From positions 1-64,000 of the forward strand of contig JACQFN010000016.1 in the NCBI GenBank assembly GCA_016200045.1: a stretch of DNA of 64,000 nucleotides. Direction: 5' to 3'. Shown here one piece after another: positions 1 through 64,000 of the stretch. Every line of letters starts with the position of its first letter. Within the stretch, counting starts at the first letter, position 1. The notes beneath the pieces are model-generated. The model was not told the DNA's origin. It ran no database searches and saw only the letters and a list, made by a program, of their open reading frames with translations. The stretch comes from Nitrososphaerota archaeon. Lineage in GTDB: Archaea; Thermoproteota; Nitrososphaeria; Nitrososphaerales; Gagatemarchaeaceae. The position numbers and the translations under genes were made by a program.

Positions 1-48
1 CAGCACCTGAAGCTAGCAGCGGAGAAGAAACACTACCCAGAGGACTGA
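1..48 (+). CDS. C-terminus of an upstream transposon gene (partial)
   Basis: The first frame is open from the window edge to a TGA at 46-48 and gives a lysine-rich tail ending in HYPED. It lies 8 bases before the tniQ start, so the two are probably one operon. In Tn7-like elements the gene before tniQ is normally the TnsC/TniB AAA+ ATPase, which is the likeliest identity. Fifteen residues are too few to confirm it. Confidence 0.45.
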   Translation, partial: QHLKLAAEKKHYPED

Positions 49-56
49 GCAAGGCA

Positions 57-1559
57 TTGAGGACTAGCGTCACGACCGTGACACTCCCTAGGTTTCCAAT
101 CCATCCACGGCCGCTTCCAGACGAATCAATGGAATCGTGGGTGCTTAGAAGAGCATACGCCAACTTTTTCACCATTTTGCAACTCGCCAGACGACACCAC
201 GGCCTCTCTTTGAAGGGCTGCAACTATGACTTCCTTGACAGTGAAAATGCGTTGTTCAGAATGGCGACGAGCGGCATCGAGGAGGCTCAGTCTGCAGGCC
301 TTGTCTTCTCGTCGTTCAAGACAGCACTGGGATCCAACTGGAAGTTGTGGGCAACTCCCAGTTTGGGGCCCCGAAGGTTCTGCCCGCTGTGTTTTGCAGA
401 AGAGGAAGTTCCACATCTCAAGTTGATTTGGAGACTCAATTTCGTGGTCGTATGTCTCAAACACTACGTCTTCCTCCAGAGCCAATGCGGACGGTGTGGA
501 GCTGCCTTCAGGCCTACCAATACAAATCGCTCCTTTGACATTAGAACATGCCATAGATGTGCAAATCACTTAGATGGCCGAGTTGTGCCTGCTGGTCAGA
601 ATGACAGTGGCTGCGTTGGCATCAAGGCGCTGGTACAGGTGCTCGAAGGCACTACCAATCCGAAAAGTTTCGGTTGGAGTGGGTCAATTCAGGAACTCTT
701 CTCCACTGTGGAGTTTCTCACACGATTCATCGGAAAATTGAACGGGCAGGAAGGCAGACTAGCTCATGCGAGGGGAATAGCCGTATTGCAGAGAAGTGCG
801 AACTTCAATCTAAACTTGATTGGCACGGCGTGGACCCTCCTATGTGACACACCAATGCTGGAGGAATTCATTCAGGCTCACCAGCGGCAATTCAATCGGT
901 CGACTAGGGGGTCCTGTCCTGAATTCTTGAAGCGATTCAGATGGCTACATGGTCAGGCTGCAAAAAAAGTTGACTTCGCTCCAGCCTTCAAAGCCGCTGC
1001 CATTATTGCGAACAGAGGGGAGCGTGTCGATTTGAAGAAGGTAGCAGAAGAATCTGGTCTGAATCACGGTACTCTTCAGAAACGCAATGCGGGTTTGCGA
1101 ATACTAGCAAGAAACCTCCAAAGGGAATTCAAAGAGCACAGACGGAGGAACTTGATAGAAGCAATGGGTGGCGCTCCTGTCAGCCAGGTCATAACAAACA
1201 GATGGTTAGCGAAGTCCACAGGATTGCCGAAATCCGTGGTCCAAGATATGTGTTATGGAGATCCCTTCTTGCGAGGTTTACGTCAATCCTCAAAGAGTAA
1301 AACGAAGCACTATTTTGCCTCATTTAGCTGCAGGAATCCAAAATGTCATGAATACGGCTTGGCTCTCACTGGACGTGTTAGGGACAAGCGCATTAGGGGA
1401 CCAACCAGTTTGGAGCCAAGTAGAGAAGCGATTCTCCGTTGTGCTACATGCAACAACTACTTCTGCATAGATGTCTCAAAGGCGCCGCTACAGCGGGCCT
1501 ACGGTCTGGATCTCGGACCAAAAATTGCTTTGGTCGGGATTACCGGTGACATCAAGTGA
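57..1559 (+). CDS. tniQ: TniQ/TnsD-family transposition targeting protein
   Basis: This 500-residue protein opens with the TniQ signature: a proline-rich start, then PLPDESMESWVLRRAYAN at about residues 20-37. A zinc-finger block follows at about 105-170, with FCPLC, a W-R-L motif, CLKH, CGRC and CHRC. A second cysteine cluster lies near the C-terminus (CRNPKC, CATC). The length is close to Tn7 TnsD rather than the shorter Tn402 TniQ. In Tn7-type systems TnsD/TniQ binds the attachment site and recruits the TnsC ATPase and the transposase. The start is TTG, 8 bases after the previous stop. The A/T-rich composition points to recent transfer. The family call is firm; the target it recognises is unknown. 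Confidence 0.85.
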   Translation: MRTSVTTVTLPRFPIHPRPLPDESMESWVLRRAYANFFTILQLARRHHGLSLKGCNYDFLDSENALFRMATSGIEEAQSAGLVFSSFKTALGSNWKLWATPSLGPRRFCPLCFAEEEVPHLKLIWRLNFVVVCLKHYVFLQSQCGRCGAAFRPTNTNRSFDIRTCHRCANHLDGRVVPAGQNDSGCVGIKALVQVLEGTTNPKSFGWSGSIQELFSTVEFLTRFIGKLNGQEGRLAHARGIAVLQRSANFNLNLIGTAWTLLCDTPMLEEFIQAHQRQFNRSTRGSCPEFLKRFRWLHGQAAKKVDFAPAFKAAAIIANRGERVDLKKVAEESGLNHGTLQKRNAGLRILARNLQREFKEHRRRNLIEAMGGAPVSQVITNRWLAKSTGLPKSVVQDMCYGDPFLRGLRQSSKSKTKHYFASFSCRNPKCHEYGLALTGRVRDKRIRGPTSLEPSREAILRCATCNNYFCIDVSKAPLQRAYGLDLGPKIALVGITGDIK

Positions 1560-1852
1560 ACAAGGTACTAACCAAGACGTACATCATAGTGGGAATCACA
1601 GCGGACCAAGAGAGCGCAGGGCATGTGTTCTTGTCAATGGCTGAAGAAGGCCTGTTCAAACCTCGCAGGCATGTTAACGGAGATGAGGAATACTTCGGCA
1701 ATTGGATTCCGAACTATTCTCGGCCCGAGTATTGCACTCGTGTCAAAGTGAATCTAGGTGATTACTACCGCTCGAAACTAGTCGTTGGAGACAAGGTGAC
1801 GATGGAGCTAGAAAGAAAAACAAAGACAAACCCCTCTTCTGATCCTCGTTAG
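1556..1852 (+). CDS. Small protein coupled to tniQ, unknown function
   Basis: The GTG start overlaps the tniQ stop (GTGA at 1556-1559), so translation is probably coupled. The 98-residue product has no transmembrane segment and no family I recognise. It looks like a small alpha/beta protein with an N-terminal strand (TYIIVGITA), an aromatic middle (EEYFGNWIPNYSRPEYC) and a basic tail. Its place between tniQ and the element end suggests an accessory transposition or regulatory factor; that is inference. Confidence 0.65.
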   Translation: MNKVLTKTYIIVGITADQESAGHVFLSMAEEGLFKPRRHVNGDEEYFGNWIPNYSRPEYCTRVKVNLGDYYRSKLVVGDKVTMELERKTKTNPSSDPR

Positions 1853-1882
1853 GAGGAGCCCAACAGAGACCTGAGATGACCT

Positions 1883-1929
1883 GGACATTTACTTCGCAAA
1901 AAAGGGACATTTGGTCACCGAAAGTGACA
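1883..1929. repeat. Tandem 22-bp repeats at the presumed transposon end
   Basis: GGACATTT occurs at 1883-1890 and again at 1905-1912, exactly 22 bp apart. The full 22-bp units agree at 14 positions. The second unit is followed at once by ACA (1927-1929). Tn7-like ends carry several transposase-binding repeats of about 22 bp and terminate in TGT/ACA, so this is read as the element terminus. The 5 bases after it (gcaac, 1930-1934) would be the target duplication; the partner copy is out of view. Confidence 0.55.
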
Positions 1930-2710
1930 GCAACTCTCCGAGTCCACACCACGCGTCGTCCAGCTTGAGAATCCCCTCGCTCAGTCCCATCAGGAGCCAG
2001 AGCCTCCCGTCTTTTCTTTCATAGGGATAGATGACGCTAGTGTAGAAATTGTACCCCCTGCCCCACGAGAAGAACGCAACGAGGGCCATCTCCTTCTCGA
2101 CCAGATATCTCGCGAGCTGGGTCACCCTAGAGTTGGTCTCCGCGACCTTCTTGTCGGTGTCAGGCGCGAGCTGATAGACCTCCTTGAACTTGTATTCCGA
2201 GACCCTTTCAATCGGGACGAACCCGTCCTTCTCCACTCCAATCCTGGTGGTCCTCTCGAACGGCGTGACCTCCTCCCCCTCTTGCTTGTCGAGCGTCTGG
2301 TCGAGTGGAATCTCAATCCACTTGCCCGTGAACTCCAGCTCATACTTCAGGAAGTAGCGCTTTTCCGTCCTGACCGAAACCGGGAAATCCCCCTTGTACC
2401 TTACGAACTTCTTGGCCTCGTCCGGAGAGACCTCCTGGACATCGAGCCGCTCCCCGTTCGGTCCTTCCTTGTACCGGTAAATCCTCGGAACTTCCCTGCT
2501 CACGACCTCCTTCCCAGTCTTCTTGTCGAGCTTCACCACCTTGACGGGCTGAAGGTCTCCGTGCGCCTTCGCCGCCCTGAGGTGGTATTCGACGGCGCCG
2601 AGGCCGAGTGTGGGAATGTCAAGGCTAAGGACGCCCCGCCACGACGCCCTCGAAGCGGTCGCGATCTCCGCCTGCTTCTCGACCTCTGAGAATATGTCCT
2701 TCTTCGGCAT
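1889..2710 (-). CDS. Possible Ku-like DNA-end-binding protein, 3' end altered by insertion
   Basis: The ORF is 273 residues. An early W-R-G at about residue 24, an R-I-Y-R-Y-K-E-G stretch, then FVPIERVSEYKFKEVYQL followed by APD and a block around LARYLVEKEMALVAFF recall the order of conserved pieces in bacterial Ku (ring-forming DNA-end-binding protein of non-homologous end joining). The likeness is weak and unverified. About 13 terminal codons lie inside the presumed transposon end, so the native C-terminus is probably missing and the stop is supplied by the element. No LigD-type ligase is nearby. If it is not Ku, it is a hypothetical protein. Confidence 0.4.
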   Translation of the reverse strand: MPKKDIFSEVEKQAEIATASRASWRGVLSLDIPTLGLGAVEYHLRAAKAHGDLQPVKVVKLDKKTGKEVVSREVPRIYRYKEGPNGERLDVQEVSPDEAKKFVRYKGDFPVSVRTEKRYFLKYELEFTGKWIEIPLDQTLDKQEGEEVTPFERTTRIGVEKDGFVPIERVSEYKFKEVYQLAPDTDKKVAETNSRVTQLARYLVEKEMALVAFFSWGRGYNFYTSVIYPYERKDGRLWLLMGLSEGILKLDDAWCGLGELLSLSVTKCPFFAK

Positions 2711-2779
2711 TGTCGGAGACGAAACCGCCCCTTGGATAATTAACGTTGCCCCGTTCTGAAAGTAATGAGATGAGACGAT

Positions 2780-3161
2780 TCACGCGGAGGGTTTGCCTGT
2801 GAACATCGAGCGTCCGCTCTTTGTCGAGGATGCCGGGACTCCTTCCTGCAGGGCGTCCCAGTGTTCGACCAGTTTCCCTCCGATGACCCGGAAGATGTCG
2901 ACCCCGACCATCGGCTTCGGCCCGAGACCTGTGTAGCGGCCGTGGATCCTCACGTACTCCCCTTCGGCAACGATCAGGCCTGGCTCATACTTGAAGTCTG
3001 GTCCCAGGCTCATGGCCAACCCTGCCATCCTTCTCCGACCCGTCAGGAATCTGCGGGTTGTGCTGGAGGTACGGGCTCCCCCAGTAACGGTCGATATGAG
3101 TAGCGTCCCGGTTGAAGAACAGCTCGGTCATTGCTCTAATCACGACTTCCTTGTTGTCCAT
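2780..3161 (-). pseudogene. SnoaL/NTF2-like protein, frameshifted
   Basis: Two reading frames together encode one SnoaL-like polyketide cyclase (NTF2 fold) protein. The upstream frame starts at ATG 3161 and runs through an N-terminal helix, YWGSPYLQHNPQIPDGSEK. The downstream frame resumes with MAGLAMSLGPDF and contains the core VRIHGRYTG and VDIFRVIGGKLVEHWD motifs. The join needs one base removed near 3026-3030. Either the gene is recently dead or the assembly has a one-base error. The downstream part alone would lack the first helices and is unlikely to fold. Confidence 0.7.
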
Positions 3162-3257
3162 TGACGCTACAGGGAGGCTCCCTCCACTTTACGATTTCGA
3201 CGAGGTTCGCCCGCGGTTCCTCGCAAGGCTAAGAGGAGACTCCTCCACCCGCCGGCC

Positions 3258-3848
3258 ATGGACTTCCCGACAGCCGTCCGCAAGCGCCGGATGGTAAGGC
3301 ACTTCACCTCCGACCCGGTGCCGAGGCAGACGATAGATGCGATACTGGAACTCGCCCAGCACGCTCCGAGCGCCGGCTTCAGCCAGGGGAGCGCATTCAT
3401 CGTCATCACCGACCAGGAAACGAAGGTGAAGCTCGCCGAACTGCAGGGGGAGAGCGACTACTCCTCGGCGGGGTTTCACAGGTGGATTTCGGAGGCTCCG
3501 GTCGGCATCGTTGCCTGCGTCAGCGAGAAGATCTACCACGACAGGTACAACGAGCCGGACAAGCTCGACGAAGAAGGGAAGGAGATTGCGTGGCCCACCC
3601 CCTACTGGTTCTTCGACATCGGCGCAGGATGCATGGTCATCCTCTTGGGGGCAGTCGACGCCGGGCTTTCCGCTGCATTCTCCGGCGTCTTCAGGGTCGA
3701 GAAGCTGAAAGAGCTTCTCGGAATCCCAGCTCAGTTCCACCCCGTCGGGGTCATTTCAATCGGCAAGGGTGCGAAGGACAAGAAGTCTCCGTCTCTAAAG
3801 CGGGGAAGGCGCCCCGGATCTCAGGTAATCCACCACGAACGATGGTAG
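3258..3848 (+). CDS. Nitroreductase-family FMN protein
   Basis: This 196-residue protein shows the nitroreductase fold. The N-terminal FMN-phosphate motif is KRRMVRHFTSDPV, followed by LAQHAPSAGFSQG. A central FDIGAGCMVILLGAVDAGL helix and a C-terminal PVGVISIGKG strand complete the pattern. Family members are dimeric flavoproteins that use NAD(P)H to reduce nitro compounds, quinones or flavins. The substrate cannot be read from sequence. The length is normal. The C-terminus ends in a basic tail. Confidence 0.85.
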   Translation: MDFPTAVRKRRMVRHFTSDPVPRQTIDAILELAQHAPSAGFSQGSAFIVITDQETKVKLAELQGESDYSSAGFHRWISEAPVGIVACVSEKIYHDRYNEPDKLDEEGKEIAWPTPYWFFDIGAGCMVILLGAVDAGLSAAFSGVFRVEKLKELLGIPAQFHPVGVISIGKGAKDKKSPSLKRGRRPGSQVIHHERW

Positions 3849-3937
3849 GTGCCTCGCAAGAATCTCCGCCAGAGTTGTACGGATGCACCAGGTCGTCGCA
3901 TCGCTCGCGAGTTTGAACATGTCATCTGGCAGCTGGA

Positions 3938-4429
3938 CTAGGGCGGAACCTGCGTCTTTGGAGGTGTGTTGGCTGGTGTTTGCGACTGCGTAACATTTAC
4001 TGTAACTTCAGGCCCGGCCTTCTTCTTCCAATGCCAGAACGAGGCAGCCAAAGAGGCTATTGACGCGATCCAGATAACGAAGAACCCTGCCCCTGTTGAA
4101 AGTGCGACTTGCCCGCTAGGATAGACCAAGAATGGGGCGGCCGTAATCATCGCCATCCCCACCACTCCGAGGACCCCGGTCCCTAGAGGAAAAATACCGA
4201 CCAGGCCCGCAATGACCAGCAGTATGAATGCGACGACCCAAATGTACCCGTAGACAATCGCAGCCGAATCGCCGCTGGCCTGCAGGCCGCCAAGGTCTGA
4301 TAGTACTGGGCCGACGGCGCCGTACAATGTAGCGTCCTGGGAGCCGGTCCCAAACGGAACTAGAAATATAGTAGCTAGGATTACAATCCCGAGGATTATC
4401 CCCAGAATCCTGCCACGATGAAGCTCCAA
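3938..4429 (-). CDS. Four-helix membrane protein, unknown
   Basis: The 163-residue product has about four hydrophobic segments: ILGIILGIVILATIFLV at the start, two in the middle, and FFVIWIASIASLAASFW before a WKKK boundary. A Thr/Pro-rich hydrophilic tail follows. No catalytic or transport motif is visible. It is convergent with the nitroreductase gene and stands alone. Confidence 0.65.
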   Translation of the reverse strand: MELHRGRILGIILGIVILATIFLVPFGTGSQDATLYGAVGPVLSDLGGLQASGDSAAIVYGYIWVVAFILLVIAGLVGIFPLGTGVLGVVGMAMITAAPFLVYPSGQVALSTGAGFFVIWIASIASLAASFWHWKKKAGPEVTVNVTQSQTPANTPPKTQVPP

Positions 4430-4672
4430 CCTGCTCGACTTGACGCCCTGATTATATGAAGCTATGCTGCAGCCGGTTTCGGCTCAGAATGCGGGCTTCT
4501 TGCAATTCCAATCCAAATCTGCAGACTACGTGCCCAATTGGTGAAGACGAATCGGAAAGGATACTCATCGCGGTGCTTCGTGGCCGCCGCGTTCCGGCGC
4601 TTCCACCGAGCCTTCTTCGAGCTCCGACAACCTTCGGAAAACGTGAAATCTGGGCTGCCCGGCCCGCCGGGC

Positions 4673-4999
4673 ATGTCACAAACCAACGCGATAGTCCTTC
4701 GGTTCGGCGCCGTAAGGACCAAAGAGTTCGAACACCTCTTCGAGGCAGAGGTGCTCCCCCTGTGGCGGGACTTCAAGGCCCGAGGGAAGATCATCTCGGC
4801 GTCTCTCACTCCCGTGTCCGATGGGAGTGAGACGAAGAAAGGGGTCCGGGACTACATCCTTCACGTGGAAGTTCCGAGCATGGCCGAGCACACGGAATTC
4901 GACACCAATGCTGACTTCACGAAGTTCCTCCCCGCGGCACAGGCCATGCAGGTCAAGGAGCCCATGGTGTGGCTCGGCGAGACCCTGTTTCAGGTCTGA
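4673..4999 (+). CDS. Small conserved-looking hypothetical protein
   Basis: The ATG at 4673 gives 108 residues. Upstream in-frame sequence is Arg/Phe-rich and unlike its neighbours, so it was left out. The pattern of an N-terminal FGAVRTKEFEHLFEAEVLPLW helix after a short strand and later ILHVEVPS suggests a small ferredoxin-like (dimeric alpha-beta barrel) fold; this is a guess. It precedes a methyltransferase on the same strand by 69 bases. Confidence 0.6.
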   Translation: MSQTNAIVLRFGAVRTKEFEHLFEAEVLPLWRDFKARGKIISASLTPVSDGSETKKGVRDYILHVEVPSMAEHTEFDTNADFTKFLPAAQAMQVKEPMVWLGETLFQV

Positions 5000-5068
5000 A
5001 AGCCCGGACCAAGCCGAAGTGTTGGAGGGAAATCAGCATCAGGCGGACTTTTAGGGCGCCTATGGGAG

Positions 5069-5941
5069 TTGGCGGACCAGTTGGACCCCGAAAAGGCGTG
5101 CCTCGTCAACTGCGAGCTCTTCGGGAAGCACTCCGAATACTTCGAATCCAAGATCGTCCCCCTCTGGCAGGACCTATACGACTCGCTCGCCGCCAGGTCC
5201 GGGGTCGAACCCGGATGGAGCGTCTTGGACATCGGCACAGGCACGGGGGAGATAGCGCTTCGGATGTCAAAGCTCGTCGGGCCTGAAGGCCACGTCCTGG
5301 CCGTTGACCTACAGAAAGAGATGCTCAGCATAGCGGAGGGAAAGAAGAACCGCGCGGGTGCCGGGAACCTGGAGTTCAGGAGGATGGCCCTCGAGGAGCT
5401 GGACCTCGCAGGTTCGGCGTTCGACGCAGTCATTGGTAACTATTCCCTGTGCTGCGTCATGGACTACGGCGCCGCGCTAGCCGAGTGCTTCAGGGTCCTG
5501 AAACCTGGAGGGAGGCTCATCTACAACCACGGAGGACCCAACGACCCCCTCGTGTCGGAACTGGCCTTCAAGATGTTCGAGAAGTATCAGACGAAGGAGC
5601 CCTCGAAACAGCTCGCGGACCTCAGAGAATCAGACGCGGCGCAGGCCGAAGGGTTCGAAAAGTACAGGGACCCGCTCGTGACCCTCCGACTTCTCAGGAA
5701 CCTCGGCTATCACCAAGCAGAGGCGACGATCGCCCAGAGGGAGATCGACTACGGGAGCGCCGAGGACTATGTCGACAGGATGCTCGCGTTCGACCGGCGG
5801 AGCGAGGCCGAAGAGGTAGAAGAGTCCGACCTGGCAAGGTTCAGGTTTGAGGCGATATCGGCGCTGAGGTCGGTCTCTGAAGGGCCGGGATTCCAGATAG
5901 CAGACGAAGTCGTATACTACACCGCCATCAAGCCCTCATAA
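5069..5941 (+). CDS. UbiE/COQ5-type SAM-dependent methyltransferase
   Basis: The 290-residue protein has the class I Rossmann methyltransferase core: VLDIGTGTGEIALRMSK (motif I, residues about 52-68), VLAVDLQKEML (acidic end of strand 2), FDAVIGNYSLCCVM (motif II) and FRVLKPGGRLIY (motif III). The C-terminal third is an alpha-helical substrate region. The start is TTG at 5069, with an A/T-rich CTTTTA upstream. Menaquinone or ubiquinone methylation is possible by family, but the substrate is not evident. Confidence 0.8.
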   Translation: MADQLDPEKACLVNCELFGKHSEYFESKIVPLWQDLYDSLAARSGVEPGWSVLDIGTGTGEIALRMSKLVGPEGHVLAVDLQKEMLSIAEGKKNRAGAGNLEFRRMALEELDLAGSAFDAVIGNYSLCCVMDYGAALAECFRVLKPGGRLIYNHGGPNDPLVSELAFKMFEKYQTKEPSKQLADLRESDAAQAEGFEKYRDPLVTLRLLRNLGYHQAEATIAQREIDYGSAEDYVDRMLAFDRRSEAEEVEESDLARFRFEAISALRSVSEGPGFQIADEVVYYTAIKPS

Positions 5942-6021
5942 TCAAGAATACCGTTCAAAACCGATGAACACCCGTAGCAAAATGCTGGCTCATATCGGGT
6001 TCGCGCCCAACCACTAGACGC

Positions 6022-6573
6022 ATGAGAACATCCACGGTGGCAGCGTCCGCGCTGGTCGCCATACTGATCGCAGGAGTAGCGACCGTCGCGCTTGCAAACA
6101 CGCACAACAACAACCTTCCCAACAACGGCCCCGACGACCATGACGACGAAGGCAACCACTTCGGGCCGATAGCCTGTAGGAGCCTGAACGTAACTGAAAC
6201 GCTCACACTTTCGAACCTCACCGGGCACTACCTGAACGCGACAAACCATGAAATCCACGGCAACGCCTCAGGGAGCCTCGACCTTCAGGTCAGCCAGATC
6301 TATGCCACGGGATGCACCCTAACAATAACGGGAGGCACTCTCGCGCTCGGCCCCAACAGCTACAACATAACGGGCGGCTCATTCGTCCTGAACCACGGAG
6401 GCCGTGCGGGCCTCGGTAGCGGGACAATCGCTGGTGGGAGCTTCCTCATCAGAATCGCCGGTCTGCAGGGCAATTCCACCCTCGCAGGCGAAGGCGCTGT
6501 CAAACTCGACCTCAAGAGCGGATCGAGTGAGTTCCTGTTACTGCTAGGTTCTCCAGAGAGTGGCGAAGACTAA
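6022..6573 (+). CDS. Secreted protein, unknown
   Basis: A signal peptide (residues 1-25, ending TVALAN) is followed by an Asn/Asp-rich stretch and about 130 residues of short beta-strands with N-glycosylation-like NxT/S sites (NVTETLTLSN, YNITGG, NSTLAG). Two cysteines (near 52 and 97) could form a disulfide. The repeated Gly/Thr-rich strands suggest a beta-sandwich or beta-helix surface protein. No family is recognised. Confidence 0.65.
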   Translation: MRTSTVAASALVAILIAGVATVALANTHNNNLPNNGPDDHDDEGNHFGPIACRSLNVTETLTLSNLTGHYLNATNHEIHGNASGSLDLQVSQIYATGCTLTITGGTLALGPNSYNITGGSFVLNHGGRAGLGSGTIAGGSFLIRIAGLQGNSTLAGEGAVKLDLKSGSSEFLLLLGSPESGED

Positions 6574-6587
6574 GCACCAGGGACTGC

Positions 6588-6604
6588 TCCCCTCTTCCTT
6601 TTTT
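6588..6604 (+). terminator. Pyrimidine tract, likely terminator
   Basis: A C/T tract ending in six T residues (6599-6604) lies between two convergent genes. Archaeal termination commonly uses such T-rich tracts without a hairpin. No stem is visible. Confidence 0.4.
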
Positions 6605-6616
6605 CCCGCAGCTCTC

Positions 6617-7882
6617 TTACGGTGGAGACTGTTCTAGCGCACCGCCCGCAGGGCTCTTCATTGTCGGTGGCCGGTCAGGATACTTTCCGCCTGCCACGAA
6701 GAACAGGTAGAAGGCGGTCAGCCCCACAATGTAGAAGGCGCTGGCTATGAAGAGAGGAAGCTCAAGGAACCCCAGACCGAGTATTATCCCTCCGAATATC
6801 GAGCTTATGCTGTTCGGCAACCTGAACATGATGTTGCTCAGCGCGCTCACCAGCCCCCTCTGCTCGGCGGGGAAGATGCCCATGGAGAACGAGTCGATCA
6901 GCGGCCCGGCCATGTTCATCAGGGCGGACCTGACGACGTAGATTACAGCGGCGGCCGCGAACAGCGGGACGAACGCCATGCTCAGCATGAACGCCATCGA
7001 GGTCCCCGTCGTCAAGATAATCGCTCTCATCTGGCCGAACCTCGAGGCGAGCCTCGGACTCGCCACCGCCGAGAACCCGATCAGGATGTTGGAAAAGGCG
7101 AGTATGGGCCCACTGAATTCGTCCGTCACGTTGAACCTGAAGAAAAACCACGTCCCCACGAGGGGGATGATGAACCCAGCCCCGAACCCGATTGTGCTCC
7201 CGACCACCCCCAGCTTCACGATGGTGCTCTTGTTGCTCAGCCCGCCCCACTTCCTTCCCGGGTTGTGCGTCTCTCTGTGGTCCCGGAGGAGGAGGTAGAA
7301 CATCAGCGGGGTGGCGAAACTCAGGACCCCGAGGAGCATCAGAGTTTCCTTGTGAATGGCCATGTTTGTCAACCCCAGAATTCCTTGAAGGAACGGGAAC
7401 GTCCCCGGCAGGACGAGACCCACCCCCGTCGTCACGTTGATCATGATGAACGAGAGCGAGAAGACCTTGTTCCTGCTCGCGCCCTCGGTCATGTCGGCGA
7501 GCAGCGCGTTCCACGTGGTGATCGCAGCCCCCTCGGTGAAACCAAGCACCAGGCTGATCGTCAGGAGCGTCCAGAAGTCGAGGGTCAACGAGAAGGCGAA
7601 CATGGCGCCCGCCCCCGCGAGCGCGCCGAAGGTCAGCAGGTATTTTCTCCCGTAGACGTCGGAAACTATCCCGAGAGGTATCGAAGTGAAGATTACCGCC
7701 AGCCCCTGGGCTGCTATGAGCGCACCGACCTGCGCCGCGGTGAACCCTATTGTAACAAGCCACGCCGTTATGATGATCTGCAGGAACCCCAGGGCGAGGA
7801 ACAGCGGGACGAAGGAAAGTATCAGAAGCGTGACCTTGGCGGGGATGCCCGAGGACTGTTTCTCAGCCAAGAGATGTATCAT
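6617..7882 (-). CDS. Major facilitator superfamily transporter
   Basis: The 421-residue protein has about 12 hydrophobic helices. The MFS loop motif between helices 2 and 3 is visible as GIVSDVYGRKYLL, and a cytoplasmic loop with LLRDHRETHNPGRKW lies in the middle. It is a 12-helix drug/sugar-proton type transporter; direction and substrate are unknown. Its ATG lies about 26 bases from the TTTATC box at 7905-7911, so the mRNA is probably leaderless. Confidence 0.85.
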   Translation of the reverse strand: MIHLLAEKQSSGIPAKVTLLILSFVPLFLALGFLQIIITAWLVTIGFTAAQVGALIAAQGLAVIFTSIPLGIVSDVYGRKYLLTFGALAGAGAMFAFSLTLDFWTLLTISLVLGFTEGAAITTWNALLADMTEGASRNKVFSLSFIMINVTTGVGLVLPGTFPFLQGILGLTNMAIHKETLMLLGVLSFATPLMFYLLLRDHRETHNPGRKWGGLSNKSTIVKLGVVGSTIGFGAGFIIPLVGTWFFFRFNVTDEFSGPILAFSNILIGFSAVASPRLASRFGQMRAIILTTGTSMAFMLSMAFVPLFAAAAVIYVVRSALMNMAGPLIDSFSMGIFPAEQRGLVSALSNIMFRLPNSISSIFGGIILGLGFLELPLFIASAFYIVGLTAFYLFFVAGGKYPDRPPTMKSPAGGALEQSPP

Positions 7883-7904
7883 CGACCGGGCAACCTTAGG
7901 GGCG

Positions 7905-7911
7905 GATAAAT
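7905..7911. promoter_or_regulatory. TATA box in a divergent intergenic region
   Basis: GATAAAT (TTTATC on the minus strand) is centred 26 bases ahead of the ATG of the minus-strand transporter. A second weaker box, CATTAAGG at about 7931-7938, is positioned for the plus-strand hydrolase. Confidence 0.55.
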
Positions 7912-7966
7912 CCGCCTGTATCGGGCAAAGGCATTAAGGCGGCAGCCGGTGGGAATGGGTCAGGCT

Positions 7967-8770
7967 TTGGCTTTCTTGAACGTGAAGGGAGGGAAAATCT
8001 ACTACGAAACGGCCGGGATGGGCAAACCACTGGTGATGATCCATGCCGGATTCCTCGACAGCAGGATGTGGGACGAGCAGTTCAGAATCTTCAGCAGGGA
8101 GAACACGGTCGTCCGGTACGACGTCAGGGGGTACGGCAGGTCAAACCGGCCGTCCGCCGCTTTCTCGGATTACGAAGACCTGACTGCGCTCCTAGACCAT
8201 CTGAACTTCGACAAAACGTGCATCCTCGGGGTGTCAAACGGGGGAAGGATAGCACTGGACTTCGCGACCGTACATCCTGAGAGGGTAGGGGGACTGATCC
8301 TGGTTTCGCCGGGGATACGTGGCTACAAGGGTTCGGGACCCGAGGAGGACAAGCTCTGGGAGGAGGACGACAAGAAGTTCCAGGAGCAGGAACGTGCGCT
8401 GAAGGATGGAAGGGTCGAGGAGGCCACCAGGATGGACCTCGACATCTGGGCCCCGGCCCAGAATCCAAGCACGAGGGAGTGGCTGTGGAAGATAGCCTCA
8501 GAGAATTCGGACGCCTACAGGAACCCGCCCAACAATCTGCAGAAGTCCCCCGATACTCCCCCGTTTGAACGGCTGTCTGCCATAAAGGCGCCCACCCTCA
8601 TCTTGGTTGGGGACAGGGACCTGAAAGGGATGCAAGCGATTGCAAGAGGCATCTCGAAGAGGATCCCCGGGTCCGAGCTGACGATCATCGCAGGGGCGGA
8701 CCACATCGCTAACACGTCAAGGCCGGAAGTGTTCAACGAGCTCGTGGGCTCGTTCCTGAAGAAGTTCTGA
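7967..8770 (+). CDS. Alpha/beta hydrolase
   Basis: The fold is clear: GMGKPLVMIHAGFLDSRMWD (oxyanion-hole region), GVSNGGRIALDFA (Gly-x-Ser-x-Gly nucleophile elbow), ILVGDRD (acid) and GADHIAN (catalytic His). About 267 residues is normal for the family. The TTG at 7967 was preferred because it sits about 30 bases after a TATA-like box and gives the usual short lead to the first strand; ATG 7955 is the alternative. The substrate is not evident. Confidence 0.85.
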   Translation: MAFLNVKGGKIYYETAGMGKPLVMIHAGFLDSRMWDEQFRIFSRENTVVRYDVRGYGRSNRPSAAFSDYEDLTALLDHLNFDKTCILGVSNGGRIALDFATVHPERVGGLILVSPGIRGYKGSGPEEDKLWEEDDKKFQEQERALKDGRVEEATRMDLDIWAPAQNPSTREWLWKIASENSDAYRNPPNNLQKSPDTPPFERLSAIKAPTLILVGDRDLKGMQAIARGISKRIPGSELTIIAGADHIANTSRPEVFNELVGSFLKKF

Positions 8771-8777
8771 AGCCTAC

Positions 8778-9569
8778 CTAACCAGCCGTCACTTCGAATG
8801 AGGAATAGAACTCTGCGCCATCCACGCTGACGGTGACCTGGAAGGTGCCGGGCGTCGAGGTAGCCCCGATAGTCCAAGAGGCCGAGCAAGAGCCGTCCGC
8901 TGAAGTGGTGCAGGCGAAATCATGCGTGGTCATCCCCGACGCGTACAGCACATGGATCGACACCGCCTGCCCCGGGATCGGGCCATCAGAGTCGTTCACC
9001 CCCACGTAGATGGTCTGGGTCGAGCCCCGGGGGACGGGGTCACTGGCGTAGTAGATGGTAACGTTTAGTCCCTGAGATGCCGCAGTTGTCGTGACGGTCA
9101 CACTCTGATTGGAAAGGTGCCATGCGGTCACGGGATGAATCTCCCAGCACGTATCCCCGTGCCAGCTTTCGGTCTGATGAACGGTGTCGCAGTAGGAGAC
9201 TCCGGTTTCGTCGATCGTTGTCCCGGGCGATGGCCTCCCCTCCGAAGCCTGGTCTCTTGGGATGACTTCCGTGATGAACACCGGGACCCTGCCGTCGGTC
9301 ACCGCGACGTGCCAGTCGCCGTCTGTTTCATCCCTCACGTAAAGAACGTACAACCCCATGACCGTGACCGTCACCCCGCCCGTCCCCTGTTTGTCCGACG
9401 CCGTGGCGTACTTTCCGGCAATCAGGTCTTCGAGCGTGACGCCTGAGTTAGAGGTTGGTATGGTTGAGGTCGATGCCGTATTGGGCGCCAACCGGTTCCA
9501 GCCCAGGTACGACCCCGCGGCAACCATCGAAATCAGAATGACGGCTATGAGGACGGGAGCGGTCTTCAA
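8778..9569 (-). CDS. Membrane-anchored extracellular protein with Ig-like domain
   Basis: An N-terminal signal anchor (about residues 5-25) and a Ser/Thr linker lead into a domain with VTVMGLYVLYVRDETDGDW and HGDTCWEI, two pairs of cysteines, and then a C-terminal Big/CarboxypepD-type beta-sandwich (PVPRGSTQTIYVGVNDSDG, ASWTIGATSTPGTFQVTVSV). The N-terminal domain may be OB-like; function is unknown. It ends only 7 bases from the convergent hydrolase gene. Confidence 0.65.
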   Translation of the reverse strand: MKTAPVLIAVILISMVAAGSYLGWNRLAPNTASTSTIPTSNSGVTLEDLIAGKYATASDKQGTGGVTVTVMGLYVLYVRDETDGDWHVAVTDGRVPVFITEVIPRDQASEGRPSPGTTIDETGVSYCDTVHQTESWHGDTCWEIHPVTAWHLSNQSVTVTTTAASQGLNVTIYYASDPVPRGSTQTIYVGVNDSDGPIPGQAVSIHVLYASGMTTHDFACTTSADGSCSASWTIGATSTPGTFQVTVSVDGAEFYSSFEVTAG

Positions 9570-9606
9570 ATGCCTTAGTCGGAGATGCCCACCGGGCTCT
9601 TAAGCC

Positions 9607-10335
9607 TCAACCAACGCGCGTTCCGACATAAAGGCCCCTCCCTGGTGAGAGTGACCTCGAGATGAAACGAGACTTCAACCCGGCCCTACTCATCAGTTCC
9701 AGGAACCTGTCTTTCTCAAACATCGCAAGCAGCTGAAAATCCTTGTAGTACGAGATTCCCTTCCCTCTCTTGGCAACAACGATGTGTTCGTCGATGGTCG
9801 ACAGGTTTCCTCTGACGCCAGAGAAGCTCATCCGCACAAGCTTCAGGTCTTCGCTATTGTAGGTTCGCAGACTGACCCAACCGGGGGTCCATTCTGACCT
9901 GACGAACCACGGTTCTACGATCACGAGGCCCCCCTCGTTCAAGTGGTTCGCGAAATTCCGTAGGGTGGCTCCCAGCCTCCTGTAGGTCTTGACGTATCCA
10001 ATCGCGCTGAACAGGCTCACAATCACGTCGAACCTGCGGTTCAGTCGAAAGTCTTCCATTTCGCCCCTGACAAACCCGACCCCCTTCACGTTACGGCGCG
10101 CGACCCGCAGCATCTGCCTGCTGGAATCCAGACCCGTGCACTCGAATTCGTCCCTCAGGTACTGGATGTGCTTGCCCGTTCCGCAGCCTACGTCCAGAAG
10201 CGTATGAGCCGGTGGTCCCCGATACTTCCTGATGAGCGACTTCAGGGTCTTCGCCTCCTTTGCGTAGTCCTTCCACTCGTAAATCTGGTCATAGTACTTG
10301 GCCAGCTCCCCATACTGGAGAATCCGTCCTCTCAC
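9607..10335 (-). CDS. Class I SAM-dependent methyltransferase
   Basis: The 242-residue protein carries YYDQIYEWKDY near the start, motif I LLDVGCGTGKHIQYL, the acidic strand-2 end TGLDSSRQML, and FDVIVSLFSAIGYV. Later GGLVIVEPWF matches the CMT/DdaD-like small methyltransferases seen beside sugar and antibiotic genes. The substrate is unknown and it is not in an obvious operon. Confidence 0.8.
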   Translation of the reverse strand: MRGRILQYGELAKYYDQIYEWKDYAKEAKTLKSLIRKYRGPPAHTLLDVGCGTGKHIQYLRDEFECTGLDSSRQMLRVARRNVKGVGFVRGEMEDFRLNRRFDVIVSLFSAIGYVKTYRRLGATLRNFANHLNEGGLVIVEPWFVRSEWTPGWVSLRTYNSEDLKLVRMSFSGVRGNLSTIDEHIVVAKRGKGISYYKDFQLLAMFEKDRFLELMSRAGLKSRFISRSLSPGRGLYVGTRVG

Positions 10336-10410
10336 ATCTTCGGCCTACTCTCGGAAAGTTAAGACGGTTTCCGGCCCGACGAGCGACGCCGCAATCGACC
10401 CGTGTCTCCT

Positions 10411-10420
10411 TTTTTTATCA
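10411..10420 (+). promoter_or_regulatory. TATA box for the acetyltransferase gene
   Basis: TTTTTTATCA ends about 27 bases before the TTG at 10447. A GTG at 10402 lies upstream of the box and so is unlikely to be the start. Confidence 0.5.
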
Positions 10421-10446
10421 GGGGTCAAGTCATTGCGGCCGCTCAA

Positions 10447-10938
10447 TTGTCAGAATTGCGACGACTCTCCGCCAAAGACGTGGAGGAGCTCAGAGTGCTC
10501 CTCAGGGTGTGCTGGCTCGACACATACACCGGACTCCTTTCGGATTCGGTCATTCAGACGACACTCAACGTCTGGCAGAGCAGAGAAAGCCTCCTCAGGG
10601 GTCTTCGGAATCCGCGGGCATATTACGCGGGCTGGGTAGACGGGGGCAGAATCGTGGGGATGGTCTCAGCGGGGATGATAGACCCGACCAAGATGAAGGT
10701 ATTCCAGATGTACGTCCTCCCGAGTCACCAGAGGAAAGGCATCGGGTCTAGGCTCATGGATTCGGCTGTGCAGCACTTCCCGCAAGCTAGGTCTGCAACC
10801 CTCGAGGTCACGGAAGGGAACGCGAAAGGGATCTCATTTTACAGAAAGTACGGCTTCGACTATCCTGGAACGACGCTGGTGGAGATAGACGGAGAACGAG
10901 TCCCCTGTCTAGTCGGTAAGATGGACCTGCATCGGTAG
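10447..10938 (+). CDS. GNAT-family N-acetyltransferase
   Basis: The acetyl-CoA-binding motif A is plain: MYVLPSHQRKGIGSRLMDSA, with Q/RxxGxG/A. Motif B follows as LEVTEGNAKGISFYRKYGFD. The N-terminal part (VCWLDTYTGLL) resembles GNAT proteins that act on small molecules. About 163 residues is typical. The TTG start is chosen from the TATA position. The acceptor cannot be predicted. Confidence 0.82.
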   Translation: MSELRRLSAKDVEELRVLLRVCWLDTYTGLLSDSVIQTTLNVWQSRESLLRGLRNPRAYYAGWVDGGRIVGMVSAGMIDPTKMKVFQMYVLPSHQRKGIGSRLMDSAVQHFPQARSATLEVTEGNAKGISFYRKYGFDYPGTTLVEIDGERVPCLVGKMDLHR

Positions 10939-10994
10939 GGCCTCTACTTCTGCAATGGCTTTATCCCATGGTGCTCCAGACGCGCACTGTAGTC

Positions 10995-12944
10995 ATGGAG
11001 GCCCAAGCGGAGCGCAGACTGGCAGCGATTATGTTCACCGACGTCGTAGGTTACACGACCCTTGCCCAGGCTAACGAGGCGGAAGCCATGAAGCGTCTGG
11101 AGGAGCACAGGGCCATACTCCGCGGGATCTTCCCTCTGTACAACGGAAAGGAGGTGAAGACCATCGGAGACGCCTTCCTCATCGAATTCCCGAGTGCCCT
11201 ACAGGCTGTGACATGTTCAATCGAGATTCAGCGTCAAATGCGCGACAGGAACGCGGGCCTGTCCGATGAAAAGCAGGTCCAGATCAGGGTCGGAGTGCAC
11301 GTCGGCGACGTCATCCACGCTCAGGGTGACATCCTGGGGGACGCCGTCAATGTCTCGTCAAGGATTGAGCCGCTGGCTCCTGCAGGAGGCGTTTGCATCT
11401 CCGAGCAGGTGTACGACCACGTCAGGAACAAAATCGACAACCCGCTTGAGAGGATCGAAGGGAAGACCCTAAAGAACGTCAAACTGCCCATCGAGGTCTA
11501 CAGGATAATCATGCCCTGGGAAGCTGAAACGAAGGCCGATGTCGGCCTCGACACGAAAAGAGTGGCGGTACTTCCGCTGAAGAACATGAGCCCGGACCCG
11601 AACGACGAGTACTTCGCGGACGGGATGACAGAGGAGCTGATCACGGCGCTCGCTTCGGTGACGGAGCTCACGGTCATAGCCAGGACCTCGGTCATGCAGT
11701 ACAAGAACGGCCCGAAGCGGATATCGGACATAGGGAGGGAGCTGAACGCCGGGACCCTGGTCGAAGGGAGCGTCAGGAAGGCGGCCAACAAGGTCCGCAT
11801 CACGGTCCAGCTCATCGACGCCCGTAACGAAGGCCACCTGTGGGCCCAAAGCTACGACAAGCAACTGGACGACATCTTCACCATCCAGAGCGAGGTCGCG
11901 CAGAAGGTGGCGGAGGCGTTGAAGGTGAAGCTGGTCGAGGAGGACGTGCAGAGGCTGGAACGCGGCTCGACCAAGAACACCGAGGCCTACACCCTGTACC
12001 TGAAGGGGATGTTCTACTGGAACAAGAGGACCCACGAAGCCCTGACCAAGGCAGCCGAACTGCTCAAGGAAGCCGTCCGCCTGGACCCGTCCTTCGCCTT
12101 GGGACACGCCGGGCTGGCCCAGTGTTACCAGGTCATGGCAGCGAACTACATCGAAGACCCCTTGAAGTACTTCCCGAAGGCAAAAGAAAGCGCGCTCATG
12201 GCGCTTTCACTGGACGGCCGTCTGGTGGAGGCTCATACGGTGCTCGCTGCGGTCTACGGGTCGTACGACCGCGACATTCCGCGGTCCCTGGCTCAGTTCG
12301 AGAAGGCCATCCAGATCAACCCCAACTACGCGACTGCCCACCAGTGGTATTCTCAGCTTCTCACGTGGGTCGGGAGGACTGAGGAGGCCAATCGGGAAAT
12401 ACAGAGGGCCCTCGGGTTCAGCCCTCTTTCGATGATCATAGGCGCGAACATCATCAACTCCTACTTTTACGCGAAGGAATACGACAAGGGCATCGAATAC
12501 GGCAAGAAACTGATCGAAATGGACCCAAACTTCGAGTACACTTACCTCGGAATGATCGAGTGCTACCTAGGCAAATCCATGTTCACCGAGGCAATGGAGG
12601 CGGTCGACACGGTTTCGAAGCTCATCACCCCAAATGAGGCAAAGCTAGCTCGGGCCTGGGTGTACTCCCGCATGAAGCGGGTCGACGAATGCCACACCCT
12701 GCTGTCGGAAATCGAACCGGTCGCAGAGAAGGAGCATATCAGTCCCACGCAAATAGCGTACATGCACTTCGCCCTCGGTGAGAACGACAAAGGGTTCGAA
12801 TGGCTCGAAAAGGCGTTCGCTGCCTTCGACAGGTACGCGTACGACATCGCCGTCGAACAAGTCCTGGACGGGGTGAGGAGCGACCCGAGGTACCTCAGCA
12901 TGCTCGAACGCCTGGGCCTCGCCCAGTATTGGAAGCCCAAATAG
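10995..12944 (+). CDS. Class III nucleotidyl cyclase with TPR domain
   Basis: The N-terminal catalytic domain (about residues 1-180) has RRLAAIMFTDVVGYT (first metal Asp), KTIGDAFLIEF (adenine-type Lys and second metal Asp) and GDAVNVSSRIE (transition-state Asn and Arg). All catalytic residues are present, which argues for active ATP cyclisation. A TolB/FlgO-like domain follows (RVAVLPLKNMSPDPND, LVEGSVRKAANKVRITVQLID), then several TPRs. This architecture is common in bacteria and uncommon in archaea, so it was probably acquired. There is no transmembrane segment. The start is set by the TTTATC box at about 10959. A cyclic-nucleotide-binding protein lies 28 kb away. Confidence 0.88.
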   Translation: MEAQAERRLAAIMFTDVVGYTTLAQANEAEAMKRLEEHRAILRGIFPLYNGKEVKTIGDAFLIEFPSALQAVTCSIEIQRQMRDRNAGLSDEKQVQIRVGVHVGDVIHAQGDILGDAVNVSSRIEPLAPAGGVCISEQVYDHVRNKIDNPLERIEGKTLKNVKLPIEVYRIIMPWEAETKADVGLDTKRVAVLPLKNMSPDPNDEYFADGMTEELITALASVTELTVIARTSVMQYKNGPKRISDIGRELNAGTLVEGSVRKAANKVRITVQLIDARNEGHLWAQSYDKQLDDIFTIQSEVAQKVAEALKVKLVEEDVQRLERGSTKNTEAYTLYLKGMFYWNKRTHEALTKAAELLKEAVRLDPSFALGHAGLAQCYQVMAANYIEDPLKYFPKAKESALMALSLDGRLVEAHTVLAAVYGSYDRDIPRSLAQFEKAIQINPNYATAHQWYSQLLTWVGRTEEANREIQRALGFSPLSMIIGANIINSYFYAKEYDKGIEYGKKLIEMDPNFEYTYLGMIECYLGKSMFTEAMEAVDTVSKLITPNEAKLARAWVYSRMKRVDECHTLLSEIEPVAEKEHISPTQIAYMHFALGENDKGFEWLEKAFAAFDRYAYDIAVEQVLDGVRSDPRYLSMLERLGLAQYWKPK

Positions 12945-13024
12945 GAGTCTAGAAGTCCGGGCCCTAATCGGCTCGGGGATATTCTCGAATGCCTAATAGA
13001 TGAAGCGCGTCGCTTGGAAGCCGC

Positions 13025-13915
13025 TTGACCGTCAGGCCTTCGGCGGTCGCCGTTCCGGTGGGGTTCTTACTCTTTGCCGCGATTTTCTCAGCGCTCATAA
13101 CACCAGTCGGCGCAACCGGCGGAGGTTCGGACCTTCAGGCCTACTTCAACTGCGACACGTATGCTCTCCAGCCGACTGAAGACGGTCTGGTCTTTTCCAA
13201 CCCGACGCAATATCACTGCCCCGAGCCTGCAATCACCACTTTCGGGGGCTTCAACCCTGAGGGGACCTTCGGCGGGACTGGCCAGACGATTAATCAGGGG
13301 GCGACGCTCACCTTCGACATCTACGCCTACGGCCCCGCAGAGTTCTACTGCCACGTCGAAGCCTGGGACACGACAACCAACACCGAACTGGGCGTCGCGA
13401 ATTGTTCAGGGACCCCACTAGGTAGCGGGGACTGCTCGAACGCGGTCAAGGTCGAGGTGCAGGCCGCGGTCGCAAACACAACGACCGTTTTCACCGGGGA
13501 CGTCCTCAGGTATGAAATCAACGTGACCCTCGGAGGAGGGCAGGCCACATTGTGCTCAGGAGGGAGCACCCCGACAGGGTTCAGCGTCCCCTCCTCTTCG
13601 ACGACTTCGACCCGATCGACTTCATCAACTTCTACTTCGTCGAACTCAACCTCATCGACTTCGACCACCGGCTCTTTCTCCACCCCCTCGCAGGGAACCA
13701 CGCAGCAGACCTCCCAGACAACCGGCACAACAGCTCACACCTCCCCTACGACGTCAGCCCAGAGCGCTGCAACCACGGCGACCGGGATCGGTGTCGACCT
13801 CTGGGTCTGGATTCTGATACTCGTCGTCATCATAATCATTGTCCTCCTCATACTCTGGAAGATGCACATCGGTCCGTTCGCCGAAAGTACCCCCAGCCGG
13901 ACTCCCACGACCTAG
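13025..13915 (+). CDS. Surface protein with Ser/Thr stalk and C-terminal anchor
   Basis: A signal peptide (about 1-30) leads to a Cys-containing beta domain of about 150 residues. A Ser/Thr-rich stalk (about 185-255), a C-terminal helix WVWILILVVIIIIVLLILW and a short cytoplasmic tail follow. The layout matches a heavily glycosylated archaeal cell-surface protein. Cysteines in the ectodomain could pair. No enzymatic motif is visible. Confidence 0.72.
   Translation: MTVRPSAVAVPVGFLLFAAIFSALITPVGATGGGSDLQAYFNCDTYALQPTEDGLVFSNPTQYHCPEPAITTFGGFNPEGTFGGTGQTINQGATLTFDIYAYGPAEFYCHVEAWDTTTNTELGVANCSGTPLGSGDCSNAVKVEVQAAVANTTTVFTGDVLRYEINVTLGGGQATLCSGGSTPTGFSVPSSSTTSTRSTSSTSTSSNSTSSTSTTGSFSTPSQGTTQQTSQTTGTTAHTSPTTSAQSAATTATGIGVDLWVWILILVVIIIIVLLILWKMHIGPFAESTPSRTPTT
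13589..13690 (+). repeat. Low-complexity Ser/Thr codon tract
   Basis: Imperfect repeats of TCG/TCA/ACT/ACC/TCT codons encode the Ser/Thr stalk of the surface protein. Such tracts can vary in length between strains. Confidence 0.6.
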
Positions 13916-14394
13916 GCGGGCTTCTTCCTGAGGTAAAGATACATCGGGTGTTCCTTCCTCCACCCCTTCGGTTTGACCATCACCTCGCTCTCCGGCTTCC
14001 ATCCAGGGACCTCGAAGTAGAAGGTGACCACCCTCGCTCCGTCCTTCAGTTCCCTCCTGAACTTCGGTTTGAGCAAGGTGAGCGCGTATCCCGAGAGATA
14101 CAATGCGACGACGTCCGCGCTCCGTAGGCTGACGTCCCTGAACCTCCTCCGGACCACCTTGGCCCTCCCGGCCAACCCCAGAGACCGTATCAGCTTCCTC
14201 GAACTCAGGACCAAGTCTCTCCTCACCTCCGCTCCTGTCGCCTTCGCTCCGAAGTCTCGAGCCGCCACGACCAGGATCCTGCCGTCCCCCGACCCGAGGT
14301 CTACCAGCTTCTCATCCGGCTTCAACGAAGCCAGACGGAGCATGACGGGAATCACGTCCTCGGGGATTGGAACGAACGGGTCCACTGTTTTCAA
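13912..14394 (-). CDS. SAM-dependent methyltransferase, ATPSCKMT/FAM173-like
   Basis: The 160-residue protein has FVPIPEDVIPVMLRLASLK followed by VDLGSGDGRILVVAAR, the arrangement seen in the FAM173/ATPSCKMT group of lysine methyltransferases. VVALYLSGYALTLLKPKF stands where the catalytic region lies. Eukaryotic members modify ATP synthase c subunit or ANT; archaeal targets are unknown. Its start overlaps the stop of the upstream small membrane protein by 4 bases, so they are co-translated. Confidence 0.72.
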   Translation of the reverse strand: MKTVDPFVPIPEDVIPVMLRLASLKPDEKLVDLGSGDGRILVVAARDFGAKATGAEVRRDLVLSSRKLIRSLGLAGRAKVVRRRFRDVSLRSADVVALYLSGYALTLLKPKFRRELKDGARVVTFYFEVPGWKPESEVMVKPKGWRKEHPMYLYLRKKPA

Positions 14395-14600
14395 GCCGTT
14401 TGCTGCGTTTTCGTCGGGCCCTTCGCCGCCCTTCTTGCGAACCTTCTCCTGTTGTAGAGGCTGACGACGACGTAGAGGACGAGTATGACCACGACGACCG
14501 CAGGGGATGAGAAGACCTTCAGGTACGCCATCACGATGACGGCGAGGGCAATCAGGATCAGGACCAAGTAGAAGGGGCGCGATGAAGGCAAACAGAGCAA
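14391..14600 (-). CDS. Small two-helix membrane protein
   Basis: The 69-residue product has two adjacent hydrophobic segments (FYLVLILIALAVIVMAYLKV and AVVVVILVLYVVVSLY) and a basic C-terminal tail (NRRRFARRAAK), so both ends are probably cytoplasmic. It overlaps the methyltransferase start by 4 bases. Function is unknown. Confidence 0.6.
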   Translation of the reverse strand: MLCLPSSRPFYLVLILIALAVIVMAYLKVFSSPAVVVVILVLYVVVSLYNRRRFARRAAKGPTKTQQTA

Positions 14601-14644
14601 TCCGGGTCCCCCTTTGTAGTTAAGGAATCCCCAAATTCGACGAT

Positions 14645-15295
14645 TCAGCGCGACTGGCCGTACGTCCTGCTGCTAGGGCTCACCACCCTTCCGACCCAGT
14701 ACGAGACCAAGGGAGCATACCAGATGTAGAACCTGACTGGGTTCCCGAACAGAGTCCACTCCCAGAACTGGGGCGCGGCCGAGGCCAGGACGATCGCGGA
14801 CAGGATTGCAAGCCGGTTCCTCCCGCTCCTGAATAGCGCAACCAGGTCGCTCGCTACGAGCTGCTTTTCCTCTATGCTGATCACGTGCGCGAATCCTGCT
14901 AGGACGATCATTATCCCTGCCAGATCGACAGCGAAGAGGCTCGAGGAAAAGTCCCTTATGGCGGAGGCCTCTGCCGGCGTAAGAGACTCGTTGACGACCT
15001 CGACGCTGTTGAGCAGATAGGGAATCAGCGCGACAAGGAGGAGTAGGCCGACGTTGAGGAACGTCACCCACCTTGTCTCATGAGGCAGGACGGACATGTA
15101 GGTCGTATACACCAGCCACGCCGTGATCAGGATCAAGAACGTGTACGTGAAAGCCGCGATGTGGGTGACCAGCTCCCCGGGAGACGTCGGGGCATTGGCG
15201 AGGAGGGCGATCGAGCCTATCGACAGCGACAGCCCGAATATCAGGTCTGCGAGTGTCTCTATCCGGGGACGGGGCCGTCTTTCTACCTGCTGCAA
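14645..15295 (-). CDS. TMEM175/DUF1211-type membrane protein
   Basis: The protein begins with RIETLADLIFGLSLSIGSIAL, a variant of the RxxxFSDxVxAIxxT filter motif of TMEM175 potassium channels, and has about six hydrophobic helices. Here the motif is degenerate (Leu-Ala-Asp for Phe-Ser-Asp, Ser for Thr), so potassium selectivity is uncertain. The length of 216 matches prokaryotic single-repeat members, which assemble as tetramers. Confidence 0.65.
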   Translation of the reverse strand: MQQVERRPRPRIETLADLIFGLSLSIGSIALLANAPTSPGELVTHIAAFTYTFLILITAWLVYTTYMSVLPHETRWVTFLNVGLLLLVALIPYLLNSVEVVNESLTPAEASAIRDFSSSLFAVDLAGIMIVLAGFAHVISIEEKQLVASDLVALFRSGRNRLAILSAIVLASAAPQFWEWTLFGNPVRFYIWYAPLVSYWVGRVVSPSSRTYGQSR

Positions 15296-15331
15296 CTGAG
15301 CGCGTGACGCGGCTACCGTATTTTGTCTTTG

Positions 15332-15967
15332 CTATGCTGCGGCAACCTGAGGAGACAAAGTCGTGGAGACGGAAATCAACCTCGGCAGGAACCTGTGTGA
15401 AGCCTCCAGGGTAAGGCCGAAGACCACCGTGACGACCAAGAAGAACGTGACCGGGACGGCAGGTACCTTCGCAATCGCACCGATCTCTCCCAGCTCCAAG
15501 AGGAGGACGGGAACCCCTCCTACCACGGAAAGTAGCAGGCCGTAGCCCAGTCCGTTCGGAAACGACCCGCCAAACCTGCGCCTGAAGTGGACGTAGCCCA
15601 TGGCGGGTAGGAGGCTCATCATCAGGCTCGTCAGCAGTATGGCAGTCGTGCCTCCCGCGGTAAGGGTCGGGCCCACCCCCGAGAAGACTGCAACCAGCCT
15701 CATCATCGTCCTCATGGCTATCCACGCGACCACCGCCCCGACGACCCCGCTTAGCACCCCGACGATGACCGCCGCCCGCCCCACAGAGAACAGCGTGAAG
15801 TACGCAGCGGAGACCCCGGACAAGACTATCCCCGCAACGGCGATGGCGCCTAGCAACCCAGTCATCTGAGCCGCACCATTCGTCGCCCCGGCGGCCCCGA
15901 GGGCGAAGAGGACCAGCCCAGCAAAGATTCCTGTCAGGCCCAAGCTCTTTCTGGAAGTCCCTGCCAT
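15332..15967 (-). CDS. Polytopic membrane protein, unknown
   Basis: About six hydrophobic segments occupy the 211 residues, with a short basic loop YVHFRRRFGGSFPNG after the fourth. No known transporter or enzyme motif was seen. It is in line with the downstream TMEM175-like gene with only 36 bases between. Confidence 0.6.
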   Translation of the reverse strand: MAGTSRKSLGLTGIFAGLVLFALGAAGATNGAAQMTGLLGAIAVAGIVLSGVSAAYFTLFSVGRAAVIVGVLSGVVGAVVAWIAMRTMMRLVAVFSGVGPTLTAGGTTAILLTSLMMSLLPAMGYVHFRRRFGGSFPNGLGYGLLLSVVGGVPVLLLELGEIGAIAKVPAVPVTFFLVVTVVFGLTLEASHRFLPRLISVSTTLSPQVAAA

Positions 15968-16079
15968 GGTCTACGCGGTCCCCGACTATCAGGTGCGGAC
16001 TCTATTTGTCTTGCGAGAGATGCACGGCGCCTAGGATGACAGGCTAGTTTGAAATACTCCCATCGGGCGGTTCGCTGCG

Positions 16080-16451
16080 ATGGTCAAGGTATCCTACACC
16101 CCGAACACGGACGTAGCCGTCCATGAGGTCATCGAAGAGGACAGCTCCAGCTTCTTCGAGGAGATAGTCAGGCAGATGCTCGCGTCTCCCGTCCACATTC
16201 AGCCGACCGTGAACTGGATCGACGGCATAGCCTTCGTGGTCAGCCCCATGCCGGCTACGGAGGACGTCATCAGGGAAAACCTCGCCGGGAGGATCCACTT
16301 CGCCGCCGTGATGTTCGCGAGGGCGCCCTATCAGGCGCAGGCTAACGTCAAAGTCAACAACCAGGAGTTCAGCGTCCGCCTTCGGAAGGCGGAGAACAAC
16401 CCGACACTGGTGGAACTCGTGCGTTTTCTCCAGGCCTTCAAACGAAGTTAG
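16080..16451 (+). CDS. Hypothetical protein, 123 aa
   Basis: A soluble alpha/beta protein with ASPVHIQPTVNWIDGIAFVVSPMPATEDVIRE in pieces; no recognised family. A TTGAAATAC box at about 16049 lies about 27 bases ahead of the ATG, so the gene is probably expressed as a leaderless mRNA. Confidence 0.6.
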   Translation: MVKVSYTPNTDVAVHEVIEEDSSSFFEEIVRQMLASPVHIQPTVNWIDGIAFVVSPMPATEDVIRENLAGRIHFAAVMFARAPYQAQANVKVNNQEFSVRLRKAENNPTLVELVRFLQAFKRS

Positions 16452-16471
16452 CCACCCCTCCGGGAGCCGTC

Positions 16472-17542
16472 TCAGAAGTCATATTCCGGGTCAGGTTCTG
16501 GGCCAGTTTCTGCCTGCTTCTCCTCCTGTTTCTTCGGTTTTTTCGGCGGGGTCAGCATCCTTTCCAGATCGGAAACCTTCTCGTAGAGGTCCGTCCTCTT
16601 CGTCTCGGCGAGAAGTAACCCGTAAGCCCCCAAGTCCTCGATGTCCCTCCTGAACCCTGCGAGCTCGTCTCTCACCCGTTTCTCCAGCACCCTGTCGGTC
16701 ATCGGGGTGTACCTCAGCTTCTCATGGAGGTACAGCATCCTCGACTCTAGCTGGGCCTTCTCCCTTTCCATGGAGAAGAAGACCTCCTCCCACACCGACC
16801 TGAGATACCTGATCCCGTAGGAGCTGATTTTGAACACGATCCTCGCGACCGGGACTGGGGATATCTTCGAAGCGAATCCCTTGGCCACCAGGGACTCCAA
16901 GGCGTCTCTGACTTCAAAGTCAGTGTAGTGGCTGCCTTCGGTTATCCGCTTGAAGTCCAGGTCGTCGAGGTACGGCTCCCCCGAGTCGGGGGCGACCCGT
17001 TTCGCGTGGACGATGAAGCTGTACACGAGCGCGAAAATGTTGCTGTACGACGGGATGTATACCGTGAATTCTAGCAGCGCTGAGAGGATGGAGACGGTGT
17101 CAAACGCGAGGGGGACATAGTTCGACAGCCCCTGCCCGTTTATGGAATTCACCACCAGGGAAATCAGGGTGGTCACCACCCCGATAACGCCCGCCCCCAC
17201 CGAGAGGTACAGGAACCAGTCCCTCATAGTCTCCCTCGGGATCCACGCCAGCGCGAGTGACTTCGACCCGGTGGTCCTCCAGCCGAGCAGCGAATAGGTG
17301 GACGCCAGCACCAGTAGGATCAGGCTCGACACGAACGCCCCGATGAGGCCCGCCGTCTCGTTCCAAGGGAGGGCGAACCCTGCAATGGTGCCCAGGACGA
17401 AGACCCACCTCACCGGCCCCCCGTACGCCCGCTTGTGCCTCTTGGAGGCGAGGTTCCAGAGGACCCTTACCGCGACGATCGCCGACGTCACGGTCATGCT
17501 GAGGAGGATCAGGTCGGGAACCGTGAGGCTTACCGTGCTCAC
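16472..17542 (-). CDS. Membrane protein with winged-helix-like and coiled-coil tail
   Basis: Residues 1-180 hold about five transmembrane segments. Residues 190-260 resemble a winged helix (YLDDLDFKRITEGSHY then VRDALESLVAKGFASKI). Residues 265-330 are coiled-coil (SMEREKAQLESRMLYLHEKL), and the C-terminus is Lys/Glu/Pro-rich. A membrane-bound regulator or scaffold would fit, but no family was recognised. The adjacent coiled-coil gene on the same strand may work with it. Confidence 0.62.
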   Translation of the reverse strand: MSTVSLTVPDLILLSMTVTSAIVAVRVLWNLASKRHKRAYGGPVRWVFVLGTIAGFALPWNETAGLIGAFVSSLILLVLASTYSLLGWRTTGSKSLALAWIPRETMRDWFLYLSVGAGVIGVVTTLISLVVNSINGQGLSNYVPLAFDTVSILSALLEFTVYIPSYSNIFALVYSFIVHAKRVAPDSGEPYLDDLDFKRITEGSHYTDFEVRDALESLVAKGFASKISPVPVARIVFKISSYGIRYLRSVWEEVFFSMEREKAQLESRMLYLHEKLRYTPMTDRVLEKRVRDELAGFRRDIEDLGAYGLLLAETKRTDLYEKVSDLERMLTPPKKPKKQEEKQAETGPEPDPEYDF

Positions 17543-17603
17543 GGATGCGGGAACGGAAGACTTCGGATTTAACGCTTGGCGGCGGATGACCCTGGGCCGG
17601 CGC

Positions 17604-17957
17604 TCAGCGCTTTCTCATAAGGCCGGCAATCCTGTGGTCCAGCTGCTGGACCTCGGAGTTGTACCTCTCCATCTCCATCTGGTCGGCGGCTATGCTCTGC
17701 TTGTGTGAATCGATGTCCCTCTGAATTGACCCGATCATCTTGTTCGTCCCGTCTATGGTGGTCTTCAGGTCGTCCATCTTCCTGTCCATCTCGGCCTTCT
17801 GTTTCTGTAGGTCCGAAAGCTTCCTCTGGTTGGTCCCGAGGTCCCTCTGCAGGTTAGCCATCTCAGCCTCCTGCTTCCTGATCTTGTCGTAGTACTGCTT
17901 CGCCCTCTCTTCTGTCTGCCTCTTCTTGGTGCGCGCGCCGTCTAGCTCCTCGCTCAC
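17604..17957 (-). CDS. Coiled-coil protein
   Basis: Nearly all of the 117 residues are charged heptads (KRQTEERAKQYYDKIRKQEAE and on to the end), predicting a long coiled coil without membrane segments. It is 61 bases upstream of the membrane/coiled-coil gene on the same strand, so an interaction is plausible. Function is unknown. Confidence 0.62.
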   Translation of the reverse strand: MSEELDGARTKKRQTEERAKQYYDKIRKQEAEMANLQRDLGTNQRKLSDLQKQKAEMDRKMDDLKTTIDGTNKMIGSIQRDIDSHKQSIAADQMEMERYNSEVQQLDHRIAGLMRKR

Positions 17958-18063
17958 GAAACCCGCTCCGCGAGATTGTTATTTAATCGTAAGACGCAAC
18001 CATCGAGGAGGGTCAGGCACGCAAGACGCTCAGTTTTAATCCCGGCGCCAAGGTCCTGCTCCC

Positions 18064-18609
18064 GTGCTAGGACTCGGGGAGCCCGCGCCCGACTTCGACC
18101 TTCCGGGCGCAGACGGTCGGAACCATTCCCTCGCCTCGTTCAATGACAAGCCCGTCCTCGTGGTGATCTTCAGCTGCAACCACTGCCCTTACGTGAAGGC
18201 GTACGAGGACCGGATGATATCGATCCAGGAAAGCTACGGCGGAAGCGGAGTCCAGCTGGTCGCCATCAACTCCAACGACGAGGTGTCCTACCCTGAAGAC
18301 AGCTTTCCCGAGATGGTGAGGAGGGCCGAACAGAAGGGCTTCAACTTTCCATATCTCAGGGACCAGTCCCAGGGCGTCGTGGACGCGTTCGGCGCAGTCT
18401 CGACCCCCCACGTTTTCGTCTTCGACAAAGACAGGGTTCTCCGGTACCGCGGGAGGATCGACGATTCGAGGGACCCGTCAAAGGTGACTACCCATGACTT
18501 GAGGAACGCGATCGAGGACCTGGTTTCGTCCCGCGACGTCAAGGTGCCGGACACCCGGCCGTTCGGCTGCAGCATAAAATGGCTTCAGCTGAATCCGGCG
18601 CGAGCCTGA
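18064..18609 (+). CDS. Thioredoxin-fold redoxin (AhpC/TSA-like)
   Basis: The pattern APDFDLPGADG, VLVVIFSCNHCPYVKAYEDRM and the later VDAFGAVSTPHVFVFDKD marks a redoxin. The active site is CNHC, a CxxC rather than the single peroxidatic Cys of peroxiredoxins, as in the family of thioredoxin-like proteins related to TlpA/AhpC. It is probably a cytosolic thiol reductase. The GTG start sits about 26 bases after TTTTAAT (18033). The tag gene begins 4 bases after its stop. Confidence 0.82.
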   Translation: MLGLGEPAPDFDLPGADGRNHSLASFNDKPVLVVIFSCNHCPYVKAYEDRMISIQESYGGSGVQLVAINSNDEVSYPEDSFPEMVRRAEQKGFNFPYLRDQSQGVVDAFGAVSTPHVFVFDKDRVLRYRGRIDDSRDPSKVTTHDLRNAIEDLVSSRDVKVPDTRPFGCSIKWLQLNPARA

Positions 18610-18613
18610 GACG

Positions 18614-19210
18614 GTGTTGGCGCTGACGCCGGATACCCGGGCTAGGTGCGCGTGGGTCCCTGAAAACGACGACCTCTACGCCTCCTACCATGACCTCGAA
18701 TGGGGGGTCCCGCTTCATGACGACAGAAAGCTGTACGAGATGCTCGTCCTGGAAGGCATGCAGGCCGGCCTCAGCTGGGGGACGATTCTGCGGAAGCGCG
18801 AGAACTTCAGGAAGGCCTTCGACGGTTTCGACCCCCGGAGGGTGAGCAGGTACGACGGAAGGAAGGTGAAGAGCCTCCTGACCGACCCCGGGATCATCAG
18901 GAACCGGCTGAAGGTGAAATCCGCAGTCGCGAACGCGAAGGCGTTCCTCAAAGTACGGAAGGAATTCGGGAGTTTCGACTCGTACATGTGGGAGTTCGTA
19001 GGCGGGAAGCCCCTGATAAACAGCTGGCGGAACCTGGGGCAGCTCCCAGCCAAGACGAGGCAGTCCCAAACAATGAGCGAAGACATGGTCTCACGCGGGT
19101 TCAAGTTCGTCGGCCCCACGATCTGTTACGCCCACATGCAGGCGACGGGCATGGTGAACGACCACCTTGTGGGTTGCTTTCGGCACAGAGAACTCGGCGG
19201 CAGGCTGTAG
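18614..19210 (+). CDS. tag: DNA-3-methyladenine glycosylase I
   Basis: Conserved Tag features are present: RCAWVPENDDLYASYHDLEWGVP split around the N-terminal zinc Cys and His, the helix EGMQAGLSWGTILRKR, NAKAF, and the C-terminal zinc ligands in NDHLVGCFRH. It removes 3-methyladenine from alkylated DNA in base excision repair. The TTG start lies 4 bases after the redoxin stop, so the two are probably one mRNA. The length of 198 is normal. Confidence 0.9.
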   Translation: MLALTPDTRARCAWVPENDDLYASYHDLEWGVPLHDDRKLYEMLVLEGMQAGLSWGTILRKRENFRKAFDGFDPRRVSRYDGRKVKSLLTDPGIIRNRLKVKSAVANAKAFLKVRKEFGSFDSYMWEFVGGKPLINSWRNLGQLPAKTRQSQTMSEDMVSRGFKFVGPTICYAHMQATGMVNDHLVGCFRHRELGGRL

Positions 19211-19252
19211 ACTGGTGGCGGAGTCACCCCTTTCGCATCGGCCGCACAGTAG

Positions 19253-19316
19253 TCCATCGTAGAACCTCCATCGTAGAACCTCCATCGTAGAACCTCCATC
19301 GCAGAACCTCCATCGC
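19253..19316 (+). repeat. 14-bp tandem repeat array
   Basis: Four head-to-tail copies of agaacctccatcgt/c run from 19261 to 19316, preceded by a partial copy at 19253. The first two end in t and the last two in c. The array lies between the 3' ends of two convergent genes. There are no spacers, so it is not CRISPR. It looks like a slippage-generated minisatellite. Confidence 0.85.
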
Positions 19317-19319
19317 ATG

Positions 19320-19766
19320 TCAGGGGGAGTCGTATTTGGAGCGGAGGTCCTTCCCGCCCGAAAGGACGGACTTCAGGTTCGTCAGGAAGTATGCCCAGCC
19401 CGACTGTACGGCTCCGAAGAGCCAGAGCCAGTCGTCTCCCTCCTTGAAACCCGTGTGCTTGAGCTTCAGCATCGTTCCGGTCCCCTTCTTCGAGAGTGAA
19501 AAGCTCGCCTCTGTAATGTAGGTCTTTCCCTTAAATCGGTCTGGCCACGTCAGCACAAGAGACCGGTTCGGAGTCACCCGTTTCACCTTCCCGGTGTGAC
19601 TGGAGCCACCGTTCCAAGTGAAGGTGTAGGAGGTCCCCTCGATTGGCCTGATTTTGGCGGATGACAGGAACCACTTCGTCAGCTGTTTCGGCTGGGTCAG
19701 CGCCTTGAAGACGACCTCAGGGGGCGCGTCGACGTAGTACGCCTGGGAGATCACCAGTTTCTTCAT
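19320..19766 (-). CDS. SRPBCC/AHSA1-like protein
   Basis: From the ATG at 19766 the protein reads VISQAYYVDAPPEVVFKAL, then KWFLSSAKI, GKVKRVTPNRSLVLTWP and a C-terminal helix WAYFLTNLKSVL. This is the START-like AHSA1 ligand-binding fold. A further ATG at 19808 lies in frame, but a TTAAT box between them favours 19766. Ligand and role are unknown; a second AHSA1-like gene lies at 58298. Confidence 0.75.
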   Translation of the reverse strand: MKKLVISQAYYVDAPPEVVFKALTQPKQLTKWFLSSAKIRPIEGTSYTFTWNGGSSHTGKVKRVTPNRSLVLTWPDRFKGKTYITEASFSLSKKGTGTMLKLKHTGFKEGDDWLWLFGAVQSGWAYFLTNLKSVLSGGKDLRSKYDSP

Positions 19767-19857
19767 GGTCCCTGTCCGTCCCAGACTTGCGCCCAGATTA
19801 ACCTTCATCAGAAGTTGACCGCTGAACGTATAATCCAGTCAGGTTCGTCGCTCACGG

Positions 19858-20547
19858 TTGCGATTCTTCGAAGCAGGGGCGGCGAGGATCCCGTACTCAG
19901 TCGTAAGGGGAAACAGCAGGGCGTACACCCACCTCAGGTTCAGGCCCGACCTGACCCTCGAAGTCGTCCTACCGCGGGGAAAGGCTGCGGACCCGGAGGA
20001 AGCGATACGGAGCCAGCTCGGCTGGGTCAAGCGGGAGTATGAACGGATGTCGAGGACAAGGCGGGTGCTGGGAAGGGACGAGGTCCTCTTCGACGGAGCC
20101 TACCTCAGACTGGTGTTCGAGGAGAGCTCGGAGGATAGGCTCGCCCCTCACATTGAGCAAGGGGTAGTCGCAGTCCGCACCAAAGACAGGCGGAGGGGCA
20201 GAGAGCTGGTCAGGCGATGGTTCCTCAAAGAGAGCTCGGCCTACGCAGTCAGGAAGTGCGGAGAGCTCGCGCCGAGACTTGGGGTGACTCCGAGTAGGGT
20301 CGACGTGAGGGAAATCAGCAAGTGGGGCTACTGCACCCGGGCGGGGAGGCTCTCGTTTAGCTGGCAGCTGGCTGCCCTTCCAGAGAGACTGAGGGAATAT
20401 GTGGTCGTCCATGAGCTGGCCCACCTAGCCGAGTTCAACCACTCCCCGAAGTTCACGAGGAAGGTCGCATCGCTGGTCCCCGACTTCCGGCGGAGGGAGA
20501 AGGAACTCGACCTGATACTCCCATACGACCGGAAAGAACTGTCGTGA
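19858..20547 (+). CDS. YgjP/SprT-like zinc metallopeptidase (DUF45)
   Basis: The C-terminal motif VVHELAHLAEFNHSPKF gives HExxH plus the downstream His of the YgjP-like family. WGYCTRAGRLSFSWQLAALP is the family's core block, and the N-terminal RLRFRPDLTLEVVLPRG matches its start. These are gluzincin-like predicted metallohydrolases, often near restriction or repair genes. The TTG start is about 28 bases from GTATAATC (19828). Confidence 0.82.
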   Translation: MRFFEAGAARIPYSVVRGNSRAYTHLRFRPDLTLEVVLPRGKAADPEEAIRSQLGWVKREYERMSRTRRVLGRDEVLFDGAYLRLVFEESSEDRLAPHIEQGVVAVRTKDRRRGRELVRRWFLKESSAYAVRKCGELAPRLGVTPSRVDVREISKWGYCTRAGRLSFSWQLAALPERLREYVVVHELAHLAEFNHSPKFTRKVASLVPDFRRREKELDLILPYDRKELS

Positions 20548-20549
20548 GG

Positions 20550-22457
20550 TTACGGCAGCTTGACCTTTCCGATGTCGGCGAGTGTCGAGAAGTCTGTAAT
20601 CAGAAGCATCCTGTTGGAGAGCGTGTAGACGTACCCCCCTATCAGGACGATTCTGTTGACGTAGAAGTCGGTCGAATCCTGCACGGAAGTCCCGTTCGCG
20701 ATCTGGGTGATCCTACCGATGAACTGGAACCCCCCGCCGGTCGAGAAGTTGAACAGGTACGCCCCCTGCCACACCGGGGTCCCGTACGCCCAGTATGGGG
20801 CTCCATCCTGGTATGAGCTGTTGTCGACTTTCGCCACGGTGATTGGCAGAGCGACGAGTCCGGTCGCGGGGTCGTAGACGAACGCCCTGTGGTCGTACGA
20901 CACGGGCGAATCGCTTCCGCGGTCGCCGATGAGGACTCTGCTGACCTCGGTCGAGCTTCCGTCGCTGGCGACGTGGAACAGCGACAGCTTCATCCCCTGG
21001 TAGAGCACGTAACCCTGCTCGGCCGGCGCCGGAATGGTCTGCTTGCCCACGCCAAGCAGGTACCCGTTCCCGAGAGGGTGGAGGTAGTCTGAGAACCCCG
21101 TCAGCTCGAGCGCGTTGAGGACAGCTGGGTGGGCGGGGTCGGAGAGTGAGATAGTGAAGAGCGGGTCGATCCTTTCGTAGGTCACCATGTACCCGAAGTC
21201 CCCGACGAACCTGGCAGAGTAGATGTTCTCGTTCGGGCCCAGTCCCTCAAGAGAACCGACGACCGACATCTCCGAGTTGAGAACGTAGACATTGTTGACG
21301 CGCACCCACGTCTGGTTGCCGAGCATGCTGTTGCTCGTCGTTGCCACGCGCAAGTACCCGTTGTTCTCGTCGAGGGAGAACTGGTTGAGGATGGTTCCCG
21401 GGACGGTTCCTTCGGACGCAACCTGCGTCGTCCCATCAGAGTAGGCTATCCTGAAGATCGTCGTGTTGCTCCCCCAGCCTCCCCACCAGAACGGGAGTAT
21501 CGAGATTCCTCCGGGGACGGCCCTGATTCCCGTTGGTGCCCCAAAGTACACAGGGTAGGCGACCCTGTCGGGGAAAGCGAGATAGACGTTAGTCGTCGAC
21601 GCGTATATCGTGGACCCCCACCCGGTTAGAACTGCGTTCTGGGTGTGCGAACCGTCCGTCACACTTAGGCTCAGGATGATCGTATACATGCTGAAGGGGA
21701 CCAGGGAGCCAGTGCTGTAGTACACCGCCGACGGCGCGATTGTCTGCGTCGTCTTTCCGTCCCTAAGAGTAGCCGGGACGACTGTCGTTGTCCCGTTCGA
21801 CCAGACCTCAGTCGGCTGTTGCAGGATAGCGTAGACGTACCCGCCGTTCAGCCGGGCGTCCACATAGGTCCCGTTGACCGAAAGATGCCTGATCAGCGAG
21901 GGCTCGGATGCGTTGGCGACGTCGTAGAGGAACACGTCCGCCGTCTGGACGTAGCCGTACCTCGAGTAGTTGACCAGCCCGTTGCCTATCACCACGAGCC
22001 TCCCCGACGAAATGAGTATTCCCTGGACGTCCGAGTCAAACTTCAGCGTCTGGACGGTCCCGGCCTTTTCGGGCGGGTAGGCGAGGACGATCGACACTGT
22101 CCTTCCGGAAACCACATACATGTACGTCCCGTCGGTCTTGACTATGTCTGGCTCGTCTACGCCCTGGACTTGGATGTTGGTGGTGGTGAAGCTCGGAGCT
22201 GACGAAGCCCCCGAGACGAGGGCCAAGCCTGCGCTGGGGAACGCGCTGGTAAGAGTCACGGAGCGAAAGTCGTTGGCATACGAACTCGTCCCCGACTTTG
22301 CAATAGAGATAGTCAGCTGGTCGTAGGTCAGGAAGGAGCTGAGCTGCCCCGACCTCCCTATCGTCCTCGCCGGGGTCGGGGCCAGGATCACCGCAGCCGC
22401 ACTGGCAAGCAGGGCGATCACCAGCACGCTCGCAAAGACCCTCTCTTCCCGCTGCAT
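20550..22457 (-). CDS. Secreted beta-propeller protein (COG4880 type)
   Basis: The ATG at 22457 gives a clean signal peptide (RVFASVLVIALLASAAAVIL). The hallmark GVDEPDIVKTDGTYMYVVSG begins the propeller. About six blades of repeated four-strand units follow, ending with ILLITDF-like strands. About 635 residues is typical. These extracellular propellers are frequent in archaea; their role is unknown. An in-frame extension to 22580 encodes no plausible signal and was rejected. Confidence 0.8.
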   Translation of the reverse strand: MQREERVFASVLVIALLASAAAVILAPTPARTIGRSGQLSSFLTYDQLTISIAKSGTSSYANDFRSVTLTSAFPSAGLALVSGASSAPSFTTTNIQVQGVDEPDIVKTDGTYMYVVSGRTVSIVLAYPPEKAGTVQTLKFDSDVQGILISSGRLVVIGNGLVNYSRYGYVQTADVFLYDVANASEPSLIRHLSVNGTYVDARLNGGYVYAILQQPTEVWSNGTTTVVPATLRDGKTTQTIAPSAVYYSTGSLVPFSMYTIILSLSVTDGSHTQNAVLTGWGSTIYASTTNVYLAFPDRVAYPVYFGAPTGIRAVPGGISILPFWWGGWGSNTTIFRIAYSDGTTQVASEGTVPGTILNQFSLDENNGYLRVATTSNSMLGNQTWVRVNNVYVLNSEMSVVGSLEGLGPNENIYSARFVGDFGYMVTYERIDPLFTISLSDPAHPAVLNALELTGFSDYLHPLGNGYLLGVGKQTIPAPAEQGYVLYQGMKLSLFHVASDGSSTEVSRVLIGDRGSDSPVSYDHRAFVYDPATGLVALPITVAKVDNSSYQDGAPYWAYGTPVWQGAYLFNFSTGGGFQFIGRITQIANGTSVQDSTDFYVNRIVLIGGYVYTLSNRMLLITDFSTLADIGKVKLP

Positions 22458-22545
22458 CGGCGGAGGGTAGGAAGGGCCGCCACTTAGTTCTAAGGCCCAG
22501 AATGGTGCGTCCAGCCACCAGAACGTGGCGTCTGCTTCGGCGCTC

Positions 22546-22911
22546 TCACAGTGGGAAAAGCCTCTCCCCGGTGTCCGCATCCTCCATGATTATCGCCCTG
22601 TACGGGCAGGACTGGGCGGCCCTGAAAGTGTCCCCCGGGGCGGCATCCTTGTCTTCGAGCATTTCAAGGGGGGCCGGGTCGAACACCGACTTCTTCTTCG
22701 ACCAGTCGAGCCGGAAGACCCCTGGTGCTAGCTCGGTGCAGCTGGCAGAGCCCATGCAGAGGTTCCAGTCCGTCTTTACCCTAACCCTCCGGCCCTCGAG
22801 GATGGAACGGGTCCACCACCCCTCCTCGTCACTGGACATGCTCCTGATCTGAATAAGGACGGCGACCAGCACGACCGCGGCAGCGGCCGAGGCTATGGGG
22901 ATCAGGTCCAA
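22546..22911 (-). CDS. Membrane-anchored ferredoxin, probably [3Fe-4S]
   Basis: An N-terminal helix (IPIASAAAAVVLVAVLIQI) anchors the protein. The cluster domain reads CMGSASCTELAPGVFRLD and later AQSCPYRAI. The first motif is C-x5-C: the middle Cys of the usual CxxCxxC is a Ser, as in the three-Cys [3Fe-4S] ferredoxins that serve P450s. It probably feeds electrons at the membrane face; no P450 is in view. The TTG start sits near a TATA box shared with the divergent synthetase gene. Confidence 0.78.
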   Translation of the reverse strand: MDLIPIASAAAAVVLVAVLIQIRSMSSDEEGWWTRSILEGRRVRVKTDWNLCMGSASCTELAPGVFRLDWSKKKSVFDPAPLEMLEDKDAAPGDTFRAAQSCPYRAIIMEDADTGERLFPL

Positions 22912-22943
22912 GTAGTATTCCCGACGGATGGGAACGGCCCAAG

Positions 22944-22950
22944 CTATTAG
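22944..22950. promoter_or_regulatory. Shared TATA-like box between divergent genes
   Basis: CTATTAG reads nearly the same on both strands and is the only A/T-rich stretch between the ferredoxin TTG (22911) and the synthetase TTG (22982), at 34-37 bases from each. Confidence 0.45.
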
Positions 22951-22981
22951 TCCTGCCCGTCAGGCCCAAGAAGACGGTCAT

Positions 22982-25153
22982 TTGGCCAAGAACGCAAGCA
23001 GGGGACTTCAGAGCTTCTTCGCCCCGGCCTCCATCGCCGTGGCTGGAGTCTCCCCTGACCCGGACAAGCTCGGGTCAATCATCTTCACCAACCTGCGGGA
23101 GAGCGCAAGCGCCGGAACCCTCAGGGCGGCCGTCTATCCAGTCAACCCGAAACACGACCAGCTGTGGGGAGAGCGGTCGTTCCCCAGCATCAAGAGTCTC
23201 CCAGAAGTTCCGGAGCTGCTGGTGGTCGCAGTCCCGGCTGCCTCCGCGCTCGACCTAGTCAAAGAGGCGGCGAACGCCGGGGTCAAGGCCGCCATCCTGA
23301 TTCCGGGAGGGTTCGCGGAGGTCGGGAACAGGTCGCGGCAGGCTGAGATCAAGGATCTCGCCGGCCGGAAGGGGATGAGAATTCTCGGCCCCAACACGAT
23401 AGGCCTCATCGATATGAAGACGGGGGTGGACACCCTGTTCCTGAAAACCACGAAGACGACAGGCGACGGACGGAAAATCATCTCCAGCCGGAAGCCCCTG
23501 AAGGGAAGCGTCGTGGTCATCACCCAGAGCGGTCATCTGGGCGAGACGGTCTCGGAGGAGCTCGCCGCCAGGGGGGTTGGGGTAAGGGCCCTCGTCGGGA
23601 CCGGGAACCAGCTCGACGTGTCAGTCGAAGAGGTCGTGGAACACTTCGCAGAAGATGAAGGCACCAGCGTCATCGCGATCTACCTCGAAGGCCTGGTGGA
23701 CGGAAGACGGTTCATGAGGGCAGCGTCCAAGGCGGCCAAACCCGTGGTCGCCTTGAAGGCCGGGAGGACTGGCGCCGGAGGAAGGGCCACGCTGACGCAC
23801 ACGGCCTCACTCGCAGGGGACTATGCGGCGTACCAAGCGGCGTTCAGGCAGTGCGGGGCCATCGAAGCCAGGGACCTTCAGGAGCTCATCGATTCATGCG
23901 TGATGTTCTCCAGCCCGAGCAGGGTTACGGGGAACAGGCTGGCCGTGATCACGAACGCGGGGGGCGTCGGGACGATTGCCGCAGAGGTCGCGGAAGAGTC
24001 CGGCCTAGACGTGGACCCGCCCGGCAGGGGTTCGGCCAGGTCACTGAAGTCCGCATTCAGGGGAAGCGGCTTCATCTCCAACGCCTCTCTCTCGAACCCC
24101 TTCGACCTTACCGCCACCGCCTCCACCGAAGAGTTTGTCAGATTGACCGAGGCGACGCTCCTCCTCCCTGATTACGACATGGCCCTGGTCCTCCCCACGC
24201 ACCAGACCCCCGCAATTGCCGCCGACATCGCGTCTCGCCTCGCCGACGTCATGGAGGGAAAGAAGCCCGCGGTGGCTTCCGTCATCGGATGGTCCGACCT
24301 CGCCGACTCGATTCGCGCTGAATTCGCCGCAAGACGGATTCCATCCTTCCCCACACCGGAGAGAGCTGCAAGAGCGCTCTCCCTCGCAGCCGCGTGGGGA
24401 CTCCGGAACAGGTCCGCCCCGGTCGCCTCCCTCTCCGTACGAGACAGGTTCGCATCGCTTGCTCGACACCGCGGGACGCTCTCAGCCCCCGGAACCGAGA
24501 GGCTGCTTGCCAGCTACGGGATTCCATCGCCAGAATCCAGGGTCGTCACATCAGAAACAAATTTACGACCAAGAGTTCCGCCTACCTTCCCACTCGCCTG
24601 CAAGCTCCTTTCTAGAGACCTCGTCCACAAGACTGAAGCAGGAGGAGTCATTCTGGACGTCCGGGACGAAAAGACGCTGAGGTCCGCGTTCCTCACCCTG
24701 AGGGGAATCGCCCGCAGACGGCGCCTTCGGTTCGACGGAGTCATGGTCCAGAAAATGGTCGAAGGCATCGAGGTCATCATCGGAGGAACAAGAGACCCTA
24801 CTTTCGGGCCCACCGTCCTGGTTGGGACGGGCGGAAGACTCGCCGAGGTCATCAGGGACTACTCGGTATCCATCGCGCCCGTCAACTCGAAGGAGGCTAC
24901 CGACATGATCAAGCGTACCAAGCTCGCAAAAGTGCTCGAAGGATACAGGGGCGGCACCAAGGTCGACGTTGGCGCGCTTGCCAGAACGGTGGCAAAATTT
25001 TCCAAGGCAATGTTCGAGAACCCTTCCATCGCAGAGATGGAGGTCAACCCGCTCGTCGCGTCCGGACGGAGTTTCCTGGCGGTCGACGCAAGGGTCGTAA
25101 TCGCGAGACCCGGGAGCGCCCGAATCGCCGACTCTTCCGTCCCCAGAGAATAA
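22982..25153 (+). CDS. acd: ADP-forming acyl-CoA synthetase, fused alpha and beta subunits
   Basis: The order is CoA-binding Rossmann domain (SFFAPASIAVAGVSPDP), ligase-CoA domain (QSGHLGETV), and the His-bearing THTASLAGDYAAYQAAFRQ (phosphohistidine). The C-terminal ATP-grasp beta part carries LACKLLSRDLVHKTEAGGV and EMEVNPLV. The enzyme converts acyl-CoA, ADP and phosphate to acid, ATP and CoA or the reverse. Related Nitrososphaeria enzymes act on 3-hydroxypropionate or 4-hydroxybutyrate; acetate is also possible. TTG 22982 is preferred over ATG 22928 because the only TATA box lies between them. Confidence 0.87.
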   Translation: MAKNASRGLQSFFAPASIAVAGVSPDPDKLGSIIFTNLRESASAGTLRAAVYPVNPKHDQLWGERSFPSIKSLPEVPELLVVAVPAASALDLVKEAANAGVKAAILIPGGFAEVGNRSRQAEIKDLAGRKGMRILGPNTIGLIDMKTGVDTLFLKTTKTTGDGRKIISSRKPLKGSVVVITQSGHLGETVSEELAARGVGVRALVGTGNQLDVSVEEVVEHFAEDEGTSVIAIYLEGLVDGRRFMRAASKAAKPVVALKAGRTGAGGRATLTHTASLAGDYAAYQAAFRQCGAIEARDLQELIDSCVMFSSPSRVTGNRLAVITNAGGVGTIAAEVAEESGLDVDPPGRGSARSLKSAFRGSGFISNASLSNPFDLTATASTEEFVRLTEATLLLPDYDMALVLPTHQTPAIAADIASRLADVMEGKKPAVASVIGWSDLADSIRAEFAARRIPSFPTPERAARALSLAAAWGLRNRSAPVASLSVRDRFASLARHRGTLSAPGTERLLASYGIPSPESRVVTSETNLRPRVPPTFPLACKLLSRDLVHKTEAGGVILDVRDEKTLRSAFLTLRGIARRRRLRFDGVMVQKMVEGIEVIIGGTRDPTFGPTVLVGTGGRLAEVIRDYSVSIAPVNSKEATDMIKRTKLAKVLEGYRGGTKVDVGALARTVAKFSKAMFENPSIAEMEVNPLVASGRSFLAVDARVVIARPGSARIADSSVPRE

Positions 25154-25158
25154 ATATC
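25150..25158 (+). promoter_or_regulatory. TATA box for the aldo/keto reductase gene
   Basis: AATAAATAT lies 28 bases ahead of the ATG at 25182 and overlaps the stop region of the synthetase, so the reductase has its own promoter and a leaderless start. Confidence 0.6.
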
Positions 25159-25181
25159 GAGACGCGTCGGCGCCGAAATGA

Positions 25182-26162
25182 ATGGAATACAGGAGGCTGG
25201 GGAGCGCCGGGATCAAGCTGAGCGAACTCTCGCTTGGAGCCTGGGTGACCTACGGCGGACAGGTCGGGGAAGAGGTCGCCACGAAGTGCATGTCTCAGGC
25301 GTACGACCTAGGGGTCAACTTCTACGACAACGCGGAGGCATACGCCCATGGCAACGCGGAGGTCGTGATGGGAAACGTGATCAAGAAGCTGGGGTGGAAG
25401 CGGGAAGACATAGTGGTATCGAGCAAGGTCTTCTGGGGCGGAGACGGACCGAACGACGAAGGCCTGAGCCGCAAGCACATCTACGAAGCGTGCAGGCGGT
25501 CACTGAAGAGGATGCAGCTGGAGTACTTCGACCTCTACTTCTGCCACCGTCCCGACCCCTTCACTCCGATTGATGAGACGGTCCGGGCGATGGACGACCT
25601 GATCCACCAAGGGAAGATACTGTACTGGGGGACCTCCGAATGGAGCGGGGCGGACATCATGCGTGCCTACGGCTTCGCCAAGGAGCTGGGCCTGAACCCG
25701 CCCCAGATGGAGCAGCCGCAGTACAACATGATGCACAGGGAAAGGGTGGAAAAGGAGTACGTGCCCCTCTACCGCGAGATCGGGCTGGGCACGACGACGT
25801 GGAGCCCACTCCGCTCAGGCCTCCTGAGCGGAAAGTATGCCAAGGGGATCCCTGCCGGTTCGAGGGCAGCCCTGAAAGGTTACGAATGGCTCCAGAGGTC
25901 CGTCATAACCCCCGAAGCCCTCACCGTCGTGGGGCAACTCGAGAGGGTTGCGAATGAAATCGGATGCACCATGGCCCAGCTTGCGATAGCCTGGGCGAGG
26001 AGGAATGAGAACGTCAGCACGGTGATCACGGGAGCGACGACGCCGGAGCAGGTCAGAGAGAACCTCGGCTCCCTGGAATTCATTCCTGCCCTCTCTCGAC
26101 AGGTCATGGACGAAATCGACGGAATCCTCACCAACAAGCCAGACTTCGACATCGGAGACTGA
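25182..26162 (+). CDS. Aldo/keto reductase, Kv-beta type
   Basis: The (beta/alpha)8 NADPH oxidoreductase pattern is clear: [33 protein letters not shown] (Asp and Tyr), SSKVFWGG (Lys), FCHRPDP (His), and the cofactor segment [15 protein letters not shown]. The length of 326 is typical for the subgroup related to potassium channel beta subunits and bacterial YghZ. It reduces aldehydes or ketones; the substrate is unknown. Confidence 0.87.
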
Positions 26163-26209
26163 GACTCCTTGGGCAGCATCGAGGTCAGGGAGCTGAAACC
26201 CGAGACCCT

Positions 26210-26527
26210 CTAGACGACTCTGACCAAGACAGCGTTCCCTTCGAGCTTGACCTCCAGGGAAGGCAGCCGGACCTTTGCTGGTGGCCCCACCACCTCGCCG
26301 GTCCTGACGTCGAACTTGGAGCCGTGCCAGGGGCATTGTATCACCGGACCGTTCAGCTTCCCCTTCCCTACGGGCCCTCCCGCGTGGGTGCACTTGTTGG
26401 GGTGGGCGAAGAACGCTCCTTCTATGTTCGCCACCCAGACTTCACTGCCGGCGACCTTCGCGACCTTTATGGCACCGGGCTGTATCTCTGAGACATCTGC
26501 AATCTTCTCGAAACCATCTGCGCTCAA
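26210..26527 (-). CDS. Rieske [2Fe-2S] ferredoxin
   Basis: The 105-residue protein has CTHAGGPVGKG and CPWHGSKFDVRTGE, the Cys-x-His...Cys-x2-His ligands of a Rieske cluster, with no signal or membrane segment. It is a soluble dioxygenase-type ferredoxin. The start overlaps the upstream flavoprotein stop by 4 bases, so the two are made together and may form an electron-transfer pair. Confidence 0.87.
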   Translation of the reverse strand: MSADGFEKIADVSEIQPGAIKVAKVAGSEVWVANIEGAFFAHPNKCTHAGGPVGKGKLNGPVIQCPWHGSKFDVRTGEVVGPPAKVRLPSLEVKLEGNAVLVRVV

Positions 26528-27705
26528 CTGCGGAGCACCTCCCTCCCTTCCTTCCCGATCCCGAAGCGGGCGGGTGAAGACATATCCGCAAACCAGTCAC
26601 CCTTTCCCTCCAATATCCCGGGGATCTTGAGCCCTGTCAGCCAGCTCATTATTATGCCCTGGTCTCCCATGCCAACTGCGGCAAAAACGTCCTCCTCCAA
26701 ACGCCCGACGATGGGGAACCAGTCTCGCGGTTTCGCCCAAGCCTCCCCCCACTGCTTCTCGAGCTCGAACTCGACGCCTGGAAAGTAGTATCTGAGCTTC
26801 TCCTCCTCTTCTCCCAGCGCATAGAGCTCAAGGATGAGCCTGTCCCCCCTGGGGTAAACGAGGTCGTACTTATCTTCCATGCTCCAGAAGATCTTCTCCT
26901 CCGGAAAGACGTCACGAACTCTGGGAGTAGGTTTGCTCGCCAGAATCACCGATGATTCCACATCGAAATAATCCGCGAGGCCGTACAGCGGTTCGATGTT
27001 GGTAGCGAGCAATACCTTCGAAGAGCTGATCACCCCCTTAGGTGTCATGACAGAAACCCCGTCGCCTTCATTCTTCCACCCTAGCATGGGTGTGTTTTCG
27101 TACACCTCGAGCCCCTCAAGAACTGCCACCCCTGCGCCGAACCTCGCGGGATGTACCTGGCCTACCGCGTCAAACGCAAGTCCGCTCGTGAACTCCTTAA
27201 GCGGGTAATAGTCGTGAACTTCACTACCCTTCAGGAGTCTGACAGGGAGCCCGAGCCTCTTCGCGGCAGAGAACTCTCTTTCGATTTCCGCTTCTTCCCG
27301 TGCGTTCTTGGCGACCATGACGGACCCGCAGGTCCTGATTCCGCAATCTATCTTCCCGGCCCGGGCCATCCTGGCTATGTCGGAAATCACCCTTGCGGTT
27401 TCCTTCCAAAGCAGTCCCGCCTTCTCCTCCCCGAACAGGCCTATCGCTGGAACCAGGTTCGTGCCGCTTCCGTAGTAGAGCACCCCCGAGCTCGCCCCTG
27501 TAGCAGGTCCGCCCACCTCCTCCCTTTCGACGAGCGCAACGTCATAACCAGCCTCCTTCAGTTGGTAGGCCGAAGCAAGGCCCGCCATCCCGCCCCCTAC
27601 GACGACGACGTCCTTCCTGAGGTCCCGTTCGAGGGTCGGGAACCTGTGCCCTACGGGCCACAGGGGGTTGCACTGCATGAGCCGATGCCTCGGTTTCCTC
27701 TGCAT
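26524..27705 (-). CDS. FAD-dependent oxidoreductase (DAO family)
   Basis: The Rossmann FAD motif is DVVVVGGGMAGLASAYQLKEAGYDVALVE in pieces at residues 32-60. GPATGASSGVLYYGSG follows, as in amine/glycerol-3-phosphate oxidases. The C-terminal end DVFAAVGMGDQGIIMSWLTGL is the second FAD contact. The N-terminal 30 residues include two cysteine/aromatic-rich stretches typical of DAO enzymes linked to a Rieske domain. It overlaps the Rieske gene. The substrate is probably an amine or amino acid derivative; this is inference. Confidence 0.82.
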   Translation of the reverse strand: MQRKPRHRLMQCNPLWPVGHRFPTLERDLRKDVVVVGGGMAGLASAYQLKEAGYDVALVEREEVGGPATGASSGVLYYGSGTNLVPAIGLFGEEKAGLLWKETARVISDIARMARAGKIDCGIRTCGSVMVAKNAREEAEIEREFSAAKRLGLPVRLLKGSEVHDYYPLKEFTSGLAFDAVGQVHPARFGAGVAVLEGLEVYENTPMLGWKNEGDGVSVMTPKGVISSSKVLLATNIEPLYGLADYFDVESSVILASKPTPRVRDVFPEEKIFWSMEDKYDLVYPRGDRLILELYALGEEEEKLRYYFPGVEFELEKQWGEAWAKPRDWFPIVGRLEEDVFAAVGMGDQGIIMSWLTGLKIPGILEGKGDWFADMSSPARFGIGKEGREVLRS

Positions 27706-27788
27706 ATGAAGGAATTACCAAATTCGACCCAAATCTCTGCCGTGTCGGGGCCGGGGGCCGCCAATTTGGGTGAGAATTGGGGATTGCC

Positions 27789-27797
27789 CTAAATAAT
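27789..27797 (+). promoter_or_regulatory. TATA box for surface-protein gene
   Basis: CTAAATAAT lies about 26 bases ahead of the ATG at 27819. Confidence 0.55.
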
Positions 27798-27818
27798 TAG
27801 CTCGTCGGGCCCTGACCC

Positions 27819-28835
27819 ATGGAAAACGTTTCACGAAGACACGCAGTTTCAACCATAGTAGTGGTAGGAATATTAGTGGCGGTCATAGTGGTTGCCGCTG
27901 GAGGATATTACCTCCTCGCGCCGGGCAACACAGGTACCACGAGCCAGTCAACTACCCCAACTTCAACTCATACCACTTCCTCGGCCACGACCTCGAACAA
28001 CCTCGTAGACATCTCGCTGATCCTCAATGGGACGACCAGCGCGGGCTTCTATGACAACCAGGTCGTTTCGTTCCTGTACACGCAAGACTTCACCTGCACC
28101 CCTGCCCTGTCGAACTTCGCGCAGAACCAGACCGAAGCCAACCTCGCGGCCGCAAGAACAGCATGCGAAGTCGGCGGAGGAAACAGAACAGCCGTGGCCA
28201 ATGCCGCGCCCGTGTTCATCTTGGTGCCTGCGTTCGCCGGGCTCTCGATATTCGGAGTTCAGGACCTCGGGGCCACCAGTCAGGGATACCCGACCTTCAA
28301 CAACCATCTCGTGTTCACACAGTGCGGTGCAGGGGGCACGAAATCTGCCTGCTCCGACCACCCAACGCTCATCTACTCCCCCTACTTCACGGCGGTAGAA
28401 CAGCACCTCGGCATCAAGACGGGTTACGGCGGACTTCCGGAAGGAGTCCTGCCGACCCCAGCCCACGACCACGTGGTCAACTACGCTGGCGGCCCAAGCA
28501 TCCCCTGGGATGTGATCACAGTGCTGGTGTTCGACCCGAACATCATGCCTGACGGGGCCACGGGCGAGTGCCACCAGTGGGTCAACTCCAATCTCACCAG
28601 CGCCACCGGCAACTGCCTGACCTCATTCGATGCCCTGACGGCAGCGATGACGACGAATTCGGCAGCGAACGCAGCGGCGAACAGCACTCAGAGCAATCCC
28701 ATCTACACCACCCTGGGCGGACCTTCTGCCCAGATACTCATCCCCGGAGTGACGATAGTGAGCGACACCTCGCCGACGAACACAAACCTCTTCCTGTACT
28801 TCAGCGTCGCGAATTCCGACCCATACAACCCATGA
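27819..28835 (+). CDS. Secreted or anchored surface protein, unknown
   Basis: An N-terminal hydrophobic anchor (TIVVVGILVAVIVVAAGGYYLL) and a Ser/Thr linker precede an ectodomain of about 270 residues with six cysteines in scattered pairs and N-glycosylation-like sites. Motifs such as HDHVVNYAGGPSIPWDVI and LVFDPNIMPDGATGECHQW are distinctive, but I do not recognise a family. It probably displays a ligand-binding or lytic domain at the cell surface. Confidence 0.65.
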   Translation: MENVSRRHAVSTIVVVGILVAVIVVAAGGYYLLAPGNTGTTSQSTTPTSTHTTSSATTSNNLVDISLILNGTTSAGFYDNQVVSFLYTQDFTCTPALSNFAQNQTEANLAAARTACEVGGGNRTAVANAAPVFILVPAFAGLSIFGVQDLGATSQGYPTFNNHLVFTQCGAGGTKSACSDHPTLIYSPYFTAVEQHLGIKTGYGGLPEGVLPTPAHDHVVNYAGGPSIPWDVITVLVFDPNIMPDGATGECHQWVNSNLTSATGNCLTSFDALTAAMTTNSAANAAANSTQSNPIYTTLGGPSAQILIPGVTIVSDTSPTNTNLFLYFSVANSDPYNP

Positions 28836-28844
28836 AACTAGAAT

Positions 28845-28880
28845 CGGCGAGCTCCAGCTCGCCGCCTTCTTTCTTTCCGG
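28845..28880 (+). terminator. Hairpin plus T-rich tract
   Basis: CGGCGAGCT (28845-28853) pairs perfectly with AGCTCGCCG (28856-28864). A CTTCTTTCTTT tract follows. It lies 10 bases after the surface-protein stop and looks like a bacterial-style intrinsic terminator. Confidence 0.6.
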
Positions 28881-28917
28881 CTCTAGCTCTTTCATCGTCG
28901 TCATTTGGTGAACGACG

Positions 28918-29442
28918 TTGACCAGCCTCCCCCTCGGCGCTGAGCTTAACTTGGGGATTCAGATACTGTCCCTGGCGATAATCCTGACTGGCCTGCGGTA
29001 CGCGATACTAACTCACGATGCCTTCGCGCAGGGCACGGAGAACGGCATCAAGTTCGAAAGCAAACACAAGAACCTGATGACCTCCGCGGTCATCGTCTCC
29101 GGCCTGGGCGCGGTGGTCTGGATGATCCCAAACTACTTCTTCGGCTGGTTCTACGGGAGTTCCGGGCTCGACTACGGATCCGGAGGCTCCGCCAGCTACT
29201 TCTCCGTCTTCGGGACTGCGAACCCGCATTGGTACCTGATTGGCTTCATGGTCGGAATCGGGAGCCTGACTTCGTTCCTCGGTGTCTACCTCGTCCTGCG
29301 GATGAGATGGAGGGCCTTCCCCGAGAGGCTGAAGGTCCAGAACTTCCGGCCCGTGATGATAGTAACCTGGGGGCTCTGGTTCCTCAACATCATGATCGGT
29401 TTCGTAGTGTTCTACTATTTCGTCTTCCTAGCGACAGGCTAG
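28918..29442 (+). CDS. Four-helix membrane protein, unknown
   Basis: The 174-residue product has four hydrophobic helices with histidines at LTHDAF, SKHKNLM and NPHWYL near membrane ends. This recalls small haem- or copper-handling proteins such as DUF420, but the match is weak. The TTG start follows the preceding terminator. It overlaps the convergent ParB-like gene by 4 bases. Confidence 0.6.
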   Translation: MTSLPLGAELNLGIQILSLAIILTGLRYAILTHDAFAQGTENGIKFESKHKNLMTSAVIVSGLGAVVWMIPNYFFGWFYGSSGLDYGSGGSASYFSVFGTANPHWYLIGFMVGIGSLTSFLGVYLVLRMRWRAFPERLKVQNFRPVMIVTWGLWFLNIMIGFVVFYYFVFLATG

Positions 29443-30284
29443 GCATACTTCTGCTGCCGCAGCCAGGAGTGGATGGCCAGGCCGGCGACCGCCTCCATCG
29501 TAGTGTTCCTCTCCTCCGCCGCCCTCCTCAGCCCGTCGGCCACCCTCGGGTCCAGCAGGATTTCGAGCTTGACGGCCCGAAGGTACGATATCTCCCTCTT
29601 GATGTCCTCGACTGGCCTCTGGGGAGCCATGACGAAGTGGCTCACGACGCTCTCCGCCTCCGGCTGGGGAAGCGGGGCTATCGTCTCGGCCAGCTCCTTC
29701 AGCTTCTCCGCCCTTTCCCGTTTCGGGAGCTCCTGCACCGAAGAAGCCTCCTCGGCCCTGTGCAGGAAGGTCGCGTGCTTGACCGGAAGCACCCCGTGCC
29801 TTCTCTCGGATGGAGCGGGGGCGTGTTTTACGGAGATGTCGGACTTTGAATCCTTCCTGATGCTCCTGACCGTTTCGACCGCGGTTATCCTGTCTTCCAC
29901 GTATTTTCTCGATTTGCCGATGGCCTTTGCGAGCTGCTCGGAGGTCCCGTAGGCGCGGGGGTTCAGCTTCCTCAGGGTGCTTATCGCATCGTACTCCTCC
30001 TCCGGTTCGATATCCCGCCGCTGGACGTTCTCGATGAGAGAGACGATTATCGCCTCCTCGTCGGTCATCGGCCTCACCATTGCTGGCATCTTCTTGAGAC
30101 CGGCAATCTTCGCCGCCTCGAAGCGCCTCGACCCGACGACGAGCTCGAAACGCCCGCCGACCGGCCTGGCAACCACCGGCTCGAGGATCCCCTTCTGCTT
30201 CACAGAATCTACAAGGTCTCCGACGTCGCCCGGGCTCTTCCTCACGTTCGCCTTGCCCACGAAGAGCTTGGACGTCTCTACCAT
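29439..30284 (-). CDS. ParB/Spo0J-like DNA-binding protein
   Basis: The ParB N-terminal nuclease-like domain is seen as VKQKGILEPVVARPVGGRFELV then GSRRFEAAKIAGL and SLIENVQRRDIEPEEEYDAI (box II). A helix-turn-helix follows (SEQLAKAIGKSRKYVEDRI). The C-terminal part is helical and ends in a ribbon-helix-helix-like segment. The start is ATG 30284: GGAGGT lies 4 bases before it, one of the few Shine-Dalgarno sites here. No parA or parS is adjacent, so it may be a regulator rather than a partition protein. Confidence 0.8.
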   Translation of the reverse strand: MVETSKLFVGKANVRKSPGDVGDLVDSVKQKGILEPVVARPVGGRFELVVGSRRFEAAKIAGLKKMPAMVRPMTDEEAIIVSLIENVQRRDIEPEEEYDAISTLRKLNPRAYGTSEQLAKAIGKSRKYVEDRITAVETVRSIRKDSKSDISVKHAPAPSERRHGVLPVKHATFLHRAEEASSVQELPKRERAEKLKELAETIAPLPQPEAESVVSHFVMAPQRPVEDIKREISYLRAVKLEILLDPRVADGLRRAAEERNTTMEAVAGLAIHSWLRQQKYA

Positions 30285-30387
30285 CATTACCTCCCCTGGC
30301 TTCTCCTTCCAGTTTTCTTGTGCTGTGGAAAATCTGCTCAAATCAGGAAATCCCACTCGGGTTCGGACTCTTAAGATTATCCGCGGG

Positions 30388-31689
30388 TCACTCGAGCTTG
30401 ATTTTCTCGCGGTAGGCGTCCAGGTCGAGGAACCCATGCCCGCTTATGTTGGCGAGTATGCACTTCTCCTCCCTGTTTGACTCCGCCTCCTTCGCCTGGT
30501 CGATTGCCGCCCTCACCGCGTGCGCTGACTCGCCTGCGACAAGCCAGCCCTCGGTTTCAAGGAACATCTTGGCTGCCTCAAACACGGCCACTTCGTCGTT
30601 GGGGTAGGCGACCGCATCGACGTATCCCTTGTTCCTCAGAGCGCTGATGATCGGGGCGGCAGCGTGGTACCGGAGCCCGTCAGACTTTATCGGCTTCATC
30701 GAGGTCTCGTGCCCCAGCGTGTACATCATCAGCAGGGGAGTGTGCCCAGCTGTGTCCCCGAAGTCGTACCTGTATTCCCCCTTGACGAGGTTCGGGGCCG
30801 ACTCAGACTGCGCTGCGAGGAACCTGCACTCCCTCTTGCCCCTGAGGACTTCTCCCATGAAAGGTAGCGCGACGCCCCCGAAGTTGGACCCGCCCCCGAG
30901 GCACCCGACCACCAGGTCGGGGGAGTCCCCGACCAACTCGAATTGTTTGATTGATTCCAGTCCTATGATCGACTGGTGAATCAACACGTGGTTCAGGACC
31001 GAGCCCAGGCAGTACACCCTGTCGGGACCGAGGTCGGTGTACTCGAGCCCCTCCGAGACCGCAATCCCGAGGGAACCGGGGTGGCGCGGATCCTCGGCGA
31101 GCAGCTTCCTCCCGAAGGCGGTCTCCCCGCTGGGCGACGCGTAGACCTTGGCGCCGTACAGCTGCATGAGCGTCCTCCGCTCCGCCTTCCAATCGTAGAC
31201 CGCCCTGACCCAGAAGACGACCGTCTTCAGGCCCAGCAGGGACGCGGCGTATGAAAGAGCAGTCCCCCACTGCCCAGCCCCAGTCTCGGTCACCAGGGTC
31301 TTCTTCCCCTCATTCGCCGCATAGTACGCCTGCGCGATGGCCGTGTTCACCTTGTGCGAGCCAGTCGGACTGAGGTCCTCCCGCTTGTAGTAGATCCTCG
31401 CCTTGGTCAGCCCGAGCCTTTGCTCGAGACGCCTCGCCCGGTAAAGGGGCCTCGGCCTACCGGCATGGACGTAGAGCTCCCGGATCCCCTCGGGGATGTC
31501 TATCCAACTCTCCGTCGACCCCTCCTGCTTCAGGCACTCGGCCACCAGGCGCTTCTGCAGGGACGCCATCCTCGATTCGCCGTCGTCGGGCTCCTTCGGC
31601 GGAGGGAGCCCTCCGGGGATGTCCGGAACGATGTTGTACCATTTCGTCGGCATTTCATCGGGAGGGAGGGCGATCTGGTCGATTTCCAC
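30388..31689 (-). CDS. trpB2: Tryptophan synthase beta subunit, type 2
   Basis: The TrpB2 markers are the extended N-terminus (PDEMPTKWYNIVPDIPGGLPPP), PLYRARRLEQRLG, the PLP lysine in SPTGSHKVNTA, ETGAGQWGTALSYA and the phosphate loop GCLGGGSNFGG. It condenses indole (or another nucleophile) with serine using PLP. No trpA or other trp gene is near, as is usual for TrpB2. GTG 31689 is preferred since a TTTATG box overlaps ATG 31716. Confidence 0.88.
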   Translation of the reverse strand: MEIDQIALPPDEMPTKWYNIVPDIPGGLPPPKEPDDGESRMASLQKRLVAECLKQEGSTESWIDIPEGIRELYVHAGRPRPLYRARRLEQRLGLTKARIYYKREDLSPTGSHKVNTAIAQAYYAANEGKKTLVTETGAGQWGTALSYAASLLGLKTVVFWVRAVYDWKAERRTLMQLYGAKVYASPSGETAFGRKLLAEDPRHPGSLGIAVSEGLEYTDLGPDRVYCLGSVLNHVLIHQSIIGLESIKQFELVGDSPDLVVGCLGGGSNFGGVALPFMGEVLRGKRECRFLAAQSESAPNLVKGEYRYDFGDTAGHTPLLMMYTLGHETSMKPIKSDGLRYHAAAPIISALRNKGYVDAVAYPNDEVAVFEAAKMFLETEGWLVAGESAHAVRAAIDQAKEAESNREEKCILANISGHGFLDLDAYREKIKLE

Positions 31690-31797
31690 GGTCGCCTCAT
31701 GCCCACAATTGTACATAAAGCATGCAGGGAACCGTCAAAGGGCCTGCGGAGGCCCGTCGTTCACGCATAACTACCTCCCTCATCGGTCTCCCGGCGT

Positions 31798-32751
31798 TTG
31801 AAGAGCGACATCGCCATCTCGGTCTCTGACCTGGAGAAGCGCTTCGACCAGAAGACAGCGGTCGACAGGATATCCTTCGAGACCAGAAGCGGAGAGGTCT
31901 TCGGATTCCTGGGCCCGAACGGGGCCGGCAAGACCACCACCATCAAGATGCTCACAACGCTTCTCCGCCCGAGCTCGGGGAAGGCCACGGTCCTCGGCCT
32001 CAACGTAGTCTCCGAAGGCCGCAAGATTCGGGAGAGGATAGGAGTGGTGCAACAGCAGGACAGCTTCGACCAGGGGCTGAGGACCGAGACCAGCATGGAC
32101 ATCTACGGCTTCGTGTGGGGGGTCCCGAAGGAGGTAAGGAAACGGAGGATCGACGACCTCATCCAGAGGTTCGGGATGCAGGAGTTCAGGAAGACTCCGT
32201 GCGCGGACCTCTCGTCGGGGCAGCGCAGGAGGCTGCAGGTCGCGAGGGAGTTCGTCCATGACATGGACCTTCTCTTCCTGGACGAGCCCACAGTCGGGCT
32301 CGACGCGATCGTCAGGAGGAACGTCCTCGACTTCTTCAAGGAGAGGGTGAAGGGCGGGCTCACCATCTTCTTCACGACGCACATCCTGGAAGAGGCGGAG
32401 TACCTTTGCGACAGGATTGCGGTCATCAACCATGGCAGGATCATACAGGTCGACTCCCCGCAGAACCTGAAGCGCAGGTTCGGTAGCACAAAGGCGGTCG
32501 AGTTCAGCCTTCTGGAGGGGACCTCCGCTGCCCTGGAAGAAAAGGTCAGGGCGCTGGAGGGGGTCTCCAAGCTCGCCCAGGAACAGTCGGGGAGCTACAG
32601 GGCGACCACTTCGAAGCCTGAGGCTGTCATCCCCGGGATCTACAGGGCGGCGGAAGGGCTCAGGCTGACCATCTCGTCGATCTACATCGCGGAGGCGACC
32701 CTCGAGGACGCCTTCATCTCCCTGGTGACGGACGAGGAGACCCGAAAATGA
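31798..32751 (+). CDS. ABC transporter ATP-binding protein (DrrA type)
   Basis: Walker A is GPNGAGKTTTIKML, the signature is LSSGQRRRLQVAREF, Walker B is DLLFLDEPTVGLD, followed by the H-loop TTHILEEAEYLCDRI. The C-terminal extension is of the DrrA kind. The downstream permease overlaps by 4 bases (ATGA), giving a half-transporter exporter pair. The TTG start was used. The substrate may be a lipid or drug-like compound. Confidence 0.88.
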   Translation: MKSDIAISVSDLEKRFDQKTAVDRISFETRSGEVFGFLGPNGAGKTTTIKMLTTLLRPSSGKATVLGLNVVSEGRKIRERIGVVQQQDSFDQGLRTETSMDIYGFVWGVPKEVRKRRIDDLIQRFGMQEFRKTPCADLSSGQRRRLQVAREFVHDMDLLFLDEPTVGLDAIVRRNVLDFFKERVKGGLTIFFTTHILEEAEYLCDRIAVINHGRIIQVDSPQNLKRRFGSTKAVEFSLLEGTSAALEEKVRALEGVSKLAQEQSGSYRATTSKPEAVIPGIYRAAEGLRLTISSIYIAEATLEDAFISLVTDEETRK

Positions 32752-33509
32752 ACGTTTATGCTCGCCTCGTCTACCGGAACCTGAGGGCCAACCTGGACCG
32801 GATCACGGTCTTCTTCGAGCTAATCTTCCCGCTCTTCTTCATCTTCATCCAGGGGTACGGGCTCGGCGGGATCATCCCGCCGTTCGAGGTCGGCGGGGTC
32901 ACCCTGAGCTACCCTCTGTTCCTGGCCGCGGGAGCAGTCACCCTCACTGTGATCAACTCCGGGACGAACGCGGGGACCCAGTTGTGGTTCGACAGGAAGA
33001 ACGGGATGTTCGAGCAGATACTGATGGGTCCCTTCACCAGGGCGCAGTACATCCTGAGCATAATCCTCGCGACGCTTATCCTTGGGCTGGCAAGCTCCTC
33101 GCTGGTCTTCCTGATCGCGCTCCCCGTCCTCGGTGCAAGCCTCTCTGTCACCACCTCCGGGGCGATTCTCGTCGCCATTGCGATCTTCCTAGGGACGATG
33201 TTCTTCGGGACGTTCGCCATCGCGATCTCCGTCGCCCTCAGGTCCTCTGAAACCTTCCAGATCGTCTCCACGTTCGCCTTCTTCATCTTCCTCTTCGTCT
33301 CGACCGTCTTCTATCCCGCGAACCTGGCCCCAGCCGCCATCCGGGCCGCCAGCCTGCTGAACCCGCTCACTTACACCACCGACATCTTCAGAGCGGGCCT
33401 CTTCGACGCGATTACCCCGACGATCGTTCTCGAGTTGGGGGTCCTTTCAGTGGAAGCGGTCGCGATGTTCGTCGTGGCCGTCCTGGCCTTCAGAAGGATC
33501 AGGGTCTGA
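32748..33509 (+). CDS. ABC-2 type permease
   Basis: Six hydrophobic segments and the central NSGTNAGTQLWFDRKNGMFEQILMGP block match ABC-2 exporter permeases of the DrrB/NodJ group. It overlaps the ATPase gene by 4 bases and is its membrane partner. The length of 253 is normal. Confidence 0.87.
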   Translation: MNVYARLVYRNLRANLDRITVFFELIFPLFFIFIQGYGLGGIIPPFEVGGVTLSYPLFLAAGAVTLTVINSGTNAGTQLWFDRKNGMFEQILMGPFTRAQYILSIILATLILGLASSSLVFLIALPVLGASLSVTTSGAILVAIAIFLGTMFFGTFAIAISVALRSSETFQIVSTFAFFIFLFVSTVFYPANLAPAAIRAASLLNPLTYTTDIFRAGLFDAITPTIVLELGVLSVEAVAMFVVAVLAFRRIRV

Positions 33510-33522
33510 TTCACGACCCAAA

Positions 33523-33529
33523 CTTTATA
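33523..33529 (+). promoter_or_regulatory. TATA box for msrB
   Basis: CTTTATA lies 26-32 bases ahead of the msrB ATG, so the message is essentially leaderless. Confidence 0.65.
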
Positions 33530-33554
33530 CCCTGAGACAGGCTCGACGCATCGG

Positions 33555-33956
33555 ATGCTCACGAATGAAGAGATGGAGAAGCTGAAGGCCAAGCTCTCCG
33601 CCGAGTCAGTCAACGTCTGCTTCAACAAAGGGACGGAAGCGGCCTTCACAGGGAAGTACTGGGACAACCACGAGAAAGGGACGTTCCACTGCATCGTCTG
33701 CGGCACCTCGCTCTTCAGCTCCGAAACGAAGTTCGAATCGGGGACCGGATGGCCGAGCTTCTTCCAGCCTGTCTCCGAGGGAGCGATCAAGGAGGACGTC
33801 GACCGGTCTTACGGGATGACGAGGACCGAAGTTTCCTGCGCGAACTGCGGGGTCCACCTGGGCCACGTCTTCGAGGACGGGCCGAGGCCTACTGGACTCA
33901 GGTACTGCATCAACTCGGCCGCCCTGGTGCACAACGACGACATGCCGAAGCAGTGA
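33555..33956 (+). CDS. msrB: Peptide-methionine (R)-S-oxide reductase
   Basis: The zinc-binding pairs CIVCG and CANCG are present, with the core [24 protein letters not shown] and the catalytic Cys in [11 protein letters not shown]. The enzyme repairs methionine-R-sulfoxide in proteins using thioredoxin. The length of 133 is typical. Confidence 0.93.
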
Positions 33957-33959
33957 CCC

Positions 33960-34538
33960 CTACCACTCTGCCGTCCAGTATTCTCCGTACCTCTTGACCA
34001 GGCCGAACCCGTCGACCTCGATCTCCGAGGAGAAGCCCCCGGCGCTCTGATACCTGTAACGGGTCTTGGAGAGGCGAGTGTAGGTCTGCTCCAATGGAGC
34101 CACGCTTAGCCCGGGGAACCTTACCCAGGCAGCCGTGATCCCTAGTTTCCCCCCGACGCGCAGTGGCCTTCTCTTCATGGGCAGGATGTTGGTTGAGGGG
34201 CTCGCCCCCAAATCCACGTCTCTGCACCCGTCCAGCTCTCGTGCAGGCTTCCCGTTCACCTTCCACCTCCCCGGTCCCGCCCTCATCGTCAGGACAGCCC
34301 GCTCACCCCGAAGGACGCTCTCCACGACCACGGAGCGCGCCCCCCACGACGCGTCCGTGACTATGTCGTACCTTGCCACCATCGTTCCCCTTCCGACCTC
34401 CCTGGTGAGCGCCCCGAAGAGGCGCCACCCTCTTCCGACCCTCCCCACAGTGCAAAATTCGTACCCGGGGGGCTTTAGGGACTTCCAGACCACCGAACGC
34501 TCCTCTCTCACATGAGACACTCCTGCTCGCCCTCTCAT
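33960..34538 (-). CDS. Putative glycolipid-binding protein (DUF1089)
   Basis: The family blocks are visible: ARYDIVTDASWGARSVVV, a GRWKVNGK strand, GCRDVDLGASPSTNILP and, at the end, FGLVKRYGEYWTAEW. The fold is a beta-barrel related to lipocalin-like LolA. A longer frame to 35072 crosses another gene and is rejected. A CTTAATAT box at about 34550 favours a start at 34538 or the GTG at 34520. It abuts the convergent msrB by 3 bases. Confidence 0.75.
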   Translation of the reverse strand: MRGRAGVSHVREERSVVWKSLKPPGYEFCTVGRVGRGWRLFGALTREVGRGTMVARYDIVTDASWGARSVVVESVLRGERAVLTMRAGPGRWKVNGKPARELDGCRDVDLGASPSTNILPMKRRPLRVGGKLGITAAWVRFPGLSVAPLEQTYTRLSKTRYRYQSAGGFSSEIEVDGFGLVKRYGEYWTAEW

Positions 34539-34688
34539 CGGGCTCCCGATATTAAGGGCGTGATAGGAACCCATTTCCGGGTCCCCTGGAAACCGTCTCA
34601 TGTGAACTGAAAACTCGTTAACCAAAGGGGAGTCGGAATTAGACAGCCTACCCCTTAGGGTGCCGCGGGGGGCCATTTGCCGAAGAGC

Positions 34689-35204
34689 ATGTCCCTTCTG
34701 ACCTCGAGGAGTCCAAGCCTGGGGAGCGGGAACCTCCGAGCAGGGCTCCGGAGGGCGGCTCCGAAGAAGGCACGGAAGGTCGACTTCGTGATTTCCCAGG
34801 TCCCGCACAGAAAGCAGCGCTACGAGACCGTCGGAGACTGGATCCCCGGGTCCCCGGTGGACATCCGTATCAGTAAGATGAAGGACCAGAGGTACGTCTT
34901 CCTGGTGGCGCTGCACGAAATGATAGAGTACGAGCTCTGCAAGAAGAACGGCATCAGTGACCACGAAGTGGTCGCGTTCGACGTCAACTTCGAAGCCGAG
35001 CGGAGGAGGAACATACACCCGCTTGAAGCGGAGCCGGGAAACGACCCGCGGGCCCCCTACAGGGACGAGCACGACTTCGCGACGATGATAGAGATGATGG
35101 TCGCCCAGAAGCTCGGTGTGAAGTGGGAGGCGTACGAGAAGACCCTGCTTTCCTTGGGCCCGAAGCGGAGACGCGTCGCGCCGCGCCCGCTTATCAGAAG
35201 GTAA
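34689..35204 (+). CDS. Hypothetical protein like those of phages
   Basis: The pattern VALHEMIEYELCKKNGISDHEV, with AFDVNFE, later EPGNDPRAPYRDEHDFATMIE and LGVKWEAYEK, resembles small hypothetical proteins often carried by phages and bacteria. His-Glu-x-x-Glu could bind metal. A TTG at 34677 is an alternative start. Function is unknown. It may mark a prophage or defence remnant, but no other phage gene is near. Confidence 0.55.
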   Translation: MSLLTSRSPSLGSGNLRAGLRRAAPKKARKVDFVISQVPHRKQRYETVGDWIPGSPVDIRISKMKDQRYVFLVALHEMIEYELCKKNGISDHEVVAFDVNFEAERRRNIHPLEAEPGNDPRAPYRDEHDFATMIEMMVAQKLGVKWEAYEKTLLSLGPKRRRVAPRPLIRR

Positions 35205-35222
35205 GGACCCAACCGAAGAAGT

Positions 35223-36128
35223 CTAGTGCACTTTCGGGGCCTGTCCACCGTAGCCCTTGCCCGCATTGATTACCATGCGGCCGAGAAACTTGATCCCGTC
35301 GACGCTCTTCATTCCGCTTCCCAGTAGCTTGCCATTTTCTCCAGCGGCGGAGTAGTAGCTGAGGAGCCTCCTCCTAGCTCTCCTCCTCGTGACCCGGTCA
35401 AGGCCCTCCCACTGGAGGTTCATGTGACGCTCCAGCAAGACAGCCTTGAAGTGGAACCTGGTGGCCCTGGGGACGGTCGAGAACGTGTTCCCCTCGTAGA
35501 CCCTGTAGGCGTACAGTTTCTCGTCCACGTACCTGAACGGATACCTCGCAGCCAGCCTCAACAGCATGTCGTGGTCCTCCCCCCAGGCGATTGACTCGTC
35601 GTAGGCCCCCACCGACCTGAAGCACTCCCTCCTCGCCATAATGGAGGCATTGACAGGGAGCCCGTAGATGAGCAGGTCCGGGAAGATCATCCCGCTCTTT
35701 TTCAGGTGGTCCCTTTTGAACGGCTTGAGTGCGGTCCCGTTGCCGTCGACGCGGGACCAGTCGCAGTACACGACCTGGTCACGGTCACCCTCACCCAACT
35801 CGCTGACCTGCCTTTCCAGTTTCGTCCTGGCCAGGAGGTCGTCGGAATCCAGGAAGGAGACGAGCTTGCCCTTAGCCCTCTCCAGCCCCGCGTTCCGCGC
35901 CGCCGACGCGCCCGAATGCCTCTTCAGCCTCAGGACCTCGACCCTGTGGTCACAGGAAGCGAGTTCCTCGGCCGTCCGGGCCGAGCCGTCGGTCGAGCCG
36001 TCGTCCACCACCAGGAGCTCAAAATCCTCCAGAGTCTGGGAGAGGACGCTCCTGACCGCCTCCGAGATGTATCTCCGCTTGTTGTAGTTCGGCATGATGA
36101 CCGACACCCTTGGTGCCATCTTCACCAC
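35223..36128 (-). CDS. Family 2 glycosyltransferase
   Basis: The GT-A fold motifs are VSVIMPNYNKRRYISEAVRSVL, ELLVVDDGSTDGS, the sugar-nucleotide DxD in SFLDSDDLLA, and WGEDHDMLLRLA with the catalytic Asp. There is no transmembrane segment. The start overlaps the previous gene by 7 bases. It transfers a sugar from a nucleotide donor, probably onto a surface glycan or glycolipid. Confidence 0.85.
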   Translation of the reverse strand: MVKMAPRVSVIMPNYNKRRYISEAVRSVLSQTLEDFELLVVDDGSTDGSARTAEELASCDHRVEVLRLKRHSGASAARNAGLERAKGKLVSFLDSDDLLARTKLERQVSELGEGDRDQVVYCDWSRVDGNGTALKPFKRDHLKKSGMIFPDLLIYGLPVNASIMARRECFRSVGAYDESIAWGEDHDMLLRLAARYPFRYVDEKLYAYRVYEGNTFSTVPRATRFHFKAVLLERHMNLQWEGLDRVTRRRARRRLLSYYSAAGENGKLLGSGMKSVDGIKFLGRMVINAGKGYGGQAPKVH

Positions 36129-36763
36129 ACTATCGTCTTGTAGTCGAGGAGGTACAGGTCTTCGATCCCGCTCCGGTCCCTCGCCATCCCTTCGGAGTGC
36201 CTCCTGATTTCAGGGTGTAGCTTCTCGTACAGCTGCAGCAACCCGTTGTGATGAACCAGGGACGAGTGGTCCCGCTCGAGGAACTTCACGAACCTGATTG
36301 GCCTGTGCGCCCTCCCGTTCTTCTTCTCGGAGATCCTCATTGTGTTCTCTCCCTTCTTCATCAGGCCTGCGACGTACTTGTAGTCGATATACCTGAGCCC
36401 GGAGAGGAACCTCTTAGTGGTCTGGAGGTCCTGAAGGGAGAAGTCGATCGCATGGTAGTGCTGAGGGGAAGACTCGAAGATGAAGAACGACCCCAGCCCC
36501 GAGATGTTGGAGGCTCCCTGGGCCAGGTCGGACTCGATCTCTCCTAGGCTCCTCGGTTCGCTGGCCCCGGCCTGGCTCTCGGGCCCGGTGTCAAAGTCCG
36601 CGAAGACCGCCTGCTTCTCCGTGTTCCTGAACCTGCTCACCACCCCCTTGCACTTGGCGAAGTGTGTGTATCCCACCTCCAGGTAGTAGAAATGGAACGA
36701 CCTGTGGAGCCCGACCGTGACCCTTCCGTAACGCGGGAGGGGTATCGTGACCTTCAATGCCAA
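36122..36763 (-). CDS. Unknown protein with primase-like motif order
   Basis: The 213-residue product is soluble. In order it shows FADFDTG (an Asp-x-Asp), a Ser/His stretch SSPQHYHAIDFS, and TMRISEKKNGR. This order (DxD, sxH, then a basic strand) recalls archaeo-eukaryotic primase-type cores, but the match is loose and the call is not secure. It overlaps the glycosyltransferase start by 7 bases. Confidence 0.5.
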   Translation of the reverse strand: MALKVTIPLPRYGRVTVGLHRSFHFYYLEVGYTHFAKCKGVVSRFRNTEKQAVFADFDTGPESQAGASEPRSLGEIESDLAQGASNISGLGSFFIFESSPQHYHAIDFSLQDLQTTKRFLSGLRYIDYKYVAGLMKKGENTMRISEKKNGRAHRPIRFVKFLERDHSSLVHHNGLLQLYEKLHPEIRRHSEGMARDRSGIEDLYLLDYKTIVW

Positions 36764-36787
36764 CTACCTTGACGTTGAAGCGGTTCT

Positions 36788-37912
36788 TTAGGACTGCCCG
36801 CCGCGGTCAACTTCCTCTTCCGGCTCCTCAGCGGACGGGGGAGTCTGACCGGGTGTCGTCGGTTCGGTCGGTGCAGTCTGAGGTGGCTGCGTCTCCCCTC
36901 CGCGTCCCCCGAACAGACGGCGGAGGATGAAGTAGGCCACCAGGATGATGACGAAGACGATTATGATGATTATCACCCAGACGATTTCGATCACAGTCAG
37001 GGTGACCTCGATGATCATCCCGACAATGTTCTGCCCGGCAGGTGGCGAGACGGTCTGCCCGGGGATAGTGAAGTGGAGGCCGAAGACCCCGATCTCCCCG
37101 GACACCGTGTAGGTCCCTGGAGGCACTTCGAACGACACTGTCTCTCCAGGCCGGACGTCAGTCCCACCGTAGAGGGCCCCCCCCGTGTAGATGTACACCT
37201 TCCCGTAGTCGAAGAAGGGCGGGATGCCGTCATCGGGGAGGATGTTGAAGAAAATGTCGAAGAAGCTGTTGGGGGGAGGGTTGTTCCCTTCCGCGTATCC
37301 AGTCCCCAGCTCAATCATCGGCGTCGGGGGAGGGGGGCAAGGCTTCTCCTCCTTGCTCGTGTCCAATGCCTTCGGCGTGTCGATAACGATGTACCCGACG
37401 AGCCGCTCCATCGCGGGGACCGCCTGCGTGATGACGTAGACATCGTACGTCGTCCTGGTGTACTCGATCCCTGTCAGGGTCCAGGTAGTAATCTTGGCCG
37501 GGTCCCCGCTCACAGTCGTCGAAAGCTTGACCGTCTTGTCCTTCGGCTTCACGTCGTTTATCGCGTCGATGATCCCCTGGGTCTGCGTCCCCGAGATGGG
37601 GCCGTGGAGGCTCTCCCCGATTGAGATGGGGAACGCCTTCGTGACCGTCCTCTCACCACCCGTACACTCGAACTGGGCGATGAACTCGTTCACCGGCTTC
37701 GTCCAACCCACGTCGGCCTCTTTCTTGATTAAGACCCCTCCGGCGTACGGCCCGCCGGAGACCCCGCTCAGGGGCCCGTTGACCGTGTTGGCCGGGTCGT
37801 TGGGGTCGGGAGGGTCAGGGAGCGCCGGAGGGGCGGCGCGGATCATCACGATTGCAGAAGAGGCCAGAAGCAGGGTAAGAACGAAGAGCGCTCCGATCGA
37901 AGATTTCTTCGT
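36788..37912 (-). CDS. Surface protein with C-terminal anchor; non-canonical ACG start
   Basis: The mature part is a beta-rich ectodomain (VGGVLI-type strands, a CPPPPTP hinge and a Pro-rich linker) followed by a membrane segment (VIEIVWVIIIIIVFVIILVAYF) and an acidic, Pro-rich tail. The first standard start, GTG 37849, falls after the signal peptide. The frame upstream encodes KKSSIGALFVLTLLLASSA, a classic signal, preceded by ACG at 37912-37910. A TTATAAAA box at 37945-37952 sets transcription about there, so ACG is probably the start (or a mutated/misread ATG). Confidence 0.68.
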   Translation of the reverse strand, partial: TKKSSIGALFVLTLLLASSAIVMIRAAPPALPDPPDPNDPANTVNGPLSGVSGGPYAGGVLIKKEADVGWTKPVNEFIAQFECTGGERTVTKAFPISIGESLHGPISGTQTQGIIDAINDVKPKDKTVKLSTTVSGDPAKITTWTLTGIEYTRTTYDVYVITQAVPAMERLVGYIVIDTPKALDTSKEEKPCPPPPTPMIELGTGYAEGNNPPPNSFFDIFFNILPDDGIPPFFDYGKVYIYTGGALYGGTDVRPGETVSFEVPPGTYTVSGEIGVFGLHFTIPGQTVSPPAGQNIVGMIIEVTLTVIEIVWVIIIIIVFVIILVAYFILRRLFGGRGGETQPPQTAPTEPTTPGQTPPSAEEPEEEVDRGGQS

Positions 37913-37944
37913 AGTGTTCTCCGGTTCGAGGACGACCCTCCGTG

Positions 37945-37952
37945 TTTTATAA
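37945..37952 (-). promoter_or_regulatory. TATA box for the surface-protein gene
   Basis: TTATAAAA on the minus strand lies about 26 bases before the expected transcript start at about 37922. Confidence 0.65.
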
Positions 37953-37978
37953 GGGTGACAGGGGTTTGACTCCGCGCT

Positions 37979-39235
37979 TCAGCCAGTCAGGGCCGCTGGG
38001 ACGCCGGCGTTCGCTTCTGGGATCAGCCGCCAGATCATGACCACCGTGATGACCGCACCGACGAAGCTTGCCAGCATAGGCGCCTGGTATCCCACAGACT
38101 GGTACAGAAGCCCTCCCAGTATCGGTGCCGGGAAGGCCACCAACCCCCTGAACGCGGCGACCTTCCCCCCTATGCTCCCCCTCTCCCTCGGAGGGGAGCT
38201 CGCCATGAGCATCGATTGCACCCCGGGGACCCAAGTCGCGACTGAGACCCCGAATACCACCGACAGCGCGATGAATTCCGGGAGTGTGCTTGCCAGCGCC
38301 CACCCGGCCATGAGGACTACTCCCAGGAACTCCGAGAACGCGGTGGTCCTCCTGGGGCCCAGGATCAGGAGAAGCTTCGTCGCCGGGTACTGCGACCCAA
38401 TGATGGCAAGGGACAGAACCCCGATCACCAGCCCGATCTCCGAGAGGTCGAACCCGAACGCGTCGCTCATTATAGCGTAAATGATCGAGGATGAGATTCC
38501 GAACGCGAACGAGTCGAAGGCGAGGGTCGCGAAGATCCCCAGGAAGCCCTTCGGGAGTCTGAGAGACTCTCTGAACGAGAACCCCCTCCCGGTCTCGCCG
38601 GGGCCCGGCGGCATCATGTGCCTCGTCTCCGACAACTCCTTCAGGTAGAGATAGAGGTCGACTGACTCCAGCCCCGCCGCCAGGACGAAGATCGACCCGT
38701 ACCCCAGGACCCCTGCCATCTGGCCCGCGACGTACGGCGTCACCACCCCAGGGGCAGCAAAGAGGAAGAAGACCAGGCTGTATGCCACGTTCATCTTCCT
38801 CGGGTCCATCTCCACTGACTCCGCGAGGAGGGCCTGCGATGCCGGGCTCCCGAGGGTCGACACTCCGAAAAGGACGAACGCGGCGAAGAGCACGACCCAA
38901 TCTTTGGTGACCCCCGCCCCCACGAACAGGACCATCGACGATATCGTCGTCACGCTCCCAAGCACTATCACCCGCCTTCTCCCCTGGATGTCCGCGTAGT
39001 GGCCTGCGAACGGCTGCACCACCGACGCAGCTATCCCGCTGAACCTGTTCCCGAACGCCTGGAGGAGGCCGAGCGCCGCGACGCTGAAGCCCAGGCTCAC
39101 CGGGAAGAGCTGCAGGACCCCGTTCAGCATCCCCAGATACACCCCGGAGACCAGCCCCGTGACCGCGAAGACCCTAACGTTCCTGTTCGACAGGAGGGCC
39201 CAGGATGTCCCGAGGATTCCAGCGCCTCCGCTCAA
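37979..39235 (-). CDS. Major facilitator superfamily transporter
   Basis: About 12 helices; the loop 2-3 motif reads QPFAGHYADIQGRRRVIV, and a second copy of the basic motif is present after helix 8. The TTG start lies about 34 bases from a palindromic TATA box shared with the aminotransferase. It is probably a drug or metabolite exporter; the substrate is unknown. Confidence 0.85.
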   Translation of the reverse strand: MSGGAGILGTSWALLSNRNVRVFAVTGLVSGVYLGMLNGVLQLFPVSLGFSVAALGLLQAFGNRFSGIAASVVQPFAGHYADIQGRRRVIVLGSVTTISSMVLFVGAGVTKDWVVLFAAFVLFGVSTLGSPASQALLAESVEMDPRKMNVAYSLVFFLFAAPGVVTPYVAGQMAGVLGYGSIFVLAAGLESVDLYLYLKELSETRHMMPPGPGETGRGFSFRESLRLPKGFLGIFATLAFDSFAFGISSSIIYAIMSDAFGFDLSEIGLVIGVLSLAIIGSQYPATKLLLILGPRRTTAFSEFLGVVLMAGWALASTLPEFIALSVVFGVSVATWVPGVQSMLMASSPPRERGSIGGKVAAFRGLVAFPAPILGGLLYQSVGYQAPMLASFVGAVITVVMIWRLIPEANAGVPAALTG

Positions 39236-39265
39236 TCTTGGTCGCCCGCTGTTCTGATTCTACGG

Positions 39266-39273
39266 TTATTAAT
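39266..39273. promoter_or_regulatory. Palindromic TATA box shared by divergent genes
   Basis: TTATTAAT reads the same type of box on both strands and lies 25-34 bases from the two divergent TTG starts (39235 and 39298). It is the only A/T-rich element in the 62-base gap. Confidence 0.6.
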
Positions 39274-39297
39274 TCCAGCAACTGACCTCGCCCGGTT

Positions 39298-40482
39298 TTG
39301 GCGCAGAAGACCCGCAGGCCGCTGGTGTCCAGCAGGACCAAGCTCCTTTCCGAGTCAGTCATACGGGAGATGACGCGGATGGCAGACAAATACGGCGCCC
39401 TCAACCTCGCCCAGGGGTTCCCTGACTTCGCGGCTCCGGCGAACATAAAGGCCGCCGCTGTGAAGGCGATTGAGGAGGACTACAACCAGTACGCAGTGAC
39501 GTGGGGCTCCCCCAACCTCAGGAGCGCAATTTGTGAGAAGGCCGCCTGGTTCAACGGGATTCGGGCGGAGCCTGACAAGAACGTGACCGTCACCTGCGGG
39601 TCCACCGAGGCGATGATGGCGTCGGTGATCGCACTGGCCGAGCCCGGGGACGAAGTGATAATGTTCGAGCCCGCCTACGAGAACTACCGCCCTTCGACCA
39701 TACTCGCCGGCGCGACCCCGGTCCCGGTCCCCCTTGGGCAGGGCTTCGAGATCGAAGAAGAGCCGCTGAAGAAGGCCTTCGGCGCCCAAACTAAGCTGAT
39801 TGTAGTCAACACCCCGCACAACCCCAGCGGCAGGGTCACCACCGAAGCGGAGATGCGCCTGGTCGCCGACCTCTGCCAGGACTACGGGGCCATAGCGATC
39901 ACGGACGAAATCTACGAGCACATACTCTACGGAGGGAGGAAGCACATCAGCCTCGCAACAGTCGGCGACATGGCCGACAGGACGGTCACGATTTCTGGGG
40001 TTTCCAAGACATACACGGCAACCGGGTGGAGGATCGGGTACACAATCGCGGAGGCCACCCTCACCGGAGCGATAAGGAAGGTCCACGATTACATGACCGT
40101 GTGCGCACCCGCTCCGCTGCAGGAGGCGGCGGCGTTCGCCCTCCGACTCCCGCGGTCCTTCTATACGGACCTCCAGAGGTCCTACCAGAAGAAGCGGGAC
40201 TTCATCGTGAAGGGGCTCAAAGGGATCGGCTTCGAGTTCTACGACCCTGAGGGGGCCTACTACGTGCTGGCAGACTTCCAGAACCTGAGCCGTACGTCGG
40301 ACAAGGACTTCTCCGTCGCGATGACAAAGGACTGCAAGGTGGCAGTGGTCCCCGGTTCGAGCTTCTACTCCGACGGGAGGAAAGGGAGGACCCAGGTGAG
40401 GTTCAGCTACTCGAAGAAGGAATCGACCCTCAGAAAGGCCGTTTCGATGATGGAAGCCTATTTCGCCTCCAGGCGTCCCTGA
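39298..40482 (+). CDS. Class I/II PLP aminotransferase
   Basis: The fold-type I pattern is clear: NLAQGFPDFAAPA, WGSPNLRSAI, the cofactor region VTCGSTEAMMASV, NTPHNPSGRV, DEIYEHILYGG, and SKTYTATGWRIGY with the PLP lysine. It belongs to the kynurenine/aspartate aminotransferase-like branch. The TTG start is leaderless. The exact amino donor is unknown. Confidence 0.87.
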   Translation: MAQKTRRPLVSSRTKLLSESVIREMTRMADKYGALNLAQGFPDFAAPANIKAAAVKAIEEDYNQYAVTWGSPNLRSAICEKAAWFNGIRAEPDKNVTVTCGSTEAMMASVIALAEPGDEVIMFEPAYENYRPSTILAGATPVPVPLGQGFEIEEEPLKKAFGAQTKLIVVNTPHNPSGRVTTEAEMRLVADLCQDYGAIAITDEIYEHILYGGRKHISLATVGDMADRTVTISGVSKTYTATGWRIGYTIAEATLTGAIRKVHDYMTVCAPAPLQEAAAFALRLPRSFYTDLQRSYQKKRDFIVKGLKGIGFEFYDPEGAYYVLADFQNLSRTSDKDFSVAMTKDCKVAVVPGSSFYSDGRKGRTQVRFSYSKKESTLRKAVSMMEAYFASRRP

Positions 40483-40513
40483 CCGCCTCTTGCCGGGCTG
40501 AATTGTCGGTGAG

Positions 40514-40520
40514 TTTAAAT
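40514..40520 (+). promoter_or_regulatory. TATA box for cyclic-nucleotide-binding gene
   Basis: TTTAAAT lies 25-31 bases before ATG 40545; the longer TTG frame starting at 40503 is upstream of it and so rejected. Confidence 0.6.
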
Positions 40521-40544
40521 CACGTACGCGACAGCGCATTCTCA

Positions 40545-40970
40545 ATGGTCGGCGACCTCGCTGTCACAGACGCGCTCGCAAACGTCCCGTTCTTCTCCGG
40601 TCTGAACAAAAAGCTCCTGAAGACGATAGAGAACAACGGCAAGGAGGTCGACTTCAAGCAGGGAGTCACAGTGGTCAAGCAGGGAGACCTGGGGGTCGGC
40701 TTCTTCCTGATCCTGGACGGGCAGGTTGAGGTGCGCAAGGGGGGCAAGGTACTGGCCAAGCTGTCGAGGGGGCAGTTCTTCGGAGAGATGTCGCTCGTAG
40801 ACGACATGCCCCGCTCCGCGGACGTAGTCGCAGTCCAGCCCACCCGCTGCTTCGCGCTCACCACCTGGTCGTTCTCCGGAATACTGAAGGCCAACCCGGA
40901 GATGGCAATGCCGCTCCTGAAGGAAGTCGTGAAGAGGCTCAGGTCCGCCCAGAGCGCCCCGACCTCCTGA
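40545..40970 (+). CDS. Stand-alone cyclic-nucleotide-binding domain protein
   Basis: The protein of about 141 residues is a single CAP/PKA-type domain: LANVPFFSGLNKKLLKTIEN, then KQGDLGVGFFLILDGQVEVRK, and the phosphate-binding cassette FFGEMSLVDDMPRSADVVA with the Glu and Arg that contact cyclic nucleotide. There is no DNA-binding domain. It is therefore probably a sensor that binds cAMP/cGMP and passes it on by protein contact. A nucleotidyl cyclase is encoded 28 kb away. Confidence 0.82.
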   Translation: MVGDLAVTDALANVPFFSGLNKKLLKTIENNGKEVDFKQGVTVVKQGDLGVGFFLILDGQVEVRKGGKVLAKLSRGQFFGEMSLVDDMPRSADVVAVQPTRCFALTTWSFSGILKANPEMAMPLLKEVVKRLRSAQSAPTS

Positions 40971-41014
40971 AACAGATCGGCATACCCCATGACCCAGACA
41001 TCCGCGGAGTCCTC

Positions 41015-41806
41015 GTGTTGAAACTCGGAGTAAGCACGTGGTCCCTCCTCCGGGAGGACGTGGTCGCAGCCGTGAAGGCCATCGGGGACGCGGGGTTCGA
41101 CTACATCGAGCTGTGGGGGGAGATCCCCCACGCATACCCCGACTGGACGGACAAGAAGAAACTGCAGGACTCCCTTTCGACCTACGACTTCACTGTCACC
41201 ATGCATGCCCCGTTCACAGACCTGAACCTCGCGACCCCTTACGACCCAGTGAAAGGAGCGGTCGAGAAGGCGCTGGGGGACTTCGTGAGGTTCTCCTCGG
41301 AACTAGGGGCCTCTCTGGTCACAGTCCACCCGGGGAGCGTGCACAACGAGGCCATGGTCCCCGAATCGGTCGACAACGCGGTTTCGATGATCAACTCTCT
41401 GGTGAAGGTCGCTGACGGGACTCTCTCGATCTGCGTCGAGAACCAGGCGAGGGGGCGTTCGAAGTACCACCTCCCGTTGGGGTGCACCAACGACTCGCTT
41501 GAAGCCCTCCTCTCTCAGACGGAAGGGACGAAATTCACTCTGGACACCGGGCACGCGCACGCGAGCGAGCTCGACCCCCTCTACCTCTGCGACAAGTACA
41601 GGAGCAGGCTCGCAGAAATCCACCTGAGCGACAACGCGGGCGAGAGCGACGACCACCTGATTCCCGGGAAGGGGTCGGCCGACCTGAAGGCGATTCTCGG
41701 AAGGGTAACCGACCCCGACGTCCTAATCTGCCTCGAGCTCGACCCACACCGCTACGACGCCGACGAAGTCATCAGGGCGTCGCTGGCGTTCAAAAACAGT
41801 GTATAA
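41015..41806 (+). CDS. Sugar phosphate isomerase/epimerase (TIM barrel)
   Basis: KLGVSTWSLLRED, FDYIELWGEIPHAYPDW, HAPFTDLNLATP, SICVENQ, FTLDTGHAH and LAEIHLSDNAG follow the order of the AP-endonuclease 2/xylose isomerase-like family. Metal ligands Glu, Asp, His are present. It may isomerise a sugar or inositol derivative or act as an endonuclease IV relative. The TTG start was used. Its stop overlaps the next TATA box. Confidence 0.75.
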   Translation: MLKLGVSTWSLLREDVVAAVKAIGDAGFDYIELWGEIPHAYPDWTDKKKLQDSLSTYDFTVTMHAPFTDLNLATPYDPVKGAVEKALGDFVRFSSELGASLVTVHPGSVHNEAMVPESVDNAVSMINSLVKVADGTLSICVENQARGRSKYHLPLGCTNDSLEALLSQTEGTKFTLDTGHAHASELDPLYLCDKYRSRLAEIHLSDNAGESDDHLIPGKGSADLKAILGRVTDPDVLICLELDPHRYDADEVIRASLAFKNSV

Positions 41807-41811
41807 TATAT
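41802..41811 (+). promoter_or_regulatory. TATA box for DUF4382 gene
   Basis: TATAATATAT lies 28 bases upstream of the ATG at 41840 and overlaps the previous stop codon. Confidence 0.65.
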
Positions 41812-41839
41812 CGTAACCTCCCAATCTTCGCGATTCAGA

Positions 41840-42358
41840 ATGAAGACGTCGGGGATAATCGCGGTCGGGGTCTTGCTCCTCATCGTCATAGCGGGGATCG
41901 GAGCATACGCCATACTGAGCAGGCCGATGGGGACGTTAAACATCCGGGTCACGGACGCCCCTACCCCCGGACTCACAAACCTATACCTGACGGTCTCCGA
42001 CATTTCGCTCCAGAACGAAGCCAACTCCACCGTCAACTTCAATGTCAACGCGTCTGAATTCGACCTGCTGCAGCTCACGAACGTGACGATGCTGTTAGGG
42101 TCCAACAGCATCCCGGCCGGAAACTACACGATGATCAGGTTCAACGTTACCACGGCTACCGCGACGATTAACGGGGAGAACGTATCCCTCAAGGTCCCCA
42201 GCGGGGAGCTCAAGGTGTCCGTGCACCCGCACATCCAGGTCCAGTCCGGGAAGACCACCACGGTGGTGCTGGACATGACGGCTGACATGACGAACATCAG
42301 CACCTCCTACAACCTGACCCCTCACGTCAACGTCAAAGAGGTAACGGGACCGGGATAG
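41840..42358 (+). CDS. DUF4382 membrane-anchored protein
   Basis: An N-terminal anchor (IIAVGVLLLIVIAGIGAYAI) leads into GTLNIRVTDAPTPG, VSDISLQNEANST, FDLLQLTNVTMLLG, IPAGNYTMIRFNV and KVPSGELKVSV, the ordered DUF4382 signature, a beta-sandwich lipoprotein-like domain. Asn-linked glycosylation sites are frequent. Function is unknown; the next gene (PH/zinc ribbon) starts 2 bases after its stop. Confidence 0.82.
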   Translation: MKTSGIIAVGVLLLIVIAGIGAYAILSRPMGTLNIRVTDAPTPGLTNLYLTVSDISLQNEANSTVNFNVNASEFDLLQLTNVTMLLGSNSIPAGNYTMIRFNVTTATATINGENVSLKVPSGELKVSVHPHIQVQSGKTTTVVLDMTADMTNISTSYNLTPHVNVKEVTGPG

Positions 42359-42360
42359 CC

Positions 42361-42855
42361 ATGCAGTCCACGCCCGACGACCTGAAGAGCCTCCTCGGGC
42401 CGGACGAGCTGGTTCAGCTCGTGATCGAGCAGCGCATCTATCATCCGAAGATCGACATCGACTCCGTCATCATCACCAATGAGAGGATAATCCTCAGGCA
42501 CCCCGGCGCCGTCAGGCCCAGGAAGGACTACACCGACTTCAACTACCGGGACATCTCGAACGTCAACATCGAAAAAGGGATACTTCGTTCAACTGTCAAA
42601 TGTGCGGTGAGGCTGGGGGGAGACCCGCTCGCCCTAAGCGACCTCCCAAACTCTGACGCTGAGTCCGCCTACGGGCTGATCAGGGAGAACCTTCTACGGC
42701 ACCAGCCTTCAAGCGTGCCTCCGACCGCCGGGCCCCCGCCACCTTACAGACAGGGGAGCCCTCCGCCCACCTTCTCGCTCGCGGCCTGCAGGAAATGCGG
42801 AGCGCGGATAGGCGTGGGTCGGAAATTTTGCAGAAACTGCGGGCTTCCGGTCTGA
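42361..42855 (+). CDS. PH-like domain with C-terminal zinc ribbon
   Basis: The first 115 residues resemble a bacterial PH domain (VIITNERIILRHPG, a YRDISNVNIEKG strand pair). A Pro-rich linker leads to a zinc ribbon CRKCGARIGVGRKFCRNCG. It begins 2 bases after the DUF4382 gene, so they are probably co-transcribed. This combination of lipid/protein-binding and zinc-ribbon domains recurs in the SPFH cassette at 60 kb. Confidence 0.68.
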   Translation: MQSTPDDLKSLLGPDELVQLVIEQRIYHPKIDIDSVIITNERIILRHPGAVRPRKDYTDFNYRDISNVNIEKGILRSTVKCAVRLGGDPLALSDLPNSDAESAYGLIRENLLRHQPSSVPPTAGPPPPYRQGSPPPTFSLAACRKCGARIGVGRKFCRNCGLPV

Positions 42856-42859
42856 CGGC

Positions 42860-44314
42860 TTACGGACCGGGCGACTCACTCGCGCCAAAATGCTTCCCCT
42901 GTTCCCTTACGACGAGGACGAACAGGGGGATCCCCAGCGCCCCCACGAAGGCCAGCGCGTACAGGGAGTTCACCAAACCTCCATCGAAGAGCGCCGACTG
43001 GAGCGGAGTCAGCCCTGCCAGGCTCCCCGAGCGCACGAGCCCGGCCAGCGATGCCGGGAGCGACGAGGTGGAGACAGAGACCACCAGGGCGACACTCGTC
43101 ACGAACCCGATGTAGATGAGGGTGAAGGCCGTCCCGTTCGCCACCCCCCTGAGCTCCTGGCTCGCGAACTTGAGCGCCGAGGAGATTGAAGGAGTCCACA
43201 CAAGGCCGGCCCCCGCTCCCGCCACGGCCAGCGTGATGGGGACCGCGACCCCGGGGGTCCCGCTCCCCAGAAGTGAAGCCAACACGAGGAGGCAGCCCAG
43301 CACGATCAGGGCCCCCGCGATGGAGACCGCCGCGGGCCTCTTGAGCCTGTCAAACACCCTCCCGGCCAACGGGTTGAACACCCCAAGCGCTATGGGAAGG
43401 GGGGCGACCCAGAGGCCGGCCTGAAGGGGGGAGAACCCGGCGATGTTCTGGAAATAGAACGACACCACGAAGAGGATCCCAAAGAAGGAGGTGGTCGTTA
43501 TGGCAAGGGAGAGCACTGAGAACAAGAAGCCCGAGTTCCTGAGCAGGTCCCTGTTTATCACCGGGTCCCCCGACCGTTTCTCCGCGAAGACGAACGCCAA
43601 AAGGGCCAGGGCAGACACCGGGAGGGGCCGGGGGTCGAAGAAGGTCAACCACAGTATCACCCCCGCGATCGTTACGCCGAGGAGCCCCGCGTTCACAAGG
43701 TTCAGCCTTTTCGCGTTCGGGTTCCTGGAGTTCAGGTAGCCTGGGATTCTCCTGGACCCGACGAGTATCGCAAGGGCCGCGACGGGAACGTTCACGAAGA
43801 ATATCAGCCTCCAGTCCAGCTGGGTGAGGATCCCCCCGAGGACAGGACCGGCCACCGCCCCGAGGGCCCAGGCGACCGAGTTGACCCCGATTGCGGCCCC
43901 CCTTTCCGCCACAGGGAAGGAAGCGAAGATCATCGGTATCCCGGTCGCAATCATCACCGAAGCTCCGACACCCTGGAGGACCCTGAAGGCGATCAACTGA
44001 TACGCGTCAAGGCTCAGACCGCACAGGGCAGAGGAGACACCGAAAATCGCGAACCCCGCAAGGTAAACGTTCTTCTTCCCGTAGCTGTCCCCCATCTTCC
44101 CGGCCTGCAGGACGAGGGAGGCTACGGCAAGGATGTAGCCCGCCAAGACCCAGCCCAGGAGGGAATAGCCCGCGGAGAGGCCCTTCGAAATGTACGGCAG
44201 GGCTATCGTCACGATGTTCGAGTCGAGCGCGGCCATGAAAGCGCCGAGGGTGGTGACGGATAGCACGGTCCAGCGCGGGAGCTTCTCGGCGGGAACGAGT
44301 CCGGAAGTTTTCAA
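42860..44314 (-). CDS. MFS drug exporter, DHA2 (14-helix) type
   Basis: The length of 484 and about 14 helices fit the EmrB/QacA group. The motif LDSNIVTIALPYISKGL in helix 1 is the classic DHA2 signature, with LQAGKMGDSYGKKNVYL in loop 2-3. It is probably a proton-coupled exporter of amphipathic compounds. Confidence 0.86.
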   Translation of the reverse strand: MKTSGLVPAEKLPRWTVLSVTTLGAFMAALDSNIVTIALPYISKGLSAGYSLLGWVLAGYILAVASLVLQAGKMGDSYGKKNVYLAGFAIFGVSSALCGLSLDAYQLIAFRVLQGVGASVMIATGIPMIFASFPVAERGAAIGVNSVAWALGAVAGPVLGGILTQLDWRLIFFVNVPVAALAILVGSRRIPGYLNSRNPNAKRLNLVNAGLLGVTIAGVILWLTFFDPRPLPVSALALLAFVFAEKRSGDPVINRDLLRNSGFLFSVLSLAITTTSFFGILFVVSFYFQNIAGFSPLQAGLWVAPLPIALGVFNPLAGRVFDRLKRPAAVSIAGALIVLGCLLVLASLLGSGTPGVAVPITLAVAGAGAGLVWTPSISSALKFASQELRGVANGTAFTLIYIGFVTSVALVVSVSTSSLPASLAGLVRSGSLAGLTPLQSALFDGGLVNSLYALAFVGALGIPLFVLVVREQGKHFGASESPGP

Positions 44315-44336
44315 CTATGATTGGCTCCGAAGTCCG

Positions 44337-44816
44337 CTATTGCGTGCCTTCGCCTGAAGGGGTTTCTTTCCCGCCTCTCTCTCTTCTCGTGAACTTCTCG
44401 GGGGGGCCGAGTTCGAGAAGCGAGACGCGCTCCTTCGGCAGCACGAATCTGATGTACGGGTGGCCTGTCTTGTCGTGGTAGAAGTCCGAGCCCGCCATCC
44501 CCTTCGCGAACGCGTCCTCGAACGCGCTCCAGTCAGTCGCCTGAATCGCCTTGAATATCGGAAGGAGGTATTCACTGTCGAACGCGTTCAGGTCCTCCGT
44601 AAACTTCGGTCTCGTGACCTTCGCCACCTTGAAGGCTGTTCTCACTTGGTTGAGATGGTAAGCGGCCAGCTTCCAGTTCCGGCCTTTCGCAGCGAAATAG
44701 GTGTCGGCGAAGCGCTCGCCAACCTCTTTCATTATCTTGGCCATCCCCGGCTGGATCTCCGCCAGTTGGTCGATGGTGACCTCCCCGTGGGGGGTCTTCG
44801 CCTTCACTTCGCTCAA
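44337..44816 (-). CDS. Helical hypothetical protein, possible four-helix bundle
   Basis: ELA-type helices dominate: QLAEIQPGMAKIMKEVGERFADTYFAAKGRNWKLAAYHLNQV in pieces, then ATDWSAFEDAFAKGM. The spacing suggests a four-helix bundle with a conserved YxxR-like end (GHPYIRFVLP). I recall similar hypothetical proteins in soil bacteria but no function. Confidence 0.6.
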   Translation of the reverse strand: MSEVKAKTPHGEVTIDQLAEIQPGMAKIMKEVGERFADTYFAAKGRNWKLAAYHLNQVRTAFKVAKVTRPKFTEDLNAFDSEYLLPIFKAIQATDWSAFEDAFAKGMAGSDFYHDKTGHPYIRFVLPKERVSLLELGPPEKFTRRERGGKETPSGEGTQ

Positions 44817-44978
44817 TGGCGCTCGTCCCTCGACAGGCTGTCCTTAAAGAAAACGGCGCCGCCGCTCAAGCAGACGTCCCAAGGGGGGGACGAATCGGGG
44901 GGTTCGGGTCGAACGGCCTGATGGGCTGCGGAAACAGCGGCTCCCTCTGGTCGGGGAAGCCCGGCGCGCTCGCCGGGT

Positions 44979-45896
44979 TCACTCTCCCACTTCCGCAGGG
45001 GTCACCTTCAGCTCGGTCAGCCTCCCTCCCCTGAGGACCCAGAGGCTCACCTGCTTCCCGACGACCTCGGAGGACAGAGCTTTGTGGAGCTCGTACTCGT
45101 CCGTCGCCTTCGTGTCTCCCAGCCGCACGATGATGTCCCCTATCGAGACCCCCGCCTGCCTGGCCGGGGTCTGCGCTTCGACCGCCCGGACGAGAAGAGC
45201 CTCGTCCTGTCCCACGTCGGGGAGCTTCGCGATCTCTTCCGGGAGCTCGATTCCCTCCACGACGATTCCCAGATAGCCCTTCTTCACCCTCCCGTCCTTG
45301 GAGAGCTTGGAGACTGTCTCGGAAAGGGAGTCCACCGAAACTGCGACCCCTCTTCCAGAGAAGTAGGCCACGTTCATGCCCAGGAGCTTGCCTGATGCGT
45401 CGACGAGCGGGCCTCCCGAATAGCCGGGGTTCAGCTTGGCGTCGGTCACGACCGCGCTCTCGATCATGGCTCCCCACCAGCCCCGCATGCTTCTCGTGTT
45501 GCTCGTCACTATCCCTGATGTGGCCGAGACCTTCCTCCCGAAGGCGTTCGCGAGGGCCAGCACGAACTGCCCTACTTTCAGGTCCCCAGTCGTGCCGTGC
45601 TCTATCGGCTTGAGCCCTCCGGCTTCGACCTTCAGGAGGGCGATGTCCGTGTAGTGGTCGGCGCCCAGCACCTTTGCCTGTAGCTCCCTTCCGTCGCCGA
45701 GGGTCACGGTTGGCGCGGCCGACCTCCCGATGACGTGGTTGGCCGTAACTACCAGCCCGTCGCTGCTCCAGACGAGCCCCGTCCCTCCCCTTCTGCCTGC
45801 GTTCACGTTCACCACGGATGGCGAGACGCTCTCTGCGAGCCCGGCGACCGCATCAGAAAAAGACTGCAGCAACCCGACTCCTTCTGTATTTGTCAT
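44979..45896 (-). CDS. Trypsin-like serine protease with PDZ domain (HtrA/DegP type, S1C)
   Basis: The catalytic triad is visible as VVTANHVIG (His), HYTDIALLKV (Asp) and LNPGYSGGPLV (Ser). A PDZ domain follows (GYLGIVVEGIELPEEI to the end). No signal peptide or membrane anchor is present, so it is cytosolic. The PDZ probably binds exposed protein C-termini in protein quality control. The length of 305 is normal. Confidence 0.85.
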   Translation of the reverse strand: MTNTEGVGLLQSFSDAVAGLAESVSPSVVNVNAGRRGGTGLVWSSDGLVVTANHVIGRSAAPTVTLGDGRELQAKVLGADHYTDIALLKVEAGGLKPIEHGTTGDLKVGQFVLALANAFGRKVSATSGIVTSNTRSMRGWWGAMIESAVVTDAKLNPGYSGGPLVDASGKLLGMNVAYFSGRGVAVSVDSLSETVSKLSKDGRVKKGYLGIVVEGIELPEEIAKLPDVGQDEALLVRAVEAQTPARQAGVSIGDIIVRLGDTKATDEYELHKALSSEVVGKQVSLWVLRGGRLTELKVTPAEVGE

Positions 45897-45966
45897 CTTG
45901 TCATTATCACCTGCCGTTGGGCAAGGGGAGTCCCCTACTTGTTGAGCGGGTACGGGCGGAACTCGG

Positions 45967-46566
45967 TCACATCGCTGACGGGTAGTAGCCTATCGGGAAG
46001 AGCATCACCCGGCTCCCCGGCCGGGGCGAAGAGTAGAGGCGCGAAATCCTTCCCATCAGTTGGTATGCCGCCCTCACCGCGCCTGCGAAGTCGGCCTCCT
46101 TCTTCACCCTTGCGTCAATGTCGAGCTCCCCATCTGAGAGCCTGGCGTCAATCAGGACCTTGCCATCGTCGGTGACCCACTTCAGCACGACCCCCTCCTC
46201 TGTCTCCGAGAGCCCGACCCATCGCATCCGGTCGAACCACTTCCCTTTCAGCGCGGAGGAAATTGCCGAGGCCCTTACTCCCGGAGGTAGGTAGGTGTGG
46301 AGGACCGGGAGTCTTTTCTCCGATGAAAATGCGGGGCGGAGCGCGACAAGCTCCTTTGCCTTATCTGTCGTAGAGTACCCTTCCGTCGTCTTGACTATCA
46401 TCCCGTCGTCCTCCAGCCTTTCCAGGGCTCGGGAAAGGGTCTCGGGATGGGAGCCAGTGATCCTGCGGAGTCCGTCGAAGGTGAACGTCGAAAGTCCTTC
46501 CTGTTCTATCGCTTGCACGACGTCTGCGTCTCTAGCGCCAATTTGATGGTCGAAACCTTCAGGCAT
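45967..46566 (-). CDS. Winged-helix transcriptional regulator
   Basis: Residues 10-75 hold a winged helix (LRRITGSHPETLSRALERLEDDGMIVKT). A C-terminal ligand- or dimer-domain of about 110 residues with alternating strands follows. The start is ATG 46566, placed by a TTTTTTAAGG box at about 46590. A metabolite sensor or archaeal Lrp-like regulator is possible, but the family is not clear. Confidence 0.65.
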   Translation of the reverse strand: MPEGFDHQIGARDADVVQAIEQEGLSTFTFDGLRRITGSHPETLSRALERLEDDGMIVKTTEGYSTTDKAKELVALRPAFSSEKRLPVLHTYLPPGVRASAISSALKGKWFDRMRWVGLSETEEGVVLKWVTDDGKVLIDARLSDGELDIDARVKKEADFAGAVRAAYQLMGRISRLYSSPRPGSRVMLFPIGYYPSAM

Positions 46567-46639
46567 ACGCCGAAACAAACGGTCCCTTCCTTAAAAAACC
46601 GCCTGTGAAATGCCTGCGTGAACTCTTCTTTCACTAATC

Positions 46640-46646
46640 CTTAAAT
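46640..46646 (+). promoter_or_regulatory. TATA box for small membrane/zinc-ribbon gene
   Basis: CTTAAAT lies 28-34 bases before TTG 46674. Confidence 0.6.
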
Positions 46647-46673
46647 CAAAACTTCCCGGCCCAAACTCCGGGC

Positions 46674-47168
46674 TTGGAAGACCAGAATGCCGCCAAGTTG
46701 TCGAGCATCAAGACGTACCTGCTGGTTGCCCTGATATTCAACGTTCTCAGCGTGGTCGGATTGGCAATAGCTTCCCTGATATTCTTGCTATTGTTGGTAA
46801 TCCCGTTTCTTGGGTTCTTCGCGATTATTCCCATCGTGGCGCTGATTCTGTCGATAATGGTTCTCAGCAGAATAAACCAAATGAGGGGCGCGGCCGAGGC
46901 CGGAGATATCTCCAAGCTCAAGAGCATCAATTCGCTCGGATGGGCGATTATCGGGCTGTTCTTCGCTGGAATAGTTACCGGGATAATGCTGCTCATTGCA
47001 AATGGCCCAATCAACGAGCTAAAATTGGAGACGTCGCGGTACCAGGCGGCGCCTGCCCCACTACAGGCGACTTCGAAGAGTGGCCAAACAAAGTTCTGCC
47101 CTAACTGCGGGACAGAGATGCCAATCTCGACCGCCTTCTGCCCCAAGTGCGGCACGAAGCAGCCGTAG
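46674..47168 (+). CDS. Membrane protein with C-terminal zinc ribbon
   Basis: Three to four hydrophobic helices (about 12-110) are followed by a linker and a C4 zinc ribbon, FCPNCGTEMPISTAFCPKCGTK. The layout is like small membrane proteins with a cytosolic zinc ribbon. The TTG start is leaderless. Function is unknown; it shares the zinc-ribbon tail with several neighbours. Confidence 0.62.
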   Translation: MEDQNAAKLSSIKTYLLVALIFNVLSVVGLAIASLIFLLLLVIPFLGFFAIIPIVALILSIMVLSRINQMRGAAEAGDISKLKSINSLGWAIIGLFFAGIVTGIMLLIANGPINELKLETSRYQAAPAPLQATSKSGQTKFCPNCGTEMPISTAFCPKCGTKQP

Positions 47169-47183
47169 ACACGCTTGCAGTAG

Positions 47184-47570
47184 CTATTTCTCGCCCTTCG
47201 GAGTGAAGACGAGCTTCCTTCCCGACCTCCGCATATCCAGGTGTCCTGACGCCGTAAGCGCGTACAACGCCAGGAGAATGTCGAACCTCCATCCTGGACC
47301 GCTTTCGTCCCCGAACGCCTCTCTGACTCTGGGGTCATTCTCGAGGGAGGCGGTGGTGAAGCTCTTCCCGACGGCGATTCTCTTCAGGGACTCCGCCTTC
47401 GCCTTGCTTACGATCGTCATGTGGAACGAAGAGCTCCCCCTGTTGCTGGGGCTGATGACGGCATGGTCGCCGTTTGCAGACCTGAAGATTCGGTACTCCT
47501 GCCTGACCGCCTTGACCACCCCCACAAACGCGAGGGCGGGGAAGAGAGACGGGCCTTCGGGTTCGGACAT
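47184..47570 (-). CDS. Hypothetical protein, 128 aa
   Basis: From ATG 47570 the product is soluble, with FRSANGDHAVISPSNRGSS and a helical middle. No family was recognised. The start is placed 26 bases from the ATATAT box shared with the divergent DUF192 gene. Confidence 0.55.
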   Translation of the reverse strand: MSEPEGPSLFPALAFVGVVKAVRQEYRIFRSANGDHAVISPSNRGSSSFHMTIVSKAKAESLKRIAVGKSFTTASLENDPRVREAFGDESGPGWRFDILLALYALTASGHLDMRRSGRKLVFTPKGEK

Positions 47571-47595
47571 GGTCGAAAAGACAGACGCTTCCGAC

Positions 47596-47601
47596 ATATA
47601 T
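47596..47601. promoter_or_regulatory. Palindromic TATA box serving two divergent leaderless genes
   Basis: ATATAT is centred about 24 bases from ATG 47622 (plus) and about 28 bases from ATG 47570 (minus). A minus-strand ATG at 47597 lies inside the box and so cannot be the start. Confidence 0.6.
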
Positions 47602-47621
47602 CCACCCTCCCCACCTCTCCC

Positions 47622-48107
47622 ATGTTGGCACTCCCAGGCACGAGATTCGTGGTCGGCGTCCTCTCCGCCGTATTGATTGTATCCGCAGTGGCCTACCTGT
47701 ACGCAGGGACCGCGGGCGACGCGAATCTGAAGTACATCCCGACGGAGTTCACGGTGAACGGGACGGCCCTGCACTTTACGTCGGTGGCGACCACGGAAGG
47801 CGAAAGGGAGACAGGGCTCATGAACGCGAAAATCACCGACTCAACCTTCATGCTGTTCGCCTTCACATACCCCAGAACCTACTCGTTCTGGATGCACGAC
47901 ACCAATTCGAGCCTTGACATCATCTGGATCAACGGGACCGAGTCTGGCGGAATAGTGGTTTACGTCGTCACCGACGCCCCCAGTTGCTATTCTTCAGCCT
48001 GCCCGACCTACGCTTCCAACGCTCCGGCCAACTTCGCGATCGAGGGGAAGGCGGGGTTTGTCGTGAAGTACGGGGTCGCCCTAGGCTCCTACGTCCGCTT
48101 CGGATGA
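47622..48107 (+). CDS. DUF192 (COG1430) protein with N-terminal anchor
   Basis: An N-terminal helix (VVGVLSAVLIVSAVAYLYAG) precedes the DUF192 beta-barrel: SVATTEGERETGLMNA, SFWMHDTNSSLDIIWINGTE, and a C-terminal FAIEGKAGFVVKYGVALG. A CxxxxxC pair (SCYSSAC) is unusual. DUF192 proteins are small, often outside the membrane; function is unknown. Confidence 0.8.
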   Translation: MLALPGTRFVVGVLSAVLIVSAVAYLYAGTAGDANLKYIPTEFTVNGTALHFTSVATTEGERETGLMNAKITDSTFMLFAFTYPRTYSFWMHDTNSSLDIIWINGTESGGIVVYVVTDAPSCYSSACPTYASNAPANFAIEGKAGFVVKYGVALGSYVRFG

Positions 48108-48175
48108 ACTCCTCGCTTGCAGAGCCATTTCAACCATTAAATAACAAAGGCGGACGAAAATCAGAGAAGGTAGGC

Positions 48176-48697
48176 GTGGGCAAGGACATCCCGTCCGCGG
48201 CGGAACAGCGCTCAAAGATGTCGTTCGACGGTAAATACACCAGAAGGCGTTACCGGGAATTCAGCGACGTAGTGTCAAAGTTCTCTCATGAGATGACGAG
48301 GGTACCGTCGCGGGACCCCCCGATGGCGAACAACGCCGAGGCTAACCTGAAGATTACGAAGGCCATCTTCGGCAAGTGGTCCCTGGAGATCCTCGTGATG
48401 CTCTACACCATGAAGCAGCTCGGCTTCGAGCAGATCAGGAAGGGCCTGCAGGGGATCAGCCACAGGGTCCTTTCGGAGAAGCTCAAGCAGCTCGAGTCAA
48501 AGGCACTGATCAAGAGGAAGGTGCTCAGCACTCGCCCGCCTCGCGTCAACTACAGCCTGACGGAGAAAGGGCTCATTGTGGCGCGCCTCGGAGAGCCCGT
48601 CTTCCTCTTCCTCCGGTACGAGGAGGGGATGGAGGGTTCCGCCGACGAAGGAGACGAGCCGTTCCCAGACGACGGTCACCCGGAAGTTATCGAGTAA
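48176..48697 (+). CDS. HxlR-family winged-helix regulator
   Basis: The DUF24/HxlR motif is present: ITKAIFGKWSLEILVML then LGFEQIRKGLQGISHRVLSEKLKQLESKALIKRKV and PRVNYSLTEKG. These are dimeric regulators of redox or aldehyde response genes. GTG 48176 is chosen since ATTAAATAA at about 48137 is the only TATA box; ATG 48218 is possible. There is no adjacent obvious target. Confidence 0.82.
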   Translation: MGKDIPSAAEQRSKMSFDGKYTRRRYREFSDVVSKFSHEMTRVPSRDPPMANNAEANLKITKAIFGKWSLEILVMLYTMKQLGFEQIRKGLQGISHRVLSEKLKQLESKALIKRKVLSTRPPRVNYSLTEKGLIVARLGEPVFLFLRYEEGMEGSADEGDEPFPDDGHPEVIE

Positions 48698-48824
48698 CGC
48701 GGAACCAACGGCCAGACCTGAACTCACCCCCCGCAGAGCAACGCCCAGCTTCTCTAGGGTTGTCATCTTCGTCTAAGAAATGCGACCAACCCAGATTTGT
48801 TCATCAGGAGCCCGTGTTCGGAGC

Positions 48825-49097
48825 ATGCAAGCAGCCCCGAAGCCGCCCATGACGCGGGCACAGAAGCTCGCCTGGTACGCCGACCAGCTCATGGCGGACG
48901 CGGCCAAAGACCAGAAGAACAGTGCTCCGGAGACCGCAATCTCTAGGTACCTGCAGGCGGCGGACATCCTCCTCCTCCTCGCGAAGGTGGAAGAGAGCTA
49001 CACAGCCTGGAAGGTGTACGCGGACAAGGCGGCCTACTGCCATCAGAGGGTCAGGACCCTGATGGCCCTCACGCCGAAAGCCGAAGGCATCCCGTAG
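48825..49097 (+). CDS. MIT-like helical protein
   Basis: The core, about residues 9-80, reads as three helices: AQKLAWYADQLMADAAKDQ, then ETAISRYLQAADILLLLAKVEES and AWKVYADKAAYCHQRVRTL. This matches the spacing of an MIT domain, which in CdvC/Vps4 binds ESCRT-III tails. Here it stands alone with no AAA ATPase in the window. A role in cell division or membrane remodelling is inference. ATG 48849 is an alternative start. Confidence 0.6.
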   Translation: MQAAPKPPMTRAQKLAWYADQLMADAAKDQKNSAPETAISRYLQAADILLLLAKVEESYTAWKVYADKAAYCHQRVRTLMALTPKAEGIP

Positions 49098-49190
49098 ACG
49101 CTTCCTCCGGGAACATCGCATCGGAAGAAGTGGCGGAACTTCCCACGGGCCAGTGTTCTTAATATAGCGAAGGCCGGAGATTGCCCAACA

Positions 49191-49703
49191 ATGGGAAGGT
49201 GGGAATGCTACAGGTGCGGTCACATCTTCGAAGGGGAGAAGACCCCCGACGAATGCCCCAACTGCCACTACTCGCTCACCTTCTGGCTTGAGGCCGCCGA
49301 ACCCAAGGTCGCGACGGTGAGGAACTTCGTGAAGACCGACCCCTTGACCATCGACGCAAATTCGTCCGTCCTCGAGGCGGCTCAATCGATGAGAGACAAG
49401 AAGGTGGGGAACATCCTCGTGTTGATCAAAGGGGTCCCGACGGGGATAGTTACCGAGAGGGACATCCTGAACAGGATAGCCGCTTACGACCTCCTCCCAT
49501 CGAGCATTCCAGTTAGAAAGATCATGAGCTCCCCGATGATAGCCGTGGAAGCCGAAACCCCGCTCTCAGAGGCGGTCAGGATAATGGCCGAGAAGCGAAT
49601 ACGGACGCTCTTCGTCACCGACGGAGGGAAGCCGCTGGGGTTCCTCAACATGCGGGCGATAGTCGGGGACCAGTTCCGGGTAGCGAAGAACCTGGAATCC
49701 TAG
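49191..49703 (+). CDS. Rubredoxin-like zinc/iron domain fused to a CBS pair
   Basis: The first 30 residues are rubredoxin-like: WECYRCGHIFEGEKTPDECPNC (two CxxC, one metal). Two CBS domains follow (VLEAAQSMRDKKVGNILVL then GIVTERDIL, and SEAVRIMAEKRIRTLFVTD). CBS pairs bind adenosine nucleotides or NAD; the metal end may read redox state. CTTAATATA (49154) is 29-37 bases ahead, so the mRNA is leaderless. The two proteins overlap at the convergent end. Confidence 0.82.
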   Translation: MGRWECYRCGHIFEGEKTPDECPNCHYSLTFWLEAAEPKVATVRNFVKTDPLTIDANSSVLEAAQSMRDKKVGNILVLIKGVPTGIVTERDILNRIAAYDLLPSSIPVRKIMSSPMIAVEAETPLSEAVRIMAEKRIRTLFVTDGGKPLGFLNMRAIVGDQFRVAKNLES

Positions 49704-50059
49704 CTAAGCATCGTCGGCTTTCTGGTTCCCACGTAGGACAGCACCCCTTCCAAAGTCACCAGTACCATGAGGGTCGCCCCGAGGCCAGCCTCCCAGATTA
49801 CAAGGGGGTAATCTGACAAGGAGAATGTAGTCGGTGTGGCGAACAAGAGGATCAGCGCGAGGGCCGCCCTGACGAGGAACGCGCATGCCCTTCTCTTCCA
49901 GCAGAGCCAGACAAACCCGGCGAGTACCAGCGCGACGACGAGCCCCGATGCAGCATAGGCATCCAAGTTCCCGGTGGCGAAGGCGAAAGCGCTTCCTGCC
50001 ACCAGGTATATGACAAGTCCGACCTGCGAAGTCATGCTTGCGCCGGCGCTCCCTGACAA
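49700..50059 (-). CDS. Four-helix membrane protein
   Basis: The 119 residues carry about four hydrophobic helices with a short WKRR loop after the second. No motif is visible. It is convergent with and overlaps the CBS gene by 4 bases, and TTG 50059 is the assumed start. Function is unknown. Confidence 0.58.
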   Translation of the reverse strand: MSGSAGASMTSQVGLVIYLVAGSAFAFATGNLDAYAASGLVVALVLAGFVWLCWKRRACAFLVRAALALILLFATPTTFSLSDYPLVIWEAGLGATLMVLVTLEGVLSYVGTRKPTMLS

Positions 50060-50141
50060 CTTTTCTCACACGAACGCTTGGCCTCCAAAAAAGGAGGCGG
50101 AAGCGCAGGTTATTTATCGACTCAAAGCCCGGGCTCTGCCC

Positions 50142-50576
50142 TTGCCGTCTGCGGGGAAGGGAGCTTCCGCCACGCACCTGCTGCTCTTCGTCTGCGTGGA
50201 GAACACGTTCAGGAGCGTCCTCTCCGAGAAGATCTTCAACTCGATGGCTCCGCCCGGCTGGAGGGCGGAGAGCGCCGGGGTGAGCCCCGCGGGAGAAGTC
50301 AACCCCAGCGTGAAGCCGCTGCTGTCGGAGATCGGAATCGTCCTCCGGGAACGAGCCCCACATCTCGTCACCCGGGAGCAGATAGTCCGGGCCGATTGGG
50401 TGGTGACATTCGGGTGCCTCGACCGCTGCCCGGTGGGCGCCGAGGGGAAGTCCGAGGACTGGCCTCTCCCCGGGTCGACGGGCAAATCGATGGAGGAGCT
50501 CAGGGAGATCAGAGACGAGCTGAAGAAACGGATAACCGCGCTATCTGCAAGGCTCGCCCCCGCGGAATTCGCGTAG
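50142..50576 (+). CDS. Low-molecular-weight phosphotyrosine phosphatase/ArsC-like
   Basis: The P-loop is FVCVENTFRSVLSEKIF (Cys-x5-Arg-Ser) at the N-terminus, typical for LMW-PTP and thioredoxin-coupled arsenate reductases. The catalytic Asp lies in the SEDWPLPG loop. The TTG start is placed 27-34 bases after TTATTTAT (50109). No arsenic genes are near, so a phosphatase role is equally possible. Confidence 0.8.
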   Translation: MPSAGKGASATHLLLFVCVENTFRSVLSEKIFNSMAPPGWRAESAGVSPAGEVNPSVKPLLSEIGIVLRERAPHLVTREQIVRADWVVTFGCLDRCPVGAEGKSEDWPLPGSTGKSMEELREIRDELKKRITALSARLAPAEFA

Positions 50577-50596
50577 CCGATGTGCTTGATTCATCC

Positions 50597-50992
50597 ATGC
50601 CCCAATCCCACGGCGTGGTCGCTCGCGGTAGGGATGACACTTCCGACCTTCCCAGGGTCAGGTCGAAGCTCAGGAGAGCCGCCTCAAGCAAACAGACGGT
50701 GAACTACGGACAGCTGATGAAAGAATTCAGGGTGTCGCGTGGAAGACCACTCACAAGGCTGATCTCCGAGGCTGACAGAGGAGAACACACGGAAGGCGCT
50801 CCCGGGTTCGCCGCGATCATAGTCAGGAAGGACACGGGATACCCCGGAGGGGGCTACTTCTGCGACCTGTCGCTCCCTCTGTCCCTGCGAAGAACGAGGG
50901 AAAGGGCCACCGATCCGAAGCTCTCCGCCGCGGAAAAGAAACACGTAACCGACCAGCAGGCGAAGATCTGGGCCTATTACGAGAGGCCCTGA
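50597..50992 (+). CDS. Hypothetical protein, 131 aa
   Basis: A basic soluble protein with TVNYGQLMKEFRVSRGRPLTRLISEADRGEH in the first half and GFAAIIVRKDTGYPGGGYFCD in the second. The latter recalls small restriction-modification accessory proteins, but no firm assignment can be made. It starts 20 bases after the phosphatase stop. Confidence 0.58.
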   Translation: MPQSHGVVARGRDDTSDLPRVRSKLRRAASSKQTVNYGQLMKEFRVSRGRPLTRLISEADRGEHTEGAPGFAAIIVRKDTGYPGGGYFCDLSLPLSLRRTRERATDPKLSAAEKKHVTDQQAKIWAYYERP

Positions 50993-50996
50993 CGCC

Positions 50997-51617
50997 TTAC
51001 CACTTCATCCCGAGCTCCTCGGAGACACGCCTGTATCTCTCGGACTGGTTCGCGCACAGCCTGGTTTCGTCGTCGATGTCGAACCCCAGCTGATTCGTGA
51101 ACAGGTGCACGTACCTGCTCCAGTGGTAAACGAGGGGGTTGTCTTCCCTTTCCCGCCACGGGTTCTTCCCCGCTCCCTCCCAGGGGTTCCCGAGCCCCTT
51201 CGACCACAGGGGGTTCTCCAGCCGGGATCTCCTCTTGAGCCGGATCAGCCGCAGGGCGGTCTCCGACCCCTCGTTGAAATAGTCCTGCGCGACCTTCCAG
51301 CCGTTCTTCCCGTACCTGTCCTCCTCACCCGAGTACGGCTTCCCTTCCTCCCCGTGATTCCCGAAGTGCCACTCGGCAAGGAGTCCCCTTCGCCTCAGGG
51401 CCTCCGCAAGGGCGGCCACCGATTTCTTCTCTGCATCCTTCGCCCTCCTCGTTGTCAGCCTGACCCTGAACCTTATCTCAGGCTCCCGGAAGAAATGGTA
51501 GGTGACGAGGACCCGTTTCCTCCGCAGCCTCTCGACGTATGGCCGGAGCACGTCGAGCAGGACTCCGTCCTGCTTGTCCAGAGGCAGGTGCAGGTTGACT
51601 TCTATCCAGTGTTCCAA
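50997..51617 (-). CDS. Thiopeptide/lantibiotic dehydratase C-terminal-like protein (SpaB_C type)
   Basis: The 206-residue protein begins HWIEVNLHLPLDKQD, then FFREPEIRFRVRL, EEDRYGKNGWKVAQDYFNE and YVHLFTNQLGFDIDDETRL. The order matches the SpaB_C glutamate-elimination domain found at the end of LanB-type dehydratases and in stand-alone thiopeptide enzymes. The domain usually needs a LanB N-terminal glutamylation partner, which is not visible here, nor is a leader peptide. It is 48 bases before the pyr operon start on the same strand and could be co-transcribed. Confidence 0.55.
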   Translation of the reverse strand: MEHWIEVNLHLPLDKQDGVLLDVLRPYVERLRRKRVLVTYHFFREPEIRFRVRLTTRRAKDAEKKSVAALAEALRRRGLLAEWHFGNHGEEGKPYSGEEDRYGKNGWKVAQDYFNEGSETALRLIRLKRRSRLENPLWSKGLGNPWEGAGKNPWREREDNPLVYHWSRYVHLFTNQLGFDIDDETRLCANQSERYRRVSEELGMKW

Positions 51618-51665
51618 AGTCTCAAGGCCCCCTGAGGAGGGCCGGATTTGATAAGCGCAGCGAAA

Positions 51666-52394
51666 CTAACGGCGCCCGTTCAGGTTCCTGACTGCCCCCG
51701 CCGGGTCCCGCGCCTCAGTGATCGACCTTCCCACGATAAGATAGTCGGCCCCCGCCCCGGTCTCGGGCTCTCCCCCCTGGGCACCGACGCCAGGCGAGAA
51801 TATCATGCACCCCTTTCCCACTATCTTCCTCGCCTCGGCGATCCTCTCTGGGGACTTCGAGGACACCACCACCCCGTCCGCCCCCCAATCGCGGGCCCTC
51901 TCCGCGAATATCCTGTAGAGCGGCTTCCCAGAGTCCGTGACCAGCCCATACCCCTCGTCGGCTCCTTTGTGGCTCATGTACACAAGGAGCACGACCCCTC
52001 CCCCCTTTTCGTGGACCCTCTCGATGACCGGCCCCAGCCCCTCCTCCTTCCCGACGAACGGGTTCGCTATGAAGCAGTCGAAACCGTAGGCGAGCAGGGA
52101 GTCGGCGATGTTCATGTTCGTCGATTCGATGTCGTTGACCTTCAGGTCCGCGATGAGCGGGAGGCCCGCCCTCCGACAGACCCTGACCAAGCCCCGAACC
52201 CCCTCCAACCCGAAGGGCAGGAGGAGGTGGTGGTTCATCTTCACCGCTGCTATCTCCTTTTTCGTTGCAGTCAGGACCTTTTCTGCCGCTCTGAGCCTTC
52301 CCGCGTGGGGTCCAGAGAAGTCGAGCGCCAGGACTACGCGGCTTCCGCTTCTTTTCGAGGACTCCGACAGGCGGTCGTTGAAGGCGCCCTTCAT
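51666..52394 (-). CDS. pyrF: Orotidine 5'-phosphate decarboxylase
   Basis: Motifs RVVLALDFSGP, the catalytic ADLKVNDIESTNMNIAD (Lys/Asp cluster), SPGVGAQGG and YLIVGRSITEA are clear. It converts OMP to UMP in pyrimidine synthesis. It is the final gene of a four-gene minus-strand operon with 4-base overlaps. The length of 242 is normal for archaea. Confidence 0.93.
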   Translation of the reverse strand: MKGAFNDRLSESSKRSGSRVVLALDFSGPHAGRLRAAEKVLTATKKEIAAVKMNHHLLLPFGLEGVRGLVRVCRRAGLPLIADLKVNDIESTNMNIADSLLAYGFDCFIANPFVGKEEGLGPVIERVHEKGGGVVLLVYMSHKGADEGYGLVTDSGKPLYRIFAERARDWGADGVVVSSKSPERIAEARKIVGKGCMIFSPGVGAQGGEPETGAGADYLIVGRSITEARDPAGAVRNLNGRR

Positions 52395-53314
52395 CCAGAC
52401 CCCTTCCCGTGGGCACTCCCGACAAGGTCGTCCAGGCGTGAAAGCCCCTTACGTTCGAGATACGAAATTATCCCCAGGTTGATGTCGTTGAACACAGCCA
52501 TCTTGGCCAACGTCCCTGTCCCCACCTGGACCGCGTTGGCCCCGGCCAGCATGAACTGCACCGCGTCCTTCCAGGTCACGACCCCTCCACACCCCATGAT
52601 GGGGACGTCGAAAGCCTCCCTCAGTTCATAGACGCAGCGAAGGGCTACGGGCCTGATGGCCGGACCCGACAGGCCCCCGTAGACGTTCGAGAGCGAAGGC
52701 CGCCCGCTTTCGATGTCGATCGGGACCGACCTTATCGTGTTGATGGCGGTCAGGCCGTCCGCCCCGGCGTCAACCGCGGCCGCCGCCACCTCCACCAGCC
52801 TGTCAGTGTTGGGCGAGAGCTTGGCGAATATTGGCTTCTTGGTCCTGCTCCTGACCGCCCTGACCACCCTGGAGACCTCCTCCGGGTCATGCCCAATCTC
52901 CGTCCCCACCCCTTCCACGTGCGGGCAGCTGAGGTTGAGCTCGTACGCGATGAATTCGTTGCCGTCGAGCTTTTCCACCACATCTCCGAACTCCTTTCCA
53001 TCCCCCCCGAAGATCGAGACGATGACCGGCAGGCTCCTCCCCTTGACGGAACCCAGCTCTTCCGAGAACTTCACTGCTCCCGGATTGGGGAGGCCGGCCG
53101 CGTTCACCCAGCCCGAGTCTACCTCAACCAGCGTAGGCTCCTTGTAGCCTTCCCGCGGCCTCGGACCGATTGACTTCGTGACGGCGGCGCCCGCCCCGAA
53201 CTTCAGGGCGTCGAGAACCCTGCCGAGGGAGGTGCCCTGGACCCCAGAAGCCAGGATAGTGGGGTTCTGAAGGTGCAAACCATCCGTTTCCACCCTGATT
53301 GCATCAGCACTCAC
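52391..53314 (-). CDS. pyrD: Dihydroorotate dehydrogenase (class 1B type)
   Basis: The FMN TIM-barrel motifs are ILASGVQGTS, AAVTKSIGPRPREGY, ELNLSCPHVEGVG (active-site Cys), IFAKLSPN, GLTAINTIR, GLSGPAIRPVALRCVYEL and MGCGGVVTW. It oxidises dihydroorotate. No pyrK electron-transfer subunit is next to it, which is unusual for class 1B. Overlaps of 4 bases join it to pyrF and pyrE. Confidence 0.92.
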   Translation of the reverse strand: MSADAIRVETDGLHLQNPTILASGVQGTSLGRVLDALKFGAGAAVTKSIGPRPREGYKEPTLVEVDSGWVNAAGLPNPGAVKFSEELGSVKGRSLPVIVSIFGGDGKEFGDVVEKLDGNEFIAYELNLSCPHVEGVGTEIGHDPEEVSRVVRAVRSRTKKPIFAKLSPNTDRLVEVAAAAVDAGADGLTAINTIRSVPIDIESGRPSLSNVYGGLSGPAIRPVALRCVYELREAFDVPIMGCGGVVTWKDAVQFMLAGANAVQVGTGTLAKMAVFNDINLGIISYLERKGLSRLDDLVGSAHGKGSG

Positions 53315-53952
53315 CTGTCGCCACCTCCGACCTGTCGCATCACGGCGTCGCGGTCCTTCTTCGTCATCTTCTTTGCCTCGAAGAGAACGTCAACCAACTC
53401 CTTGACCGACACGTAGGAGTGCAGCGTGATCCCGACTGCTCCCAGGTTCTTCCCTCCACCCTCTAGCCGGTCAACGAGCACGACCGCGTCATGAACGACG
53501 CACCCCGACCTCCTCAGACCCTCCGCGGCGGAGATTAGGCTCCCTCCCGTGGTCACCAGGTCGTCCACAACTACCGCTCGCCACCCCGGCTGCAGCGCCC
53601 CTTCGACCTGCCTCCCAAGGCCGTGTCCCTTTTCCTCTCGCCTGACGTAGACCATCGGCTTCTTCAGAAGGAAGGCGAGCGGGGACGAGATAGTGACCCC
53701 TGCAGTGGCCACCCCGGCCACGACATCGTAGTTCTTCGCTCCCAACCGGTCCACCATTGACCCATAGGCGCCGACCACGGCTCCGTAAACCTCTGGGAAA
53801 CTTGGAATCATCCTCAAGTCGAGGTAGTATGAGCTTGCTTTTCCGCTTGAGAGCGTGAACCTCCCGAACCTGACAGCCCCTACTTCGAAGAGGGCTCTTG
53901 CGAGCTTCCCCACATCTGGGCTTGAATGAGAATCCAAGGAATCACCCGGCAA
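53311..53952 (-). CDS. pyrE: Orotate phosphoribosyltransferase
   Basis: The PRPP-binding motif is WRAVVVDDLVTTGGSLISAA and the substrate region reads SGKASSYYLDLRMI. It adds ribose phosphate to orotate, giving OMP for pyrF. It overlaps the upstream PD-(D/E)XK-like gene by 11 bases. Confidence 0.93.
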   Translation of the reverse strand: MPGDSLDSHSSPDVGKLARALFEVGAVRFGRFTLSSGKASSYYLDLRMIPSFPEVYGAVVGAYGSMVDRLGAKNYDVVAGVATAGVTISSPLAFLLKKPMVYVRREEKGHGLGRQVEGALQPGWRAVVVDDLVTTGGSLISAAEGLRRSGCVVHDAVVLVDRLEGGGKNLGAVGITLHSYVSVKELVDVLFEAKKMTKKDRDAVMRQVGGGDR

Positions 53953-54676
53953 TTCCGCGAGCCGACGCTTCTCCGATGTTGAACCCGCCTCCTCGTTTAG
54001 GCTCGTTCCGATTTAAGGTTTGGTGGCCATGATTCAGTTTTGCGAGGACCTCCCTCATCTCAGAATATCCGCGCGGGTCTACCTCCGTCGTCTGGGCCGC
54101 GTCCACGTCGATCACGTAGACCGAGTTCAAGTGCGCTCGCATCAGGTCCTCCTCCAGTATCGGAGGGTCGTCGTAGTATTCGTCGGTGAGCGCCTTGATT
54201 TCCACCGCCTCCTTCCTCGTCCTCAGGCGGGGAGGCTTTACGAAGAATTGGGAGAAGTCAAGAACATACGAGGGGGTCGTCCCGAGGGCGAACTTTCCTG
54301 AAAATCTGCTGTATCTAGCGATCTTGCTAGCGATCCTGCTGCGGGCGTAAAGGGACGGCTCGAGCGCCGCCTCCGGCGGGATGAATCCGGTCTCAATTTC
54401 GACGATGAGGGGCCCGTCCCCCCTGCTCCCGATCACGTCGCACACCAGGGTCCTGTCCAGCCTGTGCTCTACCTTCACTTCGTAGCCTTCCTTTACAAGG
54501 CCCTTCGCGCACACCAATTCCAACGCGGAGTGGTTGATCTTTACCTGGTTCTTCCTGTAGAGGCCGACGAGCATGTTGGCTATCCCAAAGACCTTCGAGC
54601 GCACTGACTCGTCCTCCCCCCTGCACGCCCTTCCGGCCAGCTCGTAGAGGTCTGCCTTGAACCTCCTTACATCCAA
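53942..54676 (-). CDS. PD-(D/E)XK nuclease-like protein heading the pyr operon
   Basis: The 244-residue protein has VCDVIGSRGDGPLIVEIETGFIP, an Asp followed by a Glu-x-Glu strand as in PD-(D/E)XK nucleases, then ARSRIASKIARYSRFSGKFALG where a conserved Lys and helix should be. The N-terminus (HSALELVCAKGLVKEGY) recalls restriction-like proteins of archaea. It is the first gene of the pyrF-D-E operon, an odd pairing. Whether it cuts nucleic acid is not known. Confidence 0.6.
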   Translation of the reverse strand: MDVRRFKADLYELAGRACRGEDESVRSKVFGIANMLVGLYRKNQVKINHSALELVCAKGLVKEGYEVKVEHRLDRTLVCDVIGSRGDGPLIVEIETGFIPPEAALEPSLYARSRIASKIARYSRFSGKFALGTTPSYVLDFSQFFVKPPRLRTRKEAVEIKALTDEYYDDPPILEEDLMRAHLNSVYVIDVDAAQTTEVDPRGYSEMREVLAKLNHGHQTLNRNEPKRGGGFNIGEASARGIAG

Positions 54677-54719
54677 TCATCCGAACCGAGCCTGAATCGG
54701 TATTAAAGCAGGGCGAGTC

Positions 54720-55364
54720 TCATTTCGTTCGTGCCCTACTCTCCTCGAGGATGCGTTTCACTTCGTCGTCGTCTACCTGCTCGAAGCTAGAGTAGAACTC
54801 CCCGATAGCAAGAAAGGACTCAGGGGTGTGGAGGCAGACCACCCTGTTCCCGTCCTCGGCCAGCGTCTCCAAAGCACCTGCAGGAGCCACAGGGACTGCC
54901 ACAACCACCTCCCTCGGTCCAAGCTTCTTCACCGACATCACTGCGGCGCCGACCGAACTCCCAGTCGCGATCCCGTCGTCCACGATCAGGACCGTCTTCC
55001 CGCCCAGCTGAGGGTAGGGCGCGTCTCCCCTGAACCTCTTCGTCCTGTCCTTCACCTCTTCCCTTTTCAAGGCGATCTGTTTCCGGAGATACTCCTCAGA
55101 CGCGCCCAGGGATTCCGCGGCCTGCCTGTCGATTATGACTTCCCCTTCCTGCGTCACCGCGCCCAGGGCGTACTCAGGTTCTCCTGGCGCCTCGATCTTT
55201 CTGGTCACGACAACGTCGAGGGGGGCGCCGATCAATTCCGCCACCTCGTTCGCCACCACCACTCCGCCCCTTGGAATGCCGAGAACGACGACATCGGTCC
55301 CCTTCATGTCCTTCAACGCGTCACCCAACTTCCTCCCCGCGTCCACCCTGTCTCTGAAGATCAT
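54720..55364 (-). CDS. Phosphoribosyltransferase-like protein (COG1926)
   Basis: VLGIPRGGVVVANEVAELIGAPLDVVVTRKI and the PRPP loop VLIVDDGIATGSSVGAAV match the COG1926 phosphoribosyltransferases. Their substrate is unknown; they are often near erythromycin-esterase or DUF proteins. ATG 55364 is preferred over 55391 since an ATATCATAT box lies just before. Confidence 0.8.
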   Translation of the reverse strand: MIFRDRVDAGRKLGDALKDMKGTDVVVLGIPRGGVVVANEVAELIGAPLDVVVTRKIEAPGEPEYALGAVTQEGEVIIDRQAAESLGASEEYLRKQIALKREEVKDRTKRFRGDAPYPQLGGKTVLIVDDGIATGSSVGAAVMSVKKLGPREVVVAVPVAPAGALETLAEDGNRVVCLHTPESFLAIGEFYSSFEQVDDDEVKRILEESRARTK

Positions 55365-55416
55365 CCTGAACGGCTCCCCGCCACACAGCACCGGCCCATA
55401 TGATATTTGGTTGCCT

Positions 55417-55632
55417 CGCCCGGCTTTCAGGAGGGATGTGGCTTTCCTCCGACGACGGCCTCGTAGCGTGCCTCCATCTCCGTCGTCCCGGTTTGCCCTC
55501 GGTATGGCTTCCGTGAAGTCCGGGTTGCCCCGTCTCTACGCGCCACCATCCCGCTCGCGGACGGTACCTTGCGTCTAGGCTTTCCCAGACGCCTCATCTG
55601 TCCCGCGAATCCATCCTTTTCCTGGCCGGACG
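55417..55632 (-). ncRNA. Candidate structured RNA, about 216 nt
   Basis: No credible protein is encoded here. On the minus strand the 5' end CGTCCGGC (55632-55625) pairs with GCCGGGCG (55424-55417), closing the RNA. Further stems: GCGTCTGGG-AAAG-CCTAGACGC (55592-55571); TCGCG/GTCCGCGA with a bulge (55608/55555); CGGG-GCAA-CCCG with a GNRA loop (55532-55521); GACGACGG/CCGTCGTC (55487/55451); GGAGG/CCTCC (55450/55430). The TATA box TTTATA at 55664-55659 sits 26 bases before the 5' end. It matches no RNA family I know; the SRP and RNase P consensus sequences are not seen. Confidence 0.6.
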
Positions 55633-55658
55633 AGTGGAGTGATAGGACCCTCGTCTGG

Positions 55659-55664
55659 TATAAA
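55659..55664 (-). promoter_or_regulatory. TATA box for the candidate structured RNA
   Basis: TTTATA on the minus strand, 26-27 bases from the expected 5' end at 55632-55637, in an intergenic region with no gene to its right on that strand. Confidence 0.6.
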
Positions 55665-55705
55665 TCAGTTGTGGGAGTTACTCGATTCTGAAAACGACCC
55701 GCCGA

Positions 55706-56083
55706 TCATGTCGTGTCCATCGCAGGCGCCTTCTCCATTGGGGCGTCCCTGCCGACGACCCAGATCTCCCACCCGTTTCTGAGCTTCATGTCGACCCCTC
55801 TGAGCCCTCCTCTGGGGACTGCGAGAATCCTCCTTACTGATCCCATTAGAAAAAGCCCTGGCTGGAACCACACGCTCCGGTAGTTCTTCCTCGAGAACCT
55901 CTTCATGTTCGGATGGGTCTCGCACTCGACCAGGACTATCTCCTCTGTTTGGCCCTCTCTCCTGTACCCGAGCAGGTCCGGCCGGTACGAGTCCCACCAC
56001 AACCATCTCCCGGGCGGGTAAAGGGGCTCCTCGACGACGCGGTAGCTCTCTCGCTCCAGCTCTCTCCTTACGACGTCCTTCAT
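55706..56083 (-). CDS. Small PD-(D/E)XK-like protein
   Basis: SYRPDLLGYRREGQTEEIVLVECETHPNMKRFSRKNYRSV carries the Asp...Glu-x-Glu arrangement of a restriction-like nuclease fold, close to the VEIETG of the protein at 53942. The start is uncertain: ATG 56083 is used; GTG 56104 or ATG 56239 are possible. The downstream 450 bases hold a structured RNA candidate. Function is unknown. Confidence 0.55.
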   Translation of the reverse strand: MKDVVRRELERESYRVVEEPLYPPGRWLWWDSYRPDLLGYRREGQTEEIVLVECETHPNMKRFSRKNYRSVWFQPGLFLMGSVRRILAVPRGGLRGVDMKLRNGWEIWVVGRDAPMEKAPAMDTT

Positions 56084-56261
56084 GGACCGGTGGACAGAAG
56101 ATTCCGCCACCCCCCCGCCTTGCCATCCGGCGCTTTTCAACCGGGTGCTCCACAAGATTCGAGCAAGGGCCAAGAATTGTCGGCTGATTTCCGGGGCGTT
56201 GATACGGAGGTCAAGGGAAAATCTCCCGTTTGTGAGCAACTAATGTCAAGCTAGGATAACA
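56084..56261. other. Non-coding gap before the second structured RNA
   Basis: No plausible gene is seen here beyond a possible N-terminal extension of the minus-strand ORF to 56239. No clear promoter was found on either strand. Confidence 0.5.
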
Positions 56262-56650
56262 GTGGGCTCCCCCCGGCTGGATGTCAGCTCTCTCGCTGTT
56301 GGCTGGGTCGAGAGTTGGGGCGACAGACCGCGTCGAAGTCGGTTACGCGCGACGCCGGGAATATTCCGGTCTGCCCCTCGACTCGAAGTCCGGCCTTGTG
56401 TCCGCGAGAGCAAGGTGCGGTCCGACGAACGCGCCTCGGGAAGACGGAGAACCCGGGAAGGTGAAGGACCCTTCCCCGAACGGACGAGGTGCAGAGCCTC
56501 TGCTTAGCACCGGACCCGGACGGAGAAGCGCCTGACGCCCGAACATGGTTCGATGTCTGAACGAAGCGCGCAAGGGAGACCGGACCGAGCTCGAAACGGA
56601 CAGACGAAGACAGCGAGGGGCGGCTTTGGCGTTTTGATAAGGACTGCCCA
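56262..56650 (+). ncRNA. Candidate structured RNA with RNase P-like topology
   Basis: About 390 bases with no credible coding frame pair as follows. P1: 56264-56270 with 56641-56649 (7 bp, 2-nt bulge). P2: 56289-56299 with 56610-56620 (11 bp). P3: 56308-56312/56382-56386, 56317-56320/56374-56377, 56324-56330/56367-56373, capped by 56331-56335/56350-56354. P4: 56386-56392 (AAGUCCG, bulged U) with 56621-56626 (CGGCUU). The P1-P2-P3-P4 order and the bulged U recall archaeal RNase P RNA, but the J3/4 and J2/4 signature bases do not match. Further hairpins fill the middle (for example GGGAAGG/CCTTCCC). Identity as rnpB is a hypothesis. Confidence 0.5.
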
Positions 56651-56665
56651 ACAGCCACGGGAATC

Positions 56666-56672
56666 GTTATAG
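56666..56672 (+). promoter_or_regulatory. TATA box for the FKBP gene
   Basis: GTTATAG lies 25-31 bases upstream of the ATG at 56697; the mRNA should be leaderless. Confidence 0.65.
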
Positions 56673-56696
56673 AACAAAGCAGGGGAGGCACGCCCG

Positions 56697-57029
56697 ATGA
56701 ACGAGTCATCCGCGCAGAAGGGGGACACGGTCAGCGTCCACTATGTGGGCCGCTTTCCGGGCGGCAAGGTGTTCGACACCAGCATGAGGTCGGAGGCCGA
56801 CAAGGCCGGGCTGTTCAACCCTGCAAGGGACTACAAGCCACTCCAGGTGACGCTCGGTGCCCGCCAGGTGATAAGCGGCTTCGAGGAAGCCCTCATGGGA
56901 ATGAAGGTGAACGAGACGAAGGAGGTCACCCTCCCGCCGGAGAAGGCGTACGGACGGACCGGCAAGCACCCGATGGCCGGGAAGACTCTCCAGTTCAAGC
57001 TGCTAGTCACCAACATCAAGAAGCCTTAG
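56697..57029 (+). CDS. FKBP-type peptidyl-prolyl cis-trans isomerase
   Basis: The fold is clear: VSVHYVGRFPGGKVFDTS, ARQVISGFEEALMGMKVNETKEV, and PPEKAYG near the C-terminus. The 110-residue protein lacks the insert-in-flap domain of the longer archaeal SlyD-like forms. It accelerates folding at prolines and may act as a chaperone. Confidence 0.92.
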   Translation: MNESSAQKGDTVSVHYVGRFPGGKVFDTSMRSEADKAGLFNPARDYKPLQVTLGARQVISGFEEALMGMKVNETKEVTLPPEKAYGRTGKHPMAGKTLQFKLLVTNIKKP

Positions 57030-57084
57030 GCTGGTTCCCGCCTGCGACGAGCGCTTATCTAGTCAGAGTGACTATCCGCCATCG

Positions 57085-57366
57085 TTGGCCAGGCGAGCGT
57101 TCACAATCGACACCGGCAAGGAAAAAATCCCGGTGGAAGGGCACGCCCACCAGAACGTAGCCGTAAAGTACCTGATGAAACGAAGACGGAGCCTGATTTT
57201 TACGAAGGACCCGGCCAAGGTGGAGAAGCTTTTCGCCGACGTCCCCCAGGAGATCAGCATAATCGGGGCGAACGTCACCAAGAAGTACAGGGTTGCCTGG
57301 GAAAGGGTAGGAACAGGGGAGTTCCCTGGGGCCAGGTTCACGTTCACACTCGAAGTAGTCCAGTAA
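57085..57366 (+). CDS. Hypothetical protein, 93 aa
   Basis: A basic, single-domain product with KIPVEGHAHQNVAVKYLMKRRRS and a strand pair at the end (RFTFTLEVV). No family was recognised. TTG 57085 is placed 26-33 bases after GCTTATCTA (57052). Confidence 0.58.
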   Translation: MARRAFTIDTGKEKIPVEGHAHQNVAVKYLMKRRRSLIFTKDPAKVEKLFADVPQEISIIGANVTKKYRVAWERVGTGEFPGARFTFTLEVVQ

Positions 57367-57404
57367 GACACCCTTTTCAACAGGGATTTTGACGGCTTCG
57401 CGTA

Positions 57405-57617
57405 TTGCCCGGTTACAGAAAGAGCGCCTACGCCGACGCGATTGAGCGGGTCAGGGCGCAGCACGCGCACGACATCAAGCCCTCACGCGCAACGGTCGAA
57501 TGTCCCCAGTGCGGGACCCGGCAGGTGATAAACGACACCCCAGGGCAGCGCCGCTGCGTCAAGTGCGGCTACGAGTTCAGGCCAGGCAGGCCGGCGCCTA
57601 CTTCTTCCATGTCATAA
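57405..57617 (+). CDS. Small zinc-ribbon protein
   Basis: The 70-residue product ends in CPQCGTRQVINDTPGQRRCVKCGYEFR, a C4 zinc ribbon. The N-terminus is helical. The gene is convergent with and overlaps another zinc-ribbon gene by 20 bases. Role may be in nucleic acid or protein binding. Confidence 0.6.
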   Translation: MPGYRKSAYADAIERVRAQHAHDIKPSRATVECPQCGTRQVINDTPGQRRCVKCGYEFRPGRPAPTSSMS

Positions 57618-57780
57618 CCCTAGTCTCCCCAGTCTTCGAGTCCTTCCACGCAGCATAGCCTGTTCCGCAAGAGGAGCAGACGAACCTCTGAACATTCATC
57701 GGTTTGGAGGTCTTGGCCCCTCCCGTCCATTCGGTCGCCGGGCGGGGGTTCTCCATCTCACACTTCGGGCACTTGACCAC
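57598..57780 (-). CDS. Small zinc-ribbon protein
   Basis: The 60 residues hold CPKCEMENPRP and, 23 residues on, CSSCGTGYAAW, two CxxC pairs for one zinc. Unlike most neighbours there is no other domain. It may be a transcription- or ribosome-associated factor; not recognised. Confidence 0.6.
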   Translation of the reverse strand: MVKCPKCEMENPRPATEWTGGAKTSKPMNVQRFVCSSCGTGYAAWKDSKTGETRVMTWKK

Positions 57781-57841
57781 GCAGACTCAGCGTGAACTCG
57801 ACGCTCAGGCTTATCTACTTTGGACGCAAAGGCGAAAGTGC

Positions 57842-58288
57842 ATGATGCAAAAAATGCCCCGGCCGACGGGGGTGACGGTCCTGGCAATCCTTGACATGGT
57901 TGGCGGGATCATAGCCCTTCTGGGCGGTGGACTCATCCTCGCAGGGTCATCATATCTAGGCACACTCGGCTACGGCCAGTTCGCAGGCCTGGCAGCGGCG
58001 TTCGGCGGCGGACTCCTCGTCGTCGGAGTCCTGGCCATAGTCGTCGGATACGGCATGTGGTCGGGAAAAGGGTGGGCGTATCTTCTCTCCATCGTCCTGT
58101 ACATACTCGGAATCGTCACCAGCCTGGGCTCGCTGGCGTTCGGGAACTACTCGAGCATAGTCGGGCTCGTCATATACATCATCATCATCTGGTATCTCTG
58201 GAAGCCACACGTCAAGGCCTACTTCGGCAGGGGAGCACCCCCACCGATGGCTCCGGCTTCGATGCCTCCCCCATCCACAACGCCATAA
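57842..58288 (+). CDS. Polytopic membrane protein, four helices
   Basis: GVTVLAILDMVGGIIALLGG begins a series of four to five hydrophobic helices with Gly-rich packing, ending in WYLWKPHVKAYFGRG and a Pro-rich tail. The start is placed 25-32 bases after CTTATCTA (57810). It resembles DUF2127-like small membrane proteins, without certainty. Confidence 0.6.
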   Translation: MMQKMPRPTGVTVLAILDMVGGIIALLGGGLILAGSSYLGTLGYGQFAGLAAAFGGGLLVVGVLAIVVGYGMWSGKGWAYLLSIVLYILGIVTSLGSLAFGNYSSIVGLVIYIIIIWYLWKPHVKAYFGRGAPPPMAPASMPPPSTTP

Positions 58289-58297
58289 GCGTCCGCG

Positions 58298-58708
58298 TCA
58301 AGATTTCTCAAAGTATTTTTTTAGCGGCTCCCAGTAGAAGTCCTTCCATCCCTGAGCGTACTCATCCACCTGCTCTTCGGGGACCTTCGAATGGACCATG
58401 CTCAGCTTCGTCCTCTTTCCCTTCCTTGAAAACGTAATCTCGACGACTGACGGAGGGTAGCCTTCCGGCCATCCGGTGGTCTTCCACTCGTGCAGGATGC
58501 GCTTCCCTCCCTCGAGCTCGACGTACCTTCCCGTGATGTACCCGTCCCACGCAGTGAACTTCCCCCCGACCTTCTTTGATCCGGTCGCCGTGGACCCGGT
58601 GAAGGCCTCGTGCTTCTTCGGGTCGACGTACGCTTCGAACACTTCCTCGGGCGAGGCCTCCAGCACCACGCTCTGCCTGATGACGGCGAACTTCTGGGCC
58701 GTGGTCAT
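58298..58708 (-). CDS. SRPBCC/AHSA1-like protein
   Basis: From ATG 58708: IRQSVVLEASPEEVFEAYVDPKKHEAFTGSTATGS, then WDGYITGRYVELEGGKRILHEWKTTGWP and a final helix GWKDFYWEPLKKYF. This is an AHSA1-type START fold like the gene at 19320. It overlaps the upstream hydrolase stop by 4 bases, so they are co-translated. Confidence 0.8.
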   Translation of the reverse strand: MTTAQKFAVIRQSVVLEASPEEVFEAYVDPKKHEAFTGSTATGSKKVGGKFTAWDGYITGRYVELEGGKRILHEWKTTGWPEGYPPSVVEITFSRKGKRTKLSMVHSKVPEEQVDEYAQGWKDFYWEPLKKYFEKS

Positions 58709-59562
58709 GCCTGAGCCAGGAAACTCAGGACCGCGTCGTTGAAGAAGCCAGGGCTCTCCATGTGAGGGAAGTGCCTGGCGCCGGGGACCAGGACTGACCG
58801 GCACCTCGGGATCGAGCGCGCAAGGAGCTGGCCAATCTTCCTGAGCCAAAGTGCGCTCATCTCCCCGTTCACGACCAGGGCAGGGCACGCTATCTTCCCT
58901 GCCTCCTTTGCGGTGAACCTCGGGAAGACAGTCTTCAACTCAGCGATGGTCTTGGCATTGTCCAGCATCATCTCCCTCGTCTCCGGGCTGAACCCCGTGA
59001 ACGCGCCCGGGGAATCCTGCACCCCCTCGACGTTTAGCTTGACTGCCTTCTCGAGGTCCCCGGCTTCAAGGGCTTTCAACGAGGGAGCGAGGCTCTTGCT
59101 CTGGAACCTCCGAGCCGAGAGCGCCACCGAGGGGCTCTTCAGCAAGAGGGCAAGGACCTGCGCGCTGCTCGCCTGGTCCGCCACAAGAAAAGTCGAAACC
59201 GCAGGCTCGACCAAAACGAGAGACCGCACCAGGCCGGGCCTTTCCGCAGCAAGGAAGGCGCTGACGAACCCCCCGTAGGAGTGCCCGACCAGGTCGACGG
59301 GTCCGCCGCCGATCTTCTCCAGGAAGACCTTCAGGTCGGACGCGTTGTTCTGGACCGTCGAATCCATCACATCTCCATCCCTGGTGTTCGGGAAAGCGTA
59401 CCTCCTGCTGACGGCCACCATCCTCCGACCCCTGGAAAACGGCTCAGTCTGCGCAGTCCAGGCGCGATAGTCGGTCGGGACTCCGTGCACGAACACGGCG
59501 GTCCTCCCCTCCCCCCTGCCTTCGTAGAAGAGCTGGACTCCCACTGCGTCGAAGGTGGGCAT
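58705..59562 (-). CDS. Alpha/beta hydrolase
   Basis: The oxyanion strand is AVFVHGVPTDYRAW, the nucleophile elbow GHSYGGFVSAFLA, and the C-terminal His is ARHFPHMESPGFF. The acid residue is not obvious; VNGEMSALW has Glu where Asp is usual. It is operon-linked with the AHSA1-like gene. The substrate is unknown. Confidence 0.85.
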   Translation of the reverse strand: MPTFDAVGVQLFYEGRGEGRTAVFVHGVPTDYRAWTAQTEPFSRGRRMVAVSRRYAFPNTRDGDVMDSTVQNNASDLKVFLEKIGGGPVDLVGHSYGGFVSAFLAAERPGLVRSLVLVEPAVSTFLVADQASSAQVLALLLKSPSVALSARRFQSKSLAPSLKALEAGDLEKAVKLNVEGVQDSPGAFTGFSPETREMMLDNAKTIAELKTVFPRFTAKEAGKIACPALVVNGEMSALWLRKIGQLLARSIPRCRSVLVPGARHFPHMESPGFFNDAVLSFLAQA

Positions 59563-59599
59563 CTGGCCCGGCGTCCCCGCGGTCGCTATATTGGTTTGT

Positions 59600-59818
59600 T
59601 CAGGCCTTCTTCCAGGCCTGAGCCCTCTTGCAGAAGTCCTCGGCCTCCTCCATCGCCTTGCCGCAGTGCTTGTAGTGATTCACGACCTCGCGGAGCATCT
59701 CCTCAATCGGAGTCGGGGCGCCTGGGCAAAGCGAGTCCAGCTGGGCCCTGACTTCCATCAGGGGCTGCCATATTTCCGGAGGGACGTTCAGCGGAACTCC
59801 CTGCTTGTTAGGTTCCAT
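59600..59818 (-). CDS. Small helical hypothetical protein
   Basis: The 72-residue product contains three cysteines and a central helix (IEEMLREVVNHYKHCGKAMEEAEDFCKRA). No family was recognised. It stands alone between the hydrolase and the SPFH cassette on the same strand. Confidence 0.5.
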   Translation of the reverse strand: MEPNKQGVPLNVPPEIWQPLMEVRAQLDSLCPGAPTPIEEMLREVVNHYKHCGKAMEEAEDFCKRAQAWKKA

Positions 59819-59869
59819 GCCGCTTCATACCCGCGGGCGATTATTTTAGGTTGGGAGCCCCCCGGGAGT

Positions 59870-60868
59870 CTAAAGTCCGATGCTGTTGATTACCCCGCCC
59901 GAGTTCCCGTCCAAGACCAGGACGATCTTGTTCCCCTTGTGGTCGTATCTGGCGAACCAGACCGGCACGTGGAGAAGTTCCGCCTCCCCGACATCTGACT
60001 GCGTCTCGAGCTGCTGGACCATGTGATGCGCGGAATGGGCCTTCTCCGACTGCAGCTGGTCGACCATGGTCTTCGCCTGCGACTTCGCCACCTCCTCCCC
60101 TACGTCCCCGTTGAGGACCTTGATCCCCTTCACCTTCGACTCGTCGAAGAGCGTCCTCTCGGACAGCACGAACTGATAGTCCTTGGGCTGGTATTCCGTG
60201 AGCGCTTTCAGCGCCACCACCGGGAAGTTGTACGCGTTGTCCATCTGATATGCCCTGCTGTTCCCCTGGCCTCCCCCGACCCCTCCCCCGCCCATCATAG
60301 TCCCCAGGAGCACCCCAGTCATCATCCCGGCCCCGCCTCCACCGCGCCTACCACCAGCCATCGCACCCCCGAGAATCCCGGCTATGGCTGCGGTCGTTGC
60401 AATCTGCCCCGCCTCGGCCGCCATGTCGACCGCGACGAGGGAGGTCCTTGCCGAGACCGGGACCAGCCAGTACGGGACCAGGGCGAGGCTCATCTCCTCA
60501 AGGTTCGAGGACTCCTGGAGGTGCCGGTGGAGGAGCCCCCGGTCCATCAGGTCGTGCACGGTCTTGAGCACCCGGTCTTCCTGAGAGAACTTCACCGGCA
60601 GCATCGTATGCTTGTTGATGCTCTTCCACCCCGCCGTCCCGAGGGTGACCCCGCTCCCGCAGTACGCGCACGTAATCAGCATCTCCCCAAACTTCGGGGA
60701 GATCGGCGCCCCGCAGCTGGGGCACTTCAGGGAGGTCGCCCCGGACGGCGCGATCACCTGCTGAGGCGCGTCCGGTTGAGTCTCCTGGGTCAGGGAGACC
60801 TTGGCCCCGCACTTCAGACAGTAGCCGGCGTCATCCGGAAGTAATGTGCCGCACTTTGGGCAGTACAC
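59870..60868 (-). CDS. Double zinc-ribbon protein of the SPFH cassette
   Basis: The N-terminus has a zinc ribbon (CPKCGTLLPDDAGYCLKCG) and a second one (CPSCGAPISPKFGEMLITCAYCG). Then come a helical region, a Gly-rich hydrophobic hairpin (AAIAGILGGAMAGG and GVLLGTMMGGGGVGGG) and a C-terminal beta domain (ELLHVPVWFARYDHKGNK, VLDGNSGGVINSIGL). The arrangement resembles YdjG/YdjH-like partners of SPFH proteins. It lies 9 bases after the SPFH gene on the same strand. Confidence 0.7.
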   Translation of the reverse strand: MYCPKCGTLLPDDAGYCLKCGAKVSLTQETQPDAPQQVIAPSGATSLKCPSCGAPISPKFGEMLITCAYCGSGVTLGTAGWKSINKHTMLPVKFSQEDRVLKTVHDLMDRGLLHRHLQESSNLEEMSLALVPYWLVPVSARTSLVAVDMAAEAGQIATTAAIAGILGGAMAGGRRGGGGAGMMTGVLLGTMMGGGGVGGGQGNSRAYQMDNAYNFPVVALKALTEYQPKDYQFVLSERTLFDESKVKGIKVLNGDVGEEVAKSQAKTMVDQLQSEKAHSAHHMVQQLETQSDVGEAELLHVPVWFARYDHKGNKIVLVLDGNSGGVINSIGL

Positions 60869-60877
60869 CAGACCACC

Positions 60878-61963
60878 CTACAGCTTTTGGCCGCAGTTGG
60901 CGCAGAACTTCGTCCCCGAGGCCACCGCGCTCCCGCAATTCGGACAAAACTTCGAAGCTCCCGCCGGAGGAGGAGGGCCCTGTTGCGACTGCTGAACCTG
61001 CTCTGTCCCGCAATTCGGACAGAACTTCGTCGAGACCGGGATTAGAGAGCCGCAGTTCGGGCAGCTCTTGTTCTGGGCCTGCGCCATCCCCCCGGCCATC
61101 TGGCCCCCGATAGCGTACCCGACCCCTAGCCCCGCGCCGAGCCCGGCCGTCACCCCGGCTCCTCCCGACGGGTTCTTCGCAGCGTCGTCGATTGCCTTCC
61201 CGGTCTGGTACTGCATGTAGTTCACCCCCAGCACCTGCATTTCCGACCTGGTGTCTATCGCCTTCTGTACCTCATCCGGAAGGCTGATGGTCATTCCAGA
61301 GATCTTGTTGATCTCTATCCCGTACTGGCCGACGTGGTCGGGTCCGGAGGCGAGGACGATCTGTTCCAGGTTCGTGAGGTTCGCGGCCAGGTCGGTCACC
61401 TTCAGCCCTTCCTGCTTCATCTTTCCCAGGGCGTTGTAGACCAGTATGACCATCTGTTCCTTCACCCTCCCTTCTACGTCGTCAGATGTGTCCGCATCGA
61501 AAGTTCCGACGAACTGGTTGATGAACAGCTCAGGGGACGAGATCTTCCACCTGTACTCCCCGAACACCCTTAGGTTGACTATCCCGAACGTCGGGTCCGT
61601 GAACTGATAGGGCTGGGTGCTCCCGAACTTCCCGTCGAGATACCTCTTCGGGATGTAGAACACCTCCGCCTCCTGTTGCACCCCGGTCAGGAACTTCAGT
61701 AGCTTCCCCACTACCGGAGCGTTGATGTCCGTGAGCGCGTACCTGTTCGGCTGGTCGAAGTAAGTCAGCACCTTTCCGTCCCTGTAGAAGACGGCCGTCT
61801 CGTCCTCCCTGACGACGATGTTGTCGTTGAGGCGAATGTTCCGCGGGACCTTCCAGAGGACGCTCCCCTGCTTGAACTGGTCGTCCCACGCGACTGTCGT
61901 CGACCCGAAGACGCTCCCTCCCGAAGCCGGGACCGGGTCCTGCTTCTTTCCGAACAAACCCAT
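60878..61963 (-). CDS. SPFH-domain protein (virion core protein-like) with two zinc ribbons
   Basis: The SPFH/YdjI-like domain covers about residues 25-240 (QGSVLWKVPRNIRLNDNIVV, VNLRVFGEYRWKISSPELFINQ, SDDVEGRVKEQMVILV). A Gly-rich hinge precedes two zinc ribbons: CPNCGSLIPVSTKFCPNCG and CPNCGSAVASGTKFCANCG, which look like an internal duplication. The COG4260 relatives form ring or lattice scaffolds and, in Bacillus, sit in the phage-shock-like ydjFGHI operon. Here it is the second gene of a three-gene operon. Confidence 0.85.
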   Translation of the reverse strand: MGLFGKKQDPVPASGGSVFGSTTVAWDDQFKQGSVLWKVPRNIRLNDNIVVREDETAVFYRDGKVLTYFDQPNRYALTDINAPVVGKLLKFLTGVQQEAEVFYIPKRYLDGKFGSTQPYQFTDPTFGIVNLRVFGEYRWKISSPELFINQFVGTFDADTSDDVEGRVKEQMVILVYNALGKMKQEGLKVTDLAANLTNLEQIVLASGPDHVGQYGIEINKISGMTISLPDEVQKAIDTRSEMQVLGVNYMQYQTGKAIDDAAKNPSGGAGVTAGLGAGLGVGYAIGGQMAGGMAQAQNKSCPNCGSLIPVSTKFCPNCGTEQVQQSQQGPPPPAGASKFCPNCGSAVASGTKFCANCGQKL

Positions 61964-61965
61964 CC

Positions 61966-62511
61966 CTACTTGAGGGCTACCCCCTCAATCGTCTCCATCC
62001 TCATCGCCCACGTCCCCCTGATGTCCGAGACCGTCTTCGAAAGCTTCTCGAGCGTCGCCTTCAGGTCGTTTGGGGACCCCGCGTCGTAGCCGACCCTCTC
62101 AGGGGTCGTGGACTCCTCGAACTGGAACACAGTGCTTACTGCGGAGTAATCGTATTCGTACAGCTTGTTGAGCTTGTCCTCGTTGACCTGAATCGGAGCG
62201 ACCCACCCTGCGTATCCCTGTGCCGCGTGCCTCACCTCCCCGCTCAGACGCTGCACCTGCGATATCAGGGACCCGACCGAGGTCAGGTTGTTCAGGTCGT
62301 CGGCCCCGGCGACCTGCTTCCGCAGCTGCTCGAGGTTCCCCTTGGCCCTGTCCAGCCTGTCCGCCACCTGGTTCCGGAGCATCTCGTCCGAGACCCTGAT
62401 GTCCTCCTTGGACCTGTAGCCGCGAAGCCCGGGAATCAAAAGCTGGAGCTTCTTCAGCCCTCCCCGGTTCGCCTCGACCTGCTGCCTGATGTCCGGGTTT
62501 CCCTGAGACAA
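61966..62511 (-). CDS. Coiled-coil protein of the SPFH cassette
   Basis: About 181 residues with helical heptads (LRNQVADRLDRAKGNLEQLRKQVAG) and a C-terminal helical region. The TTG at 62511 is preferred because the TATA box (62551-62543, CTTATATCG) leaves no room for ATG 62541. The next gene (SPFH) starts 2 bases after its stop. A membrane-scaffold or PspA-like adaptor would fit; the family is not known. Confidence 0.6.
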   Translation of the reverse strand: MSQGNPDIRQQVEANRGGLKKLQLLIPGLRGYRSKEDIRVSDEMLRNQVADRLDRAKGNLEQLRKQVAGADDLNNLTSVGSLISQVQRLSGEVRHAAQGYAGWVAPIQVNEDKLNKLYEYDYSAVSTVFQFEESTTPERVGYDAGSPNDLKATLEKLSKTVSDIRGTWAMRMETIEGVALK

Positions 62512-62542
62512 GGCTGTTCTGAAAACTCGGCGCGCTCGCATC

Positions 62543-62551
62543 GATATAAGT
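62543..62551 (-). promoter_or_regulatory. TATA box for the SPFH cassette
   Basis: CTTATATCG on the minus strand lies about 35 bases before TTG 62511 and is the only A/T-rich box for the operon. A separate GTTTATG box at 62560-62566 fits the divergent DUF72 gene. Confidence 0.55.
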
Positions 62552-62592
62552 ATTGGGAACGTTTATGGGCATTTGGAGCCGATTCGCAATCG

Positions 62593-63393
62593 ATGGACCT
62601 GAAGGACCTCAGGACAGGTTGCAGCGGCTGGTCCTACAAGGACTGGTCGGGGCCGTTCTACCCGAAGGGCCTGCCCGCAAAGGACTACCTGAAGTTCTAC
62701 TCGCGGGTGTTCAACTGCGTAGAGATCGATTCCAGCTTCTACCGGATACCGAACGCGTTCATGATCGGCCAGTGGTCCCGCAACACCCCGGAGGGTTTCA
62801 CATTTGCCCCCAAGCTCCCGAAGAAGATAACCCACGACAACAAACTGGAAAACTCAGAGTCCACCCTCACCTACTTCTACAGCATGGTCAGCAAGCTGAA
62901 GGACCGGCTCGGTCCGGTCGCCATCCAGCTCCCTCCCTCCGTCAAGCTGTCGACCCATCTCAAGGTGATGGAGAAGTTCATCTCCGAGCTGAGGCCCGAA
63001 TTCAGGCACGCGGTCGAGTTCAGGCACAAGTCCTGGTTCACCCCCGAGGTCTACAGGCTCCTCAGAAAGAACAACATCGCTATGGTCTGGTCCCTCAACC
63101 AGTACGTCGAGACGCCTCCGGAGGTGACCGCGGACTTCATCTACGTCCGCATGGTCGGAGACAGGGAGATTGACAAGTTCGACAGGATACAGCGGGACAG
63201 GTCGGAAGACATGAAGCGGTGGGCGGAGGCGGTCAGGGAAAACTCCGGGAAGTTCGAGTCAGGATACGTGTTCTTCAACAACCACTTCGCCGGTTTCAGC
63301 CCTGAGTCGAACAACGAGTTCCGGAGGCTGCTCGGCCTCATGGAGCAAGACTGGAAGCCGGGGGTGTCTGAGCAGCAGACACTCCTCGGGTAG
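62593..63393 (+). CDS. DUF72/YecE-like protein
   Basis: The DUF72 TIM-barrel blocks are present: RTGCSGWSYKDWSGPFYPKGLPAKDYLKFYSRVFNCVEIDSSFYRIP in pieces, then FTFAPKLPKKITHD, RHAVEFRHKSWFTPEVY and FFNNHFAGFSPES. The family is widespread, of unknown activity, often beside polymerase or radical-repair genes. The next gene is the Y-family polymerase, 7 bases on. The ATG at 62593 is used. Confidence 0.87.
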   Translation: MDLKDLRTGCSGWSYKDWSGPFYPKGLPAKDYLKFYSRVFNCVEIDSSFYRIPNAFMIGQWSRNTPEGFTFAPKLPKKITHDNKLENSESTLTYFYSMVSKLKDRLGPVAIQLPPSVKLSTHLKVMEKFISELRPEFRHAVEFRHKSWFTPEVYRLLRKNNIAMVWSLNQYVETPPEVTADFIYVRMVGDREIDKFDRIQRDRSEDMKRWAEAVRENSGKFESGYVFFNNHFAGFSPESNNEFRRLLGLMEQDWKPGVSEQQTLLG

Positions 63394-63400
63394 TTAGTCC

Positions 63401-64000
63401 ATGCCTGAAGCAAGCCGGGTCATCCTGCACGTGGACCTGGACGCGTTCTACGTTTCCGCCGAAACCCGGGAGCACCCTGAGCTGAAGGGGCTCCCCGTCG
63501 TGGTGGGGGCAGACCCCGAGGGGGGGCGGGCGAGGGGCGTAGTTCTGGCCTGCTCGTACGAGGCCAGGAAATTCGGCCTCCGTTCCGGGATGCCCATCTC
63601 CACAGCGTACCGGCTCTGCCCCCAGGCCAGATACCTCCCGCCCGACTGGTCTCTCTACGAGAGGGTCTCGACCGAGGTGATGTCGACTCTCAGACGATTC
63701 GCCGACAAGTTCGAGCAGGCGAGCATAGACGAAGCCTTCCTCGACGTCTCCACGAGTGCAAAGGACGAGTCCTCGGGAAAGAAGGTGGCCCTGGAAGTGA
63801 AGAGGGCGGTCAGGGAATCGGACGGGCTCACCTGCTCGATAGGGGTGGCCCCCAACAAGTCCGCGGCCAAGATCGCTTCCGACAGGAACAAGCCCGACGG
63901 GCTGACCGTAGTGCCCTTCTCGGACGTCGAAGGGTTCCTCGGACCCCTCCCGGTCTCGGTGATCCCTGGGATAGGTTCGAAGACGCAGGCCTTCCTCAAG
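63401..64000 (+). CDS. dinB: Y-family DNA polymerase (Dpo4/DinB), partial
   Basis: The N-terminal 200 codons are visible; the gene runs off the window. Motifs: VILHVDLDAFYVSAETRE (catalytic Asp and Phe-Tyr steric gate), SYEARKFGLRSGMP, QASIDEAFLDVS (catalytic Asp-Glu) and IGVAPNKSAAKIASDRNKPDGLTVV. It copies past damaged bases. Seven bases separate it from the DUF72 gene, so the two are likely one mRNA. Confidence 0.93.
   Translation, partial: MPEASRVILHVDLDAFYVSAETREHPELKGLPVVVGADPEGGRARGVVLACSYEARKFGLRSGMPISTAYRLCPQARYLPPDWSLYERVSTEVMSTLRRFADKFEQASIDEAFLDVSTSAKDESSGKKVALEVKRAVRESDGLTCSIGVAPNKSAAKIASDRNKPDGLTVVPFSDVEGFLGPLPVSVIPGIGSKTQAFLK

Follow-up and report, generated by a model that had tools for sequence, protein, structure and literature searches.

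Results

A Tn7-Like Element Split between Two Contigs

Does the left edge of this archaeal stretch of DNA belong to a Tn7-like transposon, and if so, into what did the element insert? Benler et al. 2021 found no homologue of the Tn7-like transposase in any archaeon (PMC8649781), a 2019 survey of the integrated elements of thaumarchaea lists no Tn7-like element (PMC6563490), and our search of the later literature, which left out preprints and most subscription journals, found no report of an archaeal one. The window analyzed here, 64,000 nucleotides in length, is C19:1-64000 of an assembly of 25 contigs (1.54 Mb; estimated contamination 2.55%). A first-pass annotation had proposed a Tn7-like transposon in an archaeon from a TniQ/TnsD-family gene, the tail of an upstream gene, a coupled small gene, and an element end, with the other tns genes expected further left. 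It saw nothing further left because contig C19 begins at window base 1, which is the true end of that contig.

A search of the genome itself for the DNA ligase led to the left part of the element, which lies on contig C7 of this assembly. There tnsA, tnsB, tnsC, and the other end are present together with the second copy of a 5-bp duplication, and the two parts are joined through a split ku gene (table 1), which bears out the proposal of a Tn7-like element. The element comprises C7:22793-37516, a short gap, and window 1-1948, with 16,672 known bases (~16.7 kb). The C7 portion holds cargo, then a TnsA–TnsB fusion and tnsC at its far end, where the contig stops at 37516; the window portion continues with the tail of tnsC (the upstream gene tail of the annotation), tniQ, a 98-aa open reading frame (ORF), and the right end. 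Alignment with 19 TnsC relatives indicates that the unassembled gap between C7 and C19 lies within tnsC and measures ~60 bp, or ~20 residues. Two pairs of genes overlap, tnsAB with tnsC and tniQ with the 98-aa ORF, and every tns ORF of the element is open. The element has a G+C content of 49.8%, compared with 58.6% genome-wide; a second stretch of low G+C (~50%) lies at C19:200000-231000 and is possibly another island. That this is an integrated Tn7-like element is, in our judgment, nearly certain, and the locus as a whole is very probably best explained by a Tn7-like transposon, nearly complete in structure, that integrated into ku in an archaeon of the class Nitrososphaeria.

Table 1. Positions of the element's genes, ends, and host flanks on contig C7 and in the window.
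Feature	Location	Strand	Details
ATP-dependent DNA ligase	C7:21872-22705		missing Ku tail just upstream
Target-site duplication CCACG, second copy	C7:22788-22792		
Cargo region	C7:22986-33628		
Cargo protein	C7:25744-26916		390 aa; no family match
TnsA–TnsB fusion	C7:34059-36668		869 aa; TnsA-like N-terminus, HTH, rve, and Mu-transpos_C in a single ORF
tnsC, main body	C7:36665-37516		ended by contig edge; TniB PF05621 E=1e-47
tnsC, 3' tail	window 1..48	+	QHLKLAAEKKHYPED, then stop; frame and position fit C-terminus of aligned TnsC relatives
tniQ/tnsD	window 57..1559	+	500 aa; TTG start; Pfam PF06527 E=2.1e-16 over full profile length
Small ORF	window 1556..1852	+	98 aa; GTG start at 1556 overlapping tniQ stop
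Third TnsB-site-like repeat, right end	window 1883..1900	-	TTTGCGAAGTAAATGTCC
New Ku tail from element DNA	window 1889..1948	-	CGLGELLSLSVTKCPFFAK, then stop; 19 residues in place of 26 native
Second TnsB-site-like repeat, right end	window 1905..1922	-	TTCGGTGACCAAATGTCC
Right terminal inverted repeat	window 1923..1948	-	TGTGGACTCGGAGAGTTGCTGTCACT; contains first repeat 1925-1942; last base of element 1948
Target-site duplication CCACG	window 1949..1953		
Host ku, 5' part	window 1949..2710	-	residues 1-254; PF02735 E=2.7e-7; intact in 7 relatives

Ends, Duplication, and Empty Site

The ends of the element are TGT...ACA inverted repeats: the left end on C7, TGTAGATTCGGAAAGTAGATGTCACC, is identical to the right end at 20 of 26 positions, a match equalled by 0 of 200,000 random pairs drawn from the genome. 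Each end carries three repeats, oriented as expected, that closely resemble TTCGGANANTNRATGTCC; their spacing is wide near the cargo (offsets 6, 40, and 94) and tight near tniQ (6, 26, and 48). About 0.05 such repeats are expected per 220 bp; the motif was itself derived from these sites, so their binding by TnsB is a prediction. An element end near this point had been recognized from the outset, and it is real, but its position had been given as 1929. We reject that coordinate and place the last base at 1948, because homology to ku resumes at 1949 and CCACG flanks both ends.

When the flanks are joined with a single copy of CCACG, they encode a 280-aa Ku that ends directly before the ligase. 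Alignments of this joined sequence to seven congeneric relatives continue through the junction uninterrupted, over ~1.7-2.3 kb at 76-81% identity. All seven ku-bearing relatives in the genus have this intact ku–ligase arrangement, that is, the empty site. These junctions bear on whether a bacterial Tn7-like contig was misplaced in an archaeal bin, for which the number of contigs, the estimated contamination, and the deviating G+C content might speak. Such an artifact is barely credible here, as the ends enter the two halves of one archaeal ku, one half on each contig, the 5-bp duplications agree, and the reconstituted flanks find their counterparts within the genus.

The host is an archaeon: the assembly carries the archaeal ribosomal protein L15e, which in a control set matches archaea only. 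It contains no small-subunit rRNA; AmoA is absent from the host genome and is found, in its archaeal form, in another family of the host's order (E near 1e-117), from which the class is inferred to be Nitrososphaeria.

Transposition Proteins

The TnsB part of the fusion retains the DDE residues D482, D565, and E601, which are invariant in the alignment, and the TnsA-type residues E42/E46, D75, and K91 are present in the N-terminal part. The TnsA domain was detected by Pfam at 1.5e-4 (below the Pfam cut-off) and by an NCBIfam TnsA-like model at 5e-16 (below the curated cut-off), and was also matched to TnsA genes by tblastn. Against Tn7 TnsB in the PDB, the fusion gives a match of only E=4e-12. 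A Tn5053/Tn402-like element, which is replicative and has TniA without TnsA as well as a resolvase, does not agree with the TnsA domain or with the lack of a resolvase among the element's ORFs. Neither TnsE nor TnsF was found in the element, the 98-aa ORF being much smaller than TnsF.

TnsC contains two Walker-A motifs (GSGGNGKTAVLDEF and SEAGNGKTALVQEF) 24 residues apart, where its 19 aligned relatives have a single one; with 27 of 48 nucleotides identical, the second is possibly an old tandem duplication. The gap in TnsC and this odd second motif mean that the activity of the element could be impaired. Both would suit a decaying relic that is no longer mobile, and low-G+C foreign DNA can persist. 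We nevertheless consider a relic unlikely, given that the tns ORFs are open, the catalytic residues kept, and the ends and target duplication perfect, and that the empty site in relatives suggests a young insertion.

TniQ is full length, as first annotated: besides the profile match (table 1), the AlphaFold prediction is of high confidence over residues 10-230, and every significant match to it in the PDB is a TniQ or TnsD protein, so that no other zinc-finger family accounts for it. (Three rows from plasmid records were left out of the input for fold prediction.) The N-terminal TniQ domain with its zinc fingers, whose Cys/His positions are invariant among 18 aligned TniQs, is followed by a C-terminal extension of ~270 aa that ends in a zinc-ribbon-like CxxxxC...CxxC. 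The C-terminal half is modeled with low confidence, and no homologue of the 270-residue extension was detected in the other loci compared. The small gene is coupled to tniQ by its start codon, as had been noticed; it has neither a family match nor known relatives, its fold model is of low confidence and uninformative, and it could be a targeting accessory or cargo.

Some transposons with fused TnsAB are the type I-B2 and I-D CRISPR-associated transposons (CASTs) (PMC11406308), which raises the question of RNA-guided insertion. Such guidance is highly improbable here: there is no cas gene among the cargo proteins and no CRISPR array or Rfam RNA in the C7 part, TniQ is as large as TnsD, and the gap in tnsC, judged by alignment, is too small for a cas locus. 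Given these negative results for the C7 part and the TnsD size of TniQ, protein-guided targeting is the simplest reading, and the target is probably chosen through TniQ. The new mode of targeting suggested in the first-pass annotation was not demonstrated.

Cargo and Distribution

The cargo includes a NucS-like nuclease, a ParE-like toxin adjoining a UPF0175-domain protein (a toxin–antitoxin pair), a metallo-beta-lactamase-fold protein with an RNase J-like signature, two Holliday-junction-nuclease-like proteins, an HTH protein, and a 1002-aa adenine methyltransferase similar to defense methyltransferases. The methyltransferase has relatives in other genomes of the same archaeal class, and the 390-aa protein occurs in five other genomes out of 300 drawn from the class; some of the cargo, at the least, thus belongs to the archaeal gene pool.

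As the annotation had recommended, we searched other archaeal genomes; roughly 800 draws at the level of class and phylum contained no further copy of the element. Of 400 class genomes, one gave a TniQ match above the curated cut-off. For TnsAB, the host genome stands alone: samples of 400 genomes from the class, 398 from the phylum (the draws overlap), and 46 from the family yielded no second case. Three weaker TniQ matches in the class are treated as chance: those in G055 and G249 have neighbors without TniQ or tns genes, and the third lies in a frame broken by stops. Weak rve matches elsewhere (50-160 residues, 27-39% identity) represent ordinary transposases unrelated to the element.

The best public relatives of TnsAB all come from bacteria and do not exceed 37% identity across TnsB, and wherever tnsA was found in these loci it is separate from tnsB. 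In a TnsB tree of 41 sequences, the archaeal sequence sits on a long branch apart from the main group of bacterial sequences; we name no donor because support for its exact place is weak. A viral scan with the single protein gave no match, and one with the alignment gave only distant TnsB of bacterial type. A contig scan using one short pattern, which is weak evidence, returned no closer relatives. One bacterial locus, on plasmid NZ_AP022827.1 of Nitrosophilus labii (L122:6971-13799), has two adjoining tnsA–tnsB pairs before a single tnsC–tniQ.

The recent transfer that had been read from the gene composition accords with the low G+C content and with the absence of the element from every relative. 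The idea holds less well in other respects, as no close bacterial donor was found and relatives of two or more cargo genes occur in the class.

The Insertion in ku

Both junctions fall in one host gene, ku. The element entered after Trp254, with 81 nt of ku left up to and including the stop codon, so that the Ku ORF as now read (window 1889-2710, opposite strand) borrows its tail from element DNA. In relatives of the genus, Ku has a different tail and the ATP-dependent DNA ligase follows directly; here the two genes are now 16.7 kb apart. Relatives show strong conservation of the ku coding stretch that adjoins the right end.

Together with a polymerase-beta-thumb protein, Ku and the ligase make up an end-joining cassette (C7:21312-22705 and window 1949-2710), which only 8 of the 31 genomes of the genus possess. 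Similarity to the locus stops at the edges of the cassette in five of seven relatives, so the cassette may itself be mobile.

Is ku the attachment site? We lean slightly towards an element that homes specifically to ku, on the basis of a single known insertion that by itself is inseparable from a chance landing. The insertion could instead be incidental, with a non-specific site, and TniQ reading another attachment site or none; a single copy is known, the element is absent from all sampled ku-bearing relatives, and the gene is truncated, whereas many Tn7-like elements spare their target gene (PMC8649781). We find this rather doubtful, though it deserves serious weight, in view of where the element sits: at the edge of the best-conserved stretch of ku, with its right end facing that stretch. 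The right end of Tn7 likewise faces its target sequence. TniQ is also of TnsD size, and insertion within a coding gene has a precedent in Tn6022, which sits within comM at a conserved motif (PMC10293859). A new attachment site, ku, is likely, in line with one of the annotation's suggestions.

Returning to specific homing, two known cases offer the model: Tn7, whose signal is the end of glmS, and Tn6022, whose signal is a conserved motif of comM, a coding gene inside which it inserts (PMC10293859). By analogy, TniQ probably reads ku. Its C-terminal extension would recognize the conserved coding stretch just before the insertion point, and TnsC, an AAA+ protein, would relay this signal. The TnsB part of the fusion would bind the repeats at both ends and cut and join the 3' strands, and the fused TnsA nuclease would cut the 5' strands, so that movement would be cut-and-paste; the element would then join beside the recognized stretch with its right end facing the ku sequence. 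The gene set, which is of the kind found in cut-and-paste Tn7-like elements, the catalytic residues, the ends, the 5-bp duplication, and the empty site are observations; the division of labor among the Tns proteins is proposed from known Tn7-like systems, and the activity of the element in transposition and the reading of ku by TniQ are presumed.

Discussion

The element belongs to a known kind, the Tn7-like transposons, and extends it to another domain of life; its site is unusual and its transposase is a fusion. With Tn7 (TnsABCD, glmS site) it shares TnsA, TnsB, TnsC, and a TniQ of TnsD size, TGT...ACA ends with several TnsB sites that are tighter at one end, a 5-bp duplication, and a right end towards the target gene. 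It differs in its TnsA–TnsB fusion, in the orientation of its tns genes (towards the right end), in its position inside ku and not after glmS, and in its archaeal host, and no TnsE was found. Fusions of TnsA and TnsB are known from the type I-B2 and I-D CAST group (PMC11406308), which has this single polypeptide, TnsC, and TniQ/TnsD in common with our element; here, cas genes and CRISPR are lacking and the target is not a tRNA gene. Tn6022 and the AbaR-type elements in comM (PMC10293859) are also Tn7-like and interrupt a conserved gene of DNA recombination, at a coding motif that is itself conserved, but they use a separate TnsF selector besides TniQ, where none was found here. The best relatives by sequence are bacterial loci with TnsA and TnsB, such as those in a soil proteobacterium (L135), a Rhodospirillaceae member (L136), and Nitrosophilus labii (plasmid pHRV44). 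Most of them share the order tnsA–tnsB–tnsC–tniQ; they differ in their bacterial hosts, in having TnsA and TnsB separate where tnsA was found, and in sequence, identity staying within the limit given above.

It is quite possible, although we stop just short of favoring the idea, that the element represents an archaea-adapted Tn7-like lineage, in which a fused TnsAB works with a new TnsD-type reader that homes to ku. Such a lineage would disable or alter nonhomologous end joining, as Tn6022 does with comM, and move archaeal cargo including the DNA methyltransferase, the NucS-like nuclease, and the toxin–antitoxin pair.

With its defined ends and an empty site in relatives, the element shows that Tn7-type transposition has crossed, or has always spanned, the boundary between archaea and bacteria, and that it carries cargo in archaea. 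The element provides an example of TnsA and TnsB fused in nature and probably of a new kind of attachment site, and is a possible starting point for tools for targeted insertion in archaea. It also allows a question to be tested: whether archaeal Tn7-like elements disarm the end joining of their hosts.
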